From Halosimplex pelagicum (lineage in GTDB: Archaea; Halobacteriota; Halobacteria; Halobacteriales; Haloarculaceae), in assembly GCF_013415905.1 (NCBI RefSeq), contig NZ_CP058909.1, positions 4,092,001 through 4,156,000 on the forward strand: a stretch of 64,000 bases of DNA, read 5' to 3'. A program made the translations under genes and the position numbers. The number at the start of each line of letters is the position of its first letter. Position 1 is the stretch's first letter. The notes beneath the pieces are model-generated. The model made no database searches. It was not told the origin of the DNA and saw nothing but the letters and a program-made list of their open reading frames with translations. Positions 1 through 64,000 of the stretch are shown here, piece after piece.

Positions 1-923
1 TCGATCTCGGCAATGTCGCACAACTGGTGAAGCACGTACCGAAGCGCTGTTGACGAGTACGGATTCGCTTCGCGCGTCAACCAGAGCGCATCCGTGTCTT
101 CGTACTTCTCGTAGTTCTCACGCTGGGAACACCACCGCTCAAGGAACTCAGCGGTCCGGTCGCGGATACTAACGATCCAGTTGTCGCGCGATTTCGCGCT
201 GTCTTGCTCCGGGATCCGGAGGACGGAATTGGCCGTATCGACCCATTCGGGTGTCGCCCGCTGAACTTCCACCGGCCGCAGCCCAGCATCGAGACTCGTC
301 CAGACCAGTGACGGGACTTTCCAGCTGTTGGCTTTCTCCCAGTCACCTGGAGTGATTGCTGATTTTTGCTTCTCGAGGCGCTGCGCGAGATACTGCTTCC
401 ATCGGTCGCGTTCGGCGGGCGTCACGTTCGAGTAACTGGGCAGGCTCCCATACTCAAGCGAAGCGTTACGAATCGCTGTGCGCTCCTCACGCGTTAAGTA
501 GTCTTTCGGGTTCGACCCCGTAGTTTCTGAGAACGTGATATCAGGGTCCCATTCGCCGTCCCCGCGTTCGTGTTTCCGCCACTTGAACAGCATCTTGACC
601 GACTTCTGGCAGTTCGTCTTGTGCGTGCTGCTGTAGTCCGCTTTCGCCAGGTGGGTCATCCACGCGTCCGCGTGCTCGTGGGAGAGGTTAGCAGTGTAGC
701 CTCCTTCTTCCTCCCACACCCACCGGTAGAATTGATCCATCCGGTACGCGCGCGGTTTGACTGTCCCGACAGCGTACCCCTGTCCTTTCTCGGGTTTCTT
801 CCCGAGCGCCAGGAGCCACGACAGACACGCCTCGCGTTCCGACCGGTAATCCACGAGCTGCTTGGGATTCAGGTACGGTTCCGCTGTCTCCGTCACGACG
901 GTGATCTCGTCAGGGATCGTCAC
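1..923 (-). CDS. Tyrosine recombinase/integrase (3' end beyond window)
   Basis: A site-specific recombinase, probably catalysing integration and excision of the adjoining element. The 307 visible residues hold an N-terminal SAM-like core-binding domain (about 20-130), a linker with KDYLTREER (140-148), and the start of the catalytic domain. That domain shows SLDAGLRPVEV with the first catalytic Arg at 216 and a likely beta-hairpin Lys at 244. The HxxR box and the nucleophilic Tyr fall outside the window. The start is GTG at 923: an in-frame TGA lies about 30 bases upstream, and GGAGG sits 7 bases before the GTG. The gene ends at the window edge, so its integrity is unknown. Confidence 0.85.
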   Translation of the reverse strand, partial: MTIPDEITVVTETAEPYLNPKQLVDYRSEREACLSWLLALGKKPEKGQGYAVGTVKPRAYRMDQFYRWVWEEEGGYTANLSHEHADAWMTHLAKADYSSTHKTNCQKSVKMLFKWRKHERGDGEWDPDITFSETTGSNPKDYLTREERTAIRNASLEYGSLPSYSNVTPAERDRWKQYLAQRLEKQKSAITPGDWEKANSWKVPSLVWTSLDAGLRPVEVQRATPEWVDTANSVLRIPEQDSAKSRDNWIVSIRDRTAEFLERWCSQRENYEKYEDTDALWLTREANPYSSTALRYVLHQLCDIAEI

Positions 924-964
924 CGGTGACCCTCCGTTCGTGCGCGGTTCAGTTCACGTGCGAG

Positions 965-1038
965 TCGTTCGAATCGGCATGGTCTAGCAATAACGCTAAT
1001 CGCAAGACGGCAGCCGATTCCTGAGTTCGTTCGAATCG
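965..1038. repeat. 12-bp direct repeat TCGTTCGAATCG (two copies)
   Basis: TCGTTCGAATCG occurs at 965-976 and 1027-1038, both in the integrase upstream region. Its core GATTCGAAC (read on the minus strand) also occurs in the T-arm of the neighbouring tRNA, on the opposite strand. Repeats of this sort beside an integrase can be recombinase binding sites, but TTCGAA is itself palindromic, so part of the match could be chance. Confidence 0.4.
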
Positions 1039-1044
1039 AAATGC

Positions 1045-1080
1045 CCTGTGACATTGGTGGATATCCATGTCGGTCACAGG
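1045..1080. promoter_or_regulatory. 36-bp nested dyad between integrase and tRNA
   Basis: CCTGTGAC (1045-1052) and GTCACAGG (1073-1080) form a perfect inverted repeat. Exactly on the same centre lies the 10-bp palindrome TGGATATCCA (1058-1067). It lies 122 bp upstream of the integrase start and 30 bp from the tRNA 3' end. An operator for integrase control or a recombinase arm site would fit. The function is inferred from position only. Confidence 0.5.
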
Positions 1081-1109
1081 CAAAACCGCCGGAAGGAAGG
1101 GGAATCGGA

Positions 1110-1184
1110 TGCTCCGTCAGGGATTCGAACCCTGGTCCTTGCCGTGAGAGGGCAAGATGATTGGCCGGACTACACCAACGGAGC
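1110..1184 (-). tRNA. tRNA-Glu (CTC anticodon)
   Basis: The minus strand folds as a full cloverleaf. The acceptor stem is GCTCCGT/ACGGAGC. The anticodon stem TTGCC/GGCAA encloses the loop CTCTCAC, giving anticodon CTC. The T-arm CAGGG-TTCGAAT-CCCTG is canonical. The discriminator is the A complementary to T1110, and no CCA is encoded. There is no sign of an intron. The upstream side (about 1230-1240) has a GTTAAACC promoter-like element. The 3' end borders the integrated element. Confidence 0.95.
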
Positions 1185-1272
1185 GCACACGCCCTCTGTG
1201 TGTACCAAATCGTAGCGAGGATACGGGTTTAACGGTTGCGCTTCGATCCCGTATCGGTACGCCCTCGCACAC

Positions 1273-1863
1273 TCACTCGTCGTCGAACGGGGAGCCGGCC
1301 GCTTCCGGTTCGTTGCCGCTGAGGCTGATGATGTTCTCCCGACCGACCCGGAGCTTGCTGATCGCTTCTTCCTCTTCCATCTCCGAGAGGAGCATGCTGA
1401 CCTTGGACTTCGACCAGCCGGTCTCGTCGACGATCCGGGCCTGTTTCATCCGGCCCTCGTTCGATTCGAGGATGTCGACGATGAGTTCTCGGTCGGTCCT
1501 GGCCGCGGGTTCGTCGGGTTCGCCCTTCGGCTCGGCCGTCGGGTCCGGTTCGGACGGGGTCTCGGTCGTCGCCGGGCCGTCCGGTTCGGTCGTCGAGCCG
1601 CCCTCGGAGGAACTCCCGGTCGAGCCGAGCGACGGGAGCCCGGAGTGCCAGGCGGCGACGCCCCCGAGGCCGAGGACGACCAGAACCACGGCGGCGACCA
1701 TCATGCCGCCGACGTCGCCCGCGCTCGCGGACTGCAGGACGCCGACCTGCGACTCGGCGTCGGCCGAGAGCGACAGCCATCCGCGCGCGTCGGTCGCTCG
1801 CGCTGTCCCGGCCCCGACCGCCAGTGCTTCCCCGACAGCGTCGCCGACCAGCCACTGCAGCAT
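1273..1863 (-). CDS. Membrane-anchored winged-helix protein
   Basis: A 196-residue protein of a type common in haloarchaea. It has an N-terminal segment without clear motifs, one hydrophobic transmembrane helix at about 53-72, a low-complexity Ser/Thr/Pro/Glu linker (about 78-120), and a C-terminal MarR-like winged helix. The last is recognisable from ELIVDILESNEGRMKQ, then a recognition helix around WSKSKVSMLLSEME and the wing GRENIISL. The layout suggests a membrane-tethered transcription factor or sensor. Its targets are unknown. The gene stands alone, 88 bp from the tRNA, and is read toward it. Confidence 0.75.
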   Translation of the reverse strand: MLQWLVGDAVGEALAVGAGTARATDARGWLSLSADAESQVGVLQSASAGDVGGMMVAAVVLVVLGLGGVAAWHSGLPSLGSTGSSSEGGSTTEPDGPATTETPSEPDPTAEPKGEPDEPAARTDRELIVDILESNEGRMKQARIVDETGWSKSKVSMLLSEMEEEEAISKLRVGRENIISLSGNEPEAAGSPFDDE

Positions 1864-1947
1864 CTATCGTAACATGCCGAGGTCGGTATAAAAACGCTGT
1901 GAATACGCGTATTTCGCTCCCGTCGATCGCCGGACGAGAGCGGCCCC

Positions 1948-3006
1948 TCAGGCGAGCCCGACGGTCGGGACGGCGGCCTGCTGGAACACGCCCGCGAGGT
2001 CCAGCAGCGCGACGAGCAGGGTGGTGACGACGATGGCGACCGAGGGCGGGTCGAGGTGGGTGTCGGCGTGTGCGTACAGGACGCGCTGGGCGAGCTCGCC
2101 GACCAGGCCGGCGAGGACGCCGAAGGCGCCGCCGACGAGGATCGCCACGGTCGGACCGGCGTTCGGGAGCGCGAGCGCGGCGATGCCGGCGGGCAGCGCC
2201 ATGTGGTGGGTGACGGGGAACCGCTCGACGCCGGCGGTCAGGAACAGTAGTCCCGTGGCGGCGATGCCGAACGCGAGGAAGTAACTCCCCGTGGCGACGG
2301 CGACGAAGCCGCCGAAGACCCCGACGACGAGCCCCAGGATACCGACGGAGAGCCACTCGGACTGGTAGGGGAGCCACGGTTCGACGACGTACCGGCCCGC
2401 CAGCGACCGGGCGCCGTCGCCGTCGCCGTCGGCGGCCATCCGCCGGTCGCCGTCGCGGTACGGCGACATGTCGAGCAAGTCGGTGTCGAGGCGGCCCAGG
2501 AGGGGGTACCCGAAGACGGCCCGGTGGAGCAGCGCGGAGACAACGACGCTGGCGGCGACCGGGTCCCAGGGCAGCCCCAGTCGGAGCGACAGCCCCGCGA
2601 GCCAGTAGCCGAGGACGCCGAAGACGCCGCCGACGGCGAGCGCGCCCGGTCGCGGGCCGAGCGGCGCCGCGAGGTGCTTGGCCTCGTGGTACGGGAAGTC
2701 GGTGTCGAGGTGGCCCTTGCGGCCGGCGTAGGCGGCGGCCGCGGCGCCGCCGGCGAACGCGACGTGCGGTCCCAGAACCGGTCCGTAGCCGACCAGGCCG
2801 GTGACGCCCGCGTTCGCGAGGTCGGCCGAATCGGCGACGAGCGGTGAGCCGCCCGCGCCGCTCGTGACGCGTGCGATCTCGCCGACCGTGACGACGAGTC
2901 CGGCGAGGCCGTAGGCCGCGTAGCCGCCGAGCGCCGCGCCCACGGCGCCGCCCGCGAACGCCACGAGCAACACGTCGATCGCGAGCAAGCCGCCGTCAAC
3001 TGCCAT
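1948..3006 (-). CDS. Polytopic membrane protein, unknown function
   Basis: About 352 residues, with many Gly/Ala/Val-rich hydrophobic segments over nearly the whole length (about eight possible membrane helices) and a short charged stretch in the middle (around residues 185-215). No catalytic motif is recognised. I chose the ATG at 3006 (MAVDGG) over the in-frame codon at 3015, because it leads directly into the first membrane segment; the difference is three residues. It follows aglB on the same strand after a 149-bp gap, so co-transcription is possible but not shown. Confidence 0.65.
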   Translation of the reverse strand: MAVDGGLLAIDVLLVAFAGGAVGAALGGYAAYGLAGLVVTVGEIARVTSGAGGSPLVADSADLANAGVTGLVGYGPVLGPHVAFAGGAAAAAYAGRKGHLDTDFPYHEAKHLAAPLGPRPGALAVGGVFGVLGYWLAGLSLRLGLPWDPVAASVVVSALLHRAVFGYPLLGRLDTDLLDMSPYRDGDRRMAADGDGDGARSLAGRYVVEPWLPYQSEWLSVGILGLVVGVFGGFVAVATGSYFLAFGIAATGLLFLTAGVERFPVTHHMALPAGIAALALPNAGPTVAILVGGAFGVLAGLVGELAQRVLYAHADTHLDPPSVAIVVTTLLVALLDLAGVFQQAAVPTVGLA

Positions 3007-3155
3007 CGGTCTCACCCGCCGGCGCGCCCGGTCGAGGCCCGCGGCCGGGCCGACCGCACTGTCGTGTCATAGGGGACGAGAGTCGGAGCCGGTAGTTAGT
3101 ACTGACGGATACCCGACGCGGGTCGGACGAAAATGAGCGTGTGTCGTTCGGTGGG

Positions 3156-6100
3156 TCAGTCGCGTCTCGTCAGGCCGACGAACGACAGCAGCCCGCCGCC
3201 CAGCAGGGCGAGCAGCGTCGCCGGCGCCGCGGTCGAGGGCTCGACGAGCGAGCCGTCGGTCGAGCCGTTCGTCGCACCGCCGTCGGTGCCGGTGTCGGTC
3301 GCGGTCCCGGTGTCGGTCGCGGTCCCGGTATCCGACGGGGTCGCCGTGGCCGTCGTGCCGTCGGCGGTGGTCGTGTCGCCGCCCGTCTCGTTACCGGCCG
3401 GCCCGTCGCCCGTCGTCTCGTTACCGACGGTCTCGTTGCCGGGCTGGTTGCCCTCGAGCGAGCGCGCCTGTCCCTTCTCGAGGGTGACCGTCGCCGCGGA
3501 GTCGTCCTCGCCGAGGACCTGCCCCTCGGTCACGTCAACCGTCCCGCCGTAGCGGAACGTGTGGGACTCGTTGGTGGTCATGCCGGTCCTGAGCTGATAC
3601 GAGGAGTTCGCGGTGACGCTCGGCTCGGTGTAGCCCTCCTCGGTACCCCACTCGTCGTAGCCGGTCGTCGAGTACGGGACCGTCATCGTGAACGTCCCGT
3701 CGTCGCCGGTCTCGGCCTGCTGGCGGTAGACGAACGTCGAGTTCGTCGAGGGGACCTGCATCTCGACGGCCGCGGTGACCGTCGCGTTCGCGGGCCCCTC
3801 GCCCTCGATGGTCCCGCCGGGGACGCGCTCGAAGGCCTTCACCCAGTTCGAACTGCGGGGCTGGAGCGCGCCCAGCACGCCGGGCTGGCGCAGCGAGGTC
3901 TGGAAGGCGCCCTGCGCCTCTTTCCGAAGCGACAGCTGTTTGCGGATCGACTCGGTCGAGCTCGTGTTACTCCCCTGGACCATCCGGTAGTGTTCGAGCG
4001 CCGGAACGCGTTCCTCGGGGTAGTTCCCGAACCCGCCGATCTGCGAGGTCGGGTCGCTCTCGACGTACTCCCGGGCCTCCTCCATCGAACCGAAGCGACG
4101 GGTTCCGTTGCTCACCGGGACCTGTTGCCCCTGCACGTCCTCGATCGTCCAGTCGAGGACGACCGGAGCCGGCTCGGTCGCGCTGCCGTGGAACCGATAC
4201 AGTCGAACGGCCGTCGAGTTGTAGTACGGCTGCTTGTGCCGCTGGAAGAAGCGGTACTGCACCCTGTCCTGCTGGCCCGTCCGGTAGTACAGCCCCGTGT
4301 AGTAGTCGCTCCGGGAGATGTTCCCGTCGGAGTAGAACTGGAAGGGGGCGAAGTACTTCCCGCCGATCCTGAGCGGGCCGGCGCCGGCCCGCTGGTAGGA
4401 GGTCGTGGTCTCGGCCATCTTCCAGTCGACCGTGACGAAGCGGCTCTTCGCGTCGTCTTCGCTGAGGTCGGTCATGACCTCGTTGGCGTGGGACTCGTTG
4501 GTCGACAGCAGGAAGTTCGCGGCCTGGTCGGCCCCCTGCTGGAACGGGTTGGCGGTCGGCATCTGCTCGCCCATCACCGTGATCCAGTGGCCGTAGTCCC
4601 ACCACGAGAGCGTCCCGTAGTATCCCTCGGGGTAGTCGAAGTCGTCGGTGTTCTCGAAGGTGCCGTAGTAGGGGACCTCCTCGGCGTTGTCGGCGCCGCC
4701 GTAGGTGCCCTGGGCGGGCGCGCTGTTCTGCATCCAGCCGAGCGTCTCGTTCCAGGCCGGCTGGGCCTGGCCCGGGCCCTGCTGGGCGGAGGTCATCTGC
4801 ATCGCGAGCGGCGTCGGGTACACGAGCGGAGCGAACACCACGAGGACGACGGCGGCCATCGTCAACACCTGATAGGTCTCGATGTCCGTGTCTGGCCTCG
4901 ACAGCCCGGAGAACCGCGCGAGCTCGCCGAGGACCATCGCGCCCATCGTCGCGACGGCGACGGCGAAGTAGTAGTCGAAGCGGCGCTGGGTCAGCGTCGC
5001 CAGTAGGAGGAAGACGGTCCAGACGGCGACGAGCGTCAGTTCGGCGCGAGGCCGGTCGTAGAACTGCCGAACCGCCACGTAGGCGACGCCGAGTAGCGCG
5101 ATGAACACCGTGAAGCCGTAACGCGGGAACAGCTGTCCGAACGGCAGCGACTGGGCCTCACCGACGGTCCCGGCCGTGTCCGTGACCGTGAGCCCGACGA
5201 CGCGAGTGATCTGCGTGGTCAGGAAGCCCCAGAAGTCCGGAAGCAGGACTGCCATCCCACCGGCCAACAGGACGAGGATGCCGGCGATGGCGACGGGGTA
5301 CTGGTAGTTGGGCAGGTCGCGGGACTCCCACTCGCGTGCGAACCACGCGAGGAAGACACAGCCCGCGGCGACGCCGAACGCGAGTATCGGCTGGACGAGA
5401 TTGTAGCTCGTGGCGCTGAGACCGACCTCTTCGATGACGGCGAGGCTCAGCACGCCGGCCGTCCCCAGCGTCAGCGCGCCGGCGATGGCGACGTGTTCGG
5501 GGCTCTCGCCGTGCGCGTACTCCGAGCAGATCTCGATCAGGAAGAAGACGCCGAGGATGCCGACGAGGAAGACGCCCGGCGCCCACGTCCAGAGGTAGAT
5601 CGCGATGGCGGCGCCGGCGACCAGCGACCAGCCGACGGGGCGGCGCAGCGCGTCGACGTCGCGTGCCTTGAACAGCTCCCAGACGGGCTTTTCCTGTTCG
5701 GCCACGGAGACGGCGACCATCGTCGCGAGGACGGCCGTCGTCATGAACAGCGCCTCCGCGACGTGGTGGTCGTAGAAGCCGACGGTCCCGCGCTGGGCGA
5801 GCGTGCTCCCCGCCAGCGCGAGCACCGCGACGGAGAGCACGCCGGCGAACTTCCCGGCGAGTCGCTTGCCCAGGAAGTACGTGGGGATCGCCACGAGCGT
5901 GCCGAAGACGGCCGGCGCGAAGAGGACGACCAGCCGCACGGTGTGGTCGCTCGGGTTCCCGAGACCGACCACGAGGGCGGCCGTGGCGACCAGCTGGTCC
6001 ATCACGGTACCGAACTGACTGGAGTGGGTTCCGAGCGGGAACTGCGTCCAGGGGTCGAACGGACTGGTCTCGGGCCAGTTCTGGACCGTGTACTGGACCA

Positions 6101-6299
6101 TCCGGTAGTGGTACCACGGGTCGTTTCCGCTGAAGAACACCGTGCCGTCTATCAGGAACTCTTTCCAATCGCGAACGCGACTCCACAGCATGAACCCGAG
6201 GAGGGCGACCATCGCCGGGATGTGGTAGTACTCACCCACCACGTCGGCGAGATCACCGGGTTCGTCGATGTTTTCGATCTGACCACGCCACTGACTCAT
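3156..6299 (-). CDS. aglB: Dolichyl-phosphooligosaccharide-protein glycotransferase AglB (STT3)
   Basis: The oligosaccharyltransferase that moves a dolichol-linked glycan onto Asn of N-X-S/T sequons on the outer face of the membrane. It has 1047 residues, normal for haloarchaeal AglB. The N-terminal part (about 1-500) holds the multi-spanning membrane domain with GNDPW (58-62), the DHH motif (177-179) and the TIXE-like TVGE (378-381). The soluble domain starts with the hallmark WWDYG (566-570). The reading frame stays open far upstream, but I chose the ATG at 6299 because CTTATG at 6324-6329 is a TATA element 25-30 bases before it. The last about 100 residues are a Thr/Gly-rich stalk with NET and NGS sequons, then a final membrane helix and RRD. 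Confidence 0.95.
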   Translation of the reverse strand: MSQWRGQIENIDEPGDLADVVGEYYHIPAMVALLGFMLWSRVRDWKEFLIDGTVFFSGNDPWYHYRMVQYTVQNWPETSPFDPWTQFPLGTHSSQFGTVMDQLVATAALVVGLGNPSDHTVRLVVLFAPAVFGTLVAIPTYFLGKRLAGKFAGVLSVAVLALAGSTLAQRGTVGFYDHHVAEALFMTTAVLATMVAVSVAEQEKPVWELFKARDVDALRRPVGWSLVAGAAIAIYLWTWAPGVFLVGILGVFFLIEICSEYAHGESPEHVAIAGALTLGTAGVLSLAVIEEVGLSATSYNLVQPILAFGVAAGCVFLAWFAREWESRDLPNYQYPVAIAGILVLLAGGMAVLLPDFWGFLTTQITRVVGLTVTDTAGTVGEAQSLPFGQLFPRYGFTVFIALLGVAYVAVRQFYDRPRAELTLVAVWTVFLLLATLTQRRFDYYFAVAVATMGAMVLGELARFSGLSRPDTDIETYQVLTMAAVVLVVFAPLVYPTPLAMQMTSAQQGPGQAQPAWNETLGWMQNSAPAQGTYGGADNAEEVPYYGTFENTDDFDYPEGYYGTLSWWDYGHWITVMGEQMPTANPFQQGADQAANFLLSTNESHANEVMTDLSEDDAKSRFVTVDWKMAETTTSYQRAGAGPLRIGGKYFAPFQFYSDGNISRSDYYTGLYYRTGQQDRVQYRFFQRHKQPYYNSTAVRLYRFHGSATEPAPVVLDWTIEDVQGQQVPVSNGTRRFGSMEEAREYVESDPTSQIGGFGNYPEERVPALEHYRMVQGSNTSSTESIRKQLSLRKEAQGAFQTSLRQPGVLGALQPRSSNWVKAFERVPGGTIEGEGPANATVTAAVEMQVPSTNSTFVYRQQAETGDDGTFTMTVPYSTTGYDEWGTEEGYTEPSVTANSSYQLRTGMTTNESHTFRYGGTVDVTEGQVLGEDDSAATVTLEKGQARSLEGNQPGNETVGNETTGDGPAGNETGGDTTTADGTTATATPSDTGTATDTGTATDTGTDGGATNGSTDGSLVEPSTAAPATLLALLGGGLLSFVGLTRRD

Positions 6300-6323
6300 T
6301 GACGGAACCAGTTCCATCGCGCG

Positions 6324-6329
6324 CATAAG
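6324..6329 (-). promoter_or_regulatory. TATA element deciding the aglB start
   Basis: CTTATG on the minus strand, 25-30 bases before the ATG at 6299, matches the spacing expected for a leaderless haloarchaeal transcript. It rules out the longer in-frame starts at 6317, 6326 and beyond, which overlap or lie upstream of it. Confidence 0.55.
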
Positions 6330-6479
6330 CCTTGTCATCTTCCGGTAAATCCGGCCGCGCTCGCCGCTGGATCCCGCCGCAGTACTGCGATCTTCCCCCG
6401 CGGCGCGGCGACCCGATATCCCGCTCGCTACGGGACGGCAGACGGAAAACCTATCCCGGCCCCCGGTCCATGAGCGGAC

Positions 6480-7409
6480 ATGCGCGTCTCCGTCGTGCTC
6501 TGCGAGCACACGATGGACCGCTACGACGCGGTCACCGAGGCCGCTCGCAGCGTCCTCGACCAGACGTACGACGACGTGGAACTCGTCTTCGTCAGCGACG
6601 GCAACTCCGAGGTCTACGAGCGGTTCGAGGCCGACTTCGGCGACCGCGAGAACGTCGTCGTCCGCTGCAACGACGAGAACCGCGGCCTGCTCGTCAGCCG
6701 CAACAACGGCGCGAAGGCCGCCAGCGGCGACGTGGTCGCCTTTATCGACGACGACGCCGTCGCCCACCCCGAGTGGATCGAACGGCTCGTCGCCGCCTAC
6801 GACGAACACGACGCCATCGCAGCCGGCGGCCGGATGGCCCCCATCTGGGTCGACGGCGCGGTCGACTTTCTCCCGGCGGAGTTCTACTTCCTGATCGGCG
6901 CCACCTACCGCGGGTTCGGCGACGGCCGCGACACCCCCGCGGAGGTCCGCAACACCAACGGCTCGAACATCTCCTTCCGTCGCGACGTGTTCCTCGACCT
7001 GGGCGGGTTCGACGACGAGATCGGCGGCCGCAAGGGCGACAAGAACCTCCAGGGCGGCGAGACGGAGGTCTGCGCCCGACTGCAGGCGGAGTACGACGAG
7101 GGCGTCCGCTACGTCCCCGACGCTGAGGTGGGGCACAAGGTGTTCGCCTACCGCACCGAGCCGAAGTGGCTGTTAGACCGGGCGTTCTGGCAGGGCTACT
7201 CCAAGCGCGGCATGCAGCAGTTCGTCCCCGGCTCGGCCGAGGAGGAGGGCGACTTCCTCGGGAAGATCCTCGGCGAGTACGTCCCGGGACGGCTCGCGGG
7301 ACTGCTTCGGGACCCGGACGCGACCGCCGCGAAACAGCTCGTCTGGCTCCTCGTCCTGACGGGCGTCGTCGGCCTCGGCTACCTCTACGGGATAGCCAAG
7401 TGGCGATAG
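6480..7409 (+). CDS. aglG: AglG-type glycosyltransferase (GT2)
   Basis: A 309-residue family-2 glycosyltransferase. The GT-A domain starts at residue 1 (VSVVLCEH), with the second Asp region VSDGNSE (38-44) and the DXD metal/nucleotide-sugar site FIDDDA (89-93). A GGETEVCARL segment resembles the acceptor-side ED motif. A C-terminal membrane helix (about 284-308) puts the active site at the cytoplasmic face. In Haloferax volcanii, AglG adds glucuronic acid as the second sugar on dolichyl phosphate; the assignment here rests on similar architecture and the position divergent from aglB. It has its own promoter (AAAACCTATCC at about 6446-6456). The exact sugar is uncertain. Confidence 0.8.
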   Translation: MRVSVVLCEHTMDRYDAVTEAARSVLDQTYDDVELVFVSDGNSEVYERFEADFGDRENVVVRCNDENRGLLVSRNNGAKAASGDVVAFIDDDAVAHPEWIERLVAAYDEHDAIAAGGRMAPIWVDGAVDFLPAEFYFLIGATYRGFGDGRDTPAEVRNTNGSNISFRRDVFLDLGGFDDEIGGRKGDKNLQGGETEVCARLQAEYDEGVRYVPDAEVGHKVFAYRTEPKWLLDRAFWQGYSKRGMQQFVPGSAEEEGDFLGKILGEYVPGRLAGLLRDPDATAAKQLVWLLVLTGVVGLGYLYGIAKWR

Positions 7410-7477
7410 CTCCCGACAGCGATGCCCGCGCCGGGGATGACCAACGTTAAGCGACCGCCGGGAGCACTCACCCGCTA

Positions 7478-8629
7478 ATGGCGGACCTGCCCGACGTGTG
7501 CGTCGTCACGCATCCGCTGGCGGCGGCCGGCGAGAACGCCACGCGGAGCCTGCTGGACATCCTCTCGGCGGTGACCGGCGTCGCGCTCGTCACCGCGGAC
7601 CTGCCCGCCGACTCGGAGATCCGCGACCGCCACGAACTCGTCGAACTCACCCGGAAGGGCGCGGGCGACTCTATCGCCGTGGCCGCCCTCAGATTCATCC
7701 TGAACCAGCTCCGGATGTGCCGCGTCCTCGCCGGCCGCGAGGAGGAGGTCGTCCTCTTCTACGGCGCCACCTCGTACCTGCTCCCCATCCTATTCGCCCG
7801 GGCCGTCGGGAAGACCGTTCTCGTCGAGCCGCGCGGCGACGTGCCGCTGACGCTCCGCATCGCCTGGGAGGAGTCGCTCCCCTCGCCCGTCGCCCGGACG
7901 CTGGCGGGGCTCGTCCGTGCGCTCGAACGCGCGGGCTTCGCGGCCGCCCACGGGGTCGTGACCTACACCCCGGCGATGGCCGAGCAACTCGACCTCGACC
8001 CCGACGACCCGGACGTGTACCCCACCGGCGCGCGCTACGTCCGGACCGACGAGTTCCGGGTCCGAACGCCCCTGGCGGAGCGGGGCCGTCGGGTCGGCTT
8101 CCTCGGTCGACTCGACGAGGAGAAGAACGTCCGCGAACTCGCCGCCGCGGCGAAGGACCTCCCCGAGGACGTGACGTTCACCTTCATCGGCGACGGCGAC
8201 CTGCGCGAGTGGCTGGAAACGGAACTCGCGGCGGAGATCGAGGCCGGACGGGTCGAGATGCGCGGCTGGGTCGACCACGACGACGTGCCCGCCGAACTCG
8301 ACCGGTTGCGGCTGGTCGTCCTCCCATCCGAGCCCACGGAAGGGCTACCGACGACGATCCTCGAAGCCCTGGCCTCTGGGACGCCCGTCTACGCGACGCC
8401 CGTCTCGGGCGTCCCGGACGTGGTCCGCGACGGCGAGACGGGGTTCCTGATGGACAGCACCGACCCCGACGACATCCGCCGGGAACTGGTCGACATTCTC
8501 GACCGCGAGGACCTGCCCGCGATCAGCCGCGCCGGTCGCGAGCTGATCGAGTCCGAGTACAGTTTCGAGGCCGCACAGGAGCGATATCGCGAGATCCTGC
8601 AGCGAGTCGGGCGGCGTCGCCGCCGGTAG
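7478..8629 (+). CDS. Glycosyltransferase family 4
   Basis: 383 residues with the GT-B fold of retaining GT4 enzymes. The N-terminal acceptor domain opens with DVCVVTHPLAAAGENA. The C-terminal donor domain opens with VGFLGRLDEEKNV (about 206-218) and has the nucleotide-sugar site EPTEGLPTTILEALASG (about 286-302), in which the two Glu residues of the EX7E motif lie. There is no signal or membrane segment, so it is probably cytoplasmic and peripheral. A GTTAAGC element about 28 bases before the ATG supports the start. It follows aglG on the same strand and probably elongates the same glycan. Donor and acceptor are unknown. Confidence 0.85.
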   Translation: MADLPDVCVVTHPLAAAGENATRSLLDILSAVTGVALVTADLPADSEIRDRHELVELTRKGAGDSIAVAALRFILNQLRMCRVLAGREEEVVLFYGATSYLLPILFARAVGKTVLVEPRGDVPLTLRIAWEESLPSPVARTLAGLVRALERAGFAAAHGVVTYTPAMAEQLDLDPDDPDVYPTGARYVRTDEFRVRTPLAERGRRVGFLGRLDEEKNVRELAAAAKDLPEDVTFTFIGDGDLREWLETELAAEIEAGRVEMRGWVDHDDVPAELDRLRLVVLPSEPTEGLPTTILEALASGTPVYATPVSGVPDVVRDGETGFLMDSTDPDDIRRELVDILDREDLPAISRAGRELIESEYSFEAAQERYREILQRVGRRRRR

Positions 8630-8703
8630 CAACTGGGAGCGGCCGGGAGGGACCGATCCGGTAGCGACCGGGAGGACCCGTCCGGGAGGGTCGGGCCGCC
8701 GGC

Positions 8704-8934
8704 TCAGTACTTCCGGTTGCGACCGATCAGGAAGTACAGCACCAGCCCCAGCAGCGGGGCCAGGAAGACGACGATGGCCCAGAGAAAGGCCGGGTGACTG
8801 CTGTTCTTCTGGGCGTCGCTGTACGTCCAGAATATCAGTGCGATTCCGACGACGAAAAACAGCAGGCCGAACAGGAGGACGAACGCCGCCTCGCCCGTCT
8901 GTAGCGGTATCGCGGTGGGTATCGTGGAGGGCAT
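8704..8934 (-). CDS. Small two-helix membrane protein (PLDc_N-like)
   Basis: 76 residues. After a short N-terminus come two hydrophobic helices (about 17-36 and 47-69), separated by YSDAQKNSSHPAFLWA, and the protein ends GRNRKY. This helix-turn-helix with a Tyr/Asp turn and basic end is typical of the short PLDc_N-type membrane proteins of haloarchaea. The ATG at 8934 was chosen because the in-frame sequence upstream belongs to another gene's frame. The role is unknown. It lies downstream of the quinone-reductase-like gene on the same strand. Confidence 0.75.
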   Translation of the reverse strand: MPSTIPTAIPLQTGEAAFVLLFGLLFFVVGIALIFWTYSDAQKNSSHPAFLWAIVVFLAPLLGLVLYFLIGRNRKY

Positions 8935-8978
8935 CACTGCCGAGAAACCGGCCACCGCAACAAGTGTTTTGTGTTCGT

Positions 8979-9977
8979 TTACTCGTTTTCGAGCAGGATC
9001 TTCCCGACGAAGTCGCCGTCCTCGCCGAGGCGGTGGGCGTCGGCGACCTCGTCGAAGGCGAAGCGCTCGTCGACGTGGGGCTCGACGGCGCCGTCGTCGA
9101 CGAGCGCCGCGATGTCGGCCAGTTCCTCCCCAACCCGCTCCTCGCGCTCGCCGAGCAGCACCGGCAGGATGACGAGCACGACGCCGAGTTCCAGCGAGTT
9201 GGCGTGCAGGGCCGACACGTCCTGGGTCGAACTCGACTCCGTGGTCACGACGCTGCCGAACGGGCGGACCGCCTCGAAGGCCGTCTGGAGGTGGTCGTCG
9301 CCGACCGGGTCGAAGACCACGTCGAAGCCGGCGCCGTCGGCGTGCTCGCCGACGTAGGACCCTACGTCGGCTTCGGTGTAGTCGACGGTGGCGTCGGCGC
9401 CCAGATCGGCGGCGAACGCCCGTTTCGCCTCGGTCGAGCCCGTCGCGGTCACGTCGGCGCCGAGCCAGCGGGCGAGCTGGACGCCGACGTGCCCGACGCC
9501 GCCGCTGGCCCCGTAGACGAGTACGTCGTCGCTCACGTCGACCGTCGCCTTGTCGGTGAGCATCTCCCAGGCCGTCAGCGCGACGACGGGGAGCGCGGCC
9601 GCGTCGGCCAGCGGGAGCGTCTCGGGTGCGTGAGCGAAGGTGCCGGCGTGGCCGACGACGTAGTCCGCGAGCGCGCCGTCCCGGCCGGCGCCGCCGGGCA
9701 TCCCGTACACCTCGTCGCCCGCCTCGAAGCGGTCGACCTCGTCGCCGACCGCGTCGACGACCCCCGACACGTCGCAGTGGAGGACGGCCGGGAACTCCGG
9801 GGTGAAATCCGGGATGTCGCCCCGGCGGATCTTGTAGTCGACGGGGTTGAGGCTGCTGGCGCGGACCTCGACGCGGACCTCCTCGGGTCCCGGTTCGGGA
9901 ACCTCGACGGTCCGCTCGGTGAACACGTCCGGGTCGCCGTACTCGTCGACGACGTAAGCGGTCATCTCGGAAGGCAT
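8979..9977 (-). CDS. Zinc-free MDR oxidoreductase (quinone reductase-like)
   Basis: 332 residues of the medium-chain dehydrogenase/reductase superfamily. The GroES-like N-terminal domain runs to about 120 and includes SSLNPVDYKIRRG. The Rossmann domain carries YGASGGVGHVGVQLA, the NADP-binding glycine motif. The zinc-binding Cys/His set of alcohol dehydrogenases is absent, so this is the NADPH:quinone reductase (Qor) branch. A substrate cannot be read from the sequence. Start: MPSEMTAYVV; the alternative Met five residues in would cost nothing functional. It is an unrelated insertion in the surface-glycan region. Confidence 0.85.
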   Translation of the reverse strand: MPSEMTAYVVDEYGDPDVFTERTVEVPEPGPEEVRVEVRASSLNPVDYKIRRGDIPDFTPEFPAVLHCDVSGVVDAVGDEVDRFEAGDEVYGMPGGAGRDGALADYVVGHAGTFAHAPETLPLADAAALPVVALTAWEMLTDKATVDVSDDVLVYGASGGVGHVGVQLARWLGADVTATGSTEAKRAFAADLGADATVDYTEADVGSYVGEHADGAGFDVVFDPVGDDHLQTAFEAVRPFGSVVTTESSSTQDVSALHANSLELGVVLVILPVLLGEREERVGEELADIAALVDDGAVEPHVDERFAFDEVADAHRLGEDGDFVGKILLENE

Positions 9978-10049
9978 GTCGCCCGACGATTGGGTTCCGA
10001 GCGGGGTATGGGCAACGGTTCCGACCGACCCCGACTTCGACTGGGTCGG

Positions 10050-10832
10050 CTACTCCGCCCGTCGACTCCCCGAGGCGGTCACGTCGACGCCGGGGCTGTA
10101 GCGGAAGACCGGGTCGCTCTCGGGCGTCGCGAAGCCGTTGGTCTCGAACACCTCGTTGTCGCCGATGTCGACCGACGCCTCGTACAGCGGCCACGGTCGG
10201 TGGCGGATCTGCGCGTATCGCAACTCCCCGCCGGGCGTCTCCGTGTAGTAGCGGTAGCGTTCGGTGAGGAACTCGTCGAGCGAGCCCGGTTCGAACCGAA
10301 ACTCGTCACCGGCGGGCCCGTACCGAGCGTCGAAGTCGCAAGGTCGCGCGCCGGGGTGCCAGCGCTCGCTCTCGAAAACAATCTGTGGCCCCTCGGCGCG
10401 CATCGACATGCTCGCGAAGTAGTACGGCAGGTGGTGGAAGACGCGGGCGCCGGTCACGCCGAGGACCCCGTCGGCGTCGAGGCTGAAGAAGTAGACGCCG
10501 CGGTCGGCGGCGGGGCCGTCGTCGGTCGGTCCGATGTCGTCGCCCGACCCGTCGCGGCCGTCCGCCCGCCGACGTTCGCCCTCGTGGCTGACGTAGGTCC
10601 GCAGGTTCAGCTCGGGGAGCCGGAAGCCGGCCCACTCGGGGAGCCCGCGAGGGCGCACCGCGACGTTGGTGAACGGGACGACCGAGAGCCAGGCCTGTCC
10701 GTCGTGGGTGTCGACGGTCAGCGACTCGGGGAGGTGCGCCTGGACGAGGTCGGGGTCGACCGGCCAGTTGGCGAACAGGACGTGGCGCCAGCCCATCTCG
10801 ACCGGCAGGTCGAGTAGCGAACGGAGGGACAT
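10050..10832 (-). CDS. DUF2071 (YqjF-like) family protein
   Basis: 260 residues that I recognise as the DUF2071/YqjF group, related to the acetoacetate-decarboxylase fold. Features are the opening GWRHVLFANWPVDP, then PESLTVDTHDGQAWLSVVPF, the region LPELNLRTYV, and the later GVYFFSLDADG. It has no signal or membrane segment. No biochemical function is firmly known for haloarchaeal members. It shares strand with the following MDR oxidoreductase (72-bp gap) and may be co-transcribed with it. Confidence 0.8.
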   Translation of the reverse strand: MSLRSLLDLPVEMGWRHVLFANWPVDPDLVQAHLPESLTVDTHDGQAWLSVVPFTNVAVRPRGLPEWAGFRLPELNLRTYVSHEGERRRADGRDGSGDDIGPTDDGPAADRGVYFFSLDADGVLGVTGARVFHHLPYYFASMSMRAEGPQIVFESERWHPGARPCDFDARYGPAGDEFRFEPGSLDEFLTERYRYYTETPGGELRYAQIRHRPWPLYEASVDIGDNEVFETNGFATPESDPVFRYSPGVDVTASGSRRAE

Positions 10833-10909
10833 TCCGTGTCAGCACCTACGGGCTGGTTGCGTATTACTTCGGGGACTCCCCGGGCTCGTCTCGGCCCGCC
10901 TCGCTTCGC

Positions 10910-12457
10910 TCACTCCATGTAACCGAGTTCGGTCAGGCGGTCGGCCACTTCCTCGGAGGGGCCGCCCGCACGGGCGTCCTCGTGGTCGATTGGGGCCTGC
11001 GTGCCCACGCCGGGGTCGTCGACGAAGATGTCGAGCACCTCGCCGTCCACGTCGGTCGGGATGTCGACGCCGTGGGCGGCGAGGATCGTCGGCGCGATGT
11101 CGCGGATGTCGATCTCGGGGATCTCGCCGCGAGACCGGAAGTCCGGCCCGTCGGCGACGAAGATGCCCGTCGGCGTGTTCTCGGCGGCCCAGCGGTCGGG
11201 CTTCGTCTGGACGGCGTCGCCGCCCATCCCGTCGTTGACGTGGACGCCCGGGCGCTGGTCGACGACCACGTCCGGCCCGATGTCGACGTAGGGGCCGTCG
11301 TACACCTCCTCGGCGCGGTAGACGCCCGTAAAGAGCGGTTCGCCGCGCTCGTCCGTGACCGCTTCGAGGTCGGCGATGAGGTCCTCGCGGACCGACGCCA
11401 CGTCGAACCGGGGGTTGAGGTAGATCGGCCCCTGGCCGCTGGCCAGCGCCTTCGTCTGTTCGGGCACGATCAGTTCCATCTTGCGCTCGCGTTTTGCCCC
11501 CGCGCTCTGGGGGACGAGTTCCTGAACGCTCTCGGGGATCGTCTTCGCGAGGACGTCGACGATCCCGAAGCGCTTGGCCACGTCCAGCGCGTTCTCACGG
11601 GTGAGCCCCACCCGCTGGAAGTAGTCCTCGACGCCGCTCGCACGGGTAAGATAGCCGTTCTCGGCCAGCCACTCGTTGACGTAGAACTCCGTCGTCGTCG
11701 CCGCCGCGCCGTGGTCGGACATGATCACGAGGTTGGTGTCCGGCAGGTCGGCCAGCTCGCTGAGCCACTCGTCGACTAGCTGCCAGGCCCGTTTCGTGGG
11801 TTCCTCGTCCCAGAAGAAGTGATGCAGCACGTTCAGGTAGAACAGCGTGACGTGCGTGAACTCCAAGTCTTCCTCCAGAAAGAGGTCGCGGGCGACTTCG
11901 AGGCGGAGGTCGAGCAGACGGAGGATCTCGTCGACCTCGGCGCCGCGCTCGTCGTTCGACGAGAGGAGGGGGTCGGGGTGGACCTGGTAGTCGTAGTACT
12001 CGGTGAGCGCCCGCTCGAACTCGGGCGGGAACGTGTAGCCGGTGTCGAGCGAGCGATACTCGCCTTCGACGGCGTCGGGCCCCCCCGAGACCACGTACCC
12101 GTCGACCTCCCGCGGGGGGTACATCGAGGGCATGTTGACGACGGCCGCGCGCTGGCCGTCGGCGTTGAGGTAGTCCCACAGCTCGGCGGTCCTGAAATCG
12201 CGTCCACCCATGATATCGATGCGCTCGTCGGCCAGGTCGATGCGTTCCCACCAGTAGACGCTGTGCTTGCCGGGGTTCTTCCCCGACGAATAGCACTTCC
12301 AGTTCGGATAGGTGACCGGGGGGAGACAGCTCCGGTTGGTCGCGTACGTACCGGACTCGCGGAGGGCCGCCAAGTTGGGGAGGTACCCGTCGTCGATCCA
12401 GGGCTCGATGAGGCGCCAGGCGGCGCCGTCGAGCCCGACAACGAAGGTCCGCGTCAT
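10910..12457 (-). CDS. Alkaline-phosphatase-superfamily phosphodiesterase-like protein
   Basis: About 515 residues of the nucleotide-pyrophosphatase/phosphodiesterase-like branch of the AP superfamily. Visible metal and catalytic positions are D10 in VVGLDG, the likely Thr nucleophile T49 in PPVTYPNW, SSGKNPGKHS just after it, and the metal site MSDHGA (246-251). No signal peptide is seen, so the protein is probably cytoplasmic. It ends LTELGYME, a tail shared by four other AP-fold proteins in this region. Start: ATG 12457, because GTATTTCCC lies about 30 bases before it; a longer in-frame start at 12514 would cover that element. Substrate unknown; glycan phosphate or phosphodiester chemistry is inferred from context. 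Confidence 0.8.
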   Translation of the reverse strand: MTRTFVVGLDGAAWRLIEPWIDDGYLPNLAALRESGTYATNRSCLPPVTYPNWKCYSSGKNPGKHSVYWWERIDLADERIDIMGGRDFRTAELWDYLNADGQRAAVVNMPSMYPPREVDGYVVSGGPDAVEGEYRSLDTGYTFPPEFERALTEYYDYQVHPDPLLSSNDERGAEVDEILRLLDLRLEVARDLFLEEDLEFTHVTLFYLNVLHHFFWDEEPTKRAWQLVDEWLSELADLPDTNLVIMSDHGAAATTTEFYVNEWLAENGYLTRASGVEDYFQRVGLTRENALDVAKRFGIVDVLAKTIPESVQELVPQSAGAKRERKMELIVPEQTKALASGQGPIYLNPRFDVASVREDLIADLEAVTDERGEPLFTGVYRAEEVYDGPYVDIGPDVVVDQRPGVHVNDGMGGDAVQTKPDRWAAENTPTGIFVADGPDFRSRGEIPEIDIRDIAPTILAAHGVDIPTDVDGEVLDIFVDDPGVGTQAPIDHEDARAGGPSEEVADRLTELGYME

Positions 12458-12571
12458 TATCGAAACGCCGCAAGGCCACGGGAAATACGTTTCGTTCGTC
12501 CAGACGGTAGGCATTCCATAGCGGCGCCACGCGGTCGCTGGACCGACTCCGATCCGGGGGGTCGGTACCGG

Positions 12572-13642
12572 CTATCCATCCCCTTGCTCGCCCTGAACGA
12601 GCAGGTCCGCGAAGTCGAGGTTCGCGGCCGGAAGCCAGCCCAGCACCGCGGGGAGATAGACACCGAAGGTGCGGTCGAGGAGGACGACGACCGGCGCGAG
12701 CTCCGGCGCGACGCCGAGGGCGACGAGGACGGCCGTCGCCGAAGCCTCCGCGACGCCGACCCCGCCGGGCGTCAGCGGCAGGACGGTCACGCTGTAGGCC
12801 GTGACGAGCACGACCGGAAGGAGGGCGGCGGGCGCGAACTCCCCCCCGAGGCCCGTGAGCACCAGCCAGACGCGCAGCCCGGGAAACACCATCAGCGTCC
12901 CCACCCACCCGAGCGCGTACGGCCCGACCACGGACGGTTTCGCGGAGAGCCGTCGGAAGACGCCGGCCGAATCGGCGGTGAACGACGGGAGCGCGCCCGC
13001 GACGCCCGCGAGGCGGTCGCCGACCCGCGGGACTCGGCCGAGGAGGCCGCCCAGCCGACTCGCCAGGCGGCCGGCCGCGTTCATCCGCCGGCCCGCGAGC
13101 AGGACGAGCGCACCGGCGACGAGATAGAGGGCGGTCGACAGCAGGATGACGACCAGCCAACCGCCGCCCAGGCGCGGGGCGAACAGGCCGAGGCCGGCTA
13201 GCGCCACCAGCCCGTAGAGCGCGGCGTAGAGACCGGTGTTGAGGCCGGCGACGCTGACCGCCTCGGCCCAGTCGGCCCCCGTGTAGTGGCGGACGACCAG
13301 CGGCGCGACCGAGTGGCCCGACGCCTTCGACGGGACGACGTGGTTGACGAATTTGATCACCAAGTCGACGCTGGCGGTCGTCCGCAGCGTCGTCGGCGCG
13401 AGCCCGTTCAACAGCGCGTGCCACATCGCGAACCGCGAGCCGAACTCCGCCGCGGTGATCGCCAGAACGCCCGCGACCACGACGGCGTCGAGCGTCGCGA
13501 GTTCGGCGCGCGTGGTCGACCAGTCGACCCCGCGAGCGACGTACCAGAACGCCCCGGCCGCGACGAGCCACTGCAGCGCCGAGAGGACGGTGCGACGGGG
13601 GTCCCGTCCGGCACTCGAGTCGTCGCCGCCGCTCACGTTCAC
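12572..13642 (-). CDS. LPG-synthase-type transmembrane protein (flippase-like, UPF0104)
   Basis: 356 residues with about eight membrane helices. It is typical of the lysylphosphatidylglycerol-synthase transmembrane/UPF0104 family, shown by VIKFVNHVVPSKASGH (near residue 95) and the C-terminal LPLTPGGVGVAEA. No soluble lysyltransferase domain is present, so lipid aminoacylation is unlikely. Members of this stand-alone form are thought to move or help transfer lipid-linked groups. The start is GTG at 13642, which overlaps the stop of the polysaccharide deacetylase by 4 bases (GTGA), implying translational coupling. Substrate unknown. Confidence 0.8.
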   Translation of the reverse strand: MNVSGGDDSSAGRDPRRTVLSALQWLVAAGAFWYVARGVDWSTTRAELATLDAVVVAGVLAITAAEFGSRFAMWHALLNGLAPTTLRTTASVDLVIKFVNHVVPSKASGHSVAPLVVRHYTGADWAEAVSVAGLNTGLYAALYGLVALAGLGLFAPRLGGGWLVVILLSTALYLVAGALVLLAGRRMNAAGRLASRLGGLLGRVPRVGDRLAGVAGALPSFTADSAGVFRRLSAKPSVVGPYALGWVGTLMVFPGLRVWLVLTGLGGEFAPAALLPVVLVTAYSVTVLPLTPGGVGVAEASATAVLVALGVAPELAPVVVLLDRTFGVYLPAVLGWLPAANLDFADLLVQGEQGDG

Positions 13643-14496
13643 TCACGCCCCTCGGACGGGGCCGATCCGGGCGATACGACGCTGTCCGCGAGTTCCCGCA
13701 CGGTGACGAACTCGAACGACTCGTCGAGGATCCGTCGCACCGCTCGCCGCATGTACGCGCCCGTCCGGACGTACACCCGTTTCGGCACCCCCTCGACCGC
13801 GGGGAGGTCGACGAGTTCCCAAGGGTGGACGTACAGCACCGGCGGGACGCCGCGGCGGGCGAGCAGACGCATCCCGAGTATCGTGTACTCGACGCCGAAA
13901 AACCGGATCCAGGTCCCCGTCAGCGGCAGGCGCAGACGTGGCATCACCGCGACCGGCACCTCCGCGAGGTCGGCGGGCGCGGCCGGATCGACGGCGTTCG
14001 CCCGCGTCGGTCGCTCGGCGTCGAACTCGCCGCCGTACCAGCCGGGGATCGACCGACACGGGACGATGCTCGAATCGTACTCGTAGCCCAGGTCCGCCAG
14101 CGTCCGGAAGTGACCCGGTCCGAGGTCGAACGAGGGGGCGCGGAAGCCGGTGACGGGGCTCCCTATCACCTCGGAGAGGCGCTCCTTCGAGCGGACGAGC
14201 TCGTCGCGGCGCTCGGGTCCGTCGAGTTCGGAGAGATGCCGGTGAGTATGAGTGTGGGAGGCGACCTCGTGCCCTTCTGCCGCGACGCGTTCGACGACGG
14301 CCGGATGCTCGTCGGCGATCTCGCCGACGGTGAAGAACGTGCCCGACGCGTCTGCGTCGGCGAAGGCGTCGAGGAGGGCCGTGACGCCGCCGAGGCCCAC
14401 CGCTGGCCGGTCGGTGACGCCGCGGGCGCCGCGGTAGGCCGGCAGATGGGTGAAAAACTCGAAGTCGACGGAGAGGGCGGCACGTGGCTGTGACAT
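13639..14496 (-). CDS. Polysaccharide deacetylase (CE4/NodB)
   Basis: 285 residues with the NodB homology fold. Motif 1 is ALSVDFEFFTH, with the catalytic and metal Asp; motif 2 is SHTHTHRHLSELD, carrying the metal His pair. The later GFRAPSFDLG matches motif 3, and VLYVHPWEL matches motif 5. The family removes N- or O-acetyl groups from sugars. There is no N-terminal signal peptide, so it probably acts on a cytoplasmic lipid-linked precursor. Start at ATG 14496 (MSQPRAAL). It overlaps the LPG-synthase-like gene by 4 bases, so the two are made together; a joint role in surface-glycan modification is inferred. Confidence 0.88.
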   Translation of the reverse strand: MSQPRAALSVDFEFFTHLPAYRGARGVTDRPAVGLGGVTALLDAFADADASGTFFTVGEIADEHPAVVERVAAEGHEVASHTHTHRHLSELDGPERRDELVRSKERLSEVIGSPVTGFRAPSFDLGPGHFRTLADLGYEYDSSIVPCRSIPGWYGGEFDAERPTRANAVDPAAPADLAEVPVAVMPRLRLPLTGTWIRFFGVEYTILGMRLLARRGVPPVLYVHPWELVDLPAVEGVPKRVYVRTGAYMRRAVRRILDESFEFVTVRELADSVVSPGSAPSEGRE

Positions 14497-14621
14497 CGGC
14501 GACGGTCTCTGCGTCCCGCTACACCCCCGGCCCACTTGGATGGTGCGGGTCGGTCGCCGGACGCCGTCCCGATGGCGGCGACCAAAAACGTCATCCCGAC
14601 GCTGGGCGAGTACGCGAACGA

Positions 14622-15722
14622 ATGGACGATATCGTCTTCGTCACCGCCGACTCGGTGCGGGCCGACTACGTCGACGAGATGGAGTTCGTCTCCTCGTTCG
14701 ACGTGGCGACCGGGATAACGGCCGCCCAGTACACGCGGCCGAGTCTGGCGAGCATCCACGCGTCCAGTTACGAGTCGGTCCTGACGGGGCGTGTGAACGA
14801 GCCGACGCTCGCCGGGGCGCTCTCGGACGCCGGCTACACCTGTCTGGGGTGCTCGCCGAACCCCAACACCGACGCCACGTTCGGGTTCGCCGAGGGGTTC
14901 GACCGCTACGACAGCTTCATCGAGCCCGGCAACCGCGGCAGCGGCCTCCGGCAGTACCTCGCCAACTTCGACCTACTGCGGCGGATCTACTACAAGTTCT
15001 ACCCGCCCCACGCCAAGAGCGAGAACCGACCGCGGGACCGGGAGGTCGTCGACCAGGCCGTCGAGTGGTTCAACGCCGCCGAAGGCCCCCGGTTCCTGTG
15101 GGTCCACCTCATGGAGACCCACCGCCCCTACGGCGCCGGCGACGACGCCGTCTCCGAGGAGCTGGACCAGAAGGCCTTCTTCAAGCCCGAGCAGCTCACC
15201 GACGCCGAAGAGGCCGAGATCGAGCGCAAGTACCGCCGGTCGCTCGACCGCGCCGACGAGAACATCCGGCACCTGCTGGCGGAGATCGACAGCGACGACC
15301 CGAAGTTCGTCTTCACCGCCGACCACGGCGAGGGGTTCGGCGACGAGGGCTACTACTTCCACCAGCCCCAGCTCCGCCGCGTCGACGACTGCCTCGTCGA
15401 GGTCCCGGTCGTCTTCGACGGGATCGACGCCGAGGGGCCGCTCAGTTTGCTCGATCTGACGCCGACCATCGCCGCCAGCGCCGGCGCCGACGTGGCCGAC
15501 GGCTGGGACGGCAACGACCTGCTGGAGACGACGACCGACTACACCATCACGATCGCGCCGTGGCACGAACGGGCGACCGTGCTCTGGCAGGACTTCGAGC
15601 GCCGGCTGGTCAGCCGCGACGCTCGCGTCACCTTCGAGCACCGCGAGACCGAAACCGGGGTCGAAGACGAGGTGCCCGAGGAGCTACAGGGGCAGCTCCG
15701 GGACCTGGGCTACGTGGAGTAG
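14622..15722 (+). CDS. Sulfatase/AP-superfamily enzyme, compact form
   Basis: 366 residues of the sulfatase/phosphoglycerol-transferase branch. D10 (VTADSVRADY) is the first metal ligand. The nucleophile region QYTRPSLASIHAS (37-49) replaces the C-x-P-x-R of true sulfatases, so the formylglycine-dependent mechanism is not expected and Thr or Ser would serve. FTADHGEGFGDEGYY gives the D-H metal pair. No signal peptide is visible. The start is ATG 14622, since the upstream in-frame sequence overlaps the deacetylase promoter region. It ends LRDLGYVE, the tail shared with its neighbours. Phosphotransferase, phosphatase or sulfatase activity cannot be told apart. Confidence 0.78.
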   Translation: MDDIVFVTADSVRADYVDEMEFVSSFDVATGITAAQYTRPSLASIHASSYESVLTGRVNEPTLAGALSDAGYTCLGCSPNPNTDATFGFAEGFDRYDSFIEPGNRGSGLRQYLANFDLLRRIYYKFYPPHAKSENRPRDREVVDQAVEWFNAAEGPRFLWVHLMETHRPYGAGDDAVSEELDQKAFFKPEQLTDAEEAEIERKYRRSLDRADENIRHLLAEIDSDDPKFVFTADHGEGFGDEGYYFHQPQLRRVDDCLVEVPVVFDGIDAEGPLSLLDLTPTIAASAGADVADGWDGNDLLETTTDYTITIAPWHERATVLWQDFERRLVSRDARVTFEHRETETGVEDEVPEELQGQLRDLGYVE

Positions 15723-15776
15723 ACCCGAGCCGGCGCCGCTCGCTGGCCCTCGCCGGTCCCTTCTCGGCCGGGCCCG

Positions 15777-17186
15777 TCAGTCGAGGTCGGCGAGCGCGCG
15801 GAGCTTCCCGCGGATGGGGGCCGAGATCACCACGAGCACGGCGCCGTAGACGGCAGCGCCGACGGCGACGAGCGCGATCGTCACGTACAGCGGGTTGGGC
15901 GTCGCCGGTCGGACCGTCCAGACGACGGCGGCCATGACCGCGCTGGCGAACACCTGGTGGCCGATCGCCCGGTAGGGGACCCGGATGGCGCCGACTTTCC
16001 GGGTCAGGAGTCTCCAGCCGAGGACGACGTAGACGACGGTCGACAGGAGGGTCGCGGCGGCGGCGCCGTACCAGCCGTACAGGTAGACGAGGACGACGTT
16101 GAGGACGAAGTTCGTCGAGAAGAACACGGCGTTGATCCGGAAGGCGAGTTCGGGGTAGTCGAGCCCGTTGAGCGCCCCGATGAACTGACCGCCGAAGGCG
16201 TGGAACAGCCGAGCGCCGATGAGGATGACGAGGATGGTGCCGCCGGTCGCGAACTCGGCGCTGTACACCTGCAGCAGCTCCGAGCCGAGGACGGCGGCGC
16301 CGAACCCGCCCGGGATGAGGAAGACGCCGCTGAACAGCATCGCGTCGGTGACCAGTTCCCGCGCCTTCTCGAAGTCGCCGCGGCTGCCCAGATCGCTCAG
16401 CTGCGGGAACAGCGTCGTCGCGATGGACTTGCTCGCGAGCGTGAGAAACGAGGCGAGCGTCCACGAGGCGGTGTAGATGCCGACGAGGCCGTCCCCGACG
16501 AACACCCCGAGGACGAGGATGTCCATCCAGTTGAGCGCGAGCCCCTTCAGGTTGCCCAGCCAGGAGTACTGAGCGAACGTCCGCAGCTCCGTCAGGTCCG
16601 AGCGCGTCGGGATCGCGAGCCTGTCGCGCAGCAGGAACAGGCCGATCAGCGCGAAGGCGAACAGCGAGAGGATGTGCCCGTAGACGAGCCCGAGCACCAT
16701 CGCGCCGCCGAGGACGACGAACGCCACCTGACCGCCGAGTCGGAGCACCTGCTCGGCGGTCCCGAGCCACCCCGAGACGGCCACCCGCTTGTCGCCGACG
16801 AACCCGCTCTTGACGAGGTCGAACGCCATGTTGATCGCCACGAGCGCGACGAGCAGCAGCGCGGCGTCGACGCCGAGGAAGTCGTTGACCGGCCCCTGCA
16901 GGACGGAGACGGCCAGCCCGACGACGACCCCGTACCCGAGGACGACGAGCAGCCCCGCCGAGAAGTGCCCGACCGTGCGCTCGTCCTCAGACATCCGCTT
17001 GGAGACGGCGCTGGTCATGCTGTCGCCGGGCAGTTTCACCCAGAACAGCAGCGCGAGGAACTGCGAGTAGACGCCCAGCCCCGCCGCGCCGAAGTACCGG
17101 GCCGCGAACAGGGTCGTCCCGAACCCCGCGAGCGACCGAACCACCTGTGCGAGGAAGTGCAGGACGGCGGTTCGACCGTGTTGCAT
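15777..17186 (-). CDS. Wzx-type polysaccharide flippase (MOP superfamily)
   Basis: About 469 residues with 12-14 hydrophobic helices. The N-terminal region ending in GTTLFAARYFGAAGLGVYSQF is typical of polysaccharide exporters of the RfbX/Wzx group. Such proteins move lipid-linked glycans from the inner to the outer leaflet. The start is ATG 17186 (MQHGRTAV); the longer in-frame start at 17306 would add 40 residues of unlikely sequence, and a TTTTACC element lies about 33 bases before 17186. Its place between glycosyltransferase and AP-fold genes suggests export of the glycan made here. Confidence 0.87.
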   Translation of the reverse strand: MQHGRTAVLHFLAQVVRSLAGFGTTLFAARYFGAAGLGVYSQFLALLFWVKLPGDSMTSAVSKRMSEDERTVGHFSAGLLVVLGYGVVVGLAVSVLQGPVNDFLGVDAALLLVALVAINMAFDLVKSGFVGDKRVAVSGWLGTAEQVLRLGGQVAFVVLGGAMVLGLVYGHILSLFAFALIGLFLLRDRLAIPTRSDLTELRTFAQYSWLGNLKGLALNWMDILVLGVFVGDGLVGIYTASWTLASFLTLASKSIATTLFPQLSDLGSRGDFEKARELVTDAMLFSGVFLIPGGFGAAVLGSELLQVYSAEFATGGTILVILIGARLFHAFGGQFIGALNGLDYPELAFRINAVFFSTNFVLNVVLVYLYGWYGAAAATLLSTVVYVVLGWRLLTRKVGAIRVPYRAIGHQVFASAVMAAVVWTVRPATPNPLYVTIALVAVGAAVYGAVLVVISAPIRGKLRALADLD

Positions 17187-17274
17187 GATCCGGCTAAATA
17201 TCGCCGTCGCGGGTAAAAGATGCGGTTCGGTTCGCGTCCCGTCGGGCGCGGACCCCGTCCGGGCGACCCCGGCG

Positions 17275-17342
17275 CCCGGCGCTACGTCGGGAGCAGCGAC
17301 CGTCACCCGGCGCTACGTCGGAACGGCGCCCGGCGCTATCGG
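17275..17342. repeat. Three short direct repeats after the sulfatase-like gene
   Basis: CCCGGCGCTACGTCGG occurs at 17275-17290 and 17306-17321. A degenerate third copy, CCCGGCGCTATCGG, is at 17329-17342 and spans the stop codon of the upstream gene. Spacings are 31 and 23 bases, so this is not a CRISPR. It may be replication slippage in GC-rich DNA, or part of a terminator. Confidence 0.5.
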
Positions 17343-18772
17343 AGATACCCGAGGTCGGACAGCCGGTCCTCGACGTCGCCGGTCATGTCCCGGTCGGCGG
17401 CCGAGCCGACTTTCACGCCCGTCTCCCGGAGGCCGTCGAACACCGCCGCGACCTCGCCGCCGTCCGTGTCGGCCCGTCGCTCGACCGTCTGGGCGTCGGG
17501 GACCAGGAACTCCCCGGCGTCGTCGCCCCGCCGGGCGTACTTGACGACCCCCTCGTCGGTCGTCCGGTAGACCGCCCGCCAGGGGCCGAAATAGCGCTCG
17601 CGCTCGGCCGGCGGCAGGTCGAGCTCGTCGCCCGGCGGGCGGATCCGGTAGGTCGAGCTGACGACGGGCCCCTCGGGGACGAACGCCGCCGCGGCGTCCT
17701 CGCCGTCGAGGGCGGCCTCGACGGCCGCGGGGAACTGCGTCAGCGACGCGGCCTCGGCGACCCGCTCGCCGCCTCCCTCGCCGGGCGTCGAGACGACCAG
17801 CGGCACGTGGGTCAACCGCTCGTCGATCCCCCAGCTGTGGTGTCGCAGCCGCACCTCCGGGACGAGGTCGCTGCGCTCGCCGAACCCCTCGCCGTGGTCG
17901 CTCGTCACCACCACGAGCGTGTCGTCGAGGGCGTCCCGCTCGCGGAGGGACTCGACCAGTCGCTCGACGGCGGCGTCGGCCTGGCGGATCGTCCCGTCGT
18001 AGAGCCCCTCCAGGCCCTGCAGGTACGGCCAGAACTCGTCGGTGAACGCCTCGGGCGACTCGCCGCCGTCACCGCGGCCGTGACCGCCGACCGCGTGGCC
18101 GTCGCTCCAGCGGTCGAACTCCTCGTGGGGGACGAACGGCGTGTGCGTGTCCATCAGGTTCAGGCAGGCCGCCCACGGCCCGCTCCGGTCGTCGAGCCAC
18201 GACTCGAACTCGTCGACGTAGACGTTCGCGTCCTCCGCGTCCGGGTCCTGACTCCCGCCCCGCGAGGAGAGCTTCTCGTAGACGCCGTTCAGGAACGAAC
18301 GGACCGGCCGCTCGTGGTCGAGGGCGAGCCGGGCGAACTCCGCCGGCGCGAGGTTCCCCTCCACGTCGTTGGGCGCGAGCGCGCCCTCGAAGAGGTGGGA
18401 CTTCGTGCGCTTGGGCCCGACGCAGGTGTCGAACGCGTCGCCGAGGTTCGAGGTCTCGGTGACGATGACGTTCGGCGTAAAAAAGCCCGTCTCGTAGCCG
18501 TGGTCGGTGCCGAGGCGGTGCCAGATCGTCGCCTCCGGCCGCAGGAAGTCCTTGTGTTCGGTGACCTCGTGTTCCTCGACGTGGTAGCCGCTGAAGATGC
18601 TCGCGTGGCTCGCGATGCTGTGGATGCTCGGCGCCCGCGCCTGGTCGAAGACGGTCGCTTCGGCGGCGAACTGCGAGAGGAACGGCGTGGTCTCGTTGTC
18701 GTGGGCGTAGAGACTACAGTTTCTCGCCCGAGTGCTGTCGAGTATGACAAGCAGCACGTTGGGGTCATCCAT
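17336..18772 (-). CDS. Sulfatase-like AP-superfamily enzyme
   Basis: 478 residues. The first metal Asp is D12 in VILDSTRARN. The nucleophile segment APSIHSIASHASIFSGYH (47-64) aligns with the haloarchaeal form PWTLPSHASLFTG, placing Ser52 at the usual Thr/Cys position. VVTSDHGEGFGERSDL holds the metal D-H pair, and RLTHVPLVV carries the later His. There is no signal peptide. It ends LSDLGYLR. It lies upstream of the Wzx-like flippase on the same strand. Without the sulfatase CxPxR signature, alkyl-phosphate transfer or hydrolysis is as likely as desulfation. Confidence 0.8.
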   Translation of the reverse strand: MDDPNVLLVILDSTRARNCSLYAHDNETTPFLSQFAAEATVFDQARAPSIHSIASHASIFSGYHVEEHEVTEHKDFLRPEATIWHRLGTDHGYETGFFTPNVIVTETSNLGDAFDTCVGPKRTKSHLFEGALAPNDVEGNLAPAEFARLALDHERPVRSFLNGVYEKLSSRGGSQDPDAEDANVYVDEFESWLDDRSGPWAACLNLMDTHTPFVPHEEFDRWSDGHAVGGHGRGDGGESPEAFTDEFWPYLQGLEGLYDGTIRQADAAVERLVESLRERDALDDTLVVVTSDHGEGFGERSDLVPEVRLRHHSWGIDERLTHVPLVVSTPGEGGGERVAEAASLTQFPAAVEAALDGEDAAAAFVPEGPVVSSTYRIRPPGDELDLPPAERERYFGPWRAVYRTTDEGVVKYARRGDDAGEFLVPDAQTVERRADTDGGEVAAVFDGLRETGVKVGSAADRDMTGDVEDRLSDLGYLR

Positions 18773-18875
18773 TGCTTACCAGGTCGCTTGCGCGTACCAG
18801 CGCTTATATCACGCGGTTCACAGGGTGACGGAAGTCGCTTCGACCCCACTCTCGAACCGGACCGGCTCGCGCCGG

Positions 18876-19910
18876 TCAGCGTCTGCGGGCCAGTTCCTCG
18901 TACACGTCTAGATGAGTCTCGAGCGCGCTGTCGATCGTCAGTGTCATCCCGTCGAACACCTCGTGGCCCCGTTCGACTTGCGTTCGATAGAAATCCGGGT
19001 CCGACGCCAGCTCACGGACGGTTTCGAGGACTGCTTCCGGGGTCCGATCGGACCAAACGTACGGCTTCTGGTCTTCGAACACGTCGAGGATATCGCCTTT
19101 CGCAGTCGAGATCATCGGCGTCCCACAGGCGATAGACTCCAAGCCGACGTTCGATGTCCTGTCGAACTTTCGGGGTGCGACGGTCACATCCGCGAGGTTG
19201 TAGTACTCGGGTAGCGACTTGTTGTCGACGAACCCCTCGTATGTGAGGTCGTCCCGATCGCGGAAGGTGTCCGCCATTGGCCCGTCGCCGGCGACGACGA
19301 ACCTGATATCCCCGTCGTCGGCGGACAGACGCGCCATCTCGTCGACGATGTGCGCGCCCTGTCCCTCGGTGAGCTTACCGACGTAGAGCACGACCGTCTC
19401 GTCGTCGGATATATCGCGCGCCCGCCGTAACTCGCGGATCCGTTCACCGTCGTAGGGATGGAACAGGTCGGTATCGATAGTGGCCGTACAGACCTCGGTG
19501 TCGTATCCCGTTTCGTCCCAGATCGTGTCACTCTCGAGCACTTTGATCTTCACGTCGATCCCGAGCAACCGGCCGAGATACCGGTGGAACGGCGTGGGCT
19601 GGATCCCAGGTCCGATTCCCCCCACTAACGATCCTCGGTAGACAAGGCGAACGAACAGAACCTGATAGACGTTGATCGGGACGTGAACGACATCGGCATC
19701 GGCGAACTCCCGCCGTGCGAGACGGAGCATAGAGAGCGGATCCGTGATCGAGACGGCGTGGACCCGGGCCGGACCTCTGACCTTCTCGGGCTCGTGAGTC
19801 AGGACGACCACCTCGTGGTCGGTCTCCGTCGCGACCGCATCGATGATATCGGCGGCCCGCGTCCGCGGACCGGTGCCAGAGAGAAGATAACAGAAGTACC
19901 CGATCTTCAT
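18876..19910 (-). CDS. Glycosyltransferase family 4
   Basis: 344 residues with the GT-B fold. The acceptor domain opens MKIGYFCYLLSGTGPRTRAA. The donor domain has VVLYVGKLTEGQG, FVVAGDGPMAD and the nucleotide-sugar site RTSNVGLESIACGTP, where the usual first Glu of EX7E is replaced by Asn/Ser-rich sequence. I chose the ATG at 19910 because AACTTTTGAC lies about 27 bases before it, at roughly 19934-19943; two longer in-frame starts overlap that element. Codon use is less GC-rich than in the neighbours, a hint of recent transfer. It is divergent from the next AP-fold gene. Confidence 0.85.
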   Translation of the reverse strand: MKIGYFCYLLSGTGPRTRAADIIDAVATETDHEVVVLTHEPEKVRGPARVHAVSITDPLSMLRLARREFADADVVHVPINVYQVLFVRLVYRGSLVGGIGPGIQPTPFHRYLGRLLGIDVKIKVLESDTIWDETGYDTEVCTATIDTDLFHPYDGERIRELRRARDISDDETVVLYVGKLTEGQGAHIVDEMARLSADDGDIRFVVAGDGPMADTFRDRDDLTYEGFVDNKSLPEYYNLADVTVAPRKFDRTSNVGLESIACGTPMISTAKGDILDVFEDQKPYVWSDRTPEAVLETVRELASDPDFYRTQVERGHEVFDGMTLTIDSALETHLDVYEELARRR

Positions 19911-20052
19911 GGACGACAGCAGTTCCATAGCGGTCAAAAGTTTTCTCATTGTGACCCCTTCCCCGATCGAGGGCGATCGCGCGCCGGTCGTGAGGTAAGA
20001 GCGCCTCGTCGAAGCCGATGTATTTTTGTTTTAGCGATCTAATACAAGGCCA

Positions 20053-21039
20053 ATGACGGTCGTCGCGCTCGGTATCGATGCGCTGGATCCGGAGCTCGTC
20101 GATTCCGAGGCGCACGGGAACCTCACGCTCGCCGCTCATCGCTCGATCGAAACCATCGAGAGTGTCGCCGGTGAGCCCAGCACCCACGAACTCTGGCCGA
20201 CTATCATCACGGGCCTCCCGCCGTCGGAGCACGGGCTCGAACTCGGCGACGACGGCGTCTCATGGGGCAACCCGCTATTGAACGCCGGGAGTCGCGTCGC
20301 GGACTTCGTGATTCCCGACGGCCTCCAGACCCGTATTGGCGCGTGGCTGCTGACCAATACCGACACCGACGCCTTCCGGACGCCGGCTACCTATTACGCT
20401 GAAAACGGCCTCACCACCGTCTTCGACGGACGGGAGGCGATACCGATCGGAGTCCCGAACTACGTGGTCGACCCGGACAGCGAGGACCGGGAACACGCCC
20501 TCAGGCGGAGTCTGGGGGACCTGTTCGAGCGCGACCCGGAGGCGACCGGCGGACACACCTCCTCGGATCCCGAGACGTTCTACGAGCAGTGCATGGAGAT
20601 GGCGATGATACGGGTGGCAAGAGCGCGGCGGGCCTACCGCGGTGGCCGGTACGAGCTGGTGTTCGCGTACACCAGCGGACTCGACCTGATCGGGCACGTC
20701 ACCTACGACCGTCCAGCCCTCCAGCGGGCCGCCTACAACGAGATCGACGACTTCGTCGGCGAACTCCGCGCGGACCTCGGGGCGGACGACGAACTCCTGC
20801 TGATCAGCGACCATGGCCTGCAGGACGGCGTCCACACACACGAGGCGATGGTAGCAGCAACCGACGAATCGCTCGTCGAGCAGATAGCGAGCGTCGTGGA
20901 CGTGCGAGCGGCCATCGAGTCAGAACTCGACGGCACCGACCACTCGGGGGCACCGACGCATCGCACGGCGAGCGGTGAGGGCGGAGACGTCGGCGGTGAC
21001 CGCGTCAAAGAGCAGCTCGAAGACCTAGGGTACATGTAA
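20053..21039 (+). CDS. Compact AP-superfamily phosphodiesterase-like protein
   Basis: 328 residues. It has the AP-superfamily layout in reduced form: D9 in LGIDALD as first metal ligand, a Thr-rich nucleophile region STHELWPTIITG (43-54) followed by LPPSEHG, and the metal pair LLISDHGLQDGVH. It ends LEDLGYM, like four neighbours. There is no signal peptide. The promoter TATTTTTGTTTTAG ends about 21 bases before the ATG. Only 13 bases separate its stop from the next start, so the two AP-fold genes form an operon. Closest to the phosphoglycerate-mutase/phosphodiesterase branch; substrate unknown. Confidence 0.78.
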   Translation: MTVVALGIDALDPELVDSEAHGNLTLAAHRSIETIESVAGEPSTHELWPTIITGLPPSEHGLELGDDGVSWGNPLLNAGSRVADFVIPDGLQTRIGAWLLTNTDTDAFRTPATYYAENGLTTVFDGREAIPIGVPNYVVDPDSEDREHALRRSLGDLFERDPEATGGHTSSDPETFYEQCMEMAMIRVARARRAYRGGRYELVFAYTSGLDLIGHVTYDRPALQRAAYNEIDDFVGELRADLGADDELLLISDHGLQDGVHTHEAMVAATDESLVEQIASVVDVRAAIESELDGTDHSGAPTHRTASGEGGDVGGDRVKEQLEDLGYM

Positions 21040-21052
21040 ATATGAATTGTAT

Positions 21053-22393
21053 ATGACAAACGTCGCACTTGTGGTGATGGATACATTGCGGAAGGACTCG
21101 TTCGACGAGCACTTCGAGTGGCTGCCGGGCGCGAGATACGAGAACGCCTGGTCGCCGGGCGGGTGGACCGTCCCAGTCCACGCGACGTTGTTCGGCGGCC
21201 GCTATTCGAGCGAGCTGGGCGTGTACGCCAAGACCACGGCGCTCGACTGCGAGAAGACGGTCCTCGCCGAGCACCTCTCGCGGGCCGGCTACACGACCCG
21301 CGGGTTCAGCGCGAACGCGAACATCGCCGACGCCTTTCAGTTCACGCGCGGGTTCGACGAGTTCCACCACAGCTGGCGGGGCCGACGGCGCGACCCCGAC
21401 ATCGTCGACTGGGCGGAGTTCATCTCGGAGACCCGCGGCGAGGGGCCGACGCGCTTTCTCAAGGCGGTCAGGCGCTGTTTCGACGACGACGTCGACACCG
21501 TCGAGTCGCTGAAGTTCGGCGTCAGGATGAAGTCCCGGGACCTAGGGATCGCCTCGATCGCCGGCTCGGACGACGGCGCCAGCGAGGTGCTCGACCTCGT
21601 CGAGTCGACCGATTTCGGCGACGAGGAGTTCCTCTTCGTGAACCTGATGGAGGCCCACGGGCCGTACAACGCCCCGGAGGGGTACCGGACCGTCGACGTC
21701 TCGGCCAACCCCAGCTTCGAGGAGACGGTCGGCGACGGGCCCGAGGCGGACCCGGCAGACGTGCGCCAGGCCTACGAGGACTGCGTCCGGTACCTCTCGG
21801 ATGTCTACCGGGACATCTTCGCGGCGCTGCGCGAGGAATTCGACGTGGTCGTGACGCTGTCGGACCACGGGGAGATGTTCGGCGAGGACGGCGTCTGGGG
21901 GCACAACCACGGGCTCTACCCCGTGCTGACCCACGTGCCGCTGACCGTCTGGGACGGCGGCGACGCGACCGAGACCCGCGAGGAGACGGTGGGGCTGCTC
22001 GACGTCTACCGGACGGTGCTGTCGGCGGCCGGCGTCGACGACGACGAGGCGCGGGGGCGCGACCTGCGCGCCGACCGCGGGTCGCGCTCGTACCTCGCCG
22101 AGCGCCACGGCCTGCGCGCCGAGCGGATCTCACACCTCCGAAACCAGGGGTGCGACGAGGCGACGGTCGAGCGATACAATGCGCCGCTCAACGGCGCGGT
22201 CGTCGAGGACGGGTCCTACGGCTGCGAGACGCTCGACGGGTTCCGGACGTGGGACGGCGGCGACGAGGCGGCGATACGGGCGGCCATCGACGACATCGTC
22301 GACTCGCTGGTCGTCAGGGACGTGGACCTGGGCGAGGACCAGGACCTCCCGAGCGACGTGGAAGAGCGGCTGTCGGAACTCGGCTACGTGTAG
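21053..22393 (+). CDS. Sulfatase-like AP-superfamily enzyme
   Basis: 446 residues. D10 (VVMDTLRKDSF) is the first metal ligand. The nucleophile is probably Thr39 in SPGGWTVPVHATLFGG, the Thr form found in phosphoethanolamine and phosphoglycerol transferases. LSDHGEMFGEDGVWGHNHGLY and THVPL supply the other metal ligands. No signal peptide or membrane helix is seen, unlike bacterial lipid A phosphoethanolamine transferases. It ends LSELGYV. The start is ATG 21053; a TTG six bases earlier also opens the frame but is less likely. It is second in a two-gene operon of AP-fold enzymes. Confidence 0.8.
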   Translation: MTNVALVVMDTLRKDSFDEHFEWLPGARYENAWSPGGWTVPVHATLFGGRYSSELGVYAKTTALDCEKTVLAEHLSRAGYTTRGFSANANIADAFQFTRGFDEFHHSWRGRRRDPDIVDWAEFISETRGEGPTRFLKAVRRCFDDDVDTVESLKFGVRMKSRDLGIASIAGSDDGASEVLDLVESTDFGDEEFLFVNLMEAHGPYNAPEGYRTVDVSANPSFEETVGDGPEADPADVRQAYEDCVRYLSDVYRDIFAALREEFDVVVTLSDHGEMFGEDGVWGHNHGLYPVLTHVPLTVWDGGDATETREETVGLLDVYRTVLSAAGVDDDEARGRDLRADRGSRSYLAERHGLRAERISHLRNQGCDEATVERYNAPLNGAVVEDGSYGCETLDGFRTWDGGDEAAIRAAIDDIVDSLVVRDVDLGEDQDLPSDVEERLSELGYV

Positions 22394-22427
22394 CGCCGTG
22401 GATTCGGTCGGAGCCGTCGGCGGTGTT

Positions 22428-23336
22428 CTACAGCGGCGGCCGGCCCTGTAGCTTGCGGACGAACTGTCGCGCGTCGGTGACTCTCGCCTGCAGTTCGACG
22501 GGGAGCCGCGTTATCGCCCGCTTGGCGAGTAGTTCGGCGACGCGGCCGTCCGAAGGGAGCCGGTCCTGTGTCTCCAGCCACTCGAGCTGGCCGTAGACGA
22601 TCTGGCGGTATCGCCACTTGTCGAGAAAGTACTCGCGGGCGTCCATCAGCCGTTCGCGCTTGTTTCGGTTGGCGGTGTAGGAGCTCCCGCCTCCCGGGTA
22701 GTGTGGAAACTGCACCGCCGGACAGCAGCCGAATCGCCAGTCGGTCCGGCGCTTGTGGCCGACATAGAAGTCGAGGTGGGGCTTGCCCTGCTGGAGCTGC
22801 GGGTCCCAGGCGTACTCCTCGACGCACTCGCGGCGGAAGGCCGCGACGTTCTGGAGGAAGTCAAACTCGACGAGCGGTTGACCCGCCACGAGGTCGGCTT
22901 CCTTGCCCCGGATGTCTCGGACGAGAATGTCACCCCGCTCGTAGAGGTCGTGGCAAGTCCCGCGGAGCCCATCGTGTTCGAATAGTAGCCCGCAGACACC
23001 ACCGAACTCGGGGCGCGCCCGGAGCTGGTCGACGAGGGTCGTCACGTTCTCCGGTACCGTGTGGTCGCTGTCGGCGATGACGAGGTAGTCCTCGTCAAGC
23101 CGGTCGACGATGCTCCGGCGGCAGTTCCCCAACCCGGAGTCGTACTCGACATCGATGGCGACGAGGTCGAATTCGAAGTCGGTGTCGTAAAGCTCCCGCC
23201 GTTCGTCAATGTGCCCGTTGTCCGCGACATAGATGGTGTCGATGGGGACGGATTCGGCCGATTCGAGGAGGTTCCGGAGCTTCTCGGTCCGCTCGTAGAC
23301 CGGAACGCCGAGGGCGACCGACTCGTCTGCGATCAT
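22428..23336 (-). CDS. Glycosyltransferase family 2-like
   Basis: About 302 residues. A GT-A domain starts SVALGVPVYERTEKLRNLL, with the sugar-nucleotide Asp in IYVADNGH and a DXD-like VIADSDHT. The C-terminal half is rich in Arg, Trp and Tyr. The frame stays open to a GTG at 23489 that directly abuts the TrmB stop. I chose the ATG at 23336 because the glycosyltransferase fold starts there and TGATTACGG lies about 25 bases upstream. The extra 51 residues are possible if the gene is read from the regulator's transcript. Its base composition is a little lower in GC than neighbouring genes. Confidence 0.75.
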   Translation of the reverse strand: MIADESVALGVPVYERTEKLRNLLESAESVPIDTIYVADNGHIDERRELYDTDFEFDLVAIDVEYDSGLGNCRRSIVDRLDEDYLVIADSDHTVPENVTTLVDQLRARPEFGGVCGLLFEHDGLRGTCHDLYERGDILVRDIRGKEADLVAGQPLVEFDFLQNVAAFRRECVEEYAWDPQLQQGKPHLDFYVGHKRRTDWRFGCCPAVQFPHYPGGGSSYTANRNKRERLMDAREYFLDKWRYRQIVYGQLEWLETQDRLPSDGRVAELLAKRAITRLPVELQARVTDARQFVRKLQGRPPL

Positions 23337-23489
23337 TGGACTCGACTCACCGTAATCAGGGGTCAGTTCCGAGGGACTCCTCATGAAGATTCCCTTTCGC
23401 CGCGGTGTCAGTTCGACGGAGCTCGCCGCTGCCTCCGTTAGTAGTCTTCCGATGTCGTAGCTGCTGGCGGCTATCTCCGGCGCGTCCAC

Positions 23490-24353
23490 TCACCCTACGT
23501 CCGGGTACGCGTTGTCGCTCTCGTGGTCCCAGATGAGGTCGAAGTAGCGCTTCAGGCCGGCGACGAACGAGGCGTTGTCGGTGATCGCGGCCTGGCGCAT
23601 GTGGTTGGGCACGTCCTCCTCCTCGACGAGGAGGATGGCCGAGCCGGTCTCGTAGTCGAGGCTCGGGTCGGCGACGTTGCCGCGGAAGGGGAGCTTCCCG
23701 GTGGAGAAACGGATCTCGACCGAGGGGTAGTCCTCGCGGATCCGCTCGACGATCCCCCGCTGGATGGCGGGCTCGTCGCGCGGGTCCGTCGAGAGGAACT
23801 CCGGGACGAGCATCACGACGGAGATCTCGACGCCCCGGTCGAGGGCGTCGGCGAAGGCGGGCTCGACGGAGTCGAAGTACTCGAAGCTCTTGGTGACGAC
23901 GTTGACCTCGTCGGTGGCGTCGTGGTAGAGCCGCCGCGTCTCGCGCTCGCTGGGTTCGCCCACGTCGACGACGTGGAACAGCTCCTCGGTGGGCGTCACG
24001 TCCTCGCTCGCCCGCTCGTAGCGGGGCCGGAACTCCGCGAGGAACTCCTCGCGCAGGTCGTCGATCGCGGCGGCGAAGGTCTCGTAGTCCTGGCGGTGGT
24101 TCTCGACGGCGCGGTCGAGGATCGCCTCGGGGGGTTTGGGCTGGTACTCCTTGGGCCGCCCCGGGATGACCTCGACGAACCCGCGGTCCGACAGCGACTC
24201 GAGGACGCCGTAGATCCGCGCCTTCGGGATGTCCGTCGCCTCCGCGAGGTTCGGTGCCGTCGTCTTCCCGAGCGAGAGCAGCTCCCGCAGCGCCGTCTCC
24301 TCGTACTCGGTCAACCCCAGCCGGTCGAAGACCGCGCTCCCCTCGCCGCTCAT
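23490..24353 (-). CDS. TrmB family transcriptional regulator
   Basis: 287 residues. The N-terminal TrmB winged helix (about 8-75) reads LGLTEYEETALRELL, then ATDIPKARIYGVLESL as recognition helix and GRPKEYQPKPPEAIL, typical of the family. A linker helix follows, then a C-terminal sensor-like domain of about 170 residues that would bind a sugar or related ligand. GTTTTAAGC lies 26-33 bases before the ATG. It sits upstream of a glycosyltransferase on the same strand and divergent from a small acidic protein with a strong operator-like dyad. Control of those genes is an inference. Confidence 0.85.
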   Translation of the reverse strand: MSGEGSAVFDRLGLTEYEETALRELLSLGKTTAPNLAEATDIPKARIYGVLESLSDRGFVEVIPGRPKEYQPKPPEAILDRAVENHRQDYETFAAAIDDLREEFLAEFRPRYERASEDVTPTEELFHVVDVGEPSERETRRLYHDATDEVNVVTKSFEYFDSVEPAFADALDRGVEISVVMLVPEFLSTDPRDEPAIQRGIVERIREDYPSVEIRFSTGKLPFRGNVADPSLDYETGSAILLVEEEDVPNHMRQAAITDNASFVAGLKRYFDLIWDHESDNAYPDVG

Positions 24354-24416
24354 GTTACCCCTGCGTTCGCCGCCCGGGCTTAAAACGCCCCCGAAAGGTA
24401 CTTACCCCTCGCCGTC

Positions 24417-24442
24417 GTGAGTTACTCACAAGTTGAGTAACT
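24417..24442. promoter_or_regulatory. Operator-like double dyad before the small acidic protein
   Basis: GTGAGTTACTCAC (24417-24429) is a 13-bp palindrome around a central T. Its right part repeats as GAGTAACT (24435-24442), so AGTTACTC/GAGTAACT also forms a perfect 8-bp inverted repeat with a 7-base spacer. The second half-site touches the ATG at 24443. The position between promoter and start is a classic archaeal repressor site. The divergent TrmB regulator is the obvious candidate to bind it. Confidence 0.6.
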
Positions 24443-24622
24443 ATGGTCGAGCTCGATAACGCGGACGGCGACGCGGCCGACGCTGGCACGGACGACAACC
24501 GGGTCGACGAGGAGTCGGTCGGGGCCGAGGCCCGCGAGGACGCCCACCTCGACGACGTGGCCGACGGCTGTGGCTGCACCGAGATCTGGGAACACCTGAG
24601 CGAGGAGCGCGCCGACGACTGA
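24443..24622 (+). CDS. Small acidic protein with CGC motif
   Basis: A 59-residue ORF. The N-terminal two thirds is Asp/Glu/Ala-rich, and the C-terminus carries the ordered motif DGCGCTEIWEHLSEER. A Cys-Gly-Cys pair followed by an amphipathic helix is seen in several conserved small haloarchaeal proteins and could bind metal or form a redox pair. Support for expression: it starts right at the operator-like dyad, shows the strong G/C third-position bias of real genes here, and lies in the gap between TrmB and aglJ. Function unknown. Confidence 0.6.
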   Translation: MVELDNADGDAADAGTDDNRVDEESVGAEAREDAHLDDVADGCGCTEIWEHLSEERADD

Positions 24623-24742
24623 CCGCCGAGCGCCGTCCGCGGCGTCGAACCTCGGTCCGCGGGTCCCGGCCGCCGCGTTCCCGTCGGTCCGGGGCGAGCC
24701 CAACGGGGAACCTTTTTCTCCCGGAGCGTCAAAGCGGGGACG

Positions 24743-25795
24743 ATGGATTACGACGACGTCTGCGTGCTGGTCCCCACGCTGAACGAGTCCGAGACGATCG
24801 GACCGGTCGTCGAGTCGTTCGCGGCCGAGGGGTTCGACGACATCCTCGTGATCGACGGCGGGTCGACCGACGGCACGCAGTCGATCGCCGAGGAGAAGGG
24901 CGCACGCGTCGTCCAGCAACGCGGTTCGGAGGGGAAAGGCCAGGCCCTGCAGGAGGGGTTCGAACTGACCGACGCCCCGGTCGTGCTCATGCTCGACGGC
25001 GACCAGACCTACCGGGCCGAGGACGCCGCGGCGATGCTCGAACCGATCTTCGAGGGACGGGCCGACCACGTCATCGGTGACCGCTTCGCCGACATGGAGG
25101 ACGGCGCGATGACGCGGCTCAACCGGTTCGGCAACGGCGTCATCAACCGGGCGTTCTCGGTCATCCACGGGCGCGACTACCAGGACATCCTCAGCGGCTA
25201 CCGGGCGCTGACTCGCGACAGCATCGACCGGCTCTCGCTGACGGAGGATCACTTCGGCATCGAGACGGAGATGGCCGTCGAGTGCGTCAAACACAACGTC
25301 CGGACGGAGGTCGTGCCGATCCGCTATCTGGCCCGGCCCGACGACTCGGAGACGAACCTCCGGCCGTTCCGCGACGGCGCCGACATCATCCTGACGCTGT
25401 ACAAGATGGCCAAGACGAACAACCCCCTCTTCTACTTCGGAAGCGTCGGCACCGCCAGTCTGGTCGTCGGCCTCGTCCTCGGGTCGTACGTCGCCGTCGA
25501 GTGGATCACGGCCAACATCTCACACGAGGTCCTCGCCTTCCTCGGCGGCCTGGCGATCATCTTCGGCGTCCAGCTGCTGATGTTCGGCGTCCTCTCGGAC
25601 ATGATCGTCACGGTCAACCGCGAACAGACCCGCCAGCTCGAGGACCTCACGCAGCGGCTCAGCGAGGACCGCACGCGGGGCGCCACTCGCGTCGACGAGT
25701 CCGAGAGCGCGAACGCCGCCGACGGGGCCGCGGGCGACCGGCCCGAGGGGTCCCCGCCCGGGCAGGAAGCGTCGGCGCCCGAGCGGCGGGGCTGA
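24743..25795 (+). CDS. aglJ: AglJ-type dolichyl-phosphate glycosyltransferase (GT2)
   Basis: 350 residues. The GT-A domain has VLVPTLNESETIG (9-20), IDGGSTDGT (37-45) and the DXD site MLDGDQTY (83-90). Two C-terminal membrane helices (about 228-252 and 258-285) hold it in the membrane, then an acidic, probably disordered tail of about 60 residues follows. This is the arrangement of AglJ, which in Haloferax volcanii adds the first hexose to dolichyl phosphate in S-layer N-glycosylation. The promoter ACCTTTTTCTCCC lies about 25 bases before the ATG. The tail is longer than expected and carries no recognised motif. Confidence 0.82.
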   Translation: MDYDDVCVLVPTLNESETIGPVVESFAAEGFDDILVIDGGSTDGTQSIAEEKGARVVQQRGSEGKGQALQEGFELTDAPVVLMLDGDQTYRAEDAAAMLEPIFEGRADHVIGDRFADMEDGAMTRLNRFGNGVINRAFSVIHGRDYQDILSGYRALTRDSIDRLSLTEDHFGIETEMAVECVKHNVRTEVVPIRYLARPDDSETNLRPFRDGADIILTLYKMAKTNNPLFYFGSVGTASLVVGLVLGSYVAVEWITANISHEVLAFLGGLAIIFGVQLLMFGVLSDMIVTVNREQTRQLEDLTQRLSEDRTRGATRVDESESANAADGAAGDRPEGSPPGQEASAPERRG

Positions 25796-25819
25796 GCGGC
25801 GCGCCCGCGCGCTGCCGGC

Positions 25820-26149
25820 TCAGAACGGGACGAGCCCGCGGAGCTGTTTGACGATGCTCGTCGAGGCGGCCTGGCGCTCGCGCTCGAAGACGGGGTGCAA
25901 GGCGTTGAGCAGGTCGTCCTCGGAGTCGAACGACTCCCGATCCGTCTCGGCCAGCGCCTCGGCGACGGGCATCTCGTTGCCGGCGGCGTCGTACGGGACG
26001 GTCGCGTCGCCGAAGGTGTCGCGCAACTCCGCCGCTGTCGCGGGGAAGCCCACGTCCGCGTCGGCCAGTCGCGCGTCGAGTGCCGCGATGCCGAACTCGA
26101 CGACGTCCGGTTCCTCGTCCACGTCGTTCGACGGTGGCCGAACTCCCAT
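25820..26149 (-). CDS. Small haloarchaeal protein (DUF5789-like)
   Basis: 109 residues, acidic, without membrane helices. The central part LADADVGFPATAAELRDTFGDATVPY, then PVAEALAE and SEDDLLNALHPVF, resembles the small DUF5789-type proteins of haloarchaea; this match is tentative. Start at ATG 26149 (MGVRPPSN), since the in-frame codons before it run into the neighbouring promoter region. Read convergently with aglJ (24-bp gap). Function unknown. Confidence 0.55.
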   Translation of the reverse strand: MGVRPPSNDVDEEPDVVEFGIAALDARLADADVGFPATAAELRDTFGDATVPYDAAGNEMPVAEALAETDRESFDSEDDLLNALHPVFERERQAASTSIVKQLRGLVPF

Positions 26150-26327
26150 TACCCGACACAACGGCATCGACCCCCGAAAATCCTGCGGCTCGATCCCTCC
26201 CGCGAGCGGGACGCTCCCGGGCGTCCGGCACGTTCACACCGGGCGAGCGCCGACGTGACGCCGCACCGCCCGACCGGGGGACAGCGGCGCCGCCAGGGAT
26301 AACTAACCGGCCCCCTTTGTGGCGGGC

Positions 26328-28028
26328 ATGTTGCAGTCGTCGCCCGAGTCGGTCGCCGAAGCCGTCGAGGCCGTCCGCGCGCTGGCCCCCTGGCAGCAGA
26401 TCTTCCTCGTCCTCGCCGTCGTCGGCTCGGTCGCCGTCCTGCGCCGGCTCGTCCCCGGCGAGCGCTGGGGCGACCGCCTGCGCGCGCGGTTCGTCCTCGG
26501 CGTCCCCTGGGGGACGCTGCTGACCGTCTTCGGCGTCCTGCTCGTCTACTGGGTTCTCCAGGGCGGCTGGGCCCGCCCCAACAGCCCGCTCGTGATCCCC
26601 TTCCGGTCGTGGTCGTACTTCTACCCGCTCGGCGTCCTCGCCGCCGGCTTCGCCCACAACGGCGTCGGTCACATCACCGGCAACCTGCTGGGAACGGTCC
26701 TGTTCGCGCCGGTCGTCGAGTACTACCTCGGCCACTACCCCACCGACCGCGGCTCGGAGTCGTTCTCGTCGCTGCGCACGAACCCGTTCGTCCGCCTCCT
26801 GGCTGTCCCAGTCGGTTCCGTCGCGGTCGGGGTGTTCACCGGCTTCTTCTCGATGGGGCCGGTCGTCGGCTTCTCCGGCGTCGTCTACGCCTACATCGGG
26901 TTCGCGATGGTGACGCGGCCGATGCTGGCGGTGCTCGCGCTGGTCTCCGAGCGCGTCGTCGACCTGCTCTACCGGAGCCTGCGCAACCCCTACATCACCC
27001 GCGAGCCCGGCCCGGGCTTCTCCTCGCCGTGGTGGGCCGACATCGCCATCCAGGGCCACGCGATCGGTATCCTGGCGGGCGTCCTGCTCGGGATCGGCGT
27101 CCTCGCCGTCCGCGAGGAGTACCCGAACCCGCTGTATCTGTGGTTCGCGGCGCTGGTGCTGGGCATCCGCCAGTCGCTGTGGGCGATCTACGCGCCGCTG
27201 GGCGCCAACCGGTTCGCCCTCTTCCGCGCGGTGGGCGTCGGGACCGTCTTCCTCGCCGCGGCGCTCGTCGCGACCGCCGTCTCCGCGTCGAACCGCTCGC
27301 TCGTCCCCCGGCTGGAGGGGCGGTCGTTCCGCTGGCCCGGACCCGACGGGTCGGTCGCCGCCCTCGCGGTCGGGCTGGTCGTGCTCTCGTCGTTCGCGGT
27401 CCCGTTCGGCTTCTCGACCGTCTCGGGGGAACTCCCCGCGGACACCGCCACCGTCGAGGTCCGCGACTACACGGTCACGTACGTCGAGAACGAGCCCAAC
27501 CAGTACGTCTCGCTGGTCAACGAGTACCTCTACGGCGATTCACAGACGATCCGATCCAGCGGCGTGGTCGTCCTCAGCGAGCAGCGGCGGATCTGGCTCG
27601 AAGCGGTCTCGAAGAGCCGGCTGGCCTTCCAGGGGTGGGGACGCGTTCGCGTGGGCGGACTGGGCTGGCGCGAGACCGTGTACGCCGACCGCGAGGGGTG
27701 GTCGCTGGTCGGCAACGGCTCGGTGTACAAGGTGTCGCTCCGCGAGGCGGGCGAGCGGGAGCGCCTCGCCTACGCGACCGACCCGCGGCGCGCTCGGCCG
27801 ACGATCGACGGCCGCAACGTCTCGATCGCCCCCGTCGACGGCGGGTTCGAGGCCGTCGTCTCGACCAACGGGTCGGTGCTGGGCCGGGCGCCGGTCCCCG
27901 CGCCGTCGAACGGGACGACGATCGGCGGGCTACGGCTCAACCGGACCGGCCGGGACCTGGTCGCGACGAGCAACCGAACGAGGGTGCAGGTCGCCAGCAA
28001 GACCGTCCCGCGGGCACAGCAGGGCTGA
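26328..28028 (+). CDS. Rhomboid-family intramembrane protease with C-terminal extension
   Basis: 566 residues. Six or more helices (about 20-320) carry the rhomboid hallmarks: HNGVGHITGNLLG in the early helices, the catalytic Ser183 in GFSGVVYAYIG and the catalytic His244 in QGHAIGILAG. After a final helix, about 190 residues form a soluble, probably extracellular domain with several N-X-S/T sequons (for example NGT, NRT). The start is ATG 26328, not the GTG 9 bases earlier, because GATAACTAACC lies about 24 bases before it. Rhomboids release membrane proteins by intramembrane cleavage. The position beside aglJ suggests, but does not show, a role in surface-protein processing. Confidence 0.83.
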   Translation: MLQSSPESVAEAVEAVRALAPWQQIFLVLAVVGSVAVLRRLVPGERWGDRLRARFVLGVPWGTLLTVFGVLLVYWVLQGGWARPNSPLVIPFRSWSYFYPLGVLAAGFAHNGVGHITGNLLGTVLFAPVVEYYLGHYPTDRGSESFSSLRTNPFVRLLAVPVGSVAVGVFTGFFSMGPVVGFSGVVYAYIGFAMVTRPMLAVLALVSERVVDLLYRSLRNPYITREPGPGFSSPWWADIAIQGHAIGILAGVLLGIGVLAVREEYPNPLYLWFAALVLGIRQSLWAIYAPLGANRFALFRAVGVGTVFLAAALVATAVSASNRSLVPRLEGRSFRWPGPDGSVAALAVGLVVLSSFAVPFGFSTVSGELPADTATVEVRDYTVTYVENEPNQYVSLVNEYLYGDSQTIRSSGVVVLSEQRRIWLEAVSKSRLAFQGWGRVRVGGLGWRETVYADREGWSLVGNGSVYKVSLREAGERERLAYATDPRRARPTIDGRNVSIAPVDGGFEAVVSTNGSVLGRAPVPAPSNGTTIGGLRLNRTGRDLVATSNRTRVQVASKTVPRAQQG

Positions 28029-28055
28029 ACGGCGGCAGCCGCGACGCCCCGGCGG

Positions 28056-28736
28056 TCACTCCGCGCCGGCGTCAGCGTCAGCGGCGTGGTCGTCAGCGTC
28101 GTCGGTGTCGCCGCCGTCCCAGGCGATCCGGAAGACCTCCACGTCGACCGTCTGAGAGTCGGACTCGTGGAAGTCAAACTGCCGCGGCAGGTCGAGTTCG
28201 GCGGCGAAAGCGTGGGTGACGCGGCCGCCGTTGTCGGCGGCGAACGACTCGACGAACGCCTCGCTGCCGGCGTTGTGGACCGAGTAGGACACGTCGCCGA
28301 CCGCGGCGGCCGTCGCGAGGAAGCCCCGGTCGGCGTGCTCGTTGCCCGACTGGGCGCCAAAGGGCGGGTTCATCACGACCGTTGTCGGTCCGTCGGGACA
28401 GATCGGGACCGCGGTCGCGTCCGCCCGCACCCACTCGACGTCCGCGGCGGCCGCGACGCGGCGCTCGTTGGCCCGCGCCGTCGCCAGCGGGCCGGGGTCG
28501 AGGTCGACGCCGACGACCCGTTTCGGCCCGCGCAGCACGGCGCCGAGCGCCAGCATCCCCGTCCCGGTGCCCAGGTCCACGACCGTCCGACCCTCGATGT
28601 CCCCCTGCAGGTCCGCGGTGTGGATCAGGTGCGCCGCGATGTCCGGCGGCGTCCGGTACTGCTCCAGGTCCACCCGCGGGTCCTCGAAGCCCGCGACCAC
28701 GCCGAGCTGCTGGGCCAGTCGAGTCTTCGTGCTCAC
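28056..28736 (-). CDS. METTL5-like N6-adenine methyltransferase
   Basis: 226 residues of the class I methyltransferase fold: DLGTGTG (54-60) binds S-adenosylmethionine, and NPPFG (123-127) is the NPPF catalytic motif of N6-adenine enzymes. The opening LAQQLGVVAGFEDP and LEQYRTPPDIAAHL match the archaeal METTL5 family, whose eukaryotic member modifies 18S rRNA. The start is GTG 28736, preceded by the Shine-Dalgarno-like GAGGTGA. It overlaps the stop of an 18-codon ORF by 4 bases, so translation is probably coupled to that leader. The acidic C-terminal tail (from about residue 205) is a halophile feature. Confidence 0.85.
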   Translation of the reverse strand: MSTKTRLAQQLGVVAGFEDPRVDLEQYRTPPDIAAHLIHTADLQGDIEGRTVVDLGTGTGMLALGAVLRGPKRVVGVDLDPGPLATARANERRVAAAADVEWVRADATAVPICPDGPTTVVMNPPFGAQSGNEHADRGFLATAAAVGDVSYSVHNAGSEAFVESFAADNGGRVTHAFAAELDLPRQFDFHESDSQTVDVEVFRIAWDGGDTDDADDHAADADAGAE

Positions 28737-28789
28737 GGTCTCACCTCGCGGTTCCCCCGACCGCTCGCGCGTCGCGTCGTGTCGGTCAT
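28733..28789 (-). CDS. 18-codon leader ORF coupled to the METTL5 homologue
   Basis: ATG at 28789 opens an 18-codon ORF ending in TGA at 28733-28735, which shares GTGA with the GTG start of the methyltransferase. A TATA-like TTTTTGCATA (about 28811-28820) lies at the right distance to start a leaderless transcript on this ATG. The peptide is basic (six Arg), unlike the acidic proteins around it. Either a regulatory leader or an untranslated accident; conservation would decide. Confidence 0.45.
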   Translation of the reverse strand: MTDTTRRASGRGNREVRP

Positions 28790-28871
28790 CCCTCGACAAT
28801 TTCTACCGCGTATGCAAAAACGTTTGTGAATGCACTAGAGTAATTCCAGTGCGAGTCGCGGTCCCGCGGCG

Positions 28872-29942
28872 TCAGGCCCGGGGGAGTTCGAGGACGAAGG
28901 CGGCGCCGCCGCGGTCGCTCTCCTCGGCGCGGACGGACCCGCCGTAGGACTCGACCATCGAGGAGACGAAGAAGAGGCCGAATCCGGTGCCCGTCGAGGC
29001 GTCGCCCTTGCCGCCGCGTTCGAAGATGTCGGCCTGGTCGCCGGGGGGGACGCCCGGCCCGTCGTCGGCGACGCGAAGCGACACGGTCGGTCCGCCGTCG
29101 TCCACGCTGACGCGGACGCTGGTCGTCGTATCCGAGTGTTCCACCGCGTTGGTGAGGAGGTTCGCGACCACGTCCTCGAACAGGTCGTTGGCGAGGACGG
29201 TCGTCCCCTCCGGGACGTCGACATCGACGTCGACTCTGTCGGCCATGGCGTCGACCCGTTCGGCCTCGGCGGTCACGAGCGGATCGAGCGCGACCGGTTC
29301 GAGCGCCGCGTCACCGTCGTCGGCCACGGAGTCGAGGATGGACCTGACCTTCTCGCTCAGGTCGGTGATCTTGACGCTCCAGTCGTGGATGTTCTCGGCG
29401 TGAGCGACGTGTTCCGGGTCGTCGAGGTCGGTCCGGAGCATGTCCGCCCGCGCCATGATGACGTTGAACCCGTTCATCATGTCGTGGCGGAGGACGCTGT
29501 TGAAGAAGTCCAGTTGTTCGTTGCGGCGCGTGAGCGTCTGCTCCTGTTCGTGGCGGTCGATGGCGTAGCGGAGCGCTCGCACCAGCCTGTCGCCGTCGAG
29601 TTCGCCTTTCGGGAGGTAGTCCTGGGCGCCCGACTGGATCGCCTCGACGGCGATGTCCGTGTTCTCGAGGCCCGTGAGCACGATGATCGGCACGTCGGAG
29701 TCGAACTCAGAGGCCAGGCAAAGCGTCTCTAACCCCTCGGACTGTTCGAGGCCGAGGTCGAGCAGGAGCACGTCGTAGTGGCTCTCGGTCAGCGCCGCCT
29801 CGGCGGCCGGGAGCGTCTCCACGTGCGTCAGTGTGACCTCGTCGAGGAACGCCTGGACGGAGGGGTTGTCGAGGTAGTGCTCGACGAGTTTCGCGTCCCC
29901 CGGATTGTCCTCGACGAGTAGCGCGTGAACGGTCTGCTTCAT
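28872..29942 (-). CDS. Response-regulator/histidine-kinase fusion
   Basis: 356 residues. An N-terminal receiver domain (about 5-125) has E11-D12 and the phosphoacceptor D62 in LLLDLG. A HisKA-type helix follows, with H153 in SVLRHDMMNG, then an HATPase domain with NLLTNAVEHS (N box), ADDGPGV (G1) and GTGFGLFFV (G2). No membrane helix is present. It overlaps the upstream single-domain response regulator by 1 base (TAATG). The layout fits a soluble relay in which the receiver domain controls or feeds the kinase. Inputs and outputs are unknown. Confidence 0.88.
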   Translation of the reverse strand: MKQTVHALLVEDNPGDAKLVEHYLDNPSVQAFLDEVTLTHVETLPAAEAALTESHYDVLLLDLGLEQSEGLETLCLASEFDSDVPIIVLTGLENTDIAVEAIQSGAQDYLPKGELDGDRLVRALRYAIDRHEQEQTLTRRNEQLDFFNSVLRHDMMNGFNVIMARADMLRTDLDDPEHVAHAENIHDWSVKITDLSEKVRSILDSVADDGDAALEPVALDPLVTAEAERVDAMADRVDVDVDVPEGTTVLANDLFEDVVANLLTNAVEHSDTTTSVRVSVDDGGPTVSLRVADDGPGVPPGDQADIFERGGKGDASTGTGFGLFFVSSMVESYGGSVRAEESDRGGAAFVLELPRA

Positions 29943-30385
29943 TACTCCGGGGGCATCCTGACGACGGTCAGCCAGAAGTCCTCGATGCGCTTGACGATGT
30001 CGAGGAACCCGTCGAAGTCTATCGGCTTGGTCAGATACGCGTTCGCGTGCAGGTCGTACGACTGGACGATGTCCTCCTCGGCCTCGGAACTGGTCATGAC
30101 GACGACCGGGATCCGTCTGAGGTGCTCGTCCGTCTTGATCTCTTCCAGCACGTCTCTCCCGTCCTTCCGCGGCATGTTGAGGTCGAGGAGGACGAGGTCG
30201 GGCCGAGGCTCGTCCGCGTACTCGCCCTCCTGACGGAGGTAGGAAAGCGCCTCGACGCCGTCGTTGACGACGTGGAGGTTGTTGATGATGCTTCCCCGTT
30301 CGAGCGCCTTCCGCGTCAGCGTCACGTCGCCGGGGTTGTCCTCCGCGAGGAGTATCTCGACCGGTTCGGCCTGGTCGTTGTTCAT
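29942..30385 (-). CDS. Single-domain response regulator (Rcp1-like)
   Basis: 147 residues, a CheY-like receiver only. The acidic pocket is E15-D16 (LLAEDNPGD), the phosphoacceptor is D68 (LVLLDLNMP), Thr/Ser lies in [11 protein letters not shown], and Lys is in AYLTKPID. The length, the NPGD motif and the PRKDGRDVL segment are typical of the Rcp1 group that pairs with histidine kinases of the phytochrome or PAS type. It sits between two kinases and overlaps the downstream one by a base, so a phosphorelay among these three is the simplest reading. Confidence 0.9.
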
Positions 30386-30458
30386 CGCTGAGCTCCCGTC
30401 CGCTGGGTCGGTCGGTCCTCGGTCCTCCGTCGGTCGGTGTGTGTCGTGGCTTCGTGGG

Positions 30459-32495
30459 TCATGCGTGGGTCTCCTGAACGGCTTCGTCTCCGGCCGGCAT
30501 CGTGAAGTGGAACGCCGCGCCGTCGCCGGGTTCGGACTCCACCCAGATCTCGCCGCCGTGGCGGTTGACGATGCGTTTGCACATCGCCAGTCCGATCCCG
30601 GTGCTCTCGGAGCGACTGCTGTTCTGCTTGAATATCTCGAAGATGCGGTCGTGCTGGTCGGCTTCGATACCCGGGCCGTCGTCGGCGACGGTGAAGTGGA
30701 CCCGGTCGTCCTCGCGCTCGGCGTCGACCGTGACGGTCGGCTGGTCGCCGCCGTAATGGAGCGCGTTCTCGACGAGGTTCTGGAACAGCTGTCCGAGCTG
30801 CTCGCGGTCGACGGTGACGGCCGGCAGGTCGTCGCCCTCGACGGTGGCCTCGCGCTCCTCGACCAACAGCTCCAGACTCCGGACCGTCTCCTCGAAGACG
30901 GCCCCGGCGTCGGTCTCCGTCAGCTCGTCGCCCTGTGTCGTGACCCGGGAGTACTGGAGGAGCGCGTCGATCATCGCCTGCATCCGGGTCGCGCCGTCGA
31001 CGGCGTACTCCATGTACAGTTCGCCGTCCTCGTCGAAACTGTCCCCGTACTCCTCTTCGAGCAGGGAGACGTAACTCGACACCATCCGTAGGGGCTCCTG
31101 CAGGTCGTGCGAGGCGACGTAGGCGAACTGCTGGAGGCTCTCGTTGGACCGCTGGAGCTCCGTTCGCTGGCGCTCGAGTTCCGCCTCGCGCTCGACGCGT
31201 TCGAGGGCGTCGATAGTCGCTTGCTCGATCATCTCGACCATCGTGCGCTCGAACTCGTCGAACTCGGTCGAGTCGGGGTGACCGACGTTCAACAGCCCGC
31301 GGTCGCCGACCGGGACCAGCATGAGCGTCTCCAGATCGGCACCGGGGGCCGACGGGTTCGAGAGGGCGTCGTACTCCGGAACGACGGTCGGTTCGCCCGC
31401 TCGATAGAGGGCCATCTCGTCGTGGCCCGCCTCGATGGCCGGGAGAGACTCCGTGTCCGACACGCCCGCCACGTCGAGCGCGCTTTCGGAGGCGGCTATC
31501 GGTTCGAGCCGCTCGTCGTCCGCGTCGTACGACCAGTACGCGGTGACCGGACAGCCGATCACCGAGTCCACGATGTCGACGACGATTTCAGCGACCTCCC
31601 GCTCGGACCGGGCGTGGGGCAGCTGTCGCGTCGCTTCGGCGAGGTCCCGGAGCCGCACCTCGCGCTGTTTGAGTTCGGAGACGTCCCGCGAGAACCCCGC
31701 GACGTAGGCGACCGACCCGTCGTCGTCGAAGACCGGCTCGGCGTGGACGCTGATCCAGCGACCGCTCTCTCCCTCGTCGGTCCGGACCTGGAACTCCAGG
31801 TCGGCCGATTCGCCGGCGGAGAGGACGGCCATCTTCTCCGTGACTCGCTCGCGGTCTTCGGGACGGATCCCCTCGAGGAAGTCGCCGGGTTCGTCGATGA
31901 GGTCAGCGACCGAGCGGTCCCACAGGGCCTCGTAGGCCGAGTTGATGATGACGGTCTCCGACCAGTCGCCCGAGAACATCCACAGCGCGTCGTTGGTGTA
32001 CTCGGTCAGCCGAAAGAGCAGATCCGTCGTCTCCTCGAGGCGCCGGTAGGTTCGGTAGTCGTCGACGGCGGTGGCGAGCCGGTCGTTCACCGCCGCGAAC
32101 GTCGCCTCGTCCGGCTCCCCCTCGTACGTGACGTAGCCGTCCGCGCCCGCGTTGACGGCCGCGGCGGCGACCCGCTCGCTCCCCTCGTCGGTCAGCAGGA
32201 CGAACGGGAGCCCGTCGTCTATCGCGCGGACCCGCTCGAGGACGGCGAGCCCGTCCGTGTCGGGGAACGCGTACGCACTGACGACGCAGTCGACGGCGTC
32301 GGTCCCGAGCCCGTCGAGCGCCTCGTCGACGGACGACGCGGCGCGCGCGCTCACCGAGTCGGTCGACGCTTCCAGCCCCTCGGCCACGGCCGCCGCGGTC
32401 GCCTCGTCGGGGTGGAGACAGCGGACGGTGACCGCCTCGTCCGCTTCCACCAGCGGTCTGACGTACGTGGTCGAGTCGAAGTCGACGCCGCTCAC
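30459..32495 (-). CDS. PAS/GAF sensor histidine kinase
   Basis: 678 residues, cytoplasmic. A degenerate receiver-like N-terminal domain (about 15-140) is followed by a PAS domain (about 160-290, ending [13 protein letters not shown]), a GAF-like region (about 300-430), a coiled linker, and the kinase core with H463 in [13 protein letters not shown]. The HATPase part has [19 protein letters not shown] and [13 protein letters not shown]. The start is GTG 32495 with GGAGGG upstream; another in-frame GTG at 32627 would add 44 residues not matching any domain. Haloarchaeal kinases of this form sense redox or small molecules; the stimulus is unknown. Confidence 0.85.
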
Positions 32496-32707
32496 CGGCG
32501 GCCCTCCCGACGGGCGAGCGACCTCGCGTCCGGCGGTCGCCGCGCGACGGATGTATCTCCAGGCATACGCGGTGATCCACGGACGAACGTAAACGTCTGT
32601 GGTCGCAATTATCGCCGGTGATAGCACTGCTCGAGCGCCGCCGAAGGTCGCGATCCGCGCGGAACCGTCCGTAGCGGTTAAATATCAGATGCGTGAGCAC
32701 GTAACGT

Positions 32708-33295
32708 ATGGCGCTGTACGTGTTCGTGGTCGGGGGGTTCGCGGTCGTCCTCGCGGGCTGGCTGGTGCTGTCGTATCTCCGCCGGGCGCACGACCACCTC
32801 GTCGACGCGCGGGAGAACTGCGAGACGGCCTGGAGCAACGTCGAGGTGTTGCTCCAGCGCCGCCACGACGAGGTGGGCAACCTCGTCGAGATCGCCGGCG
32901 AGTACATGGATCACGAGCGGGACGTGCTCGCGGGCGTCGTCGCGGCCCGCGAAGCGGCGATCGAGGCCAACTCGCCCGACCAGGCGGCCATCGCCGAGGC
33001 GGAGATCCGCGACTCGATCCAGGAGTTCTACTCGCTGGCCGAGGAGATGCCCGAGCTGCGGACCGACGAGAAGTTCGCGGACGTGCGCGACTCGCTGCAG
33101 GACGTGGAGCAGCGTCTGGAGAACCGCCGGGAGTACTACAACGACGCCGTCCGCCGGTACAACGCCCTGCTGGAGAAGGTGCCCGAGCGCTACGTCGCCG
33201 CCCGCCGCGGCTACGAACCGCGCGACCAGTTCGAGGCCGAGGAGGCCGCCAAAGGCGAGTTCTCCGTGAGCGACCGCCTCCAGCGGGCCGAGTGA
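32708..33295 (+). CDS. LemA family protein
   Basis: 195 residues. One N-terminal membrane helix (about 3-24) is followed by a long helical domain with the LemA signatures RENCETAWSNVEVLLQRRHD and VRRYNALLEKVPERY. In bacteria LemA proteins are membrane-bound and of unsettled function. The stop overlaps the start of the next gene by one base (TGATG), so the pair is co-translated. A TTAAATAT element (about 32677-32684) lies 24-31 bases before the ATG. Confidence 0.9.
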   Translation: MALYVFVVGGFAVVLAGWLVLSYLRRAHDHLVDARENCETAWSNVEVLLQRRHDEVGNLVEIAGEYMDHERDVLAGVVAAREAAIEANSPDQAAIAEAEIRDSIQEFYSLAEEMPELRTDEKFADVRDSLQDVEQRLENRREYYNDAVRRYNALLEKVPERYVAARRGYEPRDQFEAEEAAKGEFSVSDRLQRAE

Positions 33296-34056
33296 TGGTC
33301 TTCGGCTACGTCGCCTACGCGGGGGTCGTCCTCCTGACGGGCGTCGGCGTGCTCTGGGGGATCGGCTCCCTGCTGGTCGGCTTCGACCGCTTCGAGGAGG
33401 CCCGCGCCATCCGGACGACGCCCGTCGCCTCGCTCGACTCGGTGGCCGTCGGCCCCGCCGCGATCCGCGGCGAGGTCGAACCCGTCGCCGGCCCGGAGAC
33501 CGACATCTACGGCTGCGAGGCCGCCGTCGCCTACGACCTGACCGTCACCGACTTCGAGAACAGCCAGTCGACGACGCCGGTCGACCGCTCGCGCGTCCGG
33601 ACTTTCGACGTGACGACCGACGAGGGGTCGATCCGGGTCGAAGACGCGGTCTTCGACTTGCACGTCTCCGACGAGCGCTCGTGGACGGAGAACCGCGAGA
33701 GCTACCGCACCCCCGACGAGGAGCTGTGGCGCTTCGAGCGCGAGTGGGGTCTCGGCGAGCTGTCCGCCGGCGAGGAGCGCACGTACGAGGCCGAATACCT
33801 CTGTCCCGGCGACGAGGTCTACGTGTACGGCACCGTCGAGGTCGACGACGACCGGGAGGGCGACGAGGGGAAGCCGCTGGTGTTGACCGACCGCGACGGG
33901 CTCGCGTTCGCCTCGGACCGCGACCCCGACGCCCTGCTGCGCGAGCGCCGGTTCGCGCTCGCGAAGGACGGCGCCGTCGGCGTCCTCGTCGGGACCGTCT
34001 CGCTGGCCGCGTTCCTCTGGCTGACCGGCATCGCGCAGGTGTTCCTCGGCGCGTGA
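33295..34056 (+). CDS. GIDE-like membrane protein
   Basis: 253 residues. A membrane helix at the N-terminus (about 5-28) and another near the C-terminus (about 230-250) enclose a soluble domain with ARAIRTTPVASLDSVAVGPAAIRGEVEPV and TDIYGCEAAVAYDL. This matches the GIDE domain found in Mulan-type proteins, but no RING finger is present, so ubiquitin-ligase activity is not expected. Coupled to the LemA gene by a 1-base overlap, a LemA-GIDE combination seen in other prokaryotes. Probably a membrane scaffold; function unknown. Confidence 0.7.
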   Translation: MVFGYVAYAGVVLLTGVGVLWGIGSLLVGFDRFEEARAIRTTPVASLDSVAVGPAAIRGEVEPVAGPETDIYGCEAAVAYDLTVTDFENSQSTTPVDRSRVRTFDVTTDEGSIRVEDAVFDLHVSDERSWTENRESYRTPDEELWRFEREWGLGELSAGEERTYEAEYLCPGDEVYVYGTVEVDDDREGDEGKPLVLTDRDGLAFASDRDPDALLRERRFALAKDGAVGVLVGTVSLAAFLWLTGIAQVFLGA

Positions 34057-34096
34057 GCGGTGGACCCGGCGCGTGAACGGGAGTCGGAGCGGCCGG

Positions 34097-35674
34097 TCAC
34101 TCCGTCGCCGACCGCAGTCCACCGACGGCGGCCCGCCCCAGCGACAGGACGCCCCACTTGAGCAGCTTGTAGAGGTACCACGCCGCGAGCAGCGAGACCG
34201 CGAACAGCAGCCAGATCACCTGCGCGGACTGCCCGTCGATCGGTCCGGCGACGGCCTCCAGCGCGGTCCCGAGCGCGACGAACGCGACGAAAAGCGAGAC
34301 GCCGAACCCGACGACGAACCCGGTGAACTGCGCGGTGTTTGTCAGGTCGTGGACCAGACTCTTCCAGAGGTAGTCGACCCGGCTCTGCTCGCCCGGCGGT
34401 TCGGGGTCCGGGTCGCGCTCGGGGCCCCCGCCGTCGGTGTCCGAACCCGTCTCCGCTCGCCCCGAATCGCCCCCGTCGTCGTCCGACCGGATCACCTCGT
34501 CGGGCACCGGCCAGGAACGACCCGCGAGCGTCGCCGCGCAGTCGTCACAGGGGGCTTCGTCGGCGATGTCCAGTTCCCGAACGGTCGGCGAGGAGGAGAA
34601 CGGACACCGCTTGTCGCTGCACTTCTCGGCGCCCAGGAGCCGACCGGCCTGCGTGACCGCCTGCTTGCGGACGCGCGTCTCGCGGTCGCGGTCGGCTTCG
34701 GACGCCGGGATATCCGCGTCTTCGGCAAGCCGAAACGTCGAGAACAGGGCCGTCGAGCCGCCGATCCCCCCGACGCCGAAGACGTAGTTCCGCCGATTCG
34801 CGAAGAGATCGGCGTCGGTGACGGCGAGGGTCGGTTCCGTGCCGACCGCTCCGTCGAGCGCGTCGAGGACCGCCACGGCGTCGTACTGCTCGCGAGCGTC
34901 GTCGTAGGCGTCGTCGGGGAGCGCGGAGAGCGCGACCGGCTCCGACGCGACGGTCGCGTCGAACGGCAGGTGCGTCTCGACGGCGTCGACCGCCGCCTCG
35001 ACCGCGGCGTCGTCCGGGTCGCCGAGGGCGACGACCTCGAGCGGCGACGACTCGCCGGTCCCGCCCCCGCGCTCGGACGGCCCGGACACCGCCCCGCCGT
35101 CGAGCGACCAGTCGCCGTCGGGAACGAGCGGCGAACTGCGACCCAGCAACTCCTCGCGACACGACTCGCAGGGGTCGGGGCCGATGCGGTCGAACTCCCG
35201 CGCGTCGTCGGCGACGTGGAAGAGGCAGGTCTCGTCGTCGCAGGCGTCCATCCCGACGAGGTAGCCGACGTGCTGGGACGTGACCGTCCGCAGGCGGTCC
35301 TCGAACGCCGGATCGCCGCGGTCGCCGAGGTCCGCGGTCGAGACGATCGCCTTCGAGCCGTGCCGCCAGGCGAGCCCGAACGCCCGCTCGACGCGCGGCT
35401 TGACGATCGTCTCGTCGGTGACGGCCAGGACCCGGTCGCGGCCGCTCCGGTCGCGGGCGTAGTCGGCGAGTTCCAACCCGTGATACAGCCCCTCCGCGTG
35501 CGTGCCGTCGAAGCCCGACAGCGGCACGTCTCCAGGGTGAATCCGCGCGTCGACCGGGATCGTCTCCGCGGCGCCCTCGGCGACCGTTTCCAGCGTCGCC
35601 CTGTCGACCCCGCCGACCCCGACGATCCACAGCGGCTCCGCCCCCGTCGTCGTCCGTCCCGTGCCCGTTCCCAT
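34097..35674 (-). CDS. Membrane protein with two catalytically dead archaemetzincin-like domains
   Basis: 525 residues. Domain 1 (about 12-180) and domain 2 (about 212-385) each resemble archaemetzincin: VTDETI...RAFG and VTDADLFANRRNYVFGVGGIGG, then KAIVSTADL and ALFSTFRL. In both, the metzincin HExxHxxGxxH is gone: residues 134-144 read Q-H-V-G-Y-L-V-G-M-D-A, and 341-351 read T-Q-A-G-R-L-L-G-A-E-K; only the Gly survives. The Cys4 structural zinc site is kept in both with identical spacing C-x4-C-x18-C-x2-C (145, 150, 169, 172 and 352, 357, 376, 379). An acidic linker leads to two C-terminal membrane helices (about 451-472 and 484-503). Likely a binding or scaffold protein. Confidence 0.75.
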   Translation of the reverse strand: MGTGTGRTTTGAEPLWIVGVGGVDRATLETVAEGAAETIPVDARIHPGDVPLSGFDGTHAEGLYHGLELADYARDRSGRDRVLAVTDETIVKPRVERAFGLAWRHGSKAIVSTADLGDRGDPAFEDRLRTVTSQHVGYLVGMDACDDETCLFHVADDAREFDRIGPDPCESCREELLGRSSPLVPDGDWSLDGGAVSGPSERGGGTGESSPLEVVALGDPDDAAVEAAVDAVETHLPFDATVASEPVALSALPDDAYDDAREQYDAVAVLDALDGAVGTEPTLAVTDADLFANRRNYVFGVGGIGGSTALFSTFRLAEDADIPASEADRDRETRVRKQAVTQAGRLLGAEKCSDKRCPFSSSPTVRELDIADEAPCDDCAATLAGRSWPVPDEVIRSDDDGGDSGRAETGSDTDGGGPERDPDPEPPGEQSRVDYLWKSLVHDLTNTAQFTGFVVGFGVSLFVAFVALGTALEAVAGPIDGQSAQVIWLLFAVSLLAAWYLYKLLKWGVLSLGRAAVGGLRSATE

Positions 35675-35780
35675 CGATGTCAGCCGGGTTTCACGGGGCC
35701 CGCAATAACTGTTCCGACTACCGACAGGTGTGCGCTCGCGGTTCTCGGTGTCCGATCCGTCTCCCAGGTGTCCTCTCGGA

Positions 35781-36854
35781 CTACCAGGTGCCGTGGAACG
35801 TGTCGAACGCGAGGTCCTCCAGCGGTTCCTCGCCGATGGCGATGCGGTACTCCTGGGGGGTGAGCATCGGCTGTTTGAACTGCGGGCCGTCGTCGGTGGT
35901 GATGCGCGGACAGCCCGTGTTGACGTAGGCGTCCAGCCCGAAGTTGGTCAGGCGGTCGGGCGTCACCTCGTCCATCGTGATGAGGTAGGCGTTCTCGTTG
36001 TTCTCGACGATCTCCTGGGCCTGGTCCCAGCGGCCCTGACCGATCTTGGTGCAGAAGATGACGCCCCACTCCTCGGCGTCCATCGCGCGGTGGACCGCGC
36101 CGTAGCGCTGTTTCATGAACTTCTCCGTGTCCGCGACGGAGACGGCGTTGTTGACGGGGTCGGCGATGACGACTTTCTTGTCGGGGTGCTCCATCGCGAG
36201 GCCGAGCGGGTGGAACTTCCCGCCGCCGACGTAGAGCATCTGGTCGGCGTCCACGTCCGCGCTGGCGTAGTTACACCCGAGGACCTGTCCCTCGTGGGTG
36301 AGTCGGTCGTCGCCCTTGCGGGTGTGGACGGTGTAGCCGCGCTCTTCGAGCCACGAGCGCATCTCGTCGAACTTGTTCATGTGCTGGGCGGTCGTCACGA
36401 GGCCCACGTCGGGGTCCTCCTCGGCCGGCGAGAGCTGTTCGTCGGCCGCCCGCTCCATGATCGGGAAGACGTCGACGTTGGAGAACAGCGGGACGTAGAT
36501 GATCTTGTCCGACTCCTTCATCGGGCTGTGCCCGAAGTGGACGAACACGTCCGTCCGGCGCATCAGGTAGGTGTCCAGGTCGCAGGCGCCGTAGCAGGGC
36601 TGGCCCGACATCATGACGCTCACGTCGTCGGGCAGTTCGCTGCGGAGGTCGTCGGCGACGCGCGGGCCGCGGCGCTTGAGTCCCTCGGGGAACTGCAGGC
36701 CGACGGTCTCGGCGCCCCGTTCTTCGACGGCGTCGACGATGCGGTCGAGTTCGTAGTCCCACTCGCGGTCGTGGCGCAGCGACATCCCCGTCTTGGTGAG
36801 GTCGCCCTCGGTGCGAGGCGCGTCGTCGGCCTCGCCGCGCGAATCCTGGCTCAT
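35781..36854 (-). CDS. dph2: Diphthamide biosynthesis protein Dph2
   Basis: 357 residues. The enzyme moves the 3-amino-3-carboxypropyl group of S-adenosylmethionine onto a His of elongation factor 2, the first step of diphthamide formation. The three Cys that hold the radical-generating [4Fe-4S] cluster are visible, one per domain: C91 in PCYGACDLD, C194 in VLGCNYA and C315 in NTGCPRI. Length and motifs are normal for archaeal Dph2. Alone on its strand, with its own start at 36854; no operon partner. Confidence 0.93.
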   Translation of the reverse strand: MSQDSRGEADDAPRTEGDLTKTGMSLRHDREWDYELDRIVDAVEERGAETVGLQFPEGLKRRGPRVADDLRSELPDDVSVMMSGQPCYGACDLDTYLMRRTDVFVHFGHSPMKESDKIIYVPLFSNVDVFPIMERAADEQLSPAEEDPDVGLVTTAQHMNKFDEMRSWLEERGYTVHTRKGDDRLTHEGQVLGCNYASADVDADQMLYVGGGKFHPLGLAMEHPDKKVVIADPVNNAVSVADTEKFMKQRYGAVHRAMDAEEWGVIFCTKIGQGRWDQAQEIVENNENAYLITMDEVTPDRLTNFGLDAYVNTGCPRITTDDGPQFKQPMLTPQEYRIAIGEEPLEDLAFDTFHGTW

Positions 36855-36986
36855 TGGGCAGTCGTATCGGCTCGGAGGGTAAAACGTCCGCGGTCCCCGG
36901 CGGTCCCGTCGGCGGGCGACGATCCCGCGGCTGGGCGGGTGGTGACACGCGAGAGCGAACCGCCGTGAGATCGAAGCGGCGGCCGG

Positions 36987-37121
36987 TCAGGGGTCCTCGA
37001 CGACGATCCGCTCGTCGCCGCCGCGAGCGCGGGTCAGCGCCGAGACGATGCGGTCCTGAAATCGGAGGAAGCCGAACACGAGCGTCGCGAGCAGCCCACC
37101 GACGACCAGTTCTGAGACCAT
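36987..37121 (-). CDS. Tiny single-helix membrane protein
   Basis: A 44-residue ORF, MVSELVVGGLLATLVFGFLRFQD and then a charged tail ending VVEDP. One membrane helix (about 5-20) is followed by a basic stretch and an acidic end. Third-position G/C bias and a correct start support it as real, but nothing identifies the function. Several such short membrane proteins lie in this region. Confidence 0.45.
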   Translation of the reverse strand: MVSELVVGGLLATLVFGFLRFQDRIVSALTRARGGDERIVVEDP

Positions 37122-37266
37122 ACCCACGCTTCGACCCGACGCCGGAAAAGCCCTCGGACACCAGCCAGTCCCGTCGGGCTCGGCGACTCACGGCCCGTCC
37201 CGGCGGTCGGACGTGCTGTCGGGCGCGCCACACTTATCGACCTCCCGGGAGTAGTTTCGACCGACG

Positions 37267-37542
37267 ATGGTCCCACTCTCGACGGTCCTCCGGACGGCGG
37301 TCGTGGCCGCCGTCTCGTTCGCGGTCGCGGCCGGCTGCGCGGTCGCGGTCACCCGGTTGGCCGTTCGCACCCGCTTTTTCGCGATGGACGACCGCTTGCC
37401 GGACACCTGGCACGGTCGGCCGCTCCGACAGGCCGACCGCGAACAGCGGGACGGACTGAACCCGTTCATCCTCGCGTTCGCGGCCTTCTGGATCGCGTTC
37501 GGGGTCGCAAACGTCGCGCTCGACGCGCTGTTGCTCGGGTAG
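37267..37542 (+). CDS. Small two-helix membrane protein
   Basis: 91 residues with membrane helices at about 8-31 and 66-88, joined by a basic loop containing FFAMDDRLPDTWHGRPLRQADREQ. No family recognised. The perfect palindrome CTCCCGGGAG lies about 20 bases before the ATG and CTTATCG about 10 bases further upstream, giving a plausible promoter with an operator-like site. Followed on the same strand by another small membrane protein. Confidence 0.6.
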   Translation: MVPLSTVLRTAVVAAVSFAVAAGCAVAVTRLAVRTRFFAMDDRLPDTWHGRPLRQADREQRDGLNPFILAFAAFWIAFGVANVALDALLLG

Positions 37543-37631
37543 CGTCGGCGAGGTCCGCCCCCGGCCCGATGTCGCCGTTCCGACTACCCGCAGTCGCCGA
37601 AGCTTTGCCGTTCGCGCGCTCAGTGCCGGAC

Positions 37632-38063
37632 ATGTCCCTCCGCACGTGGGCGTACGCGACGGTCGATTTCCTGCTGGCGTCCGCCGGCCTCTATCTTGCG
37701 CTCGCTCCCGCGTTCACGGTCGCCTACGCGCTGGCCGCCGACGCCACGCTGTTCGCAGGGCCACCTCAGACCGCGGCGGTCGTCGTCGCCGTCGGCGGGA
37801 GCTACCCGTTCGTCGCCGGCGACTGGTCCTATCGCCGACTGACCGTCTTCGTGGTCGCGCTGTACGTCGCCAGCGGCGCCGCGGGGCTGGCCGGGCTCGC
37901 CCTGCTCCGGTCGGCCGACGTGACGCTCCCCTCGACGGTCGTCGCTCGCGCCGGCGCGCTCGCGGTGGCCTACCCGGTCGCCGCGGCGGCGGCGTTCCGC
38001 GACCGCGTCCGTCGCCGGCTGGGGTTCCGGCCGCTCGACGCCGACGACCGCGCGGGACGGTGA
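37632..38063 (+). CDS. Four-helix membrane protein, unknown
   Basis: 143 residues with four hydrophobic helices (roughly 10-35, 45-62, 69-90 and 105-123) and a basic C-terminus (RDRVRRRLGF). The start is ATG 37632 (MSLRTWAY), because AGCTTTGCC lies about 27 bases upstream. A longer in-frame start exists at 37569 but includes that element. No recognised domain. Confidence 0.6.
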   Translation: MSLRTWAYATVDFLLASAGLYLALAPAFTVAYALAADATLFAGPPQTAAVVVAVGGSYPFVAGDWSYRRLTVFVVALYVASGAAGLAGLALLRSADVTLPSTVVARAGALAVAYPVAAAAAFRDRVRRRLGFRPLDADDRAGR

Positions 38064-38166
38064 CTGCTCGGCCGGCGTCCGCTCGGCCGGCGATCGGTCG
38101 GTCGGAACGCCCACCGGCGCCCGGAGTCGGCAGTTTGAAACCCGCGAGGTACCAACGGGGAGTAGA

Positions 38167-38565
38167 ATGAGCATCGAGACCGACGCGGCGAACGCGGAGG
38201 CCGGCGAGGAGGTCGACGCGCTCGCCCGCGAACTCGGCGAGCGGATCGCGGACATGCCGCTCTACGAGCGCTACCGGGAGGCCAAAGCGGAAGTCGAGGC
38301 CGACGAGGACCTCCAGGATCAGATCCGGGAGTTCGAACAGATCCGAGAGGAGTTCATGCTCGCGCGCCAGACCAACGAGGCCACCCAGGAGGACCTCCGG
38401 ACGCTGCAGGACGCCCAGGAGGAGCTCCACGACCACCCGAAGATGTCGGAGTACCTCGAACTCCAGAGCGAGCTCGAACTGCGCCTCCAGGAGCTCAACG
38501 AGATCATCTCCGAGCCGCTGACGGTGGACTTCGGCGGCAAGGCCGGCGGCTGCTGCGAGGACTGA
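38167..38565 (+). CDS. YlbF/YmcA-like helical protein with Cys-rich tail
   Basis: 132 residues. A helical hairpin domain with MPLYERYREAKAEVEADEDLQDQIREF and QDAQEELHDHPKMSEYL is typical of the YlbF/YmcA (Com_YlbF) family. Bacterial members form a complex that affects RNA processing and, in Bacillus, carries Fe-S clusters bound by C-terminal Cys. Here the protein ends GGKAGGCCED, so a Cys pair is kept at the same end. Cofactor binding is an inference. Function in archaea unknown. Promoter elements before the start are unclear. Confidence 0.75.
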   Translation: MSIETDAANAEAGEEVDALARELGERIADMPLYERYREAKAEVEADEDLQDQIREFEQIREEFMLARQTNEATQEDLRTLQDAQEELHDHPKMSEYLELQSELELRLQELNEIISEPLTVDFGGKAGGCCED

Positions 38566-38649
38566 CGCCGCGGCGCCGCGACCGGCCGGCTCGGACTTCT
38601 CCGTCGGCAAAGCACAATACCTTAGCCGCTGGTACGAGCAGGGTGAGCC

Positions 38650-39483
38650 ATGACAGTCGGAAGCAGCGACTGGGGCGACTGGCTCCCCCGGGCAGTGGAA
38701 TCGGCGTCGCCGGACACCCTCGCGATATGGTATCTCGGCTGTAACGGCTTCATCCTCAAGGCCAGCGACGGCACGACCGTCTTCGTCGACCCGTACCTCG
38801 GTCTCGGCGACCCGCCGCGGACCCTGCGGATGATCCCCGTCCCGTTCGACCCCGAGGACGTGGCCGAGGCCGACGCGATGTTCGGCACCCACGAGCACGT
38901 CGACCACGTCCACGGCCCGAGCCAGGCGCCCATCCTCGCCAACACGGGCGCGGACTACTACACGGCCGACGCCGGCCACGACGTGATCGAGGAGGAGGAC
39001 TGGACCGGCAACTGGGACGTGAGCGACGAGCAACTCCACGAGATCGAGGAGGGCGACACGGTCGAACTCGGCGAGCTGACGGTCCACGTCGAGCCCGCGA
39101 ACGATCCGGACGCCATCCACCCGGTCTCGCTGGTCTTCGAGCACGAGGCCGGCACCTTCTTCCACGGCGGCGACGCCCGCCCCGGCGAGTTCGAGCAGGT
39201 GGGCGAGGAGTACGACATCGACGTGGGGGTCCTGGCGTTCGGCGCCGTCGGGAACATCCCGGACAAGGAGACCGGCGAGGACGTTCGCACCCAGTGGTAC
39301 AGCGACGAGAACATGGTGATCGACGCCGCCAACGAACTCCAGCTGGACACGCTCGTGCCGACCCACTGGGACATGTGGAAGGGCATGACGACCGAGCCGA
39401 CCGTGCTGCACAACCACGCCGCGAGCTTCGAGTACCCCGAGAACCTGCGGATCGTCGAGATCGGCGACCGCTTCGACCTCTGA
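38650..39483 (+). CDS. UlaG-like metal-dependent hydrolase (MBL fold)
   Basis: 277 residues with the metallo-beta-lactamase fold: GTHEHVDHVHG (79-89) provides H81, H83, D85 and H86. TVHVEPANDPDAIHPVSL, FFHGGDARPGEF and the late VPTHWDMWKG supply the remaining metal positions. The overall form is that of UlaG, the L-ascorbate-6-phosphate lactonase, and of related lactonases. No phosphotransferase genes are nearby, so the ascorbate pathway is unlikely and the substrate is open. Confidence 0.85.
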   Translation: MTVGSSDWGDWLPRAVESASPDTLAIWYLGCNGFILKASDGTTVFVDPYLGLGDPPRTLRMIPVPFDPEDVAEADAMFGTHEHVDHVHGPSQAPILANTGADYYTADAGHDVIEEEDWTGNWDVSDEQLHEIEEGDTVELGELTVHVEPANDPDAIHPVSLVFEHEAGTFFHGGDARPGEFEQVGEEYDIDVGVLAFGAVGNIPDKETGEDVRTQWYSDENMVIDAANELQLDTLVPTHWDMWKGMTTEPTVLHNHAASFEYPENLRIVEIGDRFDL

Positions 39484-39623
39484 GGCGGCCGCCGGGGCGG
39501 GTCTCGGGCCGCCCGCGGCGTCGCCGGGACCGCCGAACGAACGACCACTTTTCGCCCGAAATACCGCGCGTTCCTTCCGCTGAGGCGAGATGACGTATTC
39601 CGGACAATAAGTATCATTAAGTT

Positions 39624-39644
39624 GGTCCCTAAACGAGAGGGAAC
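39624..39644. promoter_or_regulatory. Imperfect dyad before the coiled-coil gene
   Basis: GGTCCCT (39624-39630) and AGGGAAC (39638-39644) form an inverted repeat with one mismatch and a 7-base spacer. It lies between the TATA element CATTAAG (39615-39621) and the ATG at 39647. The position suits a repressor site. Weak evidence on its own. Confidence 0.35.
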
Positions 39645-39646
39645 AC

Positions 39647-40858
39647 ATGAGCGACTCACAGCAGTACGAAAAAGTGTCCGTCTCGTCGGACGGGGTGACG
39701 GTGGACAAGCGGTTCGAGGAGGACGAGTTCCCGGTGCCGGCGATCGCCTTCGAGATCCAGTCGGCGCGCTCGGAGACGGTGACGGTGACGCTGGTCGACC
39801 GGGTGCCCGAGGACGTGGCGGTCGAGGACCTGGGCTTTCACCCGGAGTACGGCTCCGAGTACTGGACGATCGACGAGGACCAGATCACCTTCGAGCGGGA
39901 GCTGGAGGCGGGCGCGGAGTACACGACCGTCTACGGCATCCGGGCGACCGGGACCGACAACGTCGAGCAGTTCCTCACGACGCCGACCATCGAGTCGGTC
40001 GACCCGCCGCTGGACGAGGGCGACGGCCCCGTCGTCGACGAGGGCAGCAGCGACGTGGTGCGCGACGTGATCTCCGGCGACGGGGACGTGCCGGGGCTCG
40101 AAGAGGACGACGACGCTGACGGAGCAGACGAGGATGTGGAGACGCTGAACCTCAAGGACCCGAACGAGCCGGGAGAGCCGGCGTCGGGCGGCGGCGACGG
40201 CGACGAGTCCGGTGGCTCCTCGGGCGGCACGGTCGCCGTCGAGGACGCGGACGTGGACTCGCTGGTCGGCGCGCTGGCCGCCGAGATCCGCAACCAGAAC
40301 GTCGACGCCGAGGACGTGAAGCTGCTGCGGAAGGCGTTCGACCTGGCCGACGACAACGGCGGCAGCGTCGACGCGCGCATCCAGCACCTCCAGACCGAGG
40401 TGTCGGACCTGCTCGCGTACACGGGCGCGCTGGAGGAGTTCCTCGACGAGAACGGCACGGGCGACGAGATGATCGAGGAGTTCCGCGACCAGGTCAAGTC
40501 CTTCGAGTCCGAACTGGAGGAGGTCCGCGAGATGGCCTCGGGCCACGAGGAGTCGATCTCGGGGGTCGAGGAGACCGTCGCCTCGGTCGAGTCGTCGATG
40601 GAGGCGCTCCAGTCGGACATGGACGAGGTGCTCGACGACGTCGAAGCCGTCCAGAGCGACGTGGACACCGTCCAGAGCGAGGTCGAGTCCGTCGAGGGCA
40701 CCGTCGACGAGGTCGAGGGCGACCTCGACGACCTCGAGGAGCAGGTCGGCGACATCGACGTCGAGGACGTGCGCTCGGACATCGAGGACATCAACGACGA
40801 GATCGAGGAGCTCAAGGAGTGGCGCGAGCAGCTCTCCTCGGTCATCGGCGGGAGCTGA
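39647..40858 (+). CDS. Long coiled-coil protein with N-terminal beta domain
   Basis: 403 residues, very acidic. Residues 1-110 form a beta-rich domain (VSSDGVTVDKRF, FPVPAIAFEI, WTIDEDQITFERELEAGAEYT) that I have not matched to a named family. An acidic low-complexity linker (about 150-200) leads to a short helical region (DAEDVKLLRKAF), then a long coiled coil (about 265-395) with repeated V-E-S-V/D-E-V heptads such as QSDVDTVQSEVESVEGTV. There is no membrane segment. The form suggests a structural or scaffolding protein; no function can be given. Confidence 0.7.
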   Translation: MSDSQQYEKVSVSSDGVTVDKRFEEDEFPVPAIAFEIQSARSETVTVTLVDRVPEDVAVEDLGFHPEYGSEYWTIDEDQITFERELEAGAEYTTVYGIRATGTDNVEQFLTTPTIESVDPPLDEGDGPVVDEGSSDVVRDVISGDGDVPGLEEDDDADGADEDVETLNLKDPNEPGEPASGGGDGDESGGSSGGTVAVEDADVDSLVGALAAEIRNQNVDAEDVKLLRKAFDLADDNGGSVDARIQHLQTEVSDLLAYTGALEEFLDENGTGDEMIEEFRDQVKSFESELEEVREMASGHEESISGVEETVASVESSMEALQSDMDEVLDDVEAVQSDVDTVQSEVESVEGTVDEVEGDLDDLEEQVGDIDVEDVRSDIEDINDEIEELKEWREQLSSVIGGS

Positions 40859-40964
40859 GCGGACGGGTCTGCGGCCCGAAGCTCGCCGGGGAGGGTGACG
40901 GTACGGGCGACGGACGCCGCGGAGATCGGACTCGTTTTACGCGCCGCTTGCGTGCCCCTTGGCA

Positions 40965-41870
40965 ATGACGACCGTCAGCGTCGCGGTGCCGCGGAAGGGA
41001 CGCCCGCTCGAAGCGGTCCTCGACAGACTCGCCGACGAGACGGGCGTCGCCGGCCTGGCCGACGACGTGATCTCGACCCTGCGCTACGAGAAGGCAGTCA
41101 CCAAGGGCGAGCAGTCGGCGACCGGCGACGTGTACGAACGGCTCGCGGCCTACAGCGACGACGAGGACCCGCATGCACCGGAGTACACGCTCGTCCGCGA
41201 CGACCGCTCGGGGATGCCTCGCCGGATCGTCTTCGACAGCGCCACCGTCCCGGTCGACGAGGACCTGCAACTGCGGCTGGTCGGTCGCGAGGAGCCGTTC
41301 CGCGCGCTCCGGAAACACGAGATGCCGCTCGGCTTCGACAGCGCCGACCTCTTCCTCGAAGAGGTCGTCGAACTCCGCGAGGAGCCGCTGGCGGAACTCG
41401 GCGACGTCAACGAGCGCGTCGACCCGCGGGACACCGACGTGCGGCTCGTCGCCGGGCTCGGCGACACCGTCTGGCACTCGCTGCTGGTCACCCCCGAGGT
41501 CGCCGCCGAGTACGACGCCGACCCCACCCGGGAGCTGGTCGACGCCTACGAGGGCGACTTGTGTATCTCACCGCGCTACGAGCGGCTCGTCGAGGGCGTC
41601 CTCGGCACCGCGGCGACCGACGGGATCGAGTTCACCTATCCCACCGACGACCACGAGGAGGAAGAGGCCGCGATCGCCGAGACGGGTATCGGCGTCTACC
41701 TGACCGTCTCCGGCGGGACCGCCCGGGAACACGGCCTCGAAGTCGGCGAACACCTCTTCCCGAGCGAGACGGTGCTGCTGAAGAGCGAGCCGGAAGTGAC
41801 CGACGCGGCCGATCGGGTGGCGGATCTCTTGGTCAGCGCCGAGACGGGGACGCGGCTGGCGGCGCGGTGA
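40965..41870 (+). CDS. HisG-like phosphoribosyltransferase family protein
   Basis: 301 residues. The N-terminus VSVAVPRKGRPLEAVLD looks like the start of ATP phosphoribosyltransferase (HisG). The late AAIAETGIGVYLTVSGGTAREHGLEV followed by SETVLLKSEPEV resembles the second HisG domain. The middle is more divergent, and no full set of HisG catalytic residues could be confirmed. No other his genes are nearby. It could be a HisG paralogue with a different substrate or a binding protein. Start: ATG 40965, with GTTTTACGCG about 25 bases before it. Confidence 0.55.
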   Translation: MTTVSVAVPRKGRPLEAVLDRLADETGVAGLADDVISTLRYEKAVTKGEQSATGDVYERLAAYSDDEDPHAPEYTLVRDDRSGMPRRIVFDSATVPVDEDLQLRLVGREEPFRALRKHEMPLGFDSADLFLEEVVELREEPLAELGDVNERVDPRDTDVRLVAGLGDTVWHSLLVTPEVAAEYDADPTRELVDAYEGDLCISPRYERLVEGVLGTAATDGIEFTYPTDDHEEEEAAIAETGIGVYLTVSGGTAREHGLEVGEHLFPSETVLLKSEPEVTDAADRVADLLVSAETGTRLAAR

Positions 41871-41876
41871 GAAAGG

Positions 41877-42233
41877 TCAGTTCTCCTCGTCGCTCTCGGT
41901 CTCGATGGTGTCGATGACGTCGAGCGGCACGTCGCGCAGGGCGCCGCCCACGTCGCTCTTGGCGATGCGCTGGGCGTGTTCCTCGCTCTCGGCGTTGAAC
42001 ACTTCCATCTCCAGCACCAGGCCCACCAGGGCGGTGTCGGCGGCGATGTACGCCGAGTCGAACGGCTCGGCGCAGGCCGGACAGTTCGTCGAGCCCACGC
42101 CCACCTCGACGTAGTCCATGTCCTTCTGGTTGAGGCGTTTGCCCGCCTCGCTGATGGCGACGCCGATGGCGTCGTCGATGTTGTCCACGTCGTGAACCAA
42201 CCAGGCCGCTTCCATCACTACGATGTAGTTCAT
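41877..42233 (-). CDS. UPF0212 (DUF555) family protein
   Basis: 118 residues of an archaea-specific family. It opens [16 protein letters not shown] and carries the conserved [27 protein letters not shown], with a CPAC knuckle that may bind metal. Near-universal in haloarchaea and many methanogens but without known function. Six bases separate its stop from that of the HisG-like gene, so the two converge. Confidence 0.88.
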
Positions 42234-42572
42234 ACACGCATCTCCGCCTTACTCCGTAATCCTGTTTTTGATCCCGTCGCGATAGCTCTCGCCCCTGCGA
42301 CCGCGCCGCCCGACCCGCGAAACCGACCGCTCGACCCGCCCAGCGCCCTGCGCACGTAACCGCAAACGTGGCCATAACTTATGAGGATTCCCGCAGTCAC
42401 CAAGCGACCCCTTACTCGAAAACGGAGACGAAAACCGATTCGGTTGTTCCCGGGACAACCTGAGTTTAATCGCAGGACTGCGGCGGGGTACACCGTCACG
42501 ATCCATTATCGGGTACCCGGTGTCGGGGAGAAGGCTTATGTACTCCGACCGATGGGAAGAGAGCATACCACG
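42234..42572. other. 339-bp intergenic region with several promoter elements and dyads
   Basis: The longest gap in the window. On the plus strand it has three TATA-like boxes: ATAACTTATG (about 42375), GAGTTTAATC (about 42462) and GGCTTATG (about 42532). It also has the perfect 6-bp inverted repeat GGTTGT/ACAACC around TCCCGGG, at about 42442-42460. GGGTACCC follows near 42510. The region may hold a small RNA or stacked promoters for the next gene. No protein of convincing composition was found in it. Confidence 0.4.
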
Positions 42573-42755
42573 ATGCGTTCCACCCTGAACCGTGCAACCG
42601 TGTTCGCACTGTACCAGTTGACCCTGTTCGCCGGCATCCTGCTGCTGCCGCTGGCGCTCGTGATGCGGAAGGCCGGGATCACCCTGCCGGTCCACCGGGC
42701 CGTCAGCCGCGTCAACGAGACCTACGAGGAAGTGGACACGGACACCGCCGGATAA
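42573..42755 (+). CDS. Small single-helix membrane protein
   Basis: 60 residues, MRSTLNRATVFALYQLTL then a membrane helix (about 9-29), a basic turn and an acidic end. I chose ATG 42573 as the start: GGCTTATG lies about 37 bases upstream, and a Met at 42552 seven codons before is also possible. The frame remains open further upstream, but that sequence is basic and unlike the proteins here, so it is treated as promoter region. Function unknown. Confidence 0.55.
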   Translation: MRSTLNRATVFALYQLTLFAGILLLPLALVMRKAGITLPVHRAVSRVNETYEEVDTDTAG

Positions 42756-42872
42756 CGCCTTTCTCCGCCCATTCGTTCGTCGAACCGCCGACCGTCGAGC
42801 GACCGTCTCGGACCGTCCGCGGTCGAGCGACTGCGGCGACGCGTCGCCGCCGGACGGGGGATCGAAAAGGTG

Positions 42873-42895
42873 GATTTATCAGCACAGGACTGATA
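42873..42895. promoter_or_regulatory. psmB promoter with overlapping dyad
   Basis: GATTTATC (42873-42880) is a TATA element 26-33 bases before the psmB ATG. It overlaps the left arm of the perfect inverted repeat TATCAG (42877-42882)/CTGATA (42890-42895) with a 7-base spacer. A regulator binding here would cover the promoter. The pattern is clear; the regulator is unknown. Confidence 0.5.
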
Positions 42896-42905
42896 CCCGA
42901 CTACC

Positions 42906-43637
42906 ATGCGCGACCCATTCGCAGACTCGGAGTTCTCGCAAAATCTGCAGCGCCAGAGCGCTGGGATCCCCGACCCCACCGAGCCCGAGATCGGCTCGTT
43001 CCCCGACGAGTCCCCGCAGGGCGACCAGAGCAAGGTCGCCGAGACCGGGACGACGACCATCGGCATCACCGCCGAGGACGGCGTCGTCGTCGCGACGGAC
43101 ATGCGCGCCTCGCTCGGCGGCCGGTTCGTCTCGAACAAGCGCGTCCAGAAGGTCGAGCAGATCCACCCGACGGCCGCGCTGACGCTCGTCGGGAGCGTCG
43201 GCGGCGCCCAGTCGTTCATCCGCTCGCTGCGCGCGGAGGTCGACCTCTACGAGGCCCGCAAGGGCGAGGACATGAGCATGACCGCGCTCTCGACGCTCGC
43301 CGGCAACTTCGCCCGCGGCGGCCCCTTCTTCGCCATCAACCCCATCCTCGGCGGCATCGACGACGAGGGCAGTCACGTCTACTCCATCGACCCCGCCGGC
43401 GGCGTCATGGAGGACGACTACACCGTCACCGGCTCCGGACTCACCGTCGCCTACGGTACCCTCGAGGACCGCTACGAGGACGGCATGGACATGGACGAGG
43501 CCCGCTCGGCCGCCGTCGCCGGCGTCCGCGCGGCCGCCGAGCGCGACACCGGCTCCGGCAACGGCGTCTACATCGCCGAGGTCACCGAGGACGGCGTCGA
43601 CATCGAGGACTACCCGGACTTCGACGGCGTCGAGTAA
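42906..43637 (+). CDS. psmB: Proteasome beta subunit
   Basis: 243 residues, the catalytic subunit of the archaeal 20S proteasome. A propeptide of 48 residues is followed by VAETG-TTTIGITAEDGVVVATD, so self-cleavage between G48 and T49 would expose the Thr nucleophile. Other family features are VATDMRASLGGRFVSNK (with the catalytic Asp), VQKVEQIHPT (the usual Lys region) and TVTGSGLTVAYG. It is a single-gene unit with its own promoter; the alpha subunit is not in the window. Confidence 0.95.
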   Translation: MRDPFADSEFSQNLQRQSAGIPDPTEPEIGSFPDESPQGDQSKVAETGTTTIGITAEDGVVVATDMRASLGGRFVSNKRVQKVEQIHPTAALTLVGSVGGAQSFIRSLRAEVDLYEARKGEDMSMTALSTLAGNFARGGPFFAINPILGGIDDEGSHVYSIDPAGGVMEDDYTVTGSGLTVAYGTLEDRYEDGMDMDEARSAAVAGVRAAAERDTGSGNGVYIAEVTEDGVDIEDYPDFDGVE

Positions 43638-43790
43638 CATCACTCCCTCTCTTCGCTTCTCGACGGCGAGCCGCGGCACTCGCGCTCGCGGCCCGCCGGC
43701 AATCACCGCGGTCGTCACGTCGGCGTATCCGCGCTCGGCTCCGCGACCGCGTGCCACTACGGTTAATGGGCGCCCTCCCGTGGGGTCGGT

Positions 43791-45143
43791 ATGGAACTCT
43801 TCGGGACCGCGGGCATCCGCGGTGACGTGCAGTCTCGGGTGACGCCAGCGCTGGCGCGGGCCGTCGGGCGCGCCGCCGGTGCGGACGGCGACTCGTTCGT
43901 CGTCGGCCGCGACGGGCGAACCACGGGCGAGGGGCTGGCGGCGGCCGTCGAGGCCGGGCTCCTCAGCGCCGGCGCCGACGTGACCAGGGTCGGGCAGGTG
44001 CCGACGCCGGCGCTGGCCTACGCCGCCCAGCGGAGCCGCGGCGTGATGGTCACGGCCAGCCACAACCCGCCGACGGACAACGGGCTCAAACTGTTCGCCG
44101 ACGGGGTGGAGTACGGCGACGACGCCGAGGCGCGGATCGAGCGCCGCGTCGCCGACGACCCCGACCCCGTCGCGTGGGACGAGTGGGGGTCGAGCGAGCG
44201 CGCCGACGTGCTCGGCGCGTACCGTGACGAAGTGGCCGAGTTCGCTCGCGAACACGGCGAACCACTGGACGGCCTCTCCGTCGCGGTCGACTGCGGCAAC
44301 GGGATGGCGAGCCTCGCGACGCCGCAGGTCCTCCGCGACCTGGGCGCCGACGTGACGGCGATCCACGCCAACGTCGACGGGCACTTCCCCGGCCGCGAGA
44401 GCAAACCCACGCCCGAGAGCCTCCGGGACCTGCGCTCGTACCTCGCGGAGGGCGACGCCGATCTGGGGATCGGCCACGACGGCGACGCCGACCGTATCGT
44501 CGTCGTCGACGCGAGCGGCGAGGTCGTCCACGAGGACACGATCGTCGCCGTCCTGGCCGAGCACTACACGGTCGAGAGCGACGCCGAGGACCCCGTCGTC
44601 GTCACGACGCCCAACGCCTCCGCACGCATCGACGAGCGGGTCCGCGCCGGCGGCGGTCGGGTCGAACGCGTGCGCCTGGGGGCGCTCCACGAGGGGATCG
44701 CCGCCGCCCGCGAGGCCGGCGACGAGGACACCGAGGTCGTCTTCGCCGCCGAACCGTGGAAACACGTCCACACCGCCTTCGGCGGCTGGATCGACGGCGT
44801 CGCGAGCGCGGCGGTGCTCGCCCGCCTCGTCGCCGGCCCCGGTCTCGCCGTGCTCCGCGACCCGGTGACCGAACGACCGTACCGGAAGGTCAGCGTCGAG
44901 TGTCCGGACGACGCCAAGGAGCGCGCGATGGCGCTGGTCGAACGGCGACTCCCCGCCGAGTTCCCCGAGGCGAGCGTCGATACCGAGTACGGCGTGCGCC
45001 TGGAACTCCCGGACGGCTCGTGGACGCTCGTCCGCCCGAGCGGGACCGAACCGTACGTCCGCGTCTACGCCGAGAGCGAGGACGTGACCGAGCTGGTCGA
45101 TGCGGTGACGACCGTCGTGCGCGACGCCGTCACCGACGCCTGA
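43791..45143 (+). CDS. Phosphohexomutase (GlmM/PMM family)
   Basis: 450 residues of the alpha-D-phosphohexomutase superfamily. It interconverts sugar 1- and 6-phosphates for nucleotide-sugar supply. Visible are the active-site S90 in VTASHNPPTDNGLK, the metal loop GHDGDADR, and the C-terminal phosphate-binding RPSGTEPYVRVYAES. The sugar-specificity loop reads AAEPWKHVH (319-327) rather than the GEQSG of bacterial GlmM or GEMSG of phosphomannomutase, so the sugar is uncertain. Phosphoglucosamine, phosphoglucose or phosphomannose are all possible. It may feed the surface-glycan enzymes. Confidence 0.88.
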   Translation: MELFGTAGIRGDVQSRVTPALARAVGRAAGADGDSFVVGRDGRTTGEGLAAAVEAGLLSAGADVTRVGQVPTPALAYAAQRSRGVMVTASHNPPTDNGLKLFADGVEYGDDAEARIERRVADDPDPVAWDEWGSSERADVLGAYRDEVAEFAREHGEPLDGLSVAVDCGNGMASLATPQVLRDLGADVTAIHANVDGHFPGRESKPTPESLRDLRSYLAEGDADLGIGHDGDADRIVVVDASGEVVHEDTIVAVLAEHYTVESDAEDPVVVTTPNASARIDERVRAGGGRVERVRLGALHEGIAAAREAGDEDTEVVFAAEPWKHVHTAFGGWIDGVASAAVLARLVAGPGLAVLRDPVTERPYRKVSVECPDDAKERAMALVERRLPAEFPEASVDTEYGVRLELPDGSWTLVRPSGTEPYVRVYAESEDVTELVDAVTTVVRDAVTDA

Positions 45144-45167
45144 CGGCGGGCCGCGCGGGAAGCGGAG

Positions 45168-45935
45168 TCAGCGCCGGGACAGCACCTCGTCCAGCGCCGC
45201 GGTCACGGCGTCGAGGTCGTCGATGTCCGCCCGGTCGAACGAGAGGTCGGCGTGGTACCACTTCGGCCGCGTCAGGGTGAGCGCGTCGTCGGTCAGTTCG
45301 TACCCGCCGACGGTGCCCCAGTCGTGGATCTGTCGGTCGACGCGCAGGCCGCTGCCGGCGACCGCGACTTCCCTCCCGTCGGAGTCGGCCAGCAGCGGGA
45401 CCCAGACGGAGATCATCGCCGGGAAGAGCCAGTACATCGACGGCGCTCTCTCACCGAGCGCGAACGAGACGACGGCGACGAGGGCGGCAACCCCTAGGAC
45501 GGCCCCGGCGGCGATCCGCGTCTGTCGGCGCGTCCCCGGCGGGTCGCGCGCCTCGAAGACGACCCGCTCGGTCAGACCGTCGATCCGCTCGCGGGTCCGC
45601 CAGTCGGCGGCGACGAGGACGGCCGCCGCCCAGGCGAGGACGGCCAGCGCGCCCGTCGCCCAGGGCGTGAACAGGAACGAAGGGATCGACGTAGCACCGG
45701 TCCAGGCCGGCCAGAGCCACCCCAGCGGGAGCGCGAACCCGGCGAGGACCCGCGGGAGCGTCAGCACCGCCTCGGGGCCGTCGAGCGTCGCGGTCGCCGC
45801 GAGCCCCAGCGCGCCGCCGAGAATCGCACCCGCAGCGAACGACGGCCACGTCGGCGCCGGGGCGAGTGTCGCCGCCGGTGCGACCAGGAGTGCGGCGTAG
45901 GCGGCCAGCGAGGCGCGGAGCCAGCGTCGCATCAC
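45168..45935 (-). CDS. Membrane protein with C-terminal soluble domain
   Basis: 255 residues with six hydrophobic helices over residues 5-185 and a final soluble part (about 190-255) containing DRQIHDWGTVGGYELTDDALTLTR and RADIDDLDAV. The soluble part looks like a small beta domain similar to PH-type modules, a tentative reading. Convergent with the phosphohexomutase gene (24-bp gap). No function known. Confidence 0.6.
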   Translation of the reverse strand: MMRRWLRASLAAYAALLVAPAATLAPAPTWPSFAAGAILGGALGLAATATLDGPEAVLTLPRVLAGFALPLGWLWPAWTGATSIPSFLFTPWATGALAVLAWAAAVLVAADWRTRERIDGLTERVVFEARDPPGTRRQTRIAAGAVLGVAALVAVVSFALGERAPSMYWLFPAMISVWVPLLADSDGREVAVAGSGLRVDRQIHDWGTVGGYELTDDALTLTRPKWYHADLSFDRADIDDLDAVTAALDEVLSRR

Positions 45936-46054
45936 TCGACACGTGTCGTTCCGTCCACAAGTCGATTGCGCTCGGGCGCCCGTGGGTCGTCCGGATGGGC
46001 TCGGAGCCGCTCCGGGGGCGACGGCTTAAGTGGTGTCCGCCGCTCGGTACGGCC

Positions 46055-46447
46055 ATGAGCGAACTACTGGACCGCGCTCGCGAGGCGCGCGCGAACGCGT
46101 ACGCGCCCTACTCGGAGTACGCGGTCGGCGCGGCGCTACGGACCGCCGATGGGACCGTCTACACGGGCTGCAACATCGAGAACGCAAACTACAGCAACAG
46201 CCTCCACGCCGAGGAGGTGGCGCTCGGGTCGGCCGTCCGCGACGGCCACCGCGAGTTCGAACGGCTCGCGGTCTCCTCGGCCGCCGAGGACGGCGTGACC
46301 CCCTGCGGGATGTGCCGCCAGTCGCTCGCGGAGTTCTGCGAGGAGTCGTTCGCCGTCGTCTGCGAGGGCTCCGACGGCTCCGTCGAGTACGAACTCGGCG
46401 AGCTACTGCCCGAAGCCATCTCCCGGGAGATGGTCGTCGATGAGTGA
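46055..46447 (+). CDS. cdd: Cytidine deaminase
   Basis: 130 residues, the short (tetrameric-length) cytidine deaminase. The zinc site is H51-A-E53 (SLHAEEVAL) with C84 and C87 in PCGMCRQ, and GCNIENANYSNS binds the nucleoside. Most enzymes of this length use Cys in place of H51; the His form is otherwise usual in the longer dimeric class. Promoter GGCTTAAGT about 27 bases before the ATG. Its end overlaps the next gene by 8 bases, so deamination of cytidine to uridine is coupled with uridine phosphorolysis. Confidence 0.93.
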   Translation: MSELLDRAREARANAYAPYSEYAVGAALRTADGTVYTGCNIENANYSNSLHAEEVALGSAVRDGHREFERLAVSSAAEDGVTPCGMCRQSLAEFCEESFAVVCEGSDGSVEYELGELLPEAISREMVVDE

Positions 46448-47300
46448 GGACAGCCCTGCAGGGGGCGACGACTCGGGAACCCCCGCCAGCGAGGACCCCA
46501 ACGACGACGAGCAGTACCACCTCGAAGTCTCGGCGGGCGACGTGGCCGACAGCGTCCTCCTGCCCGGCAACCCCGAGCGCGTCGAGAAGATCACCGACGG
46601 CTGGGACAGCCACGAGGTCGTCGCCGAACACCGCGAGTACCGCACCGCCACCGGTACCTACGACGACACCCCGATCTCCGTCACCTCGACGGGGATCGGG
46701 TCGCCCTCGGCCGCCATCGCCGTCGAGGAACTCGCCCGCGTCGGCGTCGACACGCTCCTCCGGGTGGGCTCCTGTGGCGCCATCCGCGAGGAAGCGGCCG
46801 TGGGCGACCTCGTCATCACCGCCGGTGCTGTCCGCCAGGAAGGCACTAGCGACGAGTACGTCCGCGAGGACTACCCCGCCAGCGCCGACGACCGCGTCGT
46901 GGGCGCGCTCGTCACCGCGGCCGAGCGGCTGGGCTACGACTACCACGTCGGGGTCACCGCCAGCACGGACAGTTTCTACGCCGGCCAGGGCCGCCCCGGG
47001 TTCGGCGGGTTCGAAGCGGCGGGCGCCGACGAACTCGTCGAGAACCTCCGGGAAGCGAACGTCCTCAACTTCGAGATGGAGGCGGCGGCGATCCTGACGC
47101 TCGCCAACCTCTACGGCCTGCGCGCCGGCGCGGTCTGCACCGTCTACGCCAACCGCGTCACCGGCGAGTTCCGCACCGAGGGCGAGCGCAAGGCTTCGAA
47201 GGTCGCGAGCGAGGCCGTCTCGATCCTCGCAGAGATGGACGCCGCCGCCGACGCGGCGGGCGTCGACCGCTGGCACCCCGGGCTCGGGCTGGGGGAGTGA
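46440..47300 (+). CDS. Nucleoside phosphorylase (uridine phosphorylase-like)
   Basis: 286 residues of the NP-I family. LLPGNPERVEKIT (phosphate site), TSTGIGSPSAAIAVEEL, LLRVGSCGAI and the ribose-binding NFEMEAAAILTLANLYG match uridine phosphorylase. The N-terminal about 25 residues are an acidic tail. Overlaps cdd by 8 bases, so both are made from one transcript. In haloarchaea uridine phosphorylase starts the route of nucleosides into the pentose-bisphosphate/RuBisCO pathway; a role in pyrimidine salvage is the safer statement. Confidence 0.9.
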   Translation: MSEDSPAGGDDSGTPASEDPNDDEQYHLEVSAGDVADSVLLPGNPERVEKITDGWDSHEVVAEHREYRTATGTYDDTPISVTSTGIGSPSAAIAVEELARVGVDTLLRVGSCGAIREEAAVGDLVITAGAVRQEGTSDEYVREDYPASADDRVVGALVTAAERLGYDYHVGVTASTDSFYAGQGRPGFGGFEAAGADELVENLREANVLNFEMEAAAILTLANLYGLRAGAVCTVYANRVTGEFRTEGERKASKVASEAVSILAEMDAAADAAGVDRWHPGLGLGE

Positions 47301-47305
47301 GACGG

Positions 47306-48676
47306 TCAGGCTTTGCCGGTCTGCAGTTCCTCGATCGCGCTGTCGAGCGCCCGGGCATCGCCCCCCTCTCGCGATTCCGCGAACTGCCGGAGCGGTGACT
47401 CGTACGGCGCAACCGCGTCCGGCGCATCACGTGCCACGTTGCGGATCGCGACCGCGAGATTCTTTCGGGCCGTCTGGTCGGACTCCCGTTCCAGCCGTTC
47501 GACCAGATCGGAGACGTGTGTCCGAAGGGCGTCGCCGTTCCGTTCGGAGAGGCGTCCGACGAGCTCCGTCGAGAGACTCTGGATCGCGTCGGAATCGTCC
47601 GCGAGCATCGCGACCGCCGCTTCCTTTATGGGGTTAGCGTCGGCGTGGGGAGTCACTTCGACCAGGTACCGTGTGAGGGCGATCGCGGTGAGAGGGTCCC
47701 ACTCGTCGACCACGCGTTCGCACACCGGCGATGCGTACTCCGCGAGTCGCTCCGGCTCGTCCGCGGCGGCGGCTCGCAGGAACTGTGCGGTCAGACGACG
47801 GATCTGTTGGTCGGTGTGGTCGAGGCAGTCGACCGCTCGGTCGAGTTCGTCTCCCGTCGGCGCTACACCGTACGTCGCGCACCGCTTCGCGCCTCGAAGT
47901 CGCACACGAGTTGCGGGGGTGCTGTCCCGGAAGGGCCGGTCGTCTCTCCAGGCGTCGACGAGGTCCCGTTCGAAGTACCAGATGGACGCGAGCCCTACGA
48001 GATAGTACGGCCACATCGAGATCGCGAACTCGGCGCCCGAAACCAACACGGCGAGGGCGGCGACCTGCAGTGTGAACCGTACACCCAGTATCACGCTCAC
48101 GGCGAACAGGAGGTCGGCACAGAGACGCGTCGCCATCAATCCGTTTCCCTCGGAGCAAACGACCTCTAGCAGTCGGATGCCGTCGGTTCGATCCGGCAGC
48201 GACCTGACGGCCACTGAACAACCGATCCACAGACCGACGAACATGACTGATCCTTCGACCGGCGGGAGGTTCAGGATCGACGAGCCGTAGGCCCCAGCGA
48301 CCGTGAAGACGCTCATTCCGGTGTCGATGGTGGGGAGCGGCAGTACTCGACGAAGCGACCGGAGCGTCGCGAGTGCGATAGTCAAGCCGGTGACCGTCGG
48401 TGCGACCGTCACCGCGAGCGCCCTCCACGGCCGGCCGTCGAAGGCTATCTGTACGTCCCCGTGAAACAGGCGACCGAACGAGACGTTCGCGCCCGGAAGT
48501 CCGAACCACGCGTACCGCTCCACGTCGAGACCGAACAGTGCGGCGGCGAGGCAATGCGACGAAACGTGAACGATGGTCCCCGGTAGAAACGCGAGGGAAA
48601 TCGCCATCGAGACCGCTCGCTTCGTCGGTTCGTAGATCCGGTTCAACAGCTTGATCACAACGTACTCGGCGTTCAT
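47306..48676 (-). CDS. Membrane protein with degenerate HExxH and HEAT-like repeats
   Basis: 456 residues. The N-terminal half (about 20-250) has six or seven membrane helices. The first includes FLPGTIVHVSSHCLAAALFG, close to the LPGTxxHELSH motif of haloarchaeal zinc-metalloprotease-like membrane proteins, but with HVSSH in place of HExxH, so the catalytic Glu is lost. The later NLPPVEGSV lies where such proteins carry the third metal ligand. The C-terminal half (about 285-450) is a series of helix pairs resembling HEAT repeats. The gene is lower in GC than its neighbours and rich in TAC/TAT, ATA and AGT, suggesting transfer. Function unknown; a scaffold built on a dead protease is possible. 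Confidence 0.6.
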   Translation of the reverse strand: MNAEYVVIKLLNRIYEPTKRAVSMAISLAFLPGTIVHVSSHCLAAALFGLDVERYAWFGLPGANVSFGRLFHGDVQIAFDGRPWRALAVTVAPTVTGLTIALATLRSLRRVLPLPTIDTGMSVFTVAGAYGSSILNLPPVEGSVMFVGLWIGCSVAVRSLPDRTDGIRLLEVVCSEGNGLMATRLCADLLFAVSVILGVRFTLQVAALAVLVSGAEFAISMWPYYLVGLASIWYFERDLVDAWRDDRPFRDSTPATRVRLRGAKRCATYGVAPTGDELDRAVDCLDHTDQQIRRLTAQFLRAAAADEPERLAEYASPVCERVVDEWDPLTAIALTRYLVEVTPHADANPIKEAAVAMLADDSDAIQSLSTELVGRLSERNGDALRTHVSDLVERLERESDQTARKNLAVAIRNVARDAPDAVAPYESPLRQFAESREGGDARALDSAIEELQTGKA

Positions 48677-48872
48677 TCGGGGCCTCCGGTGGGAGCACTC
48701 GATTACAGCAACCGGTCAGCCCGCTGCACCTATAAAACTACACATTTGAACGATTCTACACGTCGCTGCGGTAGAGACGGGGCGAACCGAATACCGCTCC
48801 CGGAGTCCGGTTCGGGTCCGCCCGGGAGACGGCTCGGGGCGACCATCGCCTTCGACGGCGAGTGTGCCGTAA

Positions 48873-50264
48873 TCACTCTCCGGCGTCTTCGCTCGTCGCC
48901 GAGCCGTGGGCCTCGGCGTCGGAGTCCCCGTCGGTCTCGTCGGTCTCCTCGCCGCTTTCGACCGCGCGCGCCGTCACCTCGTCGATCCGGGCGCCGTCGA
49001 CGGCCTCGACGGTGAACCGGTAGCCGTCGACGGTCGCCTCGTCGCCGACCTCCGGGGCGCGGCCGAGTCTGTCGAGGACGAGCCCGCCGACGGTGCCCAC
49101 GTCGTCGGTCTCGAACTCGGTGTCGAGGGCCTCCTCGACCTCGGTGAGGACGACGCCGCCGTCGATGGCGAAGGTTCCGTCGGGCCGCTCGTCGACCGTC
49201 GGTTCGCGGTCGGCCACGTCGAAGTCGTCGCGCAGGTCGCCGACGACCTGTTCGACCACGTCCTCGACGGTCGCGAGCCCCTCGAAGGAGCCCCACTCGT
49301 CGATGACGGCGGCCATCTGTCGCTGTTCGGTCTGGAACTCGGCGAGCAGGTCGTCGACCGCTCCGGTCTCGGGGATCAGCGGCATCTCGCGGGCCAGATC
49401 CGCCGCGGTCACGTCGTCGGTCATCGACTCCTCGGCCCGCAGTACGTCCTTCACGTCGACGAACCCGACCACCTGGTCGGGGTCCTCGGCGTCGAGTACC
49501 GGGTACCGAGTGTGACCGGCGTCGAGGACGGTCTCGCGCAGGTCGGCCAGCGTGGCGTCCGCGGGGACCGTCGTCACGTCCGGCCGCGGGACCATCACCT
49601 CCCTGACGGAGATGTCGTCGAGTTCGAACACGCGCTCGATCATCTCCACCTCCGACGCGTCGACGTGACCCTTCGTCCCCGACCGCGTAAGGACCGTCAG
49701 GATCTCCTCCTCGGAGAGGGTCTCTTCGGTCTCGGACGCGGGCGGGATGCCGATCAGTCGGGTGAAGTAGTTCGCCGTCCCGTTGAGGACGACCAGCCCC
49801 GGGACGAAGATGTAGTAGAAGAACTTCATCGGCGGGGAGACGAACAGGGCGATCTGCTCGGCCCGCGCGATGGCAATGGTCTTCGGCGCGAGTTCCCCGA
49901 AGACGACGTGCAGGAACGTGATGATCGAGAACCCGATCCCGACGGCGATGAGATGGACGGGAGCGTTGGGGAACGCGGTGCCCAGGACCGGGTCGATCAG
50001 CGCCGCGATGGCGGGTTCGCCGATCCAGCCCAGCGAGAGCGACGCGAGCGTGATCCCGAGTTGAGTCACCGCCAGGTAGTCGTCGAGGTTGTCGAGCGCG
50101 TTCCGGAGCAGTTCCGCGCCCGCTCGCCCCTCTGCGACCATCTGGTCGACCGCGCTCGACCGGACGCGGACGTAGGCGAACTCCGACGCGACGAAGAACC
50201 CGTTGAGCGCCACCAGGAACAGCGCGGCGAGGATCCGCCCCGTCGAGAACAACAGATCTACCAT
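48873..50264 (-). CDS. CNNM/CorC-type membrane protein with CBS domains
   Basis: 463 residues. A four-helix CNNM (DUF21) domain (about 5-180, with NGFFVASEFAYVRVR and HVVFGELAPKTIAI) is followed by two CBS domains (about 215-340, with VMVPRPDVTTVPADATL), then a CorC/HlyC domain, and an acidic tail. Related proteins handle magnesium or cobalt ions; despite the name hemolysin, toxicity is not expected. Read alone on the minus strand. Confidence 0.88.
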   Translation of the reverse strand: MVDLLFSTGRILAALFLVALNGFFVASEFAYVRVRSSAVDQMVAEGRAGAELLRNALDNLDDYLAVTQLGITLASLSLGWIGEPAIAALIDPVLGTAFPNAPVHLIAVGIGFSIITFLHVVFGELAPKTIAIARAEQIALFVSPPMKFFYYIFVPGLVVLNGTANYFTRLIGIPPASETEETLSEEEILTVLTRSGTKGHVDASEVEMIERVFELDDISVREVMVPRPDVTTVPADATLADLRETVLDAGHTRYPVLDAEDPDQVVGFVDVKDVLRAEESMTDDVTAADLAREMPLIPETGAVDDLLAEFQTEQRQMAAVIDEWGSFEGLATVEDVVEQVVGDLRDDFDVADREPTVDERPDGTFAIDGGVVLTEVEEALDTEFETDDVGTVGGLVLDRLGRAPEVGDEATVDGYRFTVEAVDGARIDEVTARAVESGEETDETDGDSDAEAHGSATSEDAGE

Positions 50265-50410
50265 CGCGGCCCCCGGACGGAGGCCGAAGGGATCGCCTCT
50301 CTCATGGCCGGTCTAGGAGCGGGAGCCGATTTAATCGTGGTGGCCGACCGCCACGAGACCCGCTCCGGCGCGCCCGTCCGAGCGGAGCGGTGGGCTCGGC
50401 GCTCGCCGCG

Positions 50411-52366
50411 TCACTCGGGCCGACCGCCGTCCTCGATGGCGAGCGCGCCCGCCGTCCCGCCGCCCGGCCGGTCCGCCGCGGCTTCGTCGACCTCGAAGCT
50501 CCGCAGCAGCGACTGCAGGCGTTCGGCCCGCTCGCTCAGCGACCCGACGTTCGCGCTGACCTCCGAGATCGCGGTCGCCTGCTCCCCGGCGGCCGCCGCC
50601 GCTCGTTCGCTCTCTTCCGCGGTCGACCGGCTGATCTCCGCGACCTCTTCGACGGTCGAGACCGCGGCCTCGGTGCTCGCGGCCTGGTCGTCCGTCGTCG
50701 CGCTGATCTCCCGGATGCCGCGGTCGGTCTCCTCGGCGTTCTCGGCGACCTGCCCGAACGCGTCGCGGACCTCCTCGACCACGTCGACGCTCTCCCGCAT
50801 GTGTCGCTCGGCACGTCGCGCCTCCTCGACCGTCGCGGTCGTCTGCTCCTGGGTCTCATCGATCAACCCCTCGATCTCCGTCGCCGACGCCCGCGTCTCC
50901 TCGGCGAGCTGTTTGACCTCGTCGGCGACGACGGCGAACCCGTCACCGCCCGCACCGCCGCCGCTCGCCCGCGCGGCCTCGATGTTGGCGTTCAGCGCGA
51001 GCATGTTCGTCTGCTCCGCCACGTCCCCGATGAGGTCGACGATCTCGCCGATCTCCGCCATCCGCTCGTCGAGCGCCTCGACGCGGTCGGCCGTCGAATC
51101 GATCGCCGCGCGACTCTCCCGCGTGTTCTCGATCGCCGTCTGGGCGGTCTCCTCGCCCGAATCGGCGATATCGGCGGTCTCCCGGGAGGTCTCGGCGACC
51201 GTCCGCGCCGAGGCCGCCACCTCCTCGACCGTCGCCGAGAGGTCGCTCATCTCCCCGGAGACGGCGTCGAGTTTCTCCGACTGGTCGGTCGCGCCCGTCG
51301 AGATCTCGCGGATCGACTCGTTCACCGCCTCGCTGGCCCGCTCGGCGGCTTCGGCCCCGTCGTCGGCCTCCGCGCTCGCCTCGGTGACCTCGGCGGCGAA
51401 GCCCTGGATCTCCGCCATCGCCGACTCCGTCTCCCCGATCATCTCGTTGAACGCCTCGGCGATCCGCGTCATCGCTTCGCTCTCGCTCTCGGCGTCGAGC
51501 CGGGCGTGCAGCGCCCCGTCCGCGGCCCGCGACATCGTCGCGCTGTAGTCGTCGGCCTTCGCTTCGAGGTGGTCGTTCAACCGCTGGACCTCCCGGCGAC
51601 GCTCCTCGGCGCGCTCCTGGGCCGCCTCGGCCTCCGCCTTCGCCTCCTCGATCTCCGCCCGTTGCTCCTCCAGATCTGTGACCTGCCGGGTCTTCTCCTC
51701 GGCCTCGCGGAGGCGCTCGGTCGCCTCCTCCCGGGAGCGCTCCGTCGAGTACCAGTGTGACATCAGCGCGGCCGCCAGCGCGAGGACGAACACGCCGTGG
51801 ATCAGCCCCCAGGCCCACGGGTTCGCGATCGCGGCCTCGTGGTTGTACACCCGGCTCGGGTTGATCATCCCGAAGACGCCGTGGGTGAGGACCACCTTCC
51901 CGATCCCGAGCGCGAACGGGAACCAGTCCTCGTACACCGCGACCACCGCCATCGCGACGAAGAAGTGGAAGTGCGCCTCGATGAAGCCGCCGGAGAACTG
52001 GACGAGAATGATCGACGCCGTCAGCAGGCTGATCGTGCCGAGCGCGGTGCGCGCGCGCCGGGGGAGCCGCGACAGGCTCGCCACGGCGACCAGTCCGACC
52101 AGCACCCCCAGTTCGATCAGGACCGTCGACAGCGGGATCGAGGGGATCGTCGCCCCCGAGAACGTCGTCTCGGTCCCCTCGAAGGTCCCCAGCAGGAACA
52201 GCACCGGCACGTGCGCGAGCACCACCGCGAGGATGTTTCGGTGGCGGCCCCGCCACGTCTCGTCGGGGATCGTGTCCCCGCTCGGCGTGTACTGGACGAC
52301 CGTTCCGAGTCTACCCCGCAGCCCCCCGTCGGCTGCGGCCGTCCCCGCGGCTCCGTCAGTTGACAT
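50411..52366 (-). CDS. Methyl-accepting-type transducer with membrane sensor domain
   Basis: 651 residues. The N-terminal part has six membrane helices (about 40-210). It includes EAHFHFFVAMAVVAVYEDWFPF, a His-rich segment found in other prokaryotic signalling proteins of this membrane type, with more His near the following helices (VLTHGVFG, YNHEAA). A HAMP-like coiled linker (about 215-290) leads to the chemotaxis signalling domain with the hairpin region LALNANIEAARASGGGAGGDGFAVVADEVKQLAEE, carrying three to four extra Gly compared with the usual tip. The layout resembles the haloarchaeal aerotaxis transducer HtrVIII. Whether it binds heme or another ligand cannot be seen. Confidence 0.83.
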   Translation of the reverse strand: MSTDGAAGTAAADGGLRGRLGTVVQYTPSGDTIPDETWRGRHRNILAVVLAHVPVLFLLGTFEGTETTFSGATIPSIPLSTVLIELGVLVGLVAVASLSRLPRRARTALGTISLLTASIILVQFSGGFIEAHFHFFVAMAVVAVYEDWFPFALGIGKVVLTHGVFGMINPSRVYNHEAAIANPWAWGLIHGVFVLALAAALMSHWYSTERSREEATERLREAEEKTRQVTDLEEQRAEIEEAKAEAEAAQERAEERRREVQRLNDHLEAKADDYSATMSRAADGALHARLDAESESEAMTRIAEAFNEMIGETESAMAEIQGFAAEVTEASAEADDGAEAAERASEAVNESIREISTGATDQSEKLDAVSGEMSDLSATVEEVAASARTVAETSRETADIADSGEETAQTAIENTRESRAAIDSTADRVEALDERMAEIGEIVDLIGDVAEQTNMLALNANIEAARASGGGAGGDGFAVVADEVKQLAEETRASATEIEGLIDETQEQTTATVEEARRAERHMRESVDVVEEVRDAFGQVAENAEETDRGIREISATTDDQAASTEAAVSTVEEVAEISRSTAEESERAAAAAGEQATAISEVSANVGSLSERAERLQSLLRSFEVDEAAADRPGGGTAGALAIEDGGRPE

Positions 52367-52445
52367 ACCAAGTCCGAGGATTAGCTCGGCAAAAGCGCAT
52401 CGGCCCGAATATCAGCCGCTGAAACGCTCGGGCCGGTCCGGACGG

Positions 52446-52628
52446 TCAGGCGGTCGCGGCTCGCTTCAGGATCTGCGGCGTGACGAGCAGGTCGAGCACG
52501 GCGACCGCGTAGGCGACGAGCTGTGTCGTCCCGTCGAGGAAGAGGTACGCGACGACGGCGATCGCCAGCGCACCGGAGGCGCCGATACCGTATCTGACGG
52601 CGGGGTTGGCCAGGGGGTTCTGTGACAT
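52446..52628 (-). CDS. Small membrane protein
   Basis: 60 residues with two hydrophobic helices (about 13-31 and 34-51), then a short basic end ILKRAATA. No family recognised. Lies between the transducer and a small zinc-ribbon gene, all on the minus strand but with separate starts. Confidence 0.6.
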   Translation of the reverse strand: MSQNPLANPAVRYGIGASGALAIAVVAYLFLDGTTQLVAYAVAVLDLLVTPQILKRAATA

Positions 52629-52725
52629 CGAGTCGAGAGGTGGCCCCGTCGGTACAAATTCGTTTTGCTGTTGTCGTCGGCCGGTGGACGCCGACGGTCC
52701 CCTCGTTCGCGCGAACGAGACTCGG

Positions 52726-52857
52726 TCAGAGCGGCTTCGACCACTCGTTCCCGCACTCGCAGCATTCGAAGCGCTGGACGACTTCGCTGCCGGCGGTCGT
52801 CTTCCCTATCCGCTCTCCGAGCCAGTGTGAACACTCCGGACACGTTGTGATCGGCAT
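52726..52857 (-). CDS. Small zinc-ribbon protein
   Basis: A 43-residue ORF with CPEC at 6-9 and CCEC at 32-35, spaced as a zinc ribbon, plus FECCECGNEW typical of nucleic-acid-linked ribbons. It ends WSKPL. The motif spacing, start and composition are better than chance for a GC-rich ORF of this length, but expression is not proven. Function unknown. Confidence 0.55.
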   Translation of the reverse strand: MPITTCPECSHWLGERIGKTTAGSEVVQRFECCECGNEWSKPL

Positions 52858-53104
52858 GATTGGTGAGGAACGCGTGGTTACTCTGTGGTGTGCCCCGCGC
52901 GACGGCCGCGCGAAGAGAACACAGAATCACGAAACCGACCGGCGAACCGGTCCAAGCGGCCCCTCCACGGTCGAGGCTCGGACACACAGTGCGTAATTGC
53001 CGTCGCGTCCTCCGACTTCGAGGACTCCACGGTTAACGGCCTCGTTCACCCGAGAAATGACACGACGGGGAGCGGACGGGCGGGGGAGCGGGCGACCCGG
53101 TGGC
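52858..53104. other. Intergenic region, no gene seen
   Basis: It has only short dyads, including GCGCG/CGCGC around 52900, which could form a small hairpin. No ORF with convincing coding character was found. Two genes are transcribed leftward on either side, so this would hold the promoter of the zinc ribbon and the end of the oxidoreductase. Confidence 0.35.
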
Positions 53105-54268
53105 CTACATGTCGGGCCAGGCGTCGAGGGCGTTGCCGATAGAGGACACGTCGGCGATCCAGCGGGCGGCGATGCCCTTCTTGAGGAGCTCGGCGGGCAC
53201 GCCGCCGAAGGTGGAGATGGGGAGGAACTTCACGTCGTGGGCGACGGCCTCCTCGCCGACGGAGACGACGGTGCCCTTGTCGTCGTAGGTCCACTCGGTG
53301 AGCGGCTGGCCCTTGACGCGCCGCGCGAGGTTCTCGCCGGCGACCTCGGCGGCCTGCCAGGCGGCCTGGGCGGTCGGCGGCGCGGGGTCGTCGCCGGGCT
53401 GGTCGACGATGGCCGCGTCGCCGATGGCGAACACGCGGTCGTCGTCGGTCTCGAAGGTCATCTCGGAGAAGATGCGGTTCGAGCGGTCGTCCTTGTCGAT
53501 CTTGGCGTCGGCGACGGCCTCGCGGCCGGTGATGCCGCCGGTCCAGATCAGCACGTCGTAGTCCATCTCGGTGTCGTCGCCGATGTAGACGGTCTCCCCG
53601 TCGACCTCGCCGATGAACTCGCCGGTGTGGATGTTCACGTCGGCGGCTTCCAGCCGCTTGCGGAGCGCGCCCTGCAGTTCGGGGTCGCTGTTGGGGAGCA
53701 CCCGATCGAGCCCCTCGACGAGTTCGATGTCGATGCTGGCGCCGTAGTCGTCGCGGTACTCGGCGATCTCGCCGGCGGTCTGGATGCCCGAGAGGCCGGC
53801 GCCGCCGACGACGACCGTCGCCGGGTCGTCACGCGTGGCGGCCGCGGCGGCCTCGGAGACCGCGTCGTGGATCGAGAGGGCGTCGTCGAGGCTCTTGAGC
53901 GTGTGGGCGTGCTCGCGCAGGCCGTCGATGCCGAAGAAAGCGGTGCGCGAGCCGATACCCACGAGCAGGTAGTCGTAGGACACGTCCGACCCGTCTTCGA
54001 GTTCGACGACGCGCTCGTCGGTGTCGACGCCGTCGACGGTGGCCTGGCGGAAGGTCGTCGAGGGCGACTTGACCTCCTCGACGGGGATCGTGACCTTCTC
54101 GCGGACGCTGGGGTCCCGGATGCAGCGGTGGGACTCGTGGAGGACCAGGTGGTAGTCCACGTCGGAGATCCAGGTGACGTTGGCCCGACCGTCGAGATGT
54201 GATTCGAGGCTCTTGACCGCACCCGCGCCCGCGTAACCGGACCCGAGCACGACGACGTTGTCGCTCAT
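53105..54268 (-). CDS. NDH-2-like FAD-dependent NADH oxidoreductase
   Basis: 387 residues with two Rossmann sites: the FAD site VVLGSGYAGAGAVKSL (5-20) and the NAD site VVVGGAGLSGIQTAGEIAEY (about 150-169). FAIGDAAIVDQP near residue 297 is the FAD ribitol contact. This is the layout of single-subunit NADH:quinone dehydrogenases. No membrane helix is present, as in many of them, and no disulfide (CxxxxC) motif is seen, ruling out a disulfide reductase. The start is ATG 54268 (MSDNVV); three codons upstream is another Met. Quinone reduction is the likely role. Confidence 0.85.
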   Translation of the reverse strand: MSDNVVVLGSGYAGAGAVKSLESHLDGRANVTWISDVDYHLVLHESHRCIRDPSVREKVTIPVEEVKSPSTTFRQATVDGVDTDERVVELEDGSDVSYDYLLVGIGSRTAFFGIDGLREHAHTLKSLDDALSIHDAVSEAAAAATRDDPATVVVGGAGLSGIQTAGEIAEYRDDYGASIDIELVEGLDRVLPNSDPELQGALRKRLEAADVNIHTGEFIGEVDGETVYIGDDTEMDYDVLIWTGGITGREAVADAKIDKDDRSNRIFSEMTFETDDDRVFAIGDAAIVDQPGDDPAPPTAQAAWQAAEVAGENLARRVKGQPLTEWTYDDKGTVVSVGEEAVAHDVKFLPISTFGGVPAELLKKGIAARWIADVSSIGNALDAWPDM

Positions 54269-54461
54269 GCGGCCCACTCTGTAGCCGGGTGATACAAAGC
54301 CTACGAATCGGTCCCGAGGATCCGACCGTTCGACCCCTTTCTATCACGAATATCGAGGAACGACGGCCGGGATCGAGTCAACGCGGGAGAACGACGGGCG
54401 ATCGAAGGGGACGAGCGCCGCGATAGCGCCGTGACCGTGCTGGGGCGCCGCCGCGACCGGG

Positions 54462-54995
54462 TCAGTGTTCGGGTTCGCCGGCCGGCGCGCGCATGTCGTC
54501 GATCGTGAGGATCAGTTTGTTGTTCGTGTCGTCTTTGCCCTCGAGCGATCCGATGATCTGGAGCTTCGAGAGCGGCGTCGGGCCGACGGTGATGGTGTCG
54601 CCCTCGTGGAAGTCGGCGATCGACCCCTGGAGCTTGATCTCGGCGCGACACTCCTCGGGGTGGTGGACGCTAGTGAGGTCGATCTCCTCGACGTTGGCGT
54701 CCTCGATGTCCGAGCCGTTGTGAGCCAGCGGTACGTCCGCCGCCTGATCCATGTCCTGGATCTGGAGGGCGTCGTAGGCGGTGGCCGTCGGCTTGTAGCC
54801 GCCCTTCGGACCGGGGACGCCTTCGACCAGCTGGAGGGCCTTGAGACTCTGCATCTGGTTGCGGATCGTGCCCGGGTTCCGGTCGACCTTCTCGGCGATG
54901 TCTTCCCCTTTGACCGCGCTCTCGGACTCCCGATAGAGATTGACGAGCTCCTGCAGGATGTTTTTCTGGCTGGGCGTCAGTTCGATTGATGACAT
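54462..54995 (-). CDS. Winged-helix regulator of a conserved haloarchaeal type
   Basis: 177 residues. Residues 5-75 form a winged helix (LTPSQKNILQELVNLYRESE, then KVDRNPGTIRNQMQSLKALQLVEGVPG). The C-terminal half starts after VHHPEECRAEIKLQGS, with IADFHEGDTITVGPTPLSKLQI, a small beta domain. The family is widely conserved in haloarchaea, but its targets are unknown to me. The start is ATG 54995; a TTTAATAAAATC element lies about 18-29 bases before it. It is divergent from the sugar epimerase, whose promoter carries a 12-bp palindrome. Confidence 0.8.
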   Translation of the reverse strand: MSSIELTPSQKNILQELVNLYRESESAVKGEDIAEKVDRNPGTIRNQMQSLKALQLVEGVPGPKGGYKPTATAYDALQIQDMDQAADVPLAHNGSDIEDANVEEIDLTSVHHPEECRAEIKLQGSIADFHEGDTITVGPTPLSKLQIIGSLEGKDDTNNKLILTIDDMRAPAGEPEH

Positions 54996-55129
54996 ACAGA
55001 GGTTTTGGTCATAGATTTTATTAAACCCGGCGGTGGCCGACCGCCAGGCGGGCAACATTCGCCGCCTATCGCCCGCGAAGTCGCGACAGTCAGTCCCTCA
55101 CACGGGCAATTCGTCCGCGGTCCGACGGT

Positions 55130-55141
55130 AAGGGTACCCTT
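55130..55141. promoter_or_regulatory. 12-bp palindrome on the epimerase promoter
   Basis: AAGGGTACCCTT is a perfect palindrome that overlaps the start of the TATA element TTTATTG (55140-55146), which is 24-30 bases before the ATG at 55170. A protein bound here would block TBP. The divergent winged-helix gene is a reasonable candidate regulator, not proven. Confidence 0.5.
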
Positions 55142-55169
55142 TATTGTGTTCGATCGACCAGTTCGACCC

Positions 55170-56090
55170 ATGCACGGGAAGCGGGTGCTGGTGACGGGCG
55201 GTGCGGGATTCATCGGATCGAACCTGGCGAACCACCTCGCGGCGGACAACGACGTCGTCGCGCTCGACGACTGTTACCTGGGAACGCCGGACAACCTCGA
55301 CGACTCGGTCGAGTTCGTCGAGGGGTCGGTGCTGGACGACGACCTGCCGACCGACGTGGACATCGTCTTCCACATCGCGGCGCTGTCCTCGTACGCGATG
55401 CACGAGGACGACCCCACGCGGGGCGCCAGGGTCAACGTCGAAGGGTTCGTCAACACGGTCGACCAGGCGCGCCAGGACGGCTGTGACACCGTCGTCTACG
55501 CCTCCACCTCGTCGATCTACGGCGACCGGACGGACCCGTCGCCCGAGGACATGCCCGTCACCGTGAACACGGGCTACGAGGCGTCGAAACTCGCCCGCGA
55601 GAAGTACGCCGAGTACTTCGCCAACCACTACGACATGTCGATGGCCGGGATGCGCTTCTTCTCGGTGTATCAGGGCATGGAGGACGGCGCGGAGGAACAC
55701 AAGGGCGAGTACGCCAACCTCATCGCGCAGTTCGCCGACGACATCGCCAACGGCCGCAACCCCGAGATCTGGGGCGACGGCTCGCAAACCCGGGATTTCA
55801 CCCACGTCGACGACATCGTCCGCGGCCTCGAACTCGCCGCCGACCACGAACTCACGGGCGTCTACAACCTCGGTACGGGCGAGCAGTACAGTTTCGACCA
55901 CCTCGTCGACCGCATCAACGAGGCACTGGGGACCGACGTTGAACCCGTCTACGAGGACAATCCCATCCCCGAGGACGTGTACGTCCACGACACGATGGCC
56001 GACGCCACCAAGATGCGCGAGGCGACCGGCTGGGAACCCGAGATATCCTTCGAAGAAGGCGTCGAACGGGTCTGCAGCCAGTACGACTGA
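55170..56090 (+). CDS. NAD-dependent sugar-nucleotide epimerase (GalE-like)
   Basis: 306 residues of the extended short-chain dehydrogenase family. GGAGFIGSNLANHL (9-22) binds NAD, and the catalytic triad is S in YASTSSIYG, then Y and K in TGYEASKLAREKY (Yx3K). The C-terminal half has GVYNLGTGEQYS. This form acts on UDP-glucose or similar sugars. Start: ATG 55170; in-frame sequence upstream runs through the promoter. It may supply a sugar for the surface glycan, although it lies 30 kb from aglJ. Confidence 0.88.
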   Translation: MHGKRVLVTGGAGFIGSNLANHLAADNDVVALDDCYLGTPDNLDDSVEFVEGSVLDDDLPTDVDIVFHIAALSSYAMHEDDPTRGARVNVEGFVNTVDQARQDGCDTVVYASTSSIYGDRTDPSPEDMPVTVNTGYEASKLAREKYAEYFANHYDMSMAGMRFFSVYQGMEDGAEEHKGEYANLIAQFADDIANGRNPEIWGDGSQTRDFTHVDDIVRGLELAADHELTGVYNLGTGEQYSFDHLVDRINEALGTDVEPVYEDNPIPEDVYVHDTMADATKMREATGWEPEISFEEGVERVCSQYD

Positions 56091-56181
56091 CCCGTCGGAC
56101 CGTCCGCGGTCCGGAAGCGGTCGGGCGGTGATACCGTCGGCCGCCCCCGACGGTTTTGCCCGTCGCCCTCCTTGCGAGCGT

Positions 56182-57096
56182 ATGGACCGACCAGTACGCG
56201 TCTTCGGCGTCCCGATGGACCTGGGCGCGGACAGGCGCGGCGTCGACATGGGGCCGTCGGCCATCCGCTACGCGGGGCTCGCCGACGAACTGGAATCGCT
56301 GGGGATCGACTGCGACGACGGCGGCAACGTCGCCGTCCCGAGCCCCGAACGGACCGAACCGGACGCCGGCCGCCCGCCGGAGGGCCGGGCGAAGTACCTC
56401 GCCGCGACCGAGCGGGTGTGTCGCGACCTCGCCGACGAGGTCGCGGCCGCCGTCGCCGACGGCCGCTTCCCGCTCGTCCTCGGCGGCGACCACTCCATCG
56501 CCATCGGCACCGTCGGCGGCGCCGCGCGCGACCGCGACCTCGGAGTCGTCTGGTTCGACGCCCACGGCGACTTCAACACGCCCGCCACCACGCCCTCCGG
56601 TAACGTCCACGGCATGTCCATCGCCGCGATCCTCGGCCGCGGGTCGTTCGCCGACAGCGAGTGGGCGGCGGCCCCCACGGTCGACCCCGAGAACGTCGCC
56701 GTGGTCGGTCTCCGCGACCTCGACGACGCGGAGCGCGACGCGCTCCGGGACAGCGACGTGACGGCGTTCTCGATGACCGACGTCGACCAGCGCGGGCTCC
56801 CCGAGGTGACCCGCGAGGCCGTCGAGGTGGCGACGGACGGCACCGACGGCGTCCACGTCAGCCTCGACATGGACTTCCTCGACCCGACCGAGGCGCCCGG
56901 GGTCGGCACGCCGGTCCGCGGCGGGGCCTCCTACCGCGAGGGGCACACCGCGATGGAACTGGTCTCCCGGACCGCCGGCTCGGCCCTGGCGTCGCTGGAG
57001 ATCGTGGAAGTCAACCCCATCCTCGACGACCACAACAGGACCGCGGAGCTCGCCGTCGAACTCGCCGCGAGCGCGCTCGGCAAACGGATTCTCTGA
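56182..57096 (+). CDS. Arginase/agmatinase family (ureohydrolase)
   Basis: 304 residues of the ureohydrolase family. Two-manganese ligands are visible: H104 in GGDHSIAIG, D126, H128 and D130 in WFDAHGDFN, and Asp in SLDMDFLDP. Hydrolysis of arginine to ornithine and urea is the likeliest role, given the MDLGADRRGVDMGPSAIRYA start seen in arginases; agmatinase is the alternative. The gene is alone on its transcript, with a GTTTTGCC element about 30 bases before the ATG. Confidence 0.9.
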   Translation: MDRPVRVFGVPMDLGADRRGVDMGPSAIRYAGLADELESLGIDCDDGGNVAVPSPERTEPDAGRPPEGRAKYLAATERVCRDLADEVAAAVADGRFPLVLGGDHSIAIGTVGGAARDRDLGVVWFDAHGDFNTPATTPSGNVHGMSIAAILGRGSFADSEWAAAPTVDPENVAVVGLRDLDDAERDALRDSDVTAFSMTDVDQRGLPEVTREAVEVATDGTDGVHVSLDMDFLDPTEAPGVGTPVRGGASYREGHTAMELVSRTAGSALASLEIVEVNPILDDHNRTAELAVELAASALGKRIL

Positions 57097-57150
57097 GGGG
57101 CCGAGCGGCCCGGCGTCGCGCGGTCCCCGCCGCGCTCGCCGACGCGCCGC

Positions 57151-57438
57151 TCAGTCCCGACGCGAAAGCGCGAGCGCGCCGAACAGGACGGCCGCGACGA
57201 TCACTGCCGTCAGGCCGAATCCGGAGCCGAGGCCGTCGGACGCGCCGTCGGTGACCGTCGCGGTCCCGTTCGCCACCGTGGCGTTCGGGCCGACGGTGCC
57301 GTTCGGACTGGCGGTGCCGTTCGCGACGGTTCCGTTCGGGACGGCTGTCTCCGCGGGCGTCGCCGTCGGCGTGTCCGTCCCGCGCAGCGTCGGCGGCGGG
57401 AGTTCCGTCGTCCCGACCGGTCCGCCCGACTCCGGCAA
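57151..57438 (-). CDS. Short sequon-repeat protein with C-terminal membrane anchor
   Basis: About 95 residues. Residues 35-59 are almost pure N-glycosylation sequons (N35, N40, N46, N52, N57, as NGT or NAT), followed by SGFGLTAVIVAAVLFGALALSRRD, a membrane helix with a basic end like a PGF-CTERM sorting signal. A Thr/Pro-rich stalk precedes it. The start is weak: a TTG at 57438, with a stop codon six codons upstream in the same frame, and no signal peptide. It may be the 3' remnant of a secreted protein gene, or a frameshift separates it from a start. As written it could not enter the secretory pathway. Confidence 0.4.
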   Translation of the reverse strand: MPESGGPVGTTELPPPTLRGTDTPTATPAETAVPNGTVANGTASPNGTVGPNATVANGTATVTDGASDGLGSGFGLTAVIVAAVLFGALALSRRD

Positions 57439-57517
57439 AGTTCTTGTGACCTTTCACGGGCGAGCGACGACCTCGACGGCGAGAACGGCGAAAAAGATAT
57501 CGCGGTCGTGAAGGGCG

Positions 57518-60112
57518 CTACTGCTCGTCTTGGTCTTCTTCTTCGTCGCCGTCGTCCGAGGCCTCTGCTCGATCGGCCTCGCCGTCGACGGACTCGGGCA
57601 CCACGTCGACGCTGGCGACGCGGTCGCCCTCCTCAAGCTTCATGACGACGACGCCCTTGGTGTTCCGGCCGACCTCGCTCACGTCGCCGGCGCGGATGCG
57701 CATGATCTGGCCGCGCTCGCTCATGATCATCAGGTGGTCGTCGGCGCCGACGGCCTTGACCGTGCTGACGGGGCCGTTGCGCTCGTCGGTCTTGATGTCG
57801 ATGAGCCCCTTGCCGTAGCGGGACTGGCGACGGTACTCCGAGAGGCGGGTCCGCTTGCCGTAGCCGTTGCGGGTGACCGTCAGCAGACACCGGTCGTCCT
57901 CGCTGTCGGCGGCGACCATCCCGGCGACGCGGTCGTCGCCCTGGAGGTCGATCCCGCCGACGCCGCGGGCGTTACGCCCCATCTCGCGGGCCTCGCTCTC
58001 GTCGAAGCGGATGGTCATGCCCCGCTCGGTGGCGATGACCAGGTCCTTCGTCCGGTCGGTCACCTCCACGTCGACGAGCTCGTCGCCCTCCTCGAGGTCG
58101 GCGGCGATGATCCCCGTCGAGAGGATGTTCTCGAACTCCTCGGCGTTCGTCCGCTTGACGTAGCCGTTTCGGGTGACCATCGCGATGGACTCCTCGGGCT
58201 CGAAGTCGTCCGTGTTGACGACGGCGGTGATCTCCTCGCCGTCGTCCAGATCGATGAGGTTGACCGCGGATTTGCCGCGCGCCGTCCGGCTCATCTCCGG
58301 GATCTCGTAGGTCTTGAGCTTGTAGACCTGCCCCTGATTGGTGAACGAAAGGAGGTAGTCGTGGGTGTTGGCCCGGAAGACCTTCGAGACGCGATCCCCT
58401 TCCTTGGGGTCGGCGCCGATGATGCCCTTGCCGCCGCGACCCTGCGGGTCGAAGCGGTCGACGGGCATCCGCTTGATGTAGTCGTCCTCGGTGATGACGA
58501 CGACCACGTCCTCCTCGGGGATCAGATCCTCGTTGGTGATCTCGTCGCTCTCGACGAAGTTCGTCCGGCGCTCGTCGTCGTACTCGGCCTTCATCGCCTG
58601 GAGCTCCTCCTTGATGACCGCGAGGAGCTCGCTCTCGTCGTCGAGGATCGTCTCCAGGCGCTCGATCTCGGCCTGCAGGTCCTCGTACTCGGACTCGATC
58701 TCCGCCGACTCCATCGAGGTGAGCGAGCCGAGCTGCATCCGGACGATGTGGTCGGCCTGGTCGCCCGAGAAGTCGAAGGCCGTCTGGGCGTCGAGGTGTT
58801 CGAACTCCGCGTCCAGTTCCTCGAGGTCGAGTTCGCCCTGCAGGGCGGCCTTGGCCGCGTCGCGGTCCTCGGAGTTGCGGATGAGGTCGACGACCGCGTC
58901 GACCTGGTCCAGGGCCTTCAGCCGGCCTTCGAGGATGTGCGCGCGGTCCTCGGCCTCGGCGAGCTCGTACTGCGAGCGGCGTCGAACGACCTCCTTCCGG
59001 TGGGCGAGATACTCCTCTAAGGTTTCCTTGAGCGTCAGCACCTTGGGCTGGCCGTCGACCAGCGCGAGGTTGATGACGCCGAAGGTCGACTCGAAGTGGT
59101 GTTTCTTCAGCTGGTTCTCCACCACGTCGATGTTGGCCCCGCGCTTGAGTTCGACGACGACGCGGACGCCGTTGCGGTCGGACTCGTCGCGCAGGTCCGA
59201 GACGCCCTCGATCTTCCCCTCGTTGACGTCCTCGGCGATGCGCTCGACCATCCGGGCCTTGTTCTCCTGGAAGGGGATCTCCGTCAGGACGATCCGCCCC
59301 TCGTCCCGTTCGAGTTCGTACTTCGCGCGGACCGTCACTCGACCGCGACCCGTCGCGTAGGCGGAGTAGACGGCCTCGCGGCCGACGATGGTCCCGCCGG
59401 TCGGGAAGTCCGGCCCCTTGATCGGGCCGGCGGTGCCGTTGCCGCGGCTGTCGCGGGTGTCGACCAGGTCGTCCACGTCGCAGTCGGGCTCGTCGATGAG
59501 CTTGACGACGGCGTCGACGACCTCGCCGAAGTTGTGCGGCGGGATGTTCGTCGACATGCCGACCGCGATGCCCGACGAGCCGTTGATCAGCAGGTTCGGC
59601 ACCTTCGCGGGCAGGACCTCCGGCTCGGTCAGCCGGTCGTCGTAGTTGGACTGGAAGTCGACGGTGTCCTTCTCGATGTCCGCGAGCATCTCCTCGGCGA
59701 TGGGTGCCATCCGGGCCTCGGTGTACCGCATGGCCGCGGCGGGGTCGCCGTCCATCGAGCCGAAGTTGCCCTGGCCGTCGACCAGGGGGTAGCGCATCGA
59801 GAAGTCCTGAGCCATCCGGACGAGCGTGTCGTAGATGGGGCTGTCGCCGTGGGGGTGGTAGTCACCCATCGTCTCGCCGACGATCGAGGAACACTTCCGG
59901 TGGGAGGTGTTGCTCGACACGCCCATCTCGTGCATCGCGTAGAGGATGCGCCGGTGGACGGGCTTGAGGCCGTCGCGCACGTCCGGCAGGGCGCGGCCCG
60001 CGATGACGCTCATCGCGTAGTCGATGTAGCTCTGCTCCATCTCGTTCTCGACGCGGACGCGGTCGACCTCCGCGGCCGGCGTCACGTCGCTGTCGGGTAC
60101 GTCTGAACTCAT
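57518..60112 (-). CDS. gyrA: DNA gyrase subunit A
   Basis: 864 residues. The breakage-reunion domain has [17 protein letters not shown] (41-57), [18 protein letters not shown] (83-100) and the catalytic Y130 in MRYTEARM. The C-terminal domain has the repeated beta-pinwheel blades, with the GyrA-box-like QGRGGKGI in the first. It ends in an acidic tail. With GyrB it introduces negative supercoils. It is 52 bp downstream of gyrB and is transcribed in the same direction. Confidence 0.96.
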
Positions 60113-60164
60113 CGTCTCACCTCTCGTCGGTCGGTGTCGTCCGCATCGCGCCTGTCGCGCCGGG

Positions 60165-62294
<2,130 letters not shown>

Positions 62295-64000
62295 ATGACA
62301 TCGTATCAGTCGCAACTCGGCGAGGGTGAGGGGATCGCCGAGGAGCTGGCAGAGAGCCAGCGGTCGATCTCCATCGCCGAGTTCTTCGAGAAGAACAAGC
62401 ACATGCTCGGGTTCGACAGCGGGGCCCGGGGACTCGTGACCGCCGTGAAAGAGGCGGTCGACAACGCGCTGGACGCCTGCGAGGAGGCGGGCATCGCCCC
62501 CGACATCTACGTCGAGATCCAGGAGGCCGGGGACTACTACCGGCTCATCGTCGAGGACAACGGCCCCGGGATCACCAAAGAGCAGATCCCCAAGGTCTTC
62601 GGGAAACTGCTCTACGGGTCGCGGTTCCACGCCCGCGAGCAGTCCCGCGGTCAGCAGGGGATCGGGATCTCCGCCGCGGTCCTGTACTCCCAGCTCACCT
62701 CGGGCAAGCCCGCGAAGATCACCTCCCGGACCAAGGGCGGGGTCGACGCGGAGTACTTCGAGCTCATCATCGACACGGACACCAACGAGCCCGAGATCGA
62801 CGTCGAGGAGACGACCACCTGGGAGCGGCCCCACGGCACGCGCATCGAGATGGAGATGGAAGCAAATATGCGCGCCCGCAACCAGCTCCACGACTACATC
62901 AAAGACACCGCGGTCGTCAACCCCCACGCTCGCATCGAGCTGCGCGAGCCCAACGAGCACATGAAATACGAGCGGGTGACCGACAAGCTCCCCGCCGAGA
63001 CCGAGGAGATCCGCCCCCACCCTCACGGGGTCGAACTCGGGACGCTCATCAAGATGCTCGACGCCACCGATTCGTACTCGGTGTCGGGCTTTCTGCAGAA
63101 CGAGTTCACCCGCGTCGGCGGGAAGACCTCGGACTCGGTCATCGACAACTTCCGGGATCGGCACTTCGGTCGCGAGATGTCGTGGACGCCGCCCGAATCC
63201 CACGAGCCCGCGGACGTGGCCCGTGCGCTCGACGCCGCCGTCGCCAACAAGGGCGCCGAGGCGACCGCCGAGTTCGCCGACCGCGTCGCGGACGCCCTCG
63301 ACGGCTACGACCGGGTCGCCCACCACGAGCTGTGCGACCTCGTCGACGACGTGGCCGACGATATCGAGGACAAACACGGCGTGACCTTCGGCTCGACGGT
63401 ACGGGAGAACGCCTGCGAGGCGGGCTGGGCCGCCGTCGTCGGCGCGAGCGACGCCGTCGGCGTCGACGAGGACGCCGAGGAGTACGAGCAGCTCCGCTCG
63501 GACCTGTACGCCGTCGTCGACGAGGTGACGACCACCCAGAAGGACGACGCGACGATCCAGGGGGTCGCCGACCGCCTCACCCCGAAGTTCGGCGACGCCG
63601 ACGACCACCGCCATCGGTTCACCCGCGACGAGGTCCGCGAGTTCGTCCGCCGCGCGGCCGACGCCACCGAGGAGTACGACGACGCGACCTTCGGCGAGAC
63701 GGCCCGCGAGAACGTCGTCGAGGCCATCTGGGAGCGCGCTCGCGGGGTGCCGGACGACCCGCCGAACGTGAACGATATCGCCGGCGACCGCGACGCGTCG
63801 AGCGAGCTGCTCGACGCCATGCGCGAGACGGACATCATCGCGCCCCCCACGGACTGTCTCTCGCCCATCGAGTCCGACCTCATCGAGGAGGGCCTGCGCA
63901 AGGAGTACGACGCCGACTTCTACGCGGCGTCGACGCGGGACGCCTCCGTCCACGGCGGCGACCCGTTCATCGTCGAGGCCGGGCTGGCCTACGGCGGCGA
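62295..64000 (+). CDS. top6B: DNA topoisomerase VI subunit B (3' end beyond window)
   Basis: 568 residues visible of about 800. The N-terminal GHKL ATPase has [12 protein letters not shown] (N box), IVEDNGPGI (G1) and [16 protein letters not shown] (G2). The H2TH/transducer region follows. Inserted in the middle (about 300-500) is the long acidic segment with helical repeats that haloarchaeal Top6B proteins carry. The type IIB enzyme relaxes and decatenates DNA. The gene diverges from gyrBA. Its partner top6A is expected just right of the window. Confidence 0.95.

Follow-up and report, generated by a model that had tools for sequence, protein, structure and literature searches.

What might an archaemetzincin do once its catalytic site is gone? 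A 64,000-nucleotide stretch of the Halosimplex pelagicum genome (the window) raises this question, for it encodes a single protein with two archaemetzincin-like (peptidase family M54) domains, neither of which keeps the catalytic residues. The initial annotation correctly placed the gene at positions 34097 to 35674 and gave no strand; it lies on the minus strand, where the open reading frame begins with ATG and shows a strong coding bias (GC by codon position of 0.74/0.52/0.92). A 596-amino-acid frame on the plus strand is also open over this interval; it is arginine-rich, overlapping, and unsupported, and we discarded it. The gene and its parts are as follows.

34097 to 35674, minus strand: tandem pseudo-archaemetzincin with a C-terminal membrane hairpin, 525 amino acids (open reading frame, profiles, hydropathy)
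35129 to 35641, minus strand: M54-like domain 1, residues ~12 to 182 (best PF07998 stretch 83 to 176; AlphaFold2; PDB matches)
35243 to 35275, minus strand: QHVGYLVGMDA in place of HExxHxxGxxH in domain 1, residues 134 to 144 (alignment to intact AmzA)
35159 to 35242, minus strand: Cys4 site of domain 1, Cys145, 150, 169, and 172 (alignment to intact AmzA)
34520 to 35041, minus strand: M54-like domain 2, residues ~212 to 385 (best NF033823 stretch 214 to 383; phmmer match to 3zvs, 1.2e-12; Foldseek)
34622 to 34654, minus strand: TQAGRLLGAEK in place of the domain 2 active site, residues 341 to 351 (alignment to intact AmzA)
34538 to 34621, minus strand: Cys4 site of domain 2, Cys352, 357, 376, and 379 (alignment to intact AmzA)
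34172 to 34327, minus strand: C-terminal transmembrane hairpin, helices 450 to 468 and 483 to 501, followed by a K/R-rich tail (hydropathy)

By descent and fold, the protein belongs to the M54 family. Both Pfam PF07998 (Peptidase_M54; E = 7e-10) and NCBIfam NF033823 (archmetzin; 145.7 bits) match the 525-amino-acid protein in two stretches, and a phmmer search of PDB sequences matched the archaemetzincins 3zvs, 4axq, 2x7m, and 3lmc. The AlphaFold2 model of domain 1, made with only four sequences (pLDDT 75, pTM 0.75), is usable and has archaemetzincins for all of its top five PDB matches in Foldseek (TM-score on target 0.69 to 0.84), and the low-confidence model of domain 2 with the hairpin (pLDDT 56) has the same archaemetzincins as its top five. 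Profiles, tree, and structural matches, the last from a weak model in the case of domain 2, all agree with the archaemetzincin fold that the initial annotation had assigned and had proposed to check by structure prediction.

Aligned to intact AmzA, the catalytic H, E, H, and H positions are occupied by Q134, H135, Y138, and A144 in domain 1 and by T341, Q342, R345, and K351 in domain 2, bearing out the claim that both domains lack all three zinc His and the catalytic Glu. Both domains thus lack the HExxHxxGxxH with its Glu that defines an active M54 metallopeptidase, and in both the Met of the Met-turn (Cys-x-Met) is replaced by Phe. With every catalytic residue gone, the protein is in all probability non-enzymatic, as had been proposed. 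What each domain retains is the Cys4 motif of the family (CX4C...CXXC), at the identical spacing (x4, x18, x2) already described for this protein, together with a substrate-edge motif that is STxRL-like in domain 2 and partial (STADL) in domain 1. Because HExxHxxGxxHC with Cys at x4 and x18 is present in 74 of the 74 intact haloarchaeal AmzA copies that we checked, the spacing in the window is the M54 family's own and not a product of chance. Mutating one of these residues to Ala (Cys163Ala) destabilizes the AmzA of Methanopyrus (MkAmzA) (PMC3427221), and a folding need therefore explains why the Cys have been kept. The tandem protein barely clears the NF033823 cut-off of 145 bits, as the sum of two dead domains, and the rule as it stands would name it an active Zn-dependent protease.

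The strongest functional clue for the tandem protein is its conserved LemA-GIDE neighborhood, which the initial annotation overlooked. The neighboring features are the following.

32708 to 33295, plus strand: LemA-family membrane protein, 195 amino acids, convergent partner (Pfam LemA PF04011, 8.7e-39)
33295 to 34056, plus strand: GIDE/BAM-like membrane protein with two TM helices, 253 amino acids (alignment to orthologues)
35781 to 36854, minus strand: Dph2
32476 to 35781, no strand: segment missing as a unit in six congeners that are syntenic on both sides (congener loci compared with the window by blastn)

The LemA protein scores 133 bits, above the Pfam gathering score of 26.2. The start of the GIDE-like gene overlaps the LemA stop by one base, and its product has no Pfam match alone; the L002 orthologue matches GIDE PF12483 (5e-6; 26.5 bits, with a cut-off of 23.6). 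The GIDE-like gene faces the tandem gene, ~40 bases from the tandem gene's end, and Dph2 lies behind the latter. PADLOC found no defense-system match for LemA, GIDE, or the tandem protein, and we dropped a defense-system reading on that basis. In the six congeners, DNA flanking the trio aligns at 76 to 92% and the trio is missing between the flanks, in some cases along with part of a flanking gene; the GIDE gene was not found anywhere in these six. At the empty site, ~0.2 kb separates the histidine kinase gene from Dph2 in L119 and L122; similarity to the histidine kinase gene stops early in L120 and L121, and the kinase gene is also missing in L123 and L124. This gap thus varies, and the missing segment does not have the same ends in all of L119 to L124.

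How general is this neighborhood? Within the family, the window GIDE protein has a strong match in 8 of 146 genomes, and the same 8 have a membrane-anchored M54 protein. A GIDE profile run against 392 Halobacteria genomes separated 17 genomes (>225 bits) from the rest (<96 bits) by a clear gap, and every one of the 17 has LemA beside GIDE and an adjacent, active-site-dead, M54-like protein with a C-terminal hydrophobic hairpin (pseudo-AMZ). The reverse search, with a profile of the membrane form, gave full-length matches in 18 of the 392 genomes: the same 17, which have the trio, and G282, where the gene is an orphan with neither LemA nor GIDE within about 6 kb. G434 is an eighteenth genome with the trio, beyond the 17 strong-GIDE genomes, and LemA is adjacent in all 18 of these cassette genomes. 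The pseudo-AMZ gene is convergent in 16 of the trios and in tandem upstream of LemA in two (G088 and G138). No strong GIDE was seen outside the Halobacteria in a phylum sample of 393 genomes that overlaps the class, and none of 10 weaker-GIDE loci has the membrane form of archaemetzincin. Those 10 loci also lack any recurring HExxH neighbor, and we rejected the notion that HtpX or another metalloprotease is the usual third partner of GIDE and has been swapped here. A separate LemA/GIDE expansion is found in G325 (genus Haloarcula; L154:4949-10838), which has five GIDE-like genes and one LemA without an archaemetzincin.

The trio occupies at least seven unrelated genomic contexts, and no gene other than its members was seen in all of them. 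Haloarcula genomes (G139, G187, G240, and G297; the named H. sebkhae and H. japonica) share the gene order and place of the window, with a single M54 domain; elsewhere the surroundings include an electron-transfer flavoprotein (G021), aRF1/V-ATPase (G434), and, recognized by eye from its sequence, FtsY (G178). A search of haloarchaeal genomes for the same two-domain architecture had been suggested: dead membrane-anchored relatives are there, but the tandem form is found in the window alone, and the relatives have one M54 domain and the hairpin. A search of genome contigs with the full tandem protein gave no match, and the profile search led to the two named Haloarcula species (H. sebkhae and H. 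japonica).

We propose that, on balance, the tandem protein is probably a catalytically dead archaemetzincin that would serve as a non-proteolytic binding subunit of a LemA-GIDE membrane complex. Catalytic death extends throughout the cassette. An intact HExxHxxGxxH occurs in 0 of the 18 cassette genomes versus 74 of 74 AmzA copies, and the substitutions vary by lineage (e.g., K,Q,R; S,E,Y; and A,V,A). These relatives undercut the earlier argument that equal loss in both copies of the window protein points to selection, since the single-domain proteins are already inactive. Because all of them are, one ancestral loss suffices for both dead domains, the independent inactivation of domains 1 and 2 that we considered is unnecessary, and active-site loss would most simply predate the domain duplication. 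Nor does the proposal that homologues with an intact HExxHxxGxxH would mark this copy as merely decayed apply here: the intact AmzA of this genome is a separate locus (L094, HEIGHTMGLEHC), and the cassette relatives are inactive without exception.

Among cassette copies, the last three Cys of the site never vary. The first is kept in the window, in Haloarcula, and in G021; the other 12 of the 18 cassette genomes have lost it, and all 12 carry, within that segment, a His that is probably a replacement zinc ligand. Retention of the full Cys4 site, therefore, stands for the window protein but fails as a rule for the family. It is conceivable that the Cys4 sites are themselves the working part, sensing zinc or redox state by a conformational switch upon oxidation or zinc loss and signaling to LemA/GIDE; the Cys set is the most conserved remaining feature, and oxidation of the archaemetzincin Cys4 has been raised as a speculative regulatory route (PMC3427221). 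We regard such a sensor as unlikely: every active AmzA protein that we checked has this Cys4 too, and its mutation destabilizes the fold, such that structural need suffices, and a first Cys that two-thirds of the cassette genomes have lost speaks against it as well.

Might the gene instead be a duplicated archaemetzincin that lost its activity and is drifting toward loss? Pseudo-AMZ is the fastest evolving of the trio, domain 1 is a long branch, and the segment is missing in six congeners. The 525-amino-acid frame, however, is unbroken and strongly codon-biased, equally defective relatives persist intact in 18 genomes from three families, and the congeners lack the whole trio rather than keeping a fragment of the tandem gene. 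Three Cys are invariant, and purifying selection is evident in Haloarcula, where the pseudo-AMZ domain has a dN/dS of 0.31 to 0.41 (Fisher p 0.001 to 0.018). The dN/dS estimates compare the divergent G187 with the other Haloarcula copies; the closest pairs are too alike to inform, and the tandem copy has no close relative. Constraint on pseudo-AMZ (0.3 to 0.5) is weaker than on GIDE (0.12 to 0.15) or LemA (0.05 to 0.13) yet is not neutral. Decay is largely refuted by the conservation of the dead form across genera, and we consider it extremely improbable; the earlier claim that the protein is under selection is upheld by this conservation and by the Haloarcula dN/dS values.

The tree places domain 1, domain 2, and the Haloarcula domain together (100/94). 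Domain 1 joins Haloarcula (99/97), and a sister relationship of domains 1 and 2 is rejected (p-AU 0.017). The domain duplication may predate the split from the Haloarcula form, with the long branch of domain 1 limiting how well it can be dated. A single origin of the cassette copies as a whole was not rejected (p-AU 0.23), nor was it demonstrated.

In nine genomes in which AmzA stays at 70% identity or more, pseudo-AMZ is only 19 to 37% identical to the window copy. Protein distances across ten genomes correlate at 0.93 between LemA and GIDE and at 0.87 between GIDE and pseudo-AMZ, compared with 0.52 to 0.66 for correlations with the AmzA of the same genomes. Because of the shared linkage, contexts, joint absence, and distance correlations, we conclude that the trio moves as a unit. 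At the Haloarcula cassette locus (L128 and L031 to L033), the dS of LemA, GIDE, and pseudo-AMZ is ~0.12, a third of the ~0.4 of Dph2, which suggests recent cassette exchange between Haloarcula species. Such exchange, and the movement of the cassette between contexts, would also be expected of a passenger that rides beside LemA-GIDE on transferred DNA without sharing its function. Passengers, however, would be shed, and this linkage holds at such low protein identity, in three families and two orientations, with the third gene absent from none of the 17 strong-GIDE genomes that have LemA-GIDE; we think a passenger very unlikely.

The retained substrate-edge motif and an intact AmzA in all ten cassette genomes tested would suit another role, in which the protein regulates AmzA, either as a decoy held at the membrane, in competition for AmzA substrates, or through inhibitory pairing with AmzA. 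This is doubtful, given that almost every genome (390 of 392) has an AmzA-type match whereas the dead form tracks LemA/GIDE, and that pseudo-AMZ distances correlate with those of GIDE (0.87) better than with those of AmzA (0.64).

As a non-proteolytic binding subunit of a LemA-GIDE complex, the tandem protein would have a precedent in CarG of Myxococcus xanthus, which is archaemetzincin-like, has no protease activity, and binds CarD in a tight complex as an obligate partner that always co-occurs with it (PMC8156234). For the tandem protein the counterpart would be LemA/GIDE, with which genomic co-occurrence is 17/17; CarG differs in keeping the three zinc His and losing only the Glu (HQxxH...), in being soluble, and in acting in transcription with CarD. 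NF033824 (Myxo_non_zincin), which from its name we take to be the family model of CarG, gives the tandem protein 112.3 bits against a cut-off of 250, and with its zinc His lost the protein is not a CarG-type member. By analogy, it would at most work like CarG from outside the CarG family. AmzA itself (PF07998, NF033823) is similar in fold, Cys4 spacing, edge-strand motif, and sequence profile, but the window protein lacks the catalytic His and Glu and the Met-turn Met and adds tandem domains, a membrane hairpin, and the LemA/GIDE link. In human AMZ1, another M54 member, part of the active site is likewise replaced (the third His; PMC3427221). Most of the AMZ1 active site, in contrast to that of the window protein, is kept. 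We know of no LemA/GIDE link for AMZ1.

LemA and the GIDE-like protein also have known relatives. The LemA family includes MamQ of magnetosomes, which belongs to the magnetosome gene set; the LemA-family neighbor in the window scores just 69 bits against the MamQ profile, with a cut-off of 250. Human MAPL/MUL1 (GIDE/BAM) has two TM helices around a GIDE-type domain, as the GIDE-like protein of the window probably does; the latter, however, has no RING, belongs to an archaeal clade specific to the cassette, and alone falls below Pfam detection.

The two hydrophobic C-terminal helices support the view, already put forward, that the protein is membrane anchored. Gly270 of the hairpin (numbering of the domain 2 plus TM reference) is invariant in 14 aligned sequences, and in most copies charged residues flank the hairpin on the M54-domain and tail side, with few or none in the loop. 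The positive-inside rule suggests that the M54 domains lie on the cytoplasmic face, and, applied to LemA and GIDE, it would put their domains on this face as well, at odds with published topologies: the C-terminal domain of LemA is predicted to lie outside the cell (PMC3905215), and the BAM domain of human MAPL is in the intermembrane space (PMC4457424).

Assembled into a mechanism, these features would work as follows. Each M54 domain would fold like AmzA, stiffened by a structural site in which zinc is presumably bound, by Cys4 here and by three Cys and probably a His in distant relatives, with the catalytic zinc site gone from both domains. The two-helix hairpin would hold the domains at the cytoplasmic membrane face as the third component of a LemA-GIDE complex, where they may act as an obligate protein- or peptide-binding subunit, as CarG serves CarD; in the window copy, a single anchor would carry two such binding domains in tandem. 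Several observations weigh against this reading: the orphan in G282, the low-confidence model of domain 2 with the hairpin, the disagreement with published topologies, and the faster evolution of pseudo-AMZ relative to LemA and GIDE, by which its binding target is not strongly fixed. The complex may have a role in membrane remodeling or stress. More tentatively, and as a possibility that we rate below an even chance, LemA, this GIDE clade, and the dead archaemetzincin could make up a haloarchaeal membrane machine of three proteins that has gone undescribed. Its ex-protease cleft would capture polypeptides uncut and hand them on, or report them, to LemA/GIDE, with the tandem copy as a two-armed form.

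Other M54 paralogues with altered active sites are found in haloarchaea. G310 encodes a soluble second archaemetzincin (L179, C64:24104-24637; protein at 1495-2064, minus strand) with HHxxHxxGxxHC, keeping the three zinc His with Glu changed to His, by which it would have reached a probably non-catalytic form along a separate route. Paralogues with broken active sites and retained Cys occur in G126 (L090:4302-4946, minus strand), G058 (L096:4337-4924, minus strand), G403 (L177), and G346 (L178), with no LemA/GIDE beside them in the stretches read; the G403 protein additionally carries a hydrophobic stretch at its C terminus. Haloarchaea may have given rise to pseudo-archaemetzincins on more than one occasion.

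Non-proteolytic archaemetzincins are already known from CarG; the membrane-anchored, LemA-GIDE-linked form appears to be undescribed in the open-licence papers searched, among which we found neither the LemA-GIDE association, nor the membrane anchor, nor the tandem form of a dead archaemetzincin. Open-licence PMC literature likewise yielded no paper on a linkage of LemA with GIDE or with a metallopeptidase/HtpX. According to one paper, MamQ is the only LemA member tied to a cellular process (PMC4902198). Our sequence comparisons suggest that archaea have turned archaemetzincins to non-catalytic use. Little is understood about the function of the widespread LemA and GIDE/BAM proteins; a fixed third partner in culturable haloarchaea such as Haloarcula japonica and H. 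sebkhae makes that function testable.
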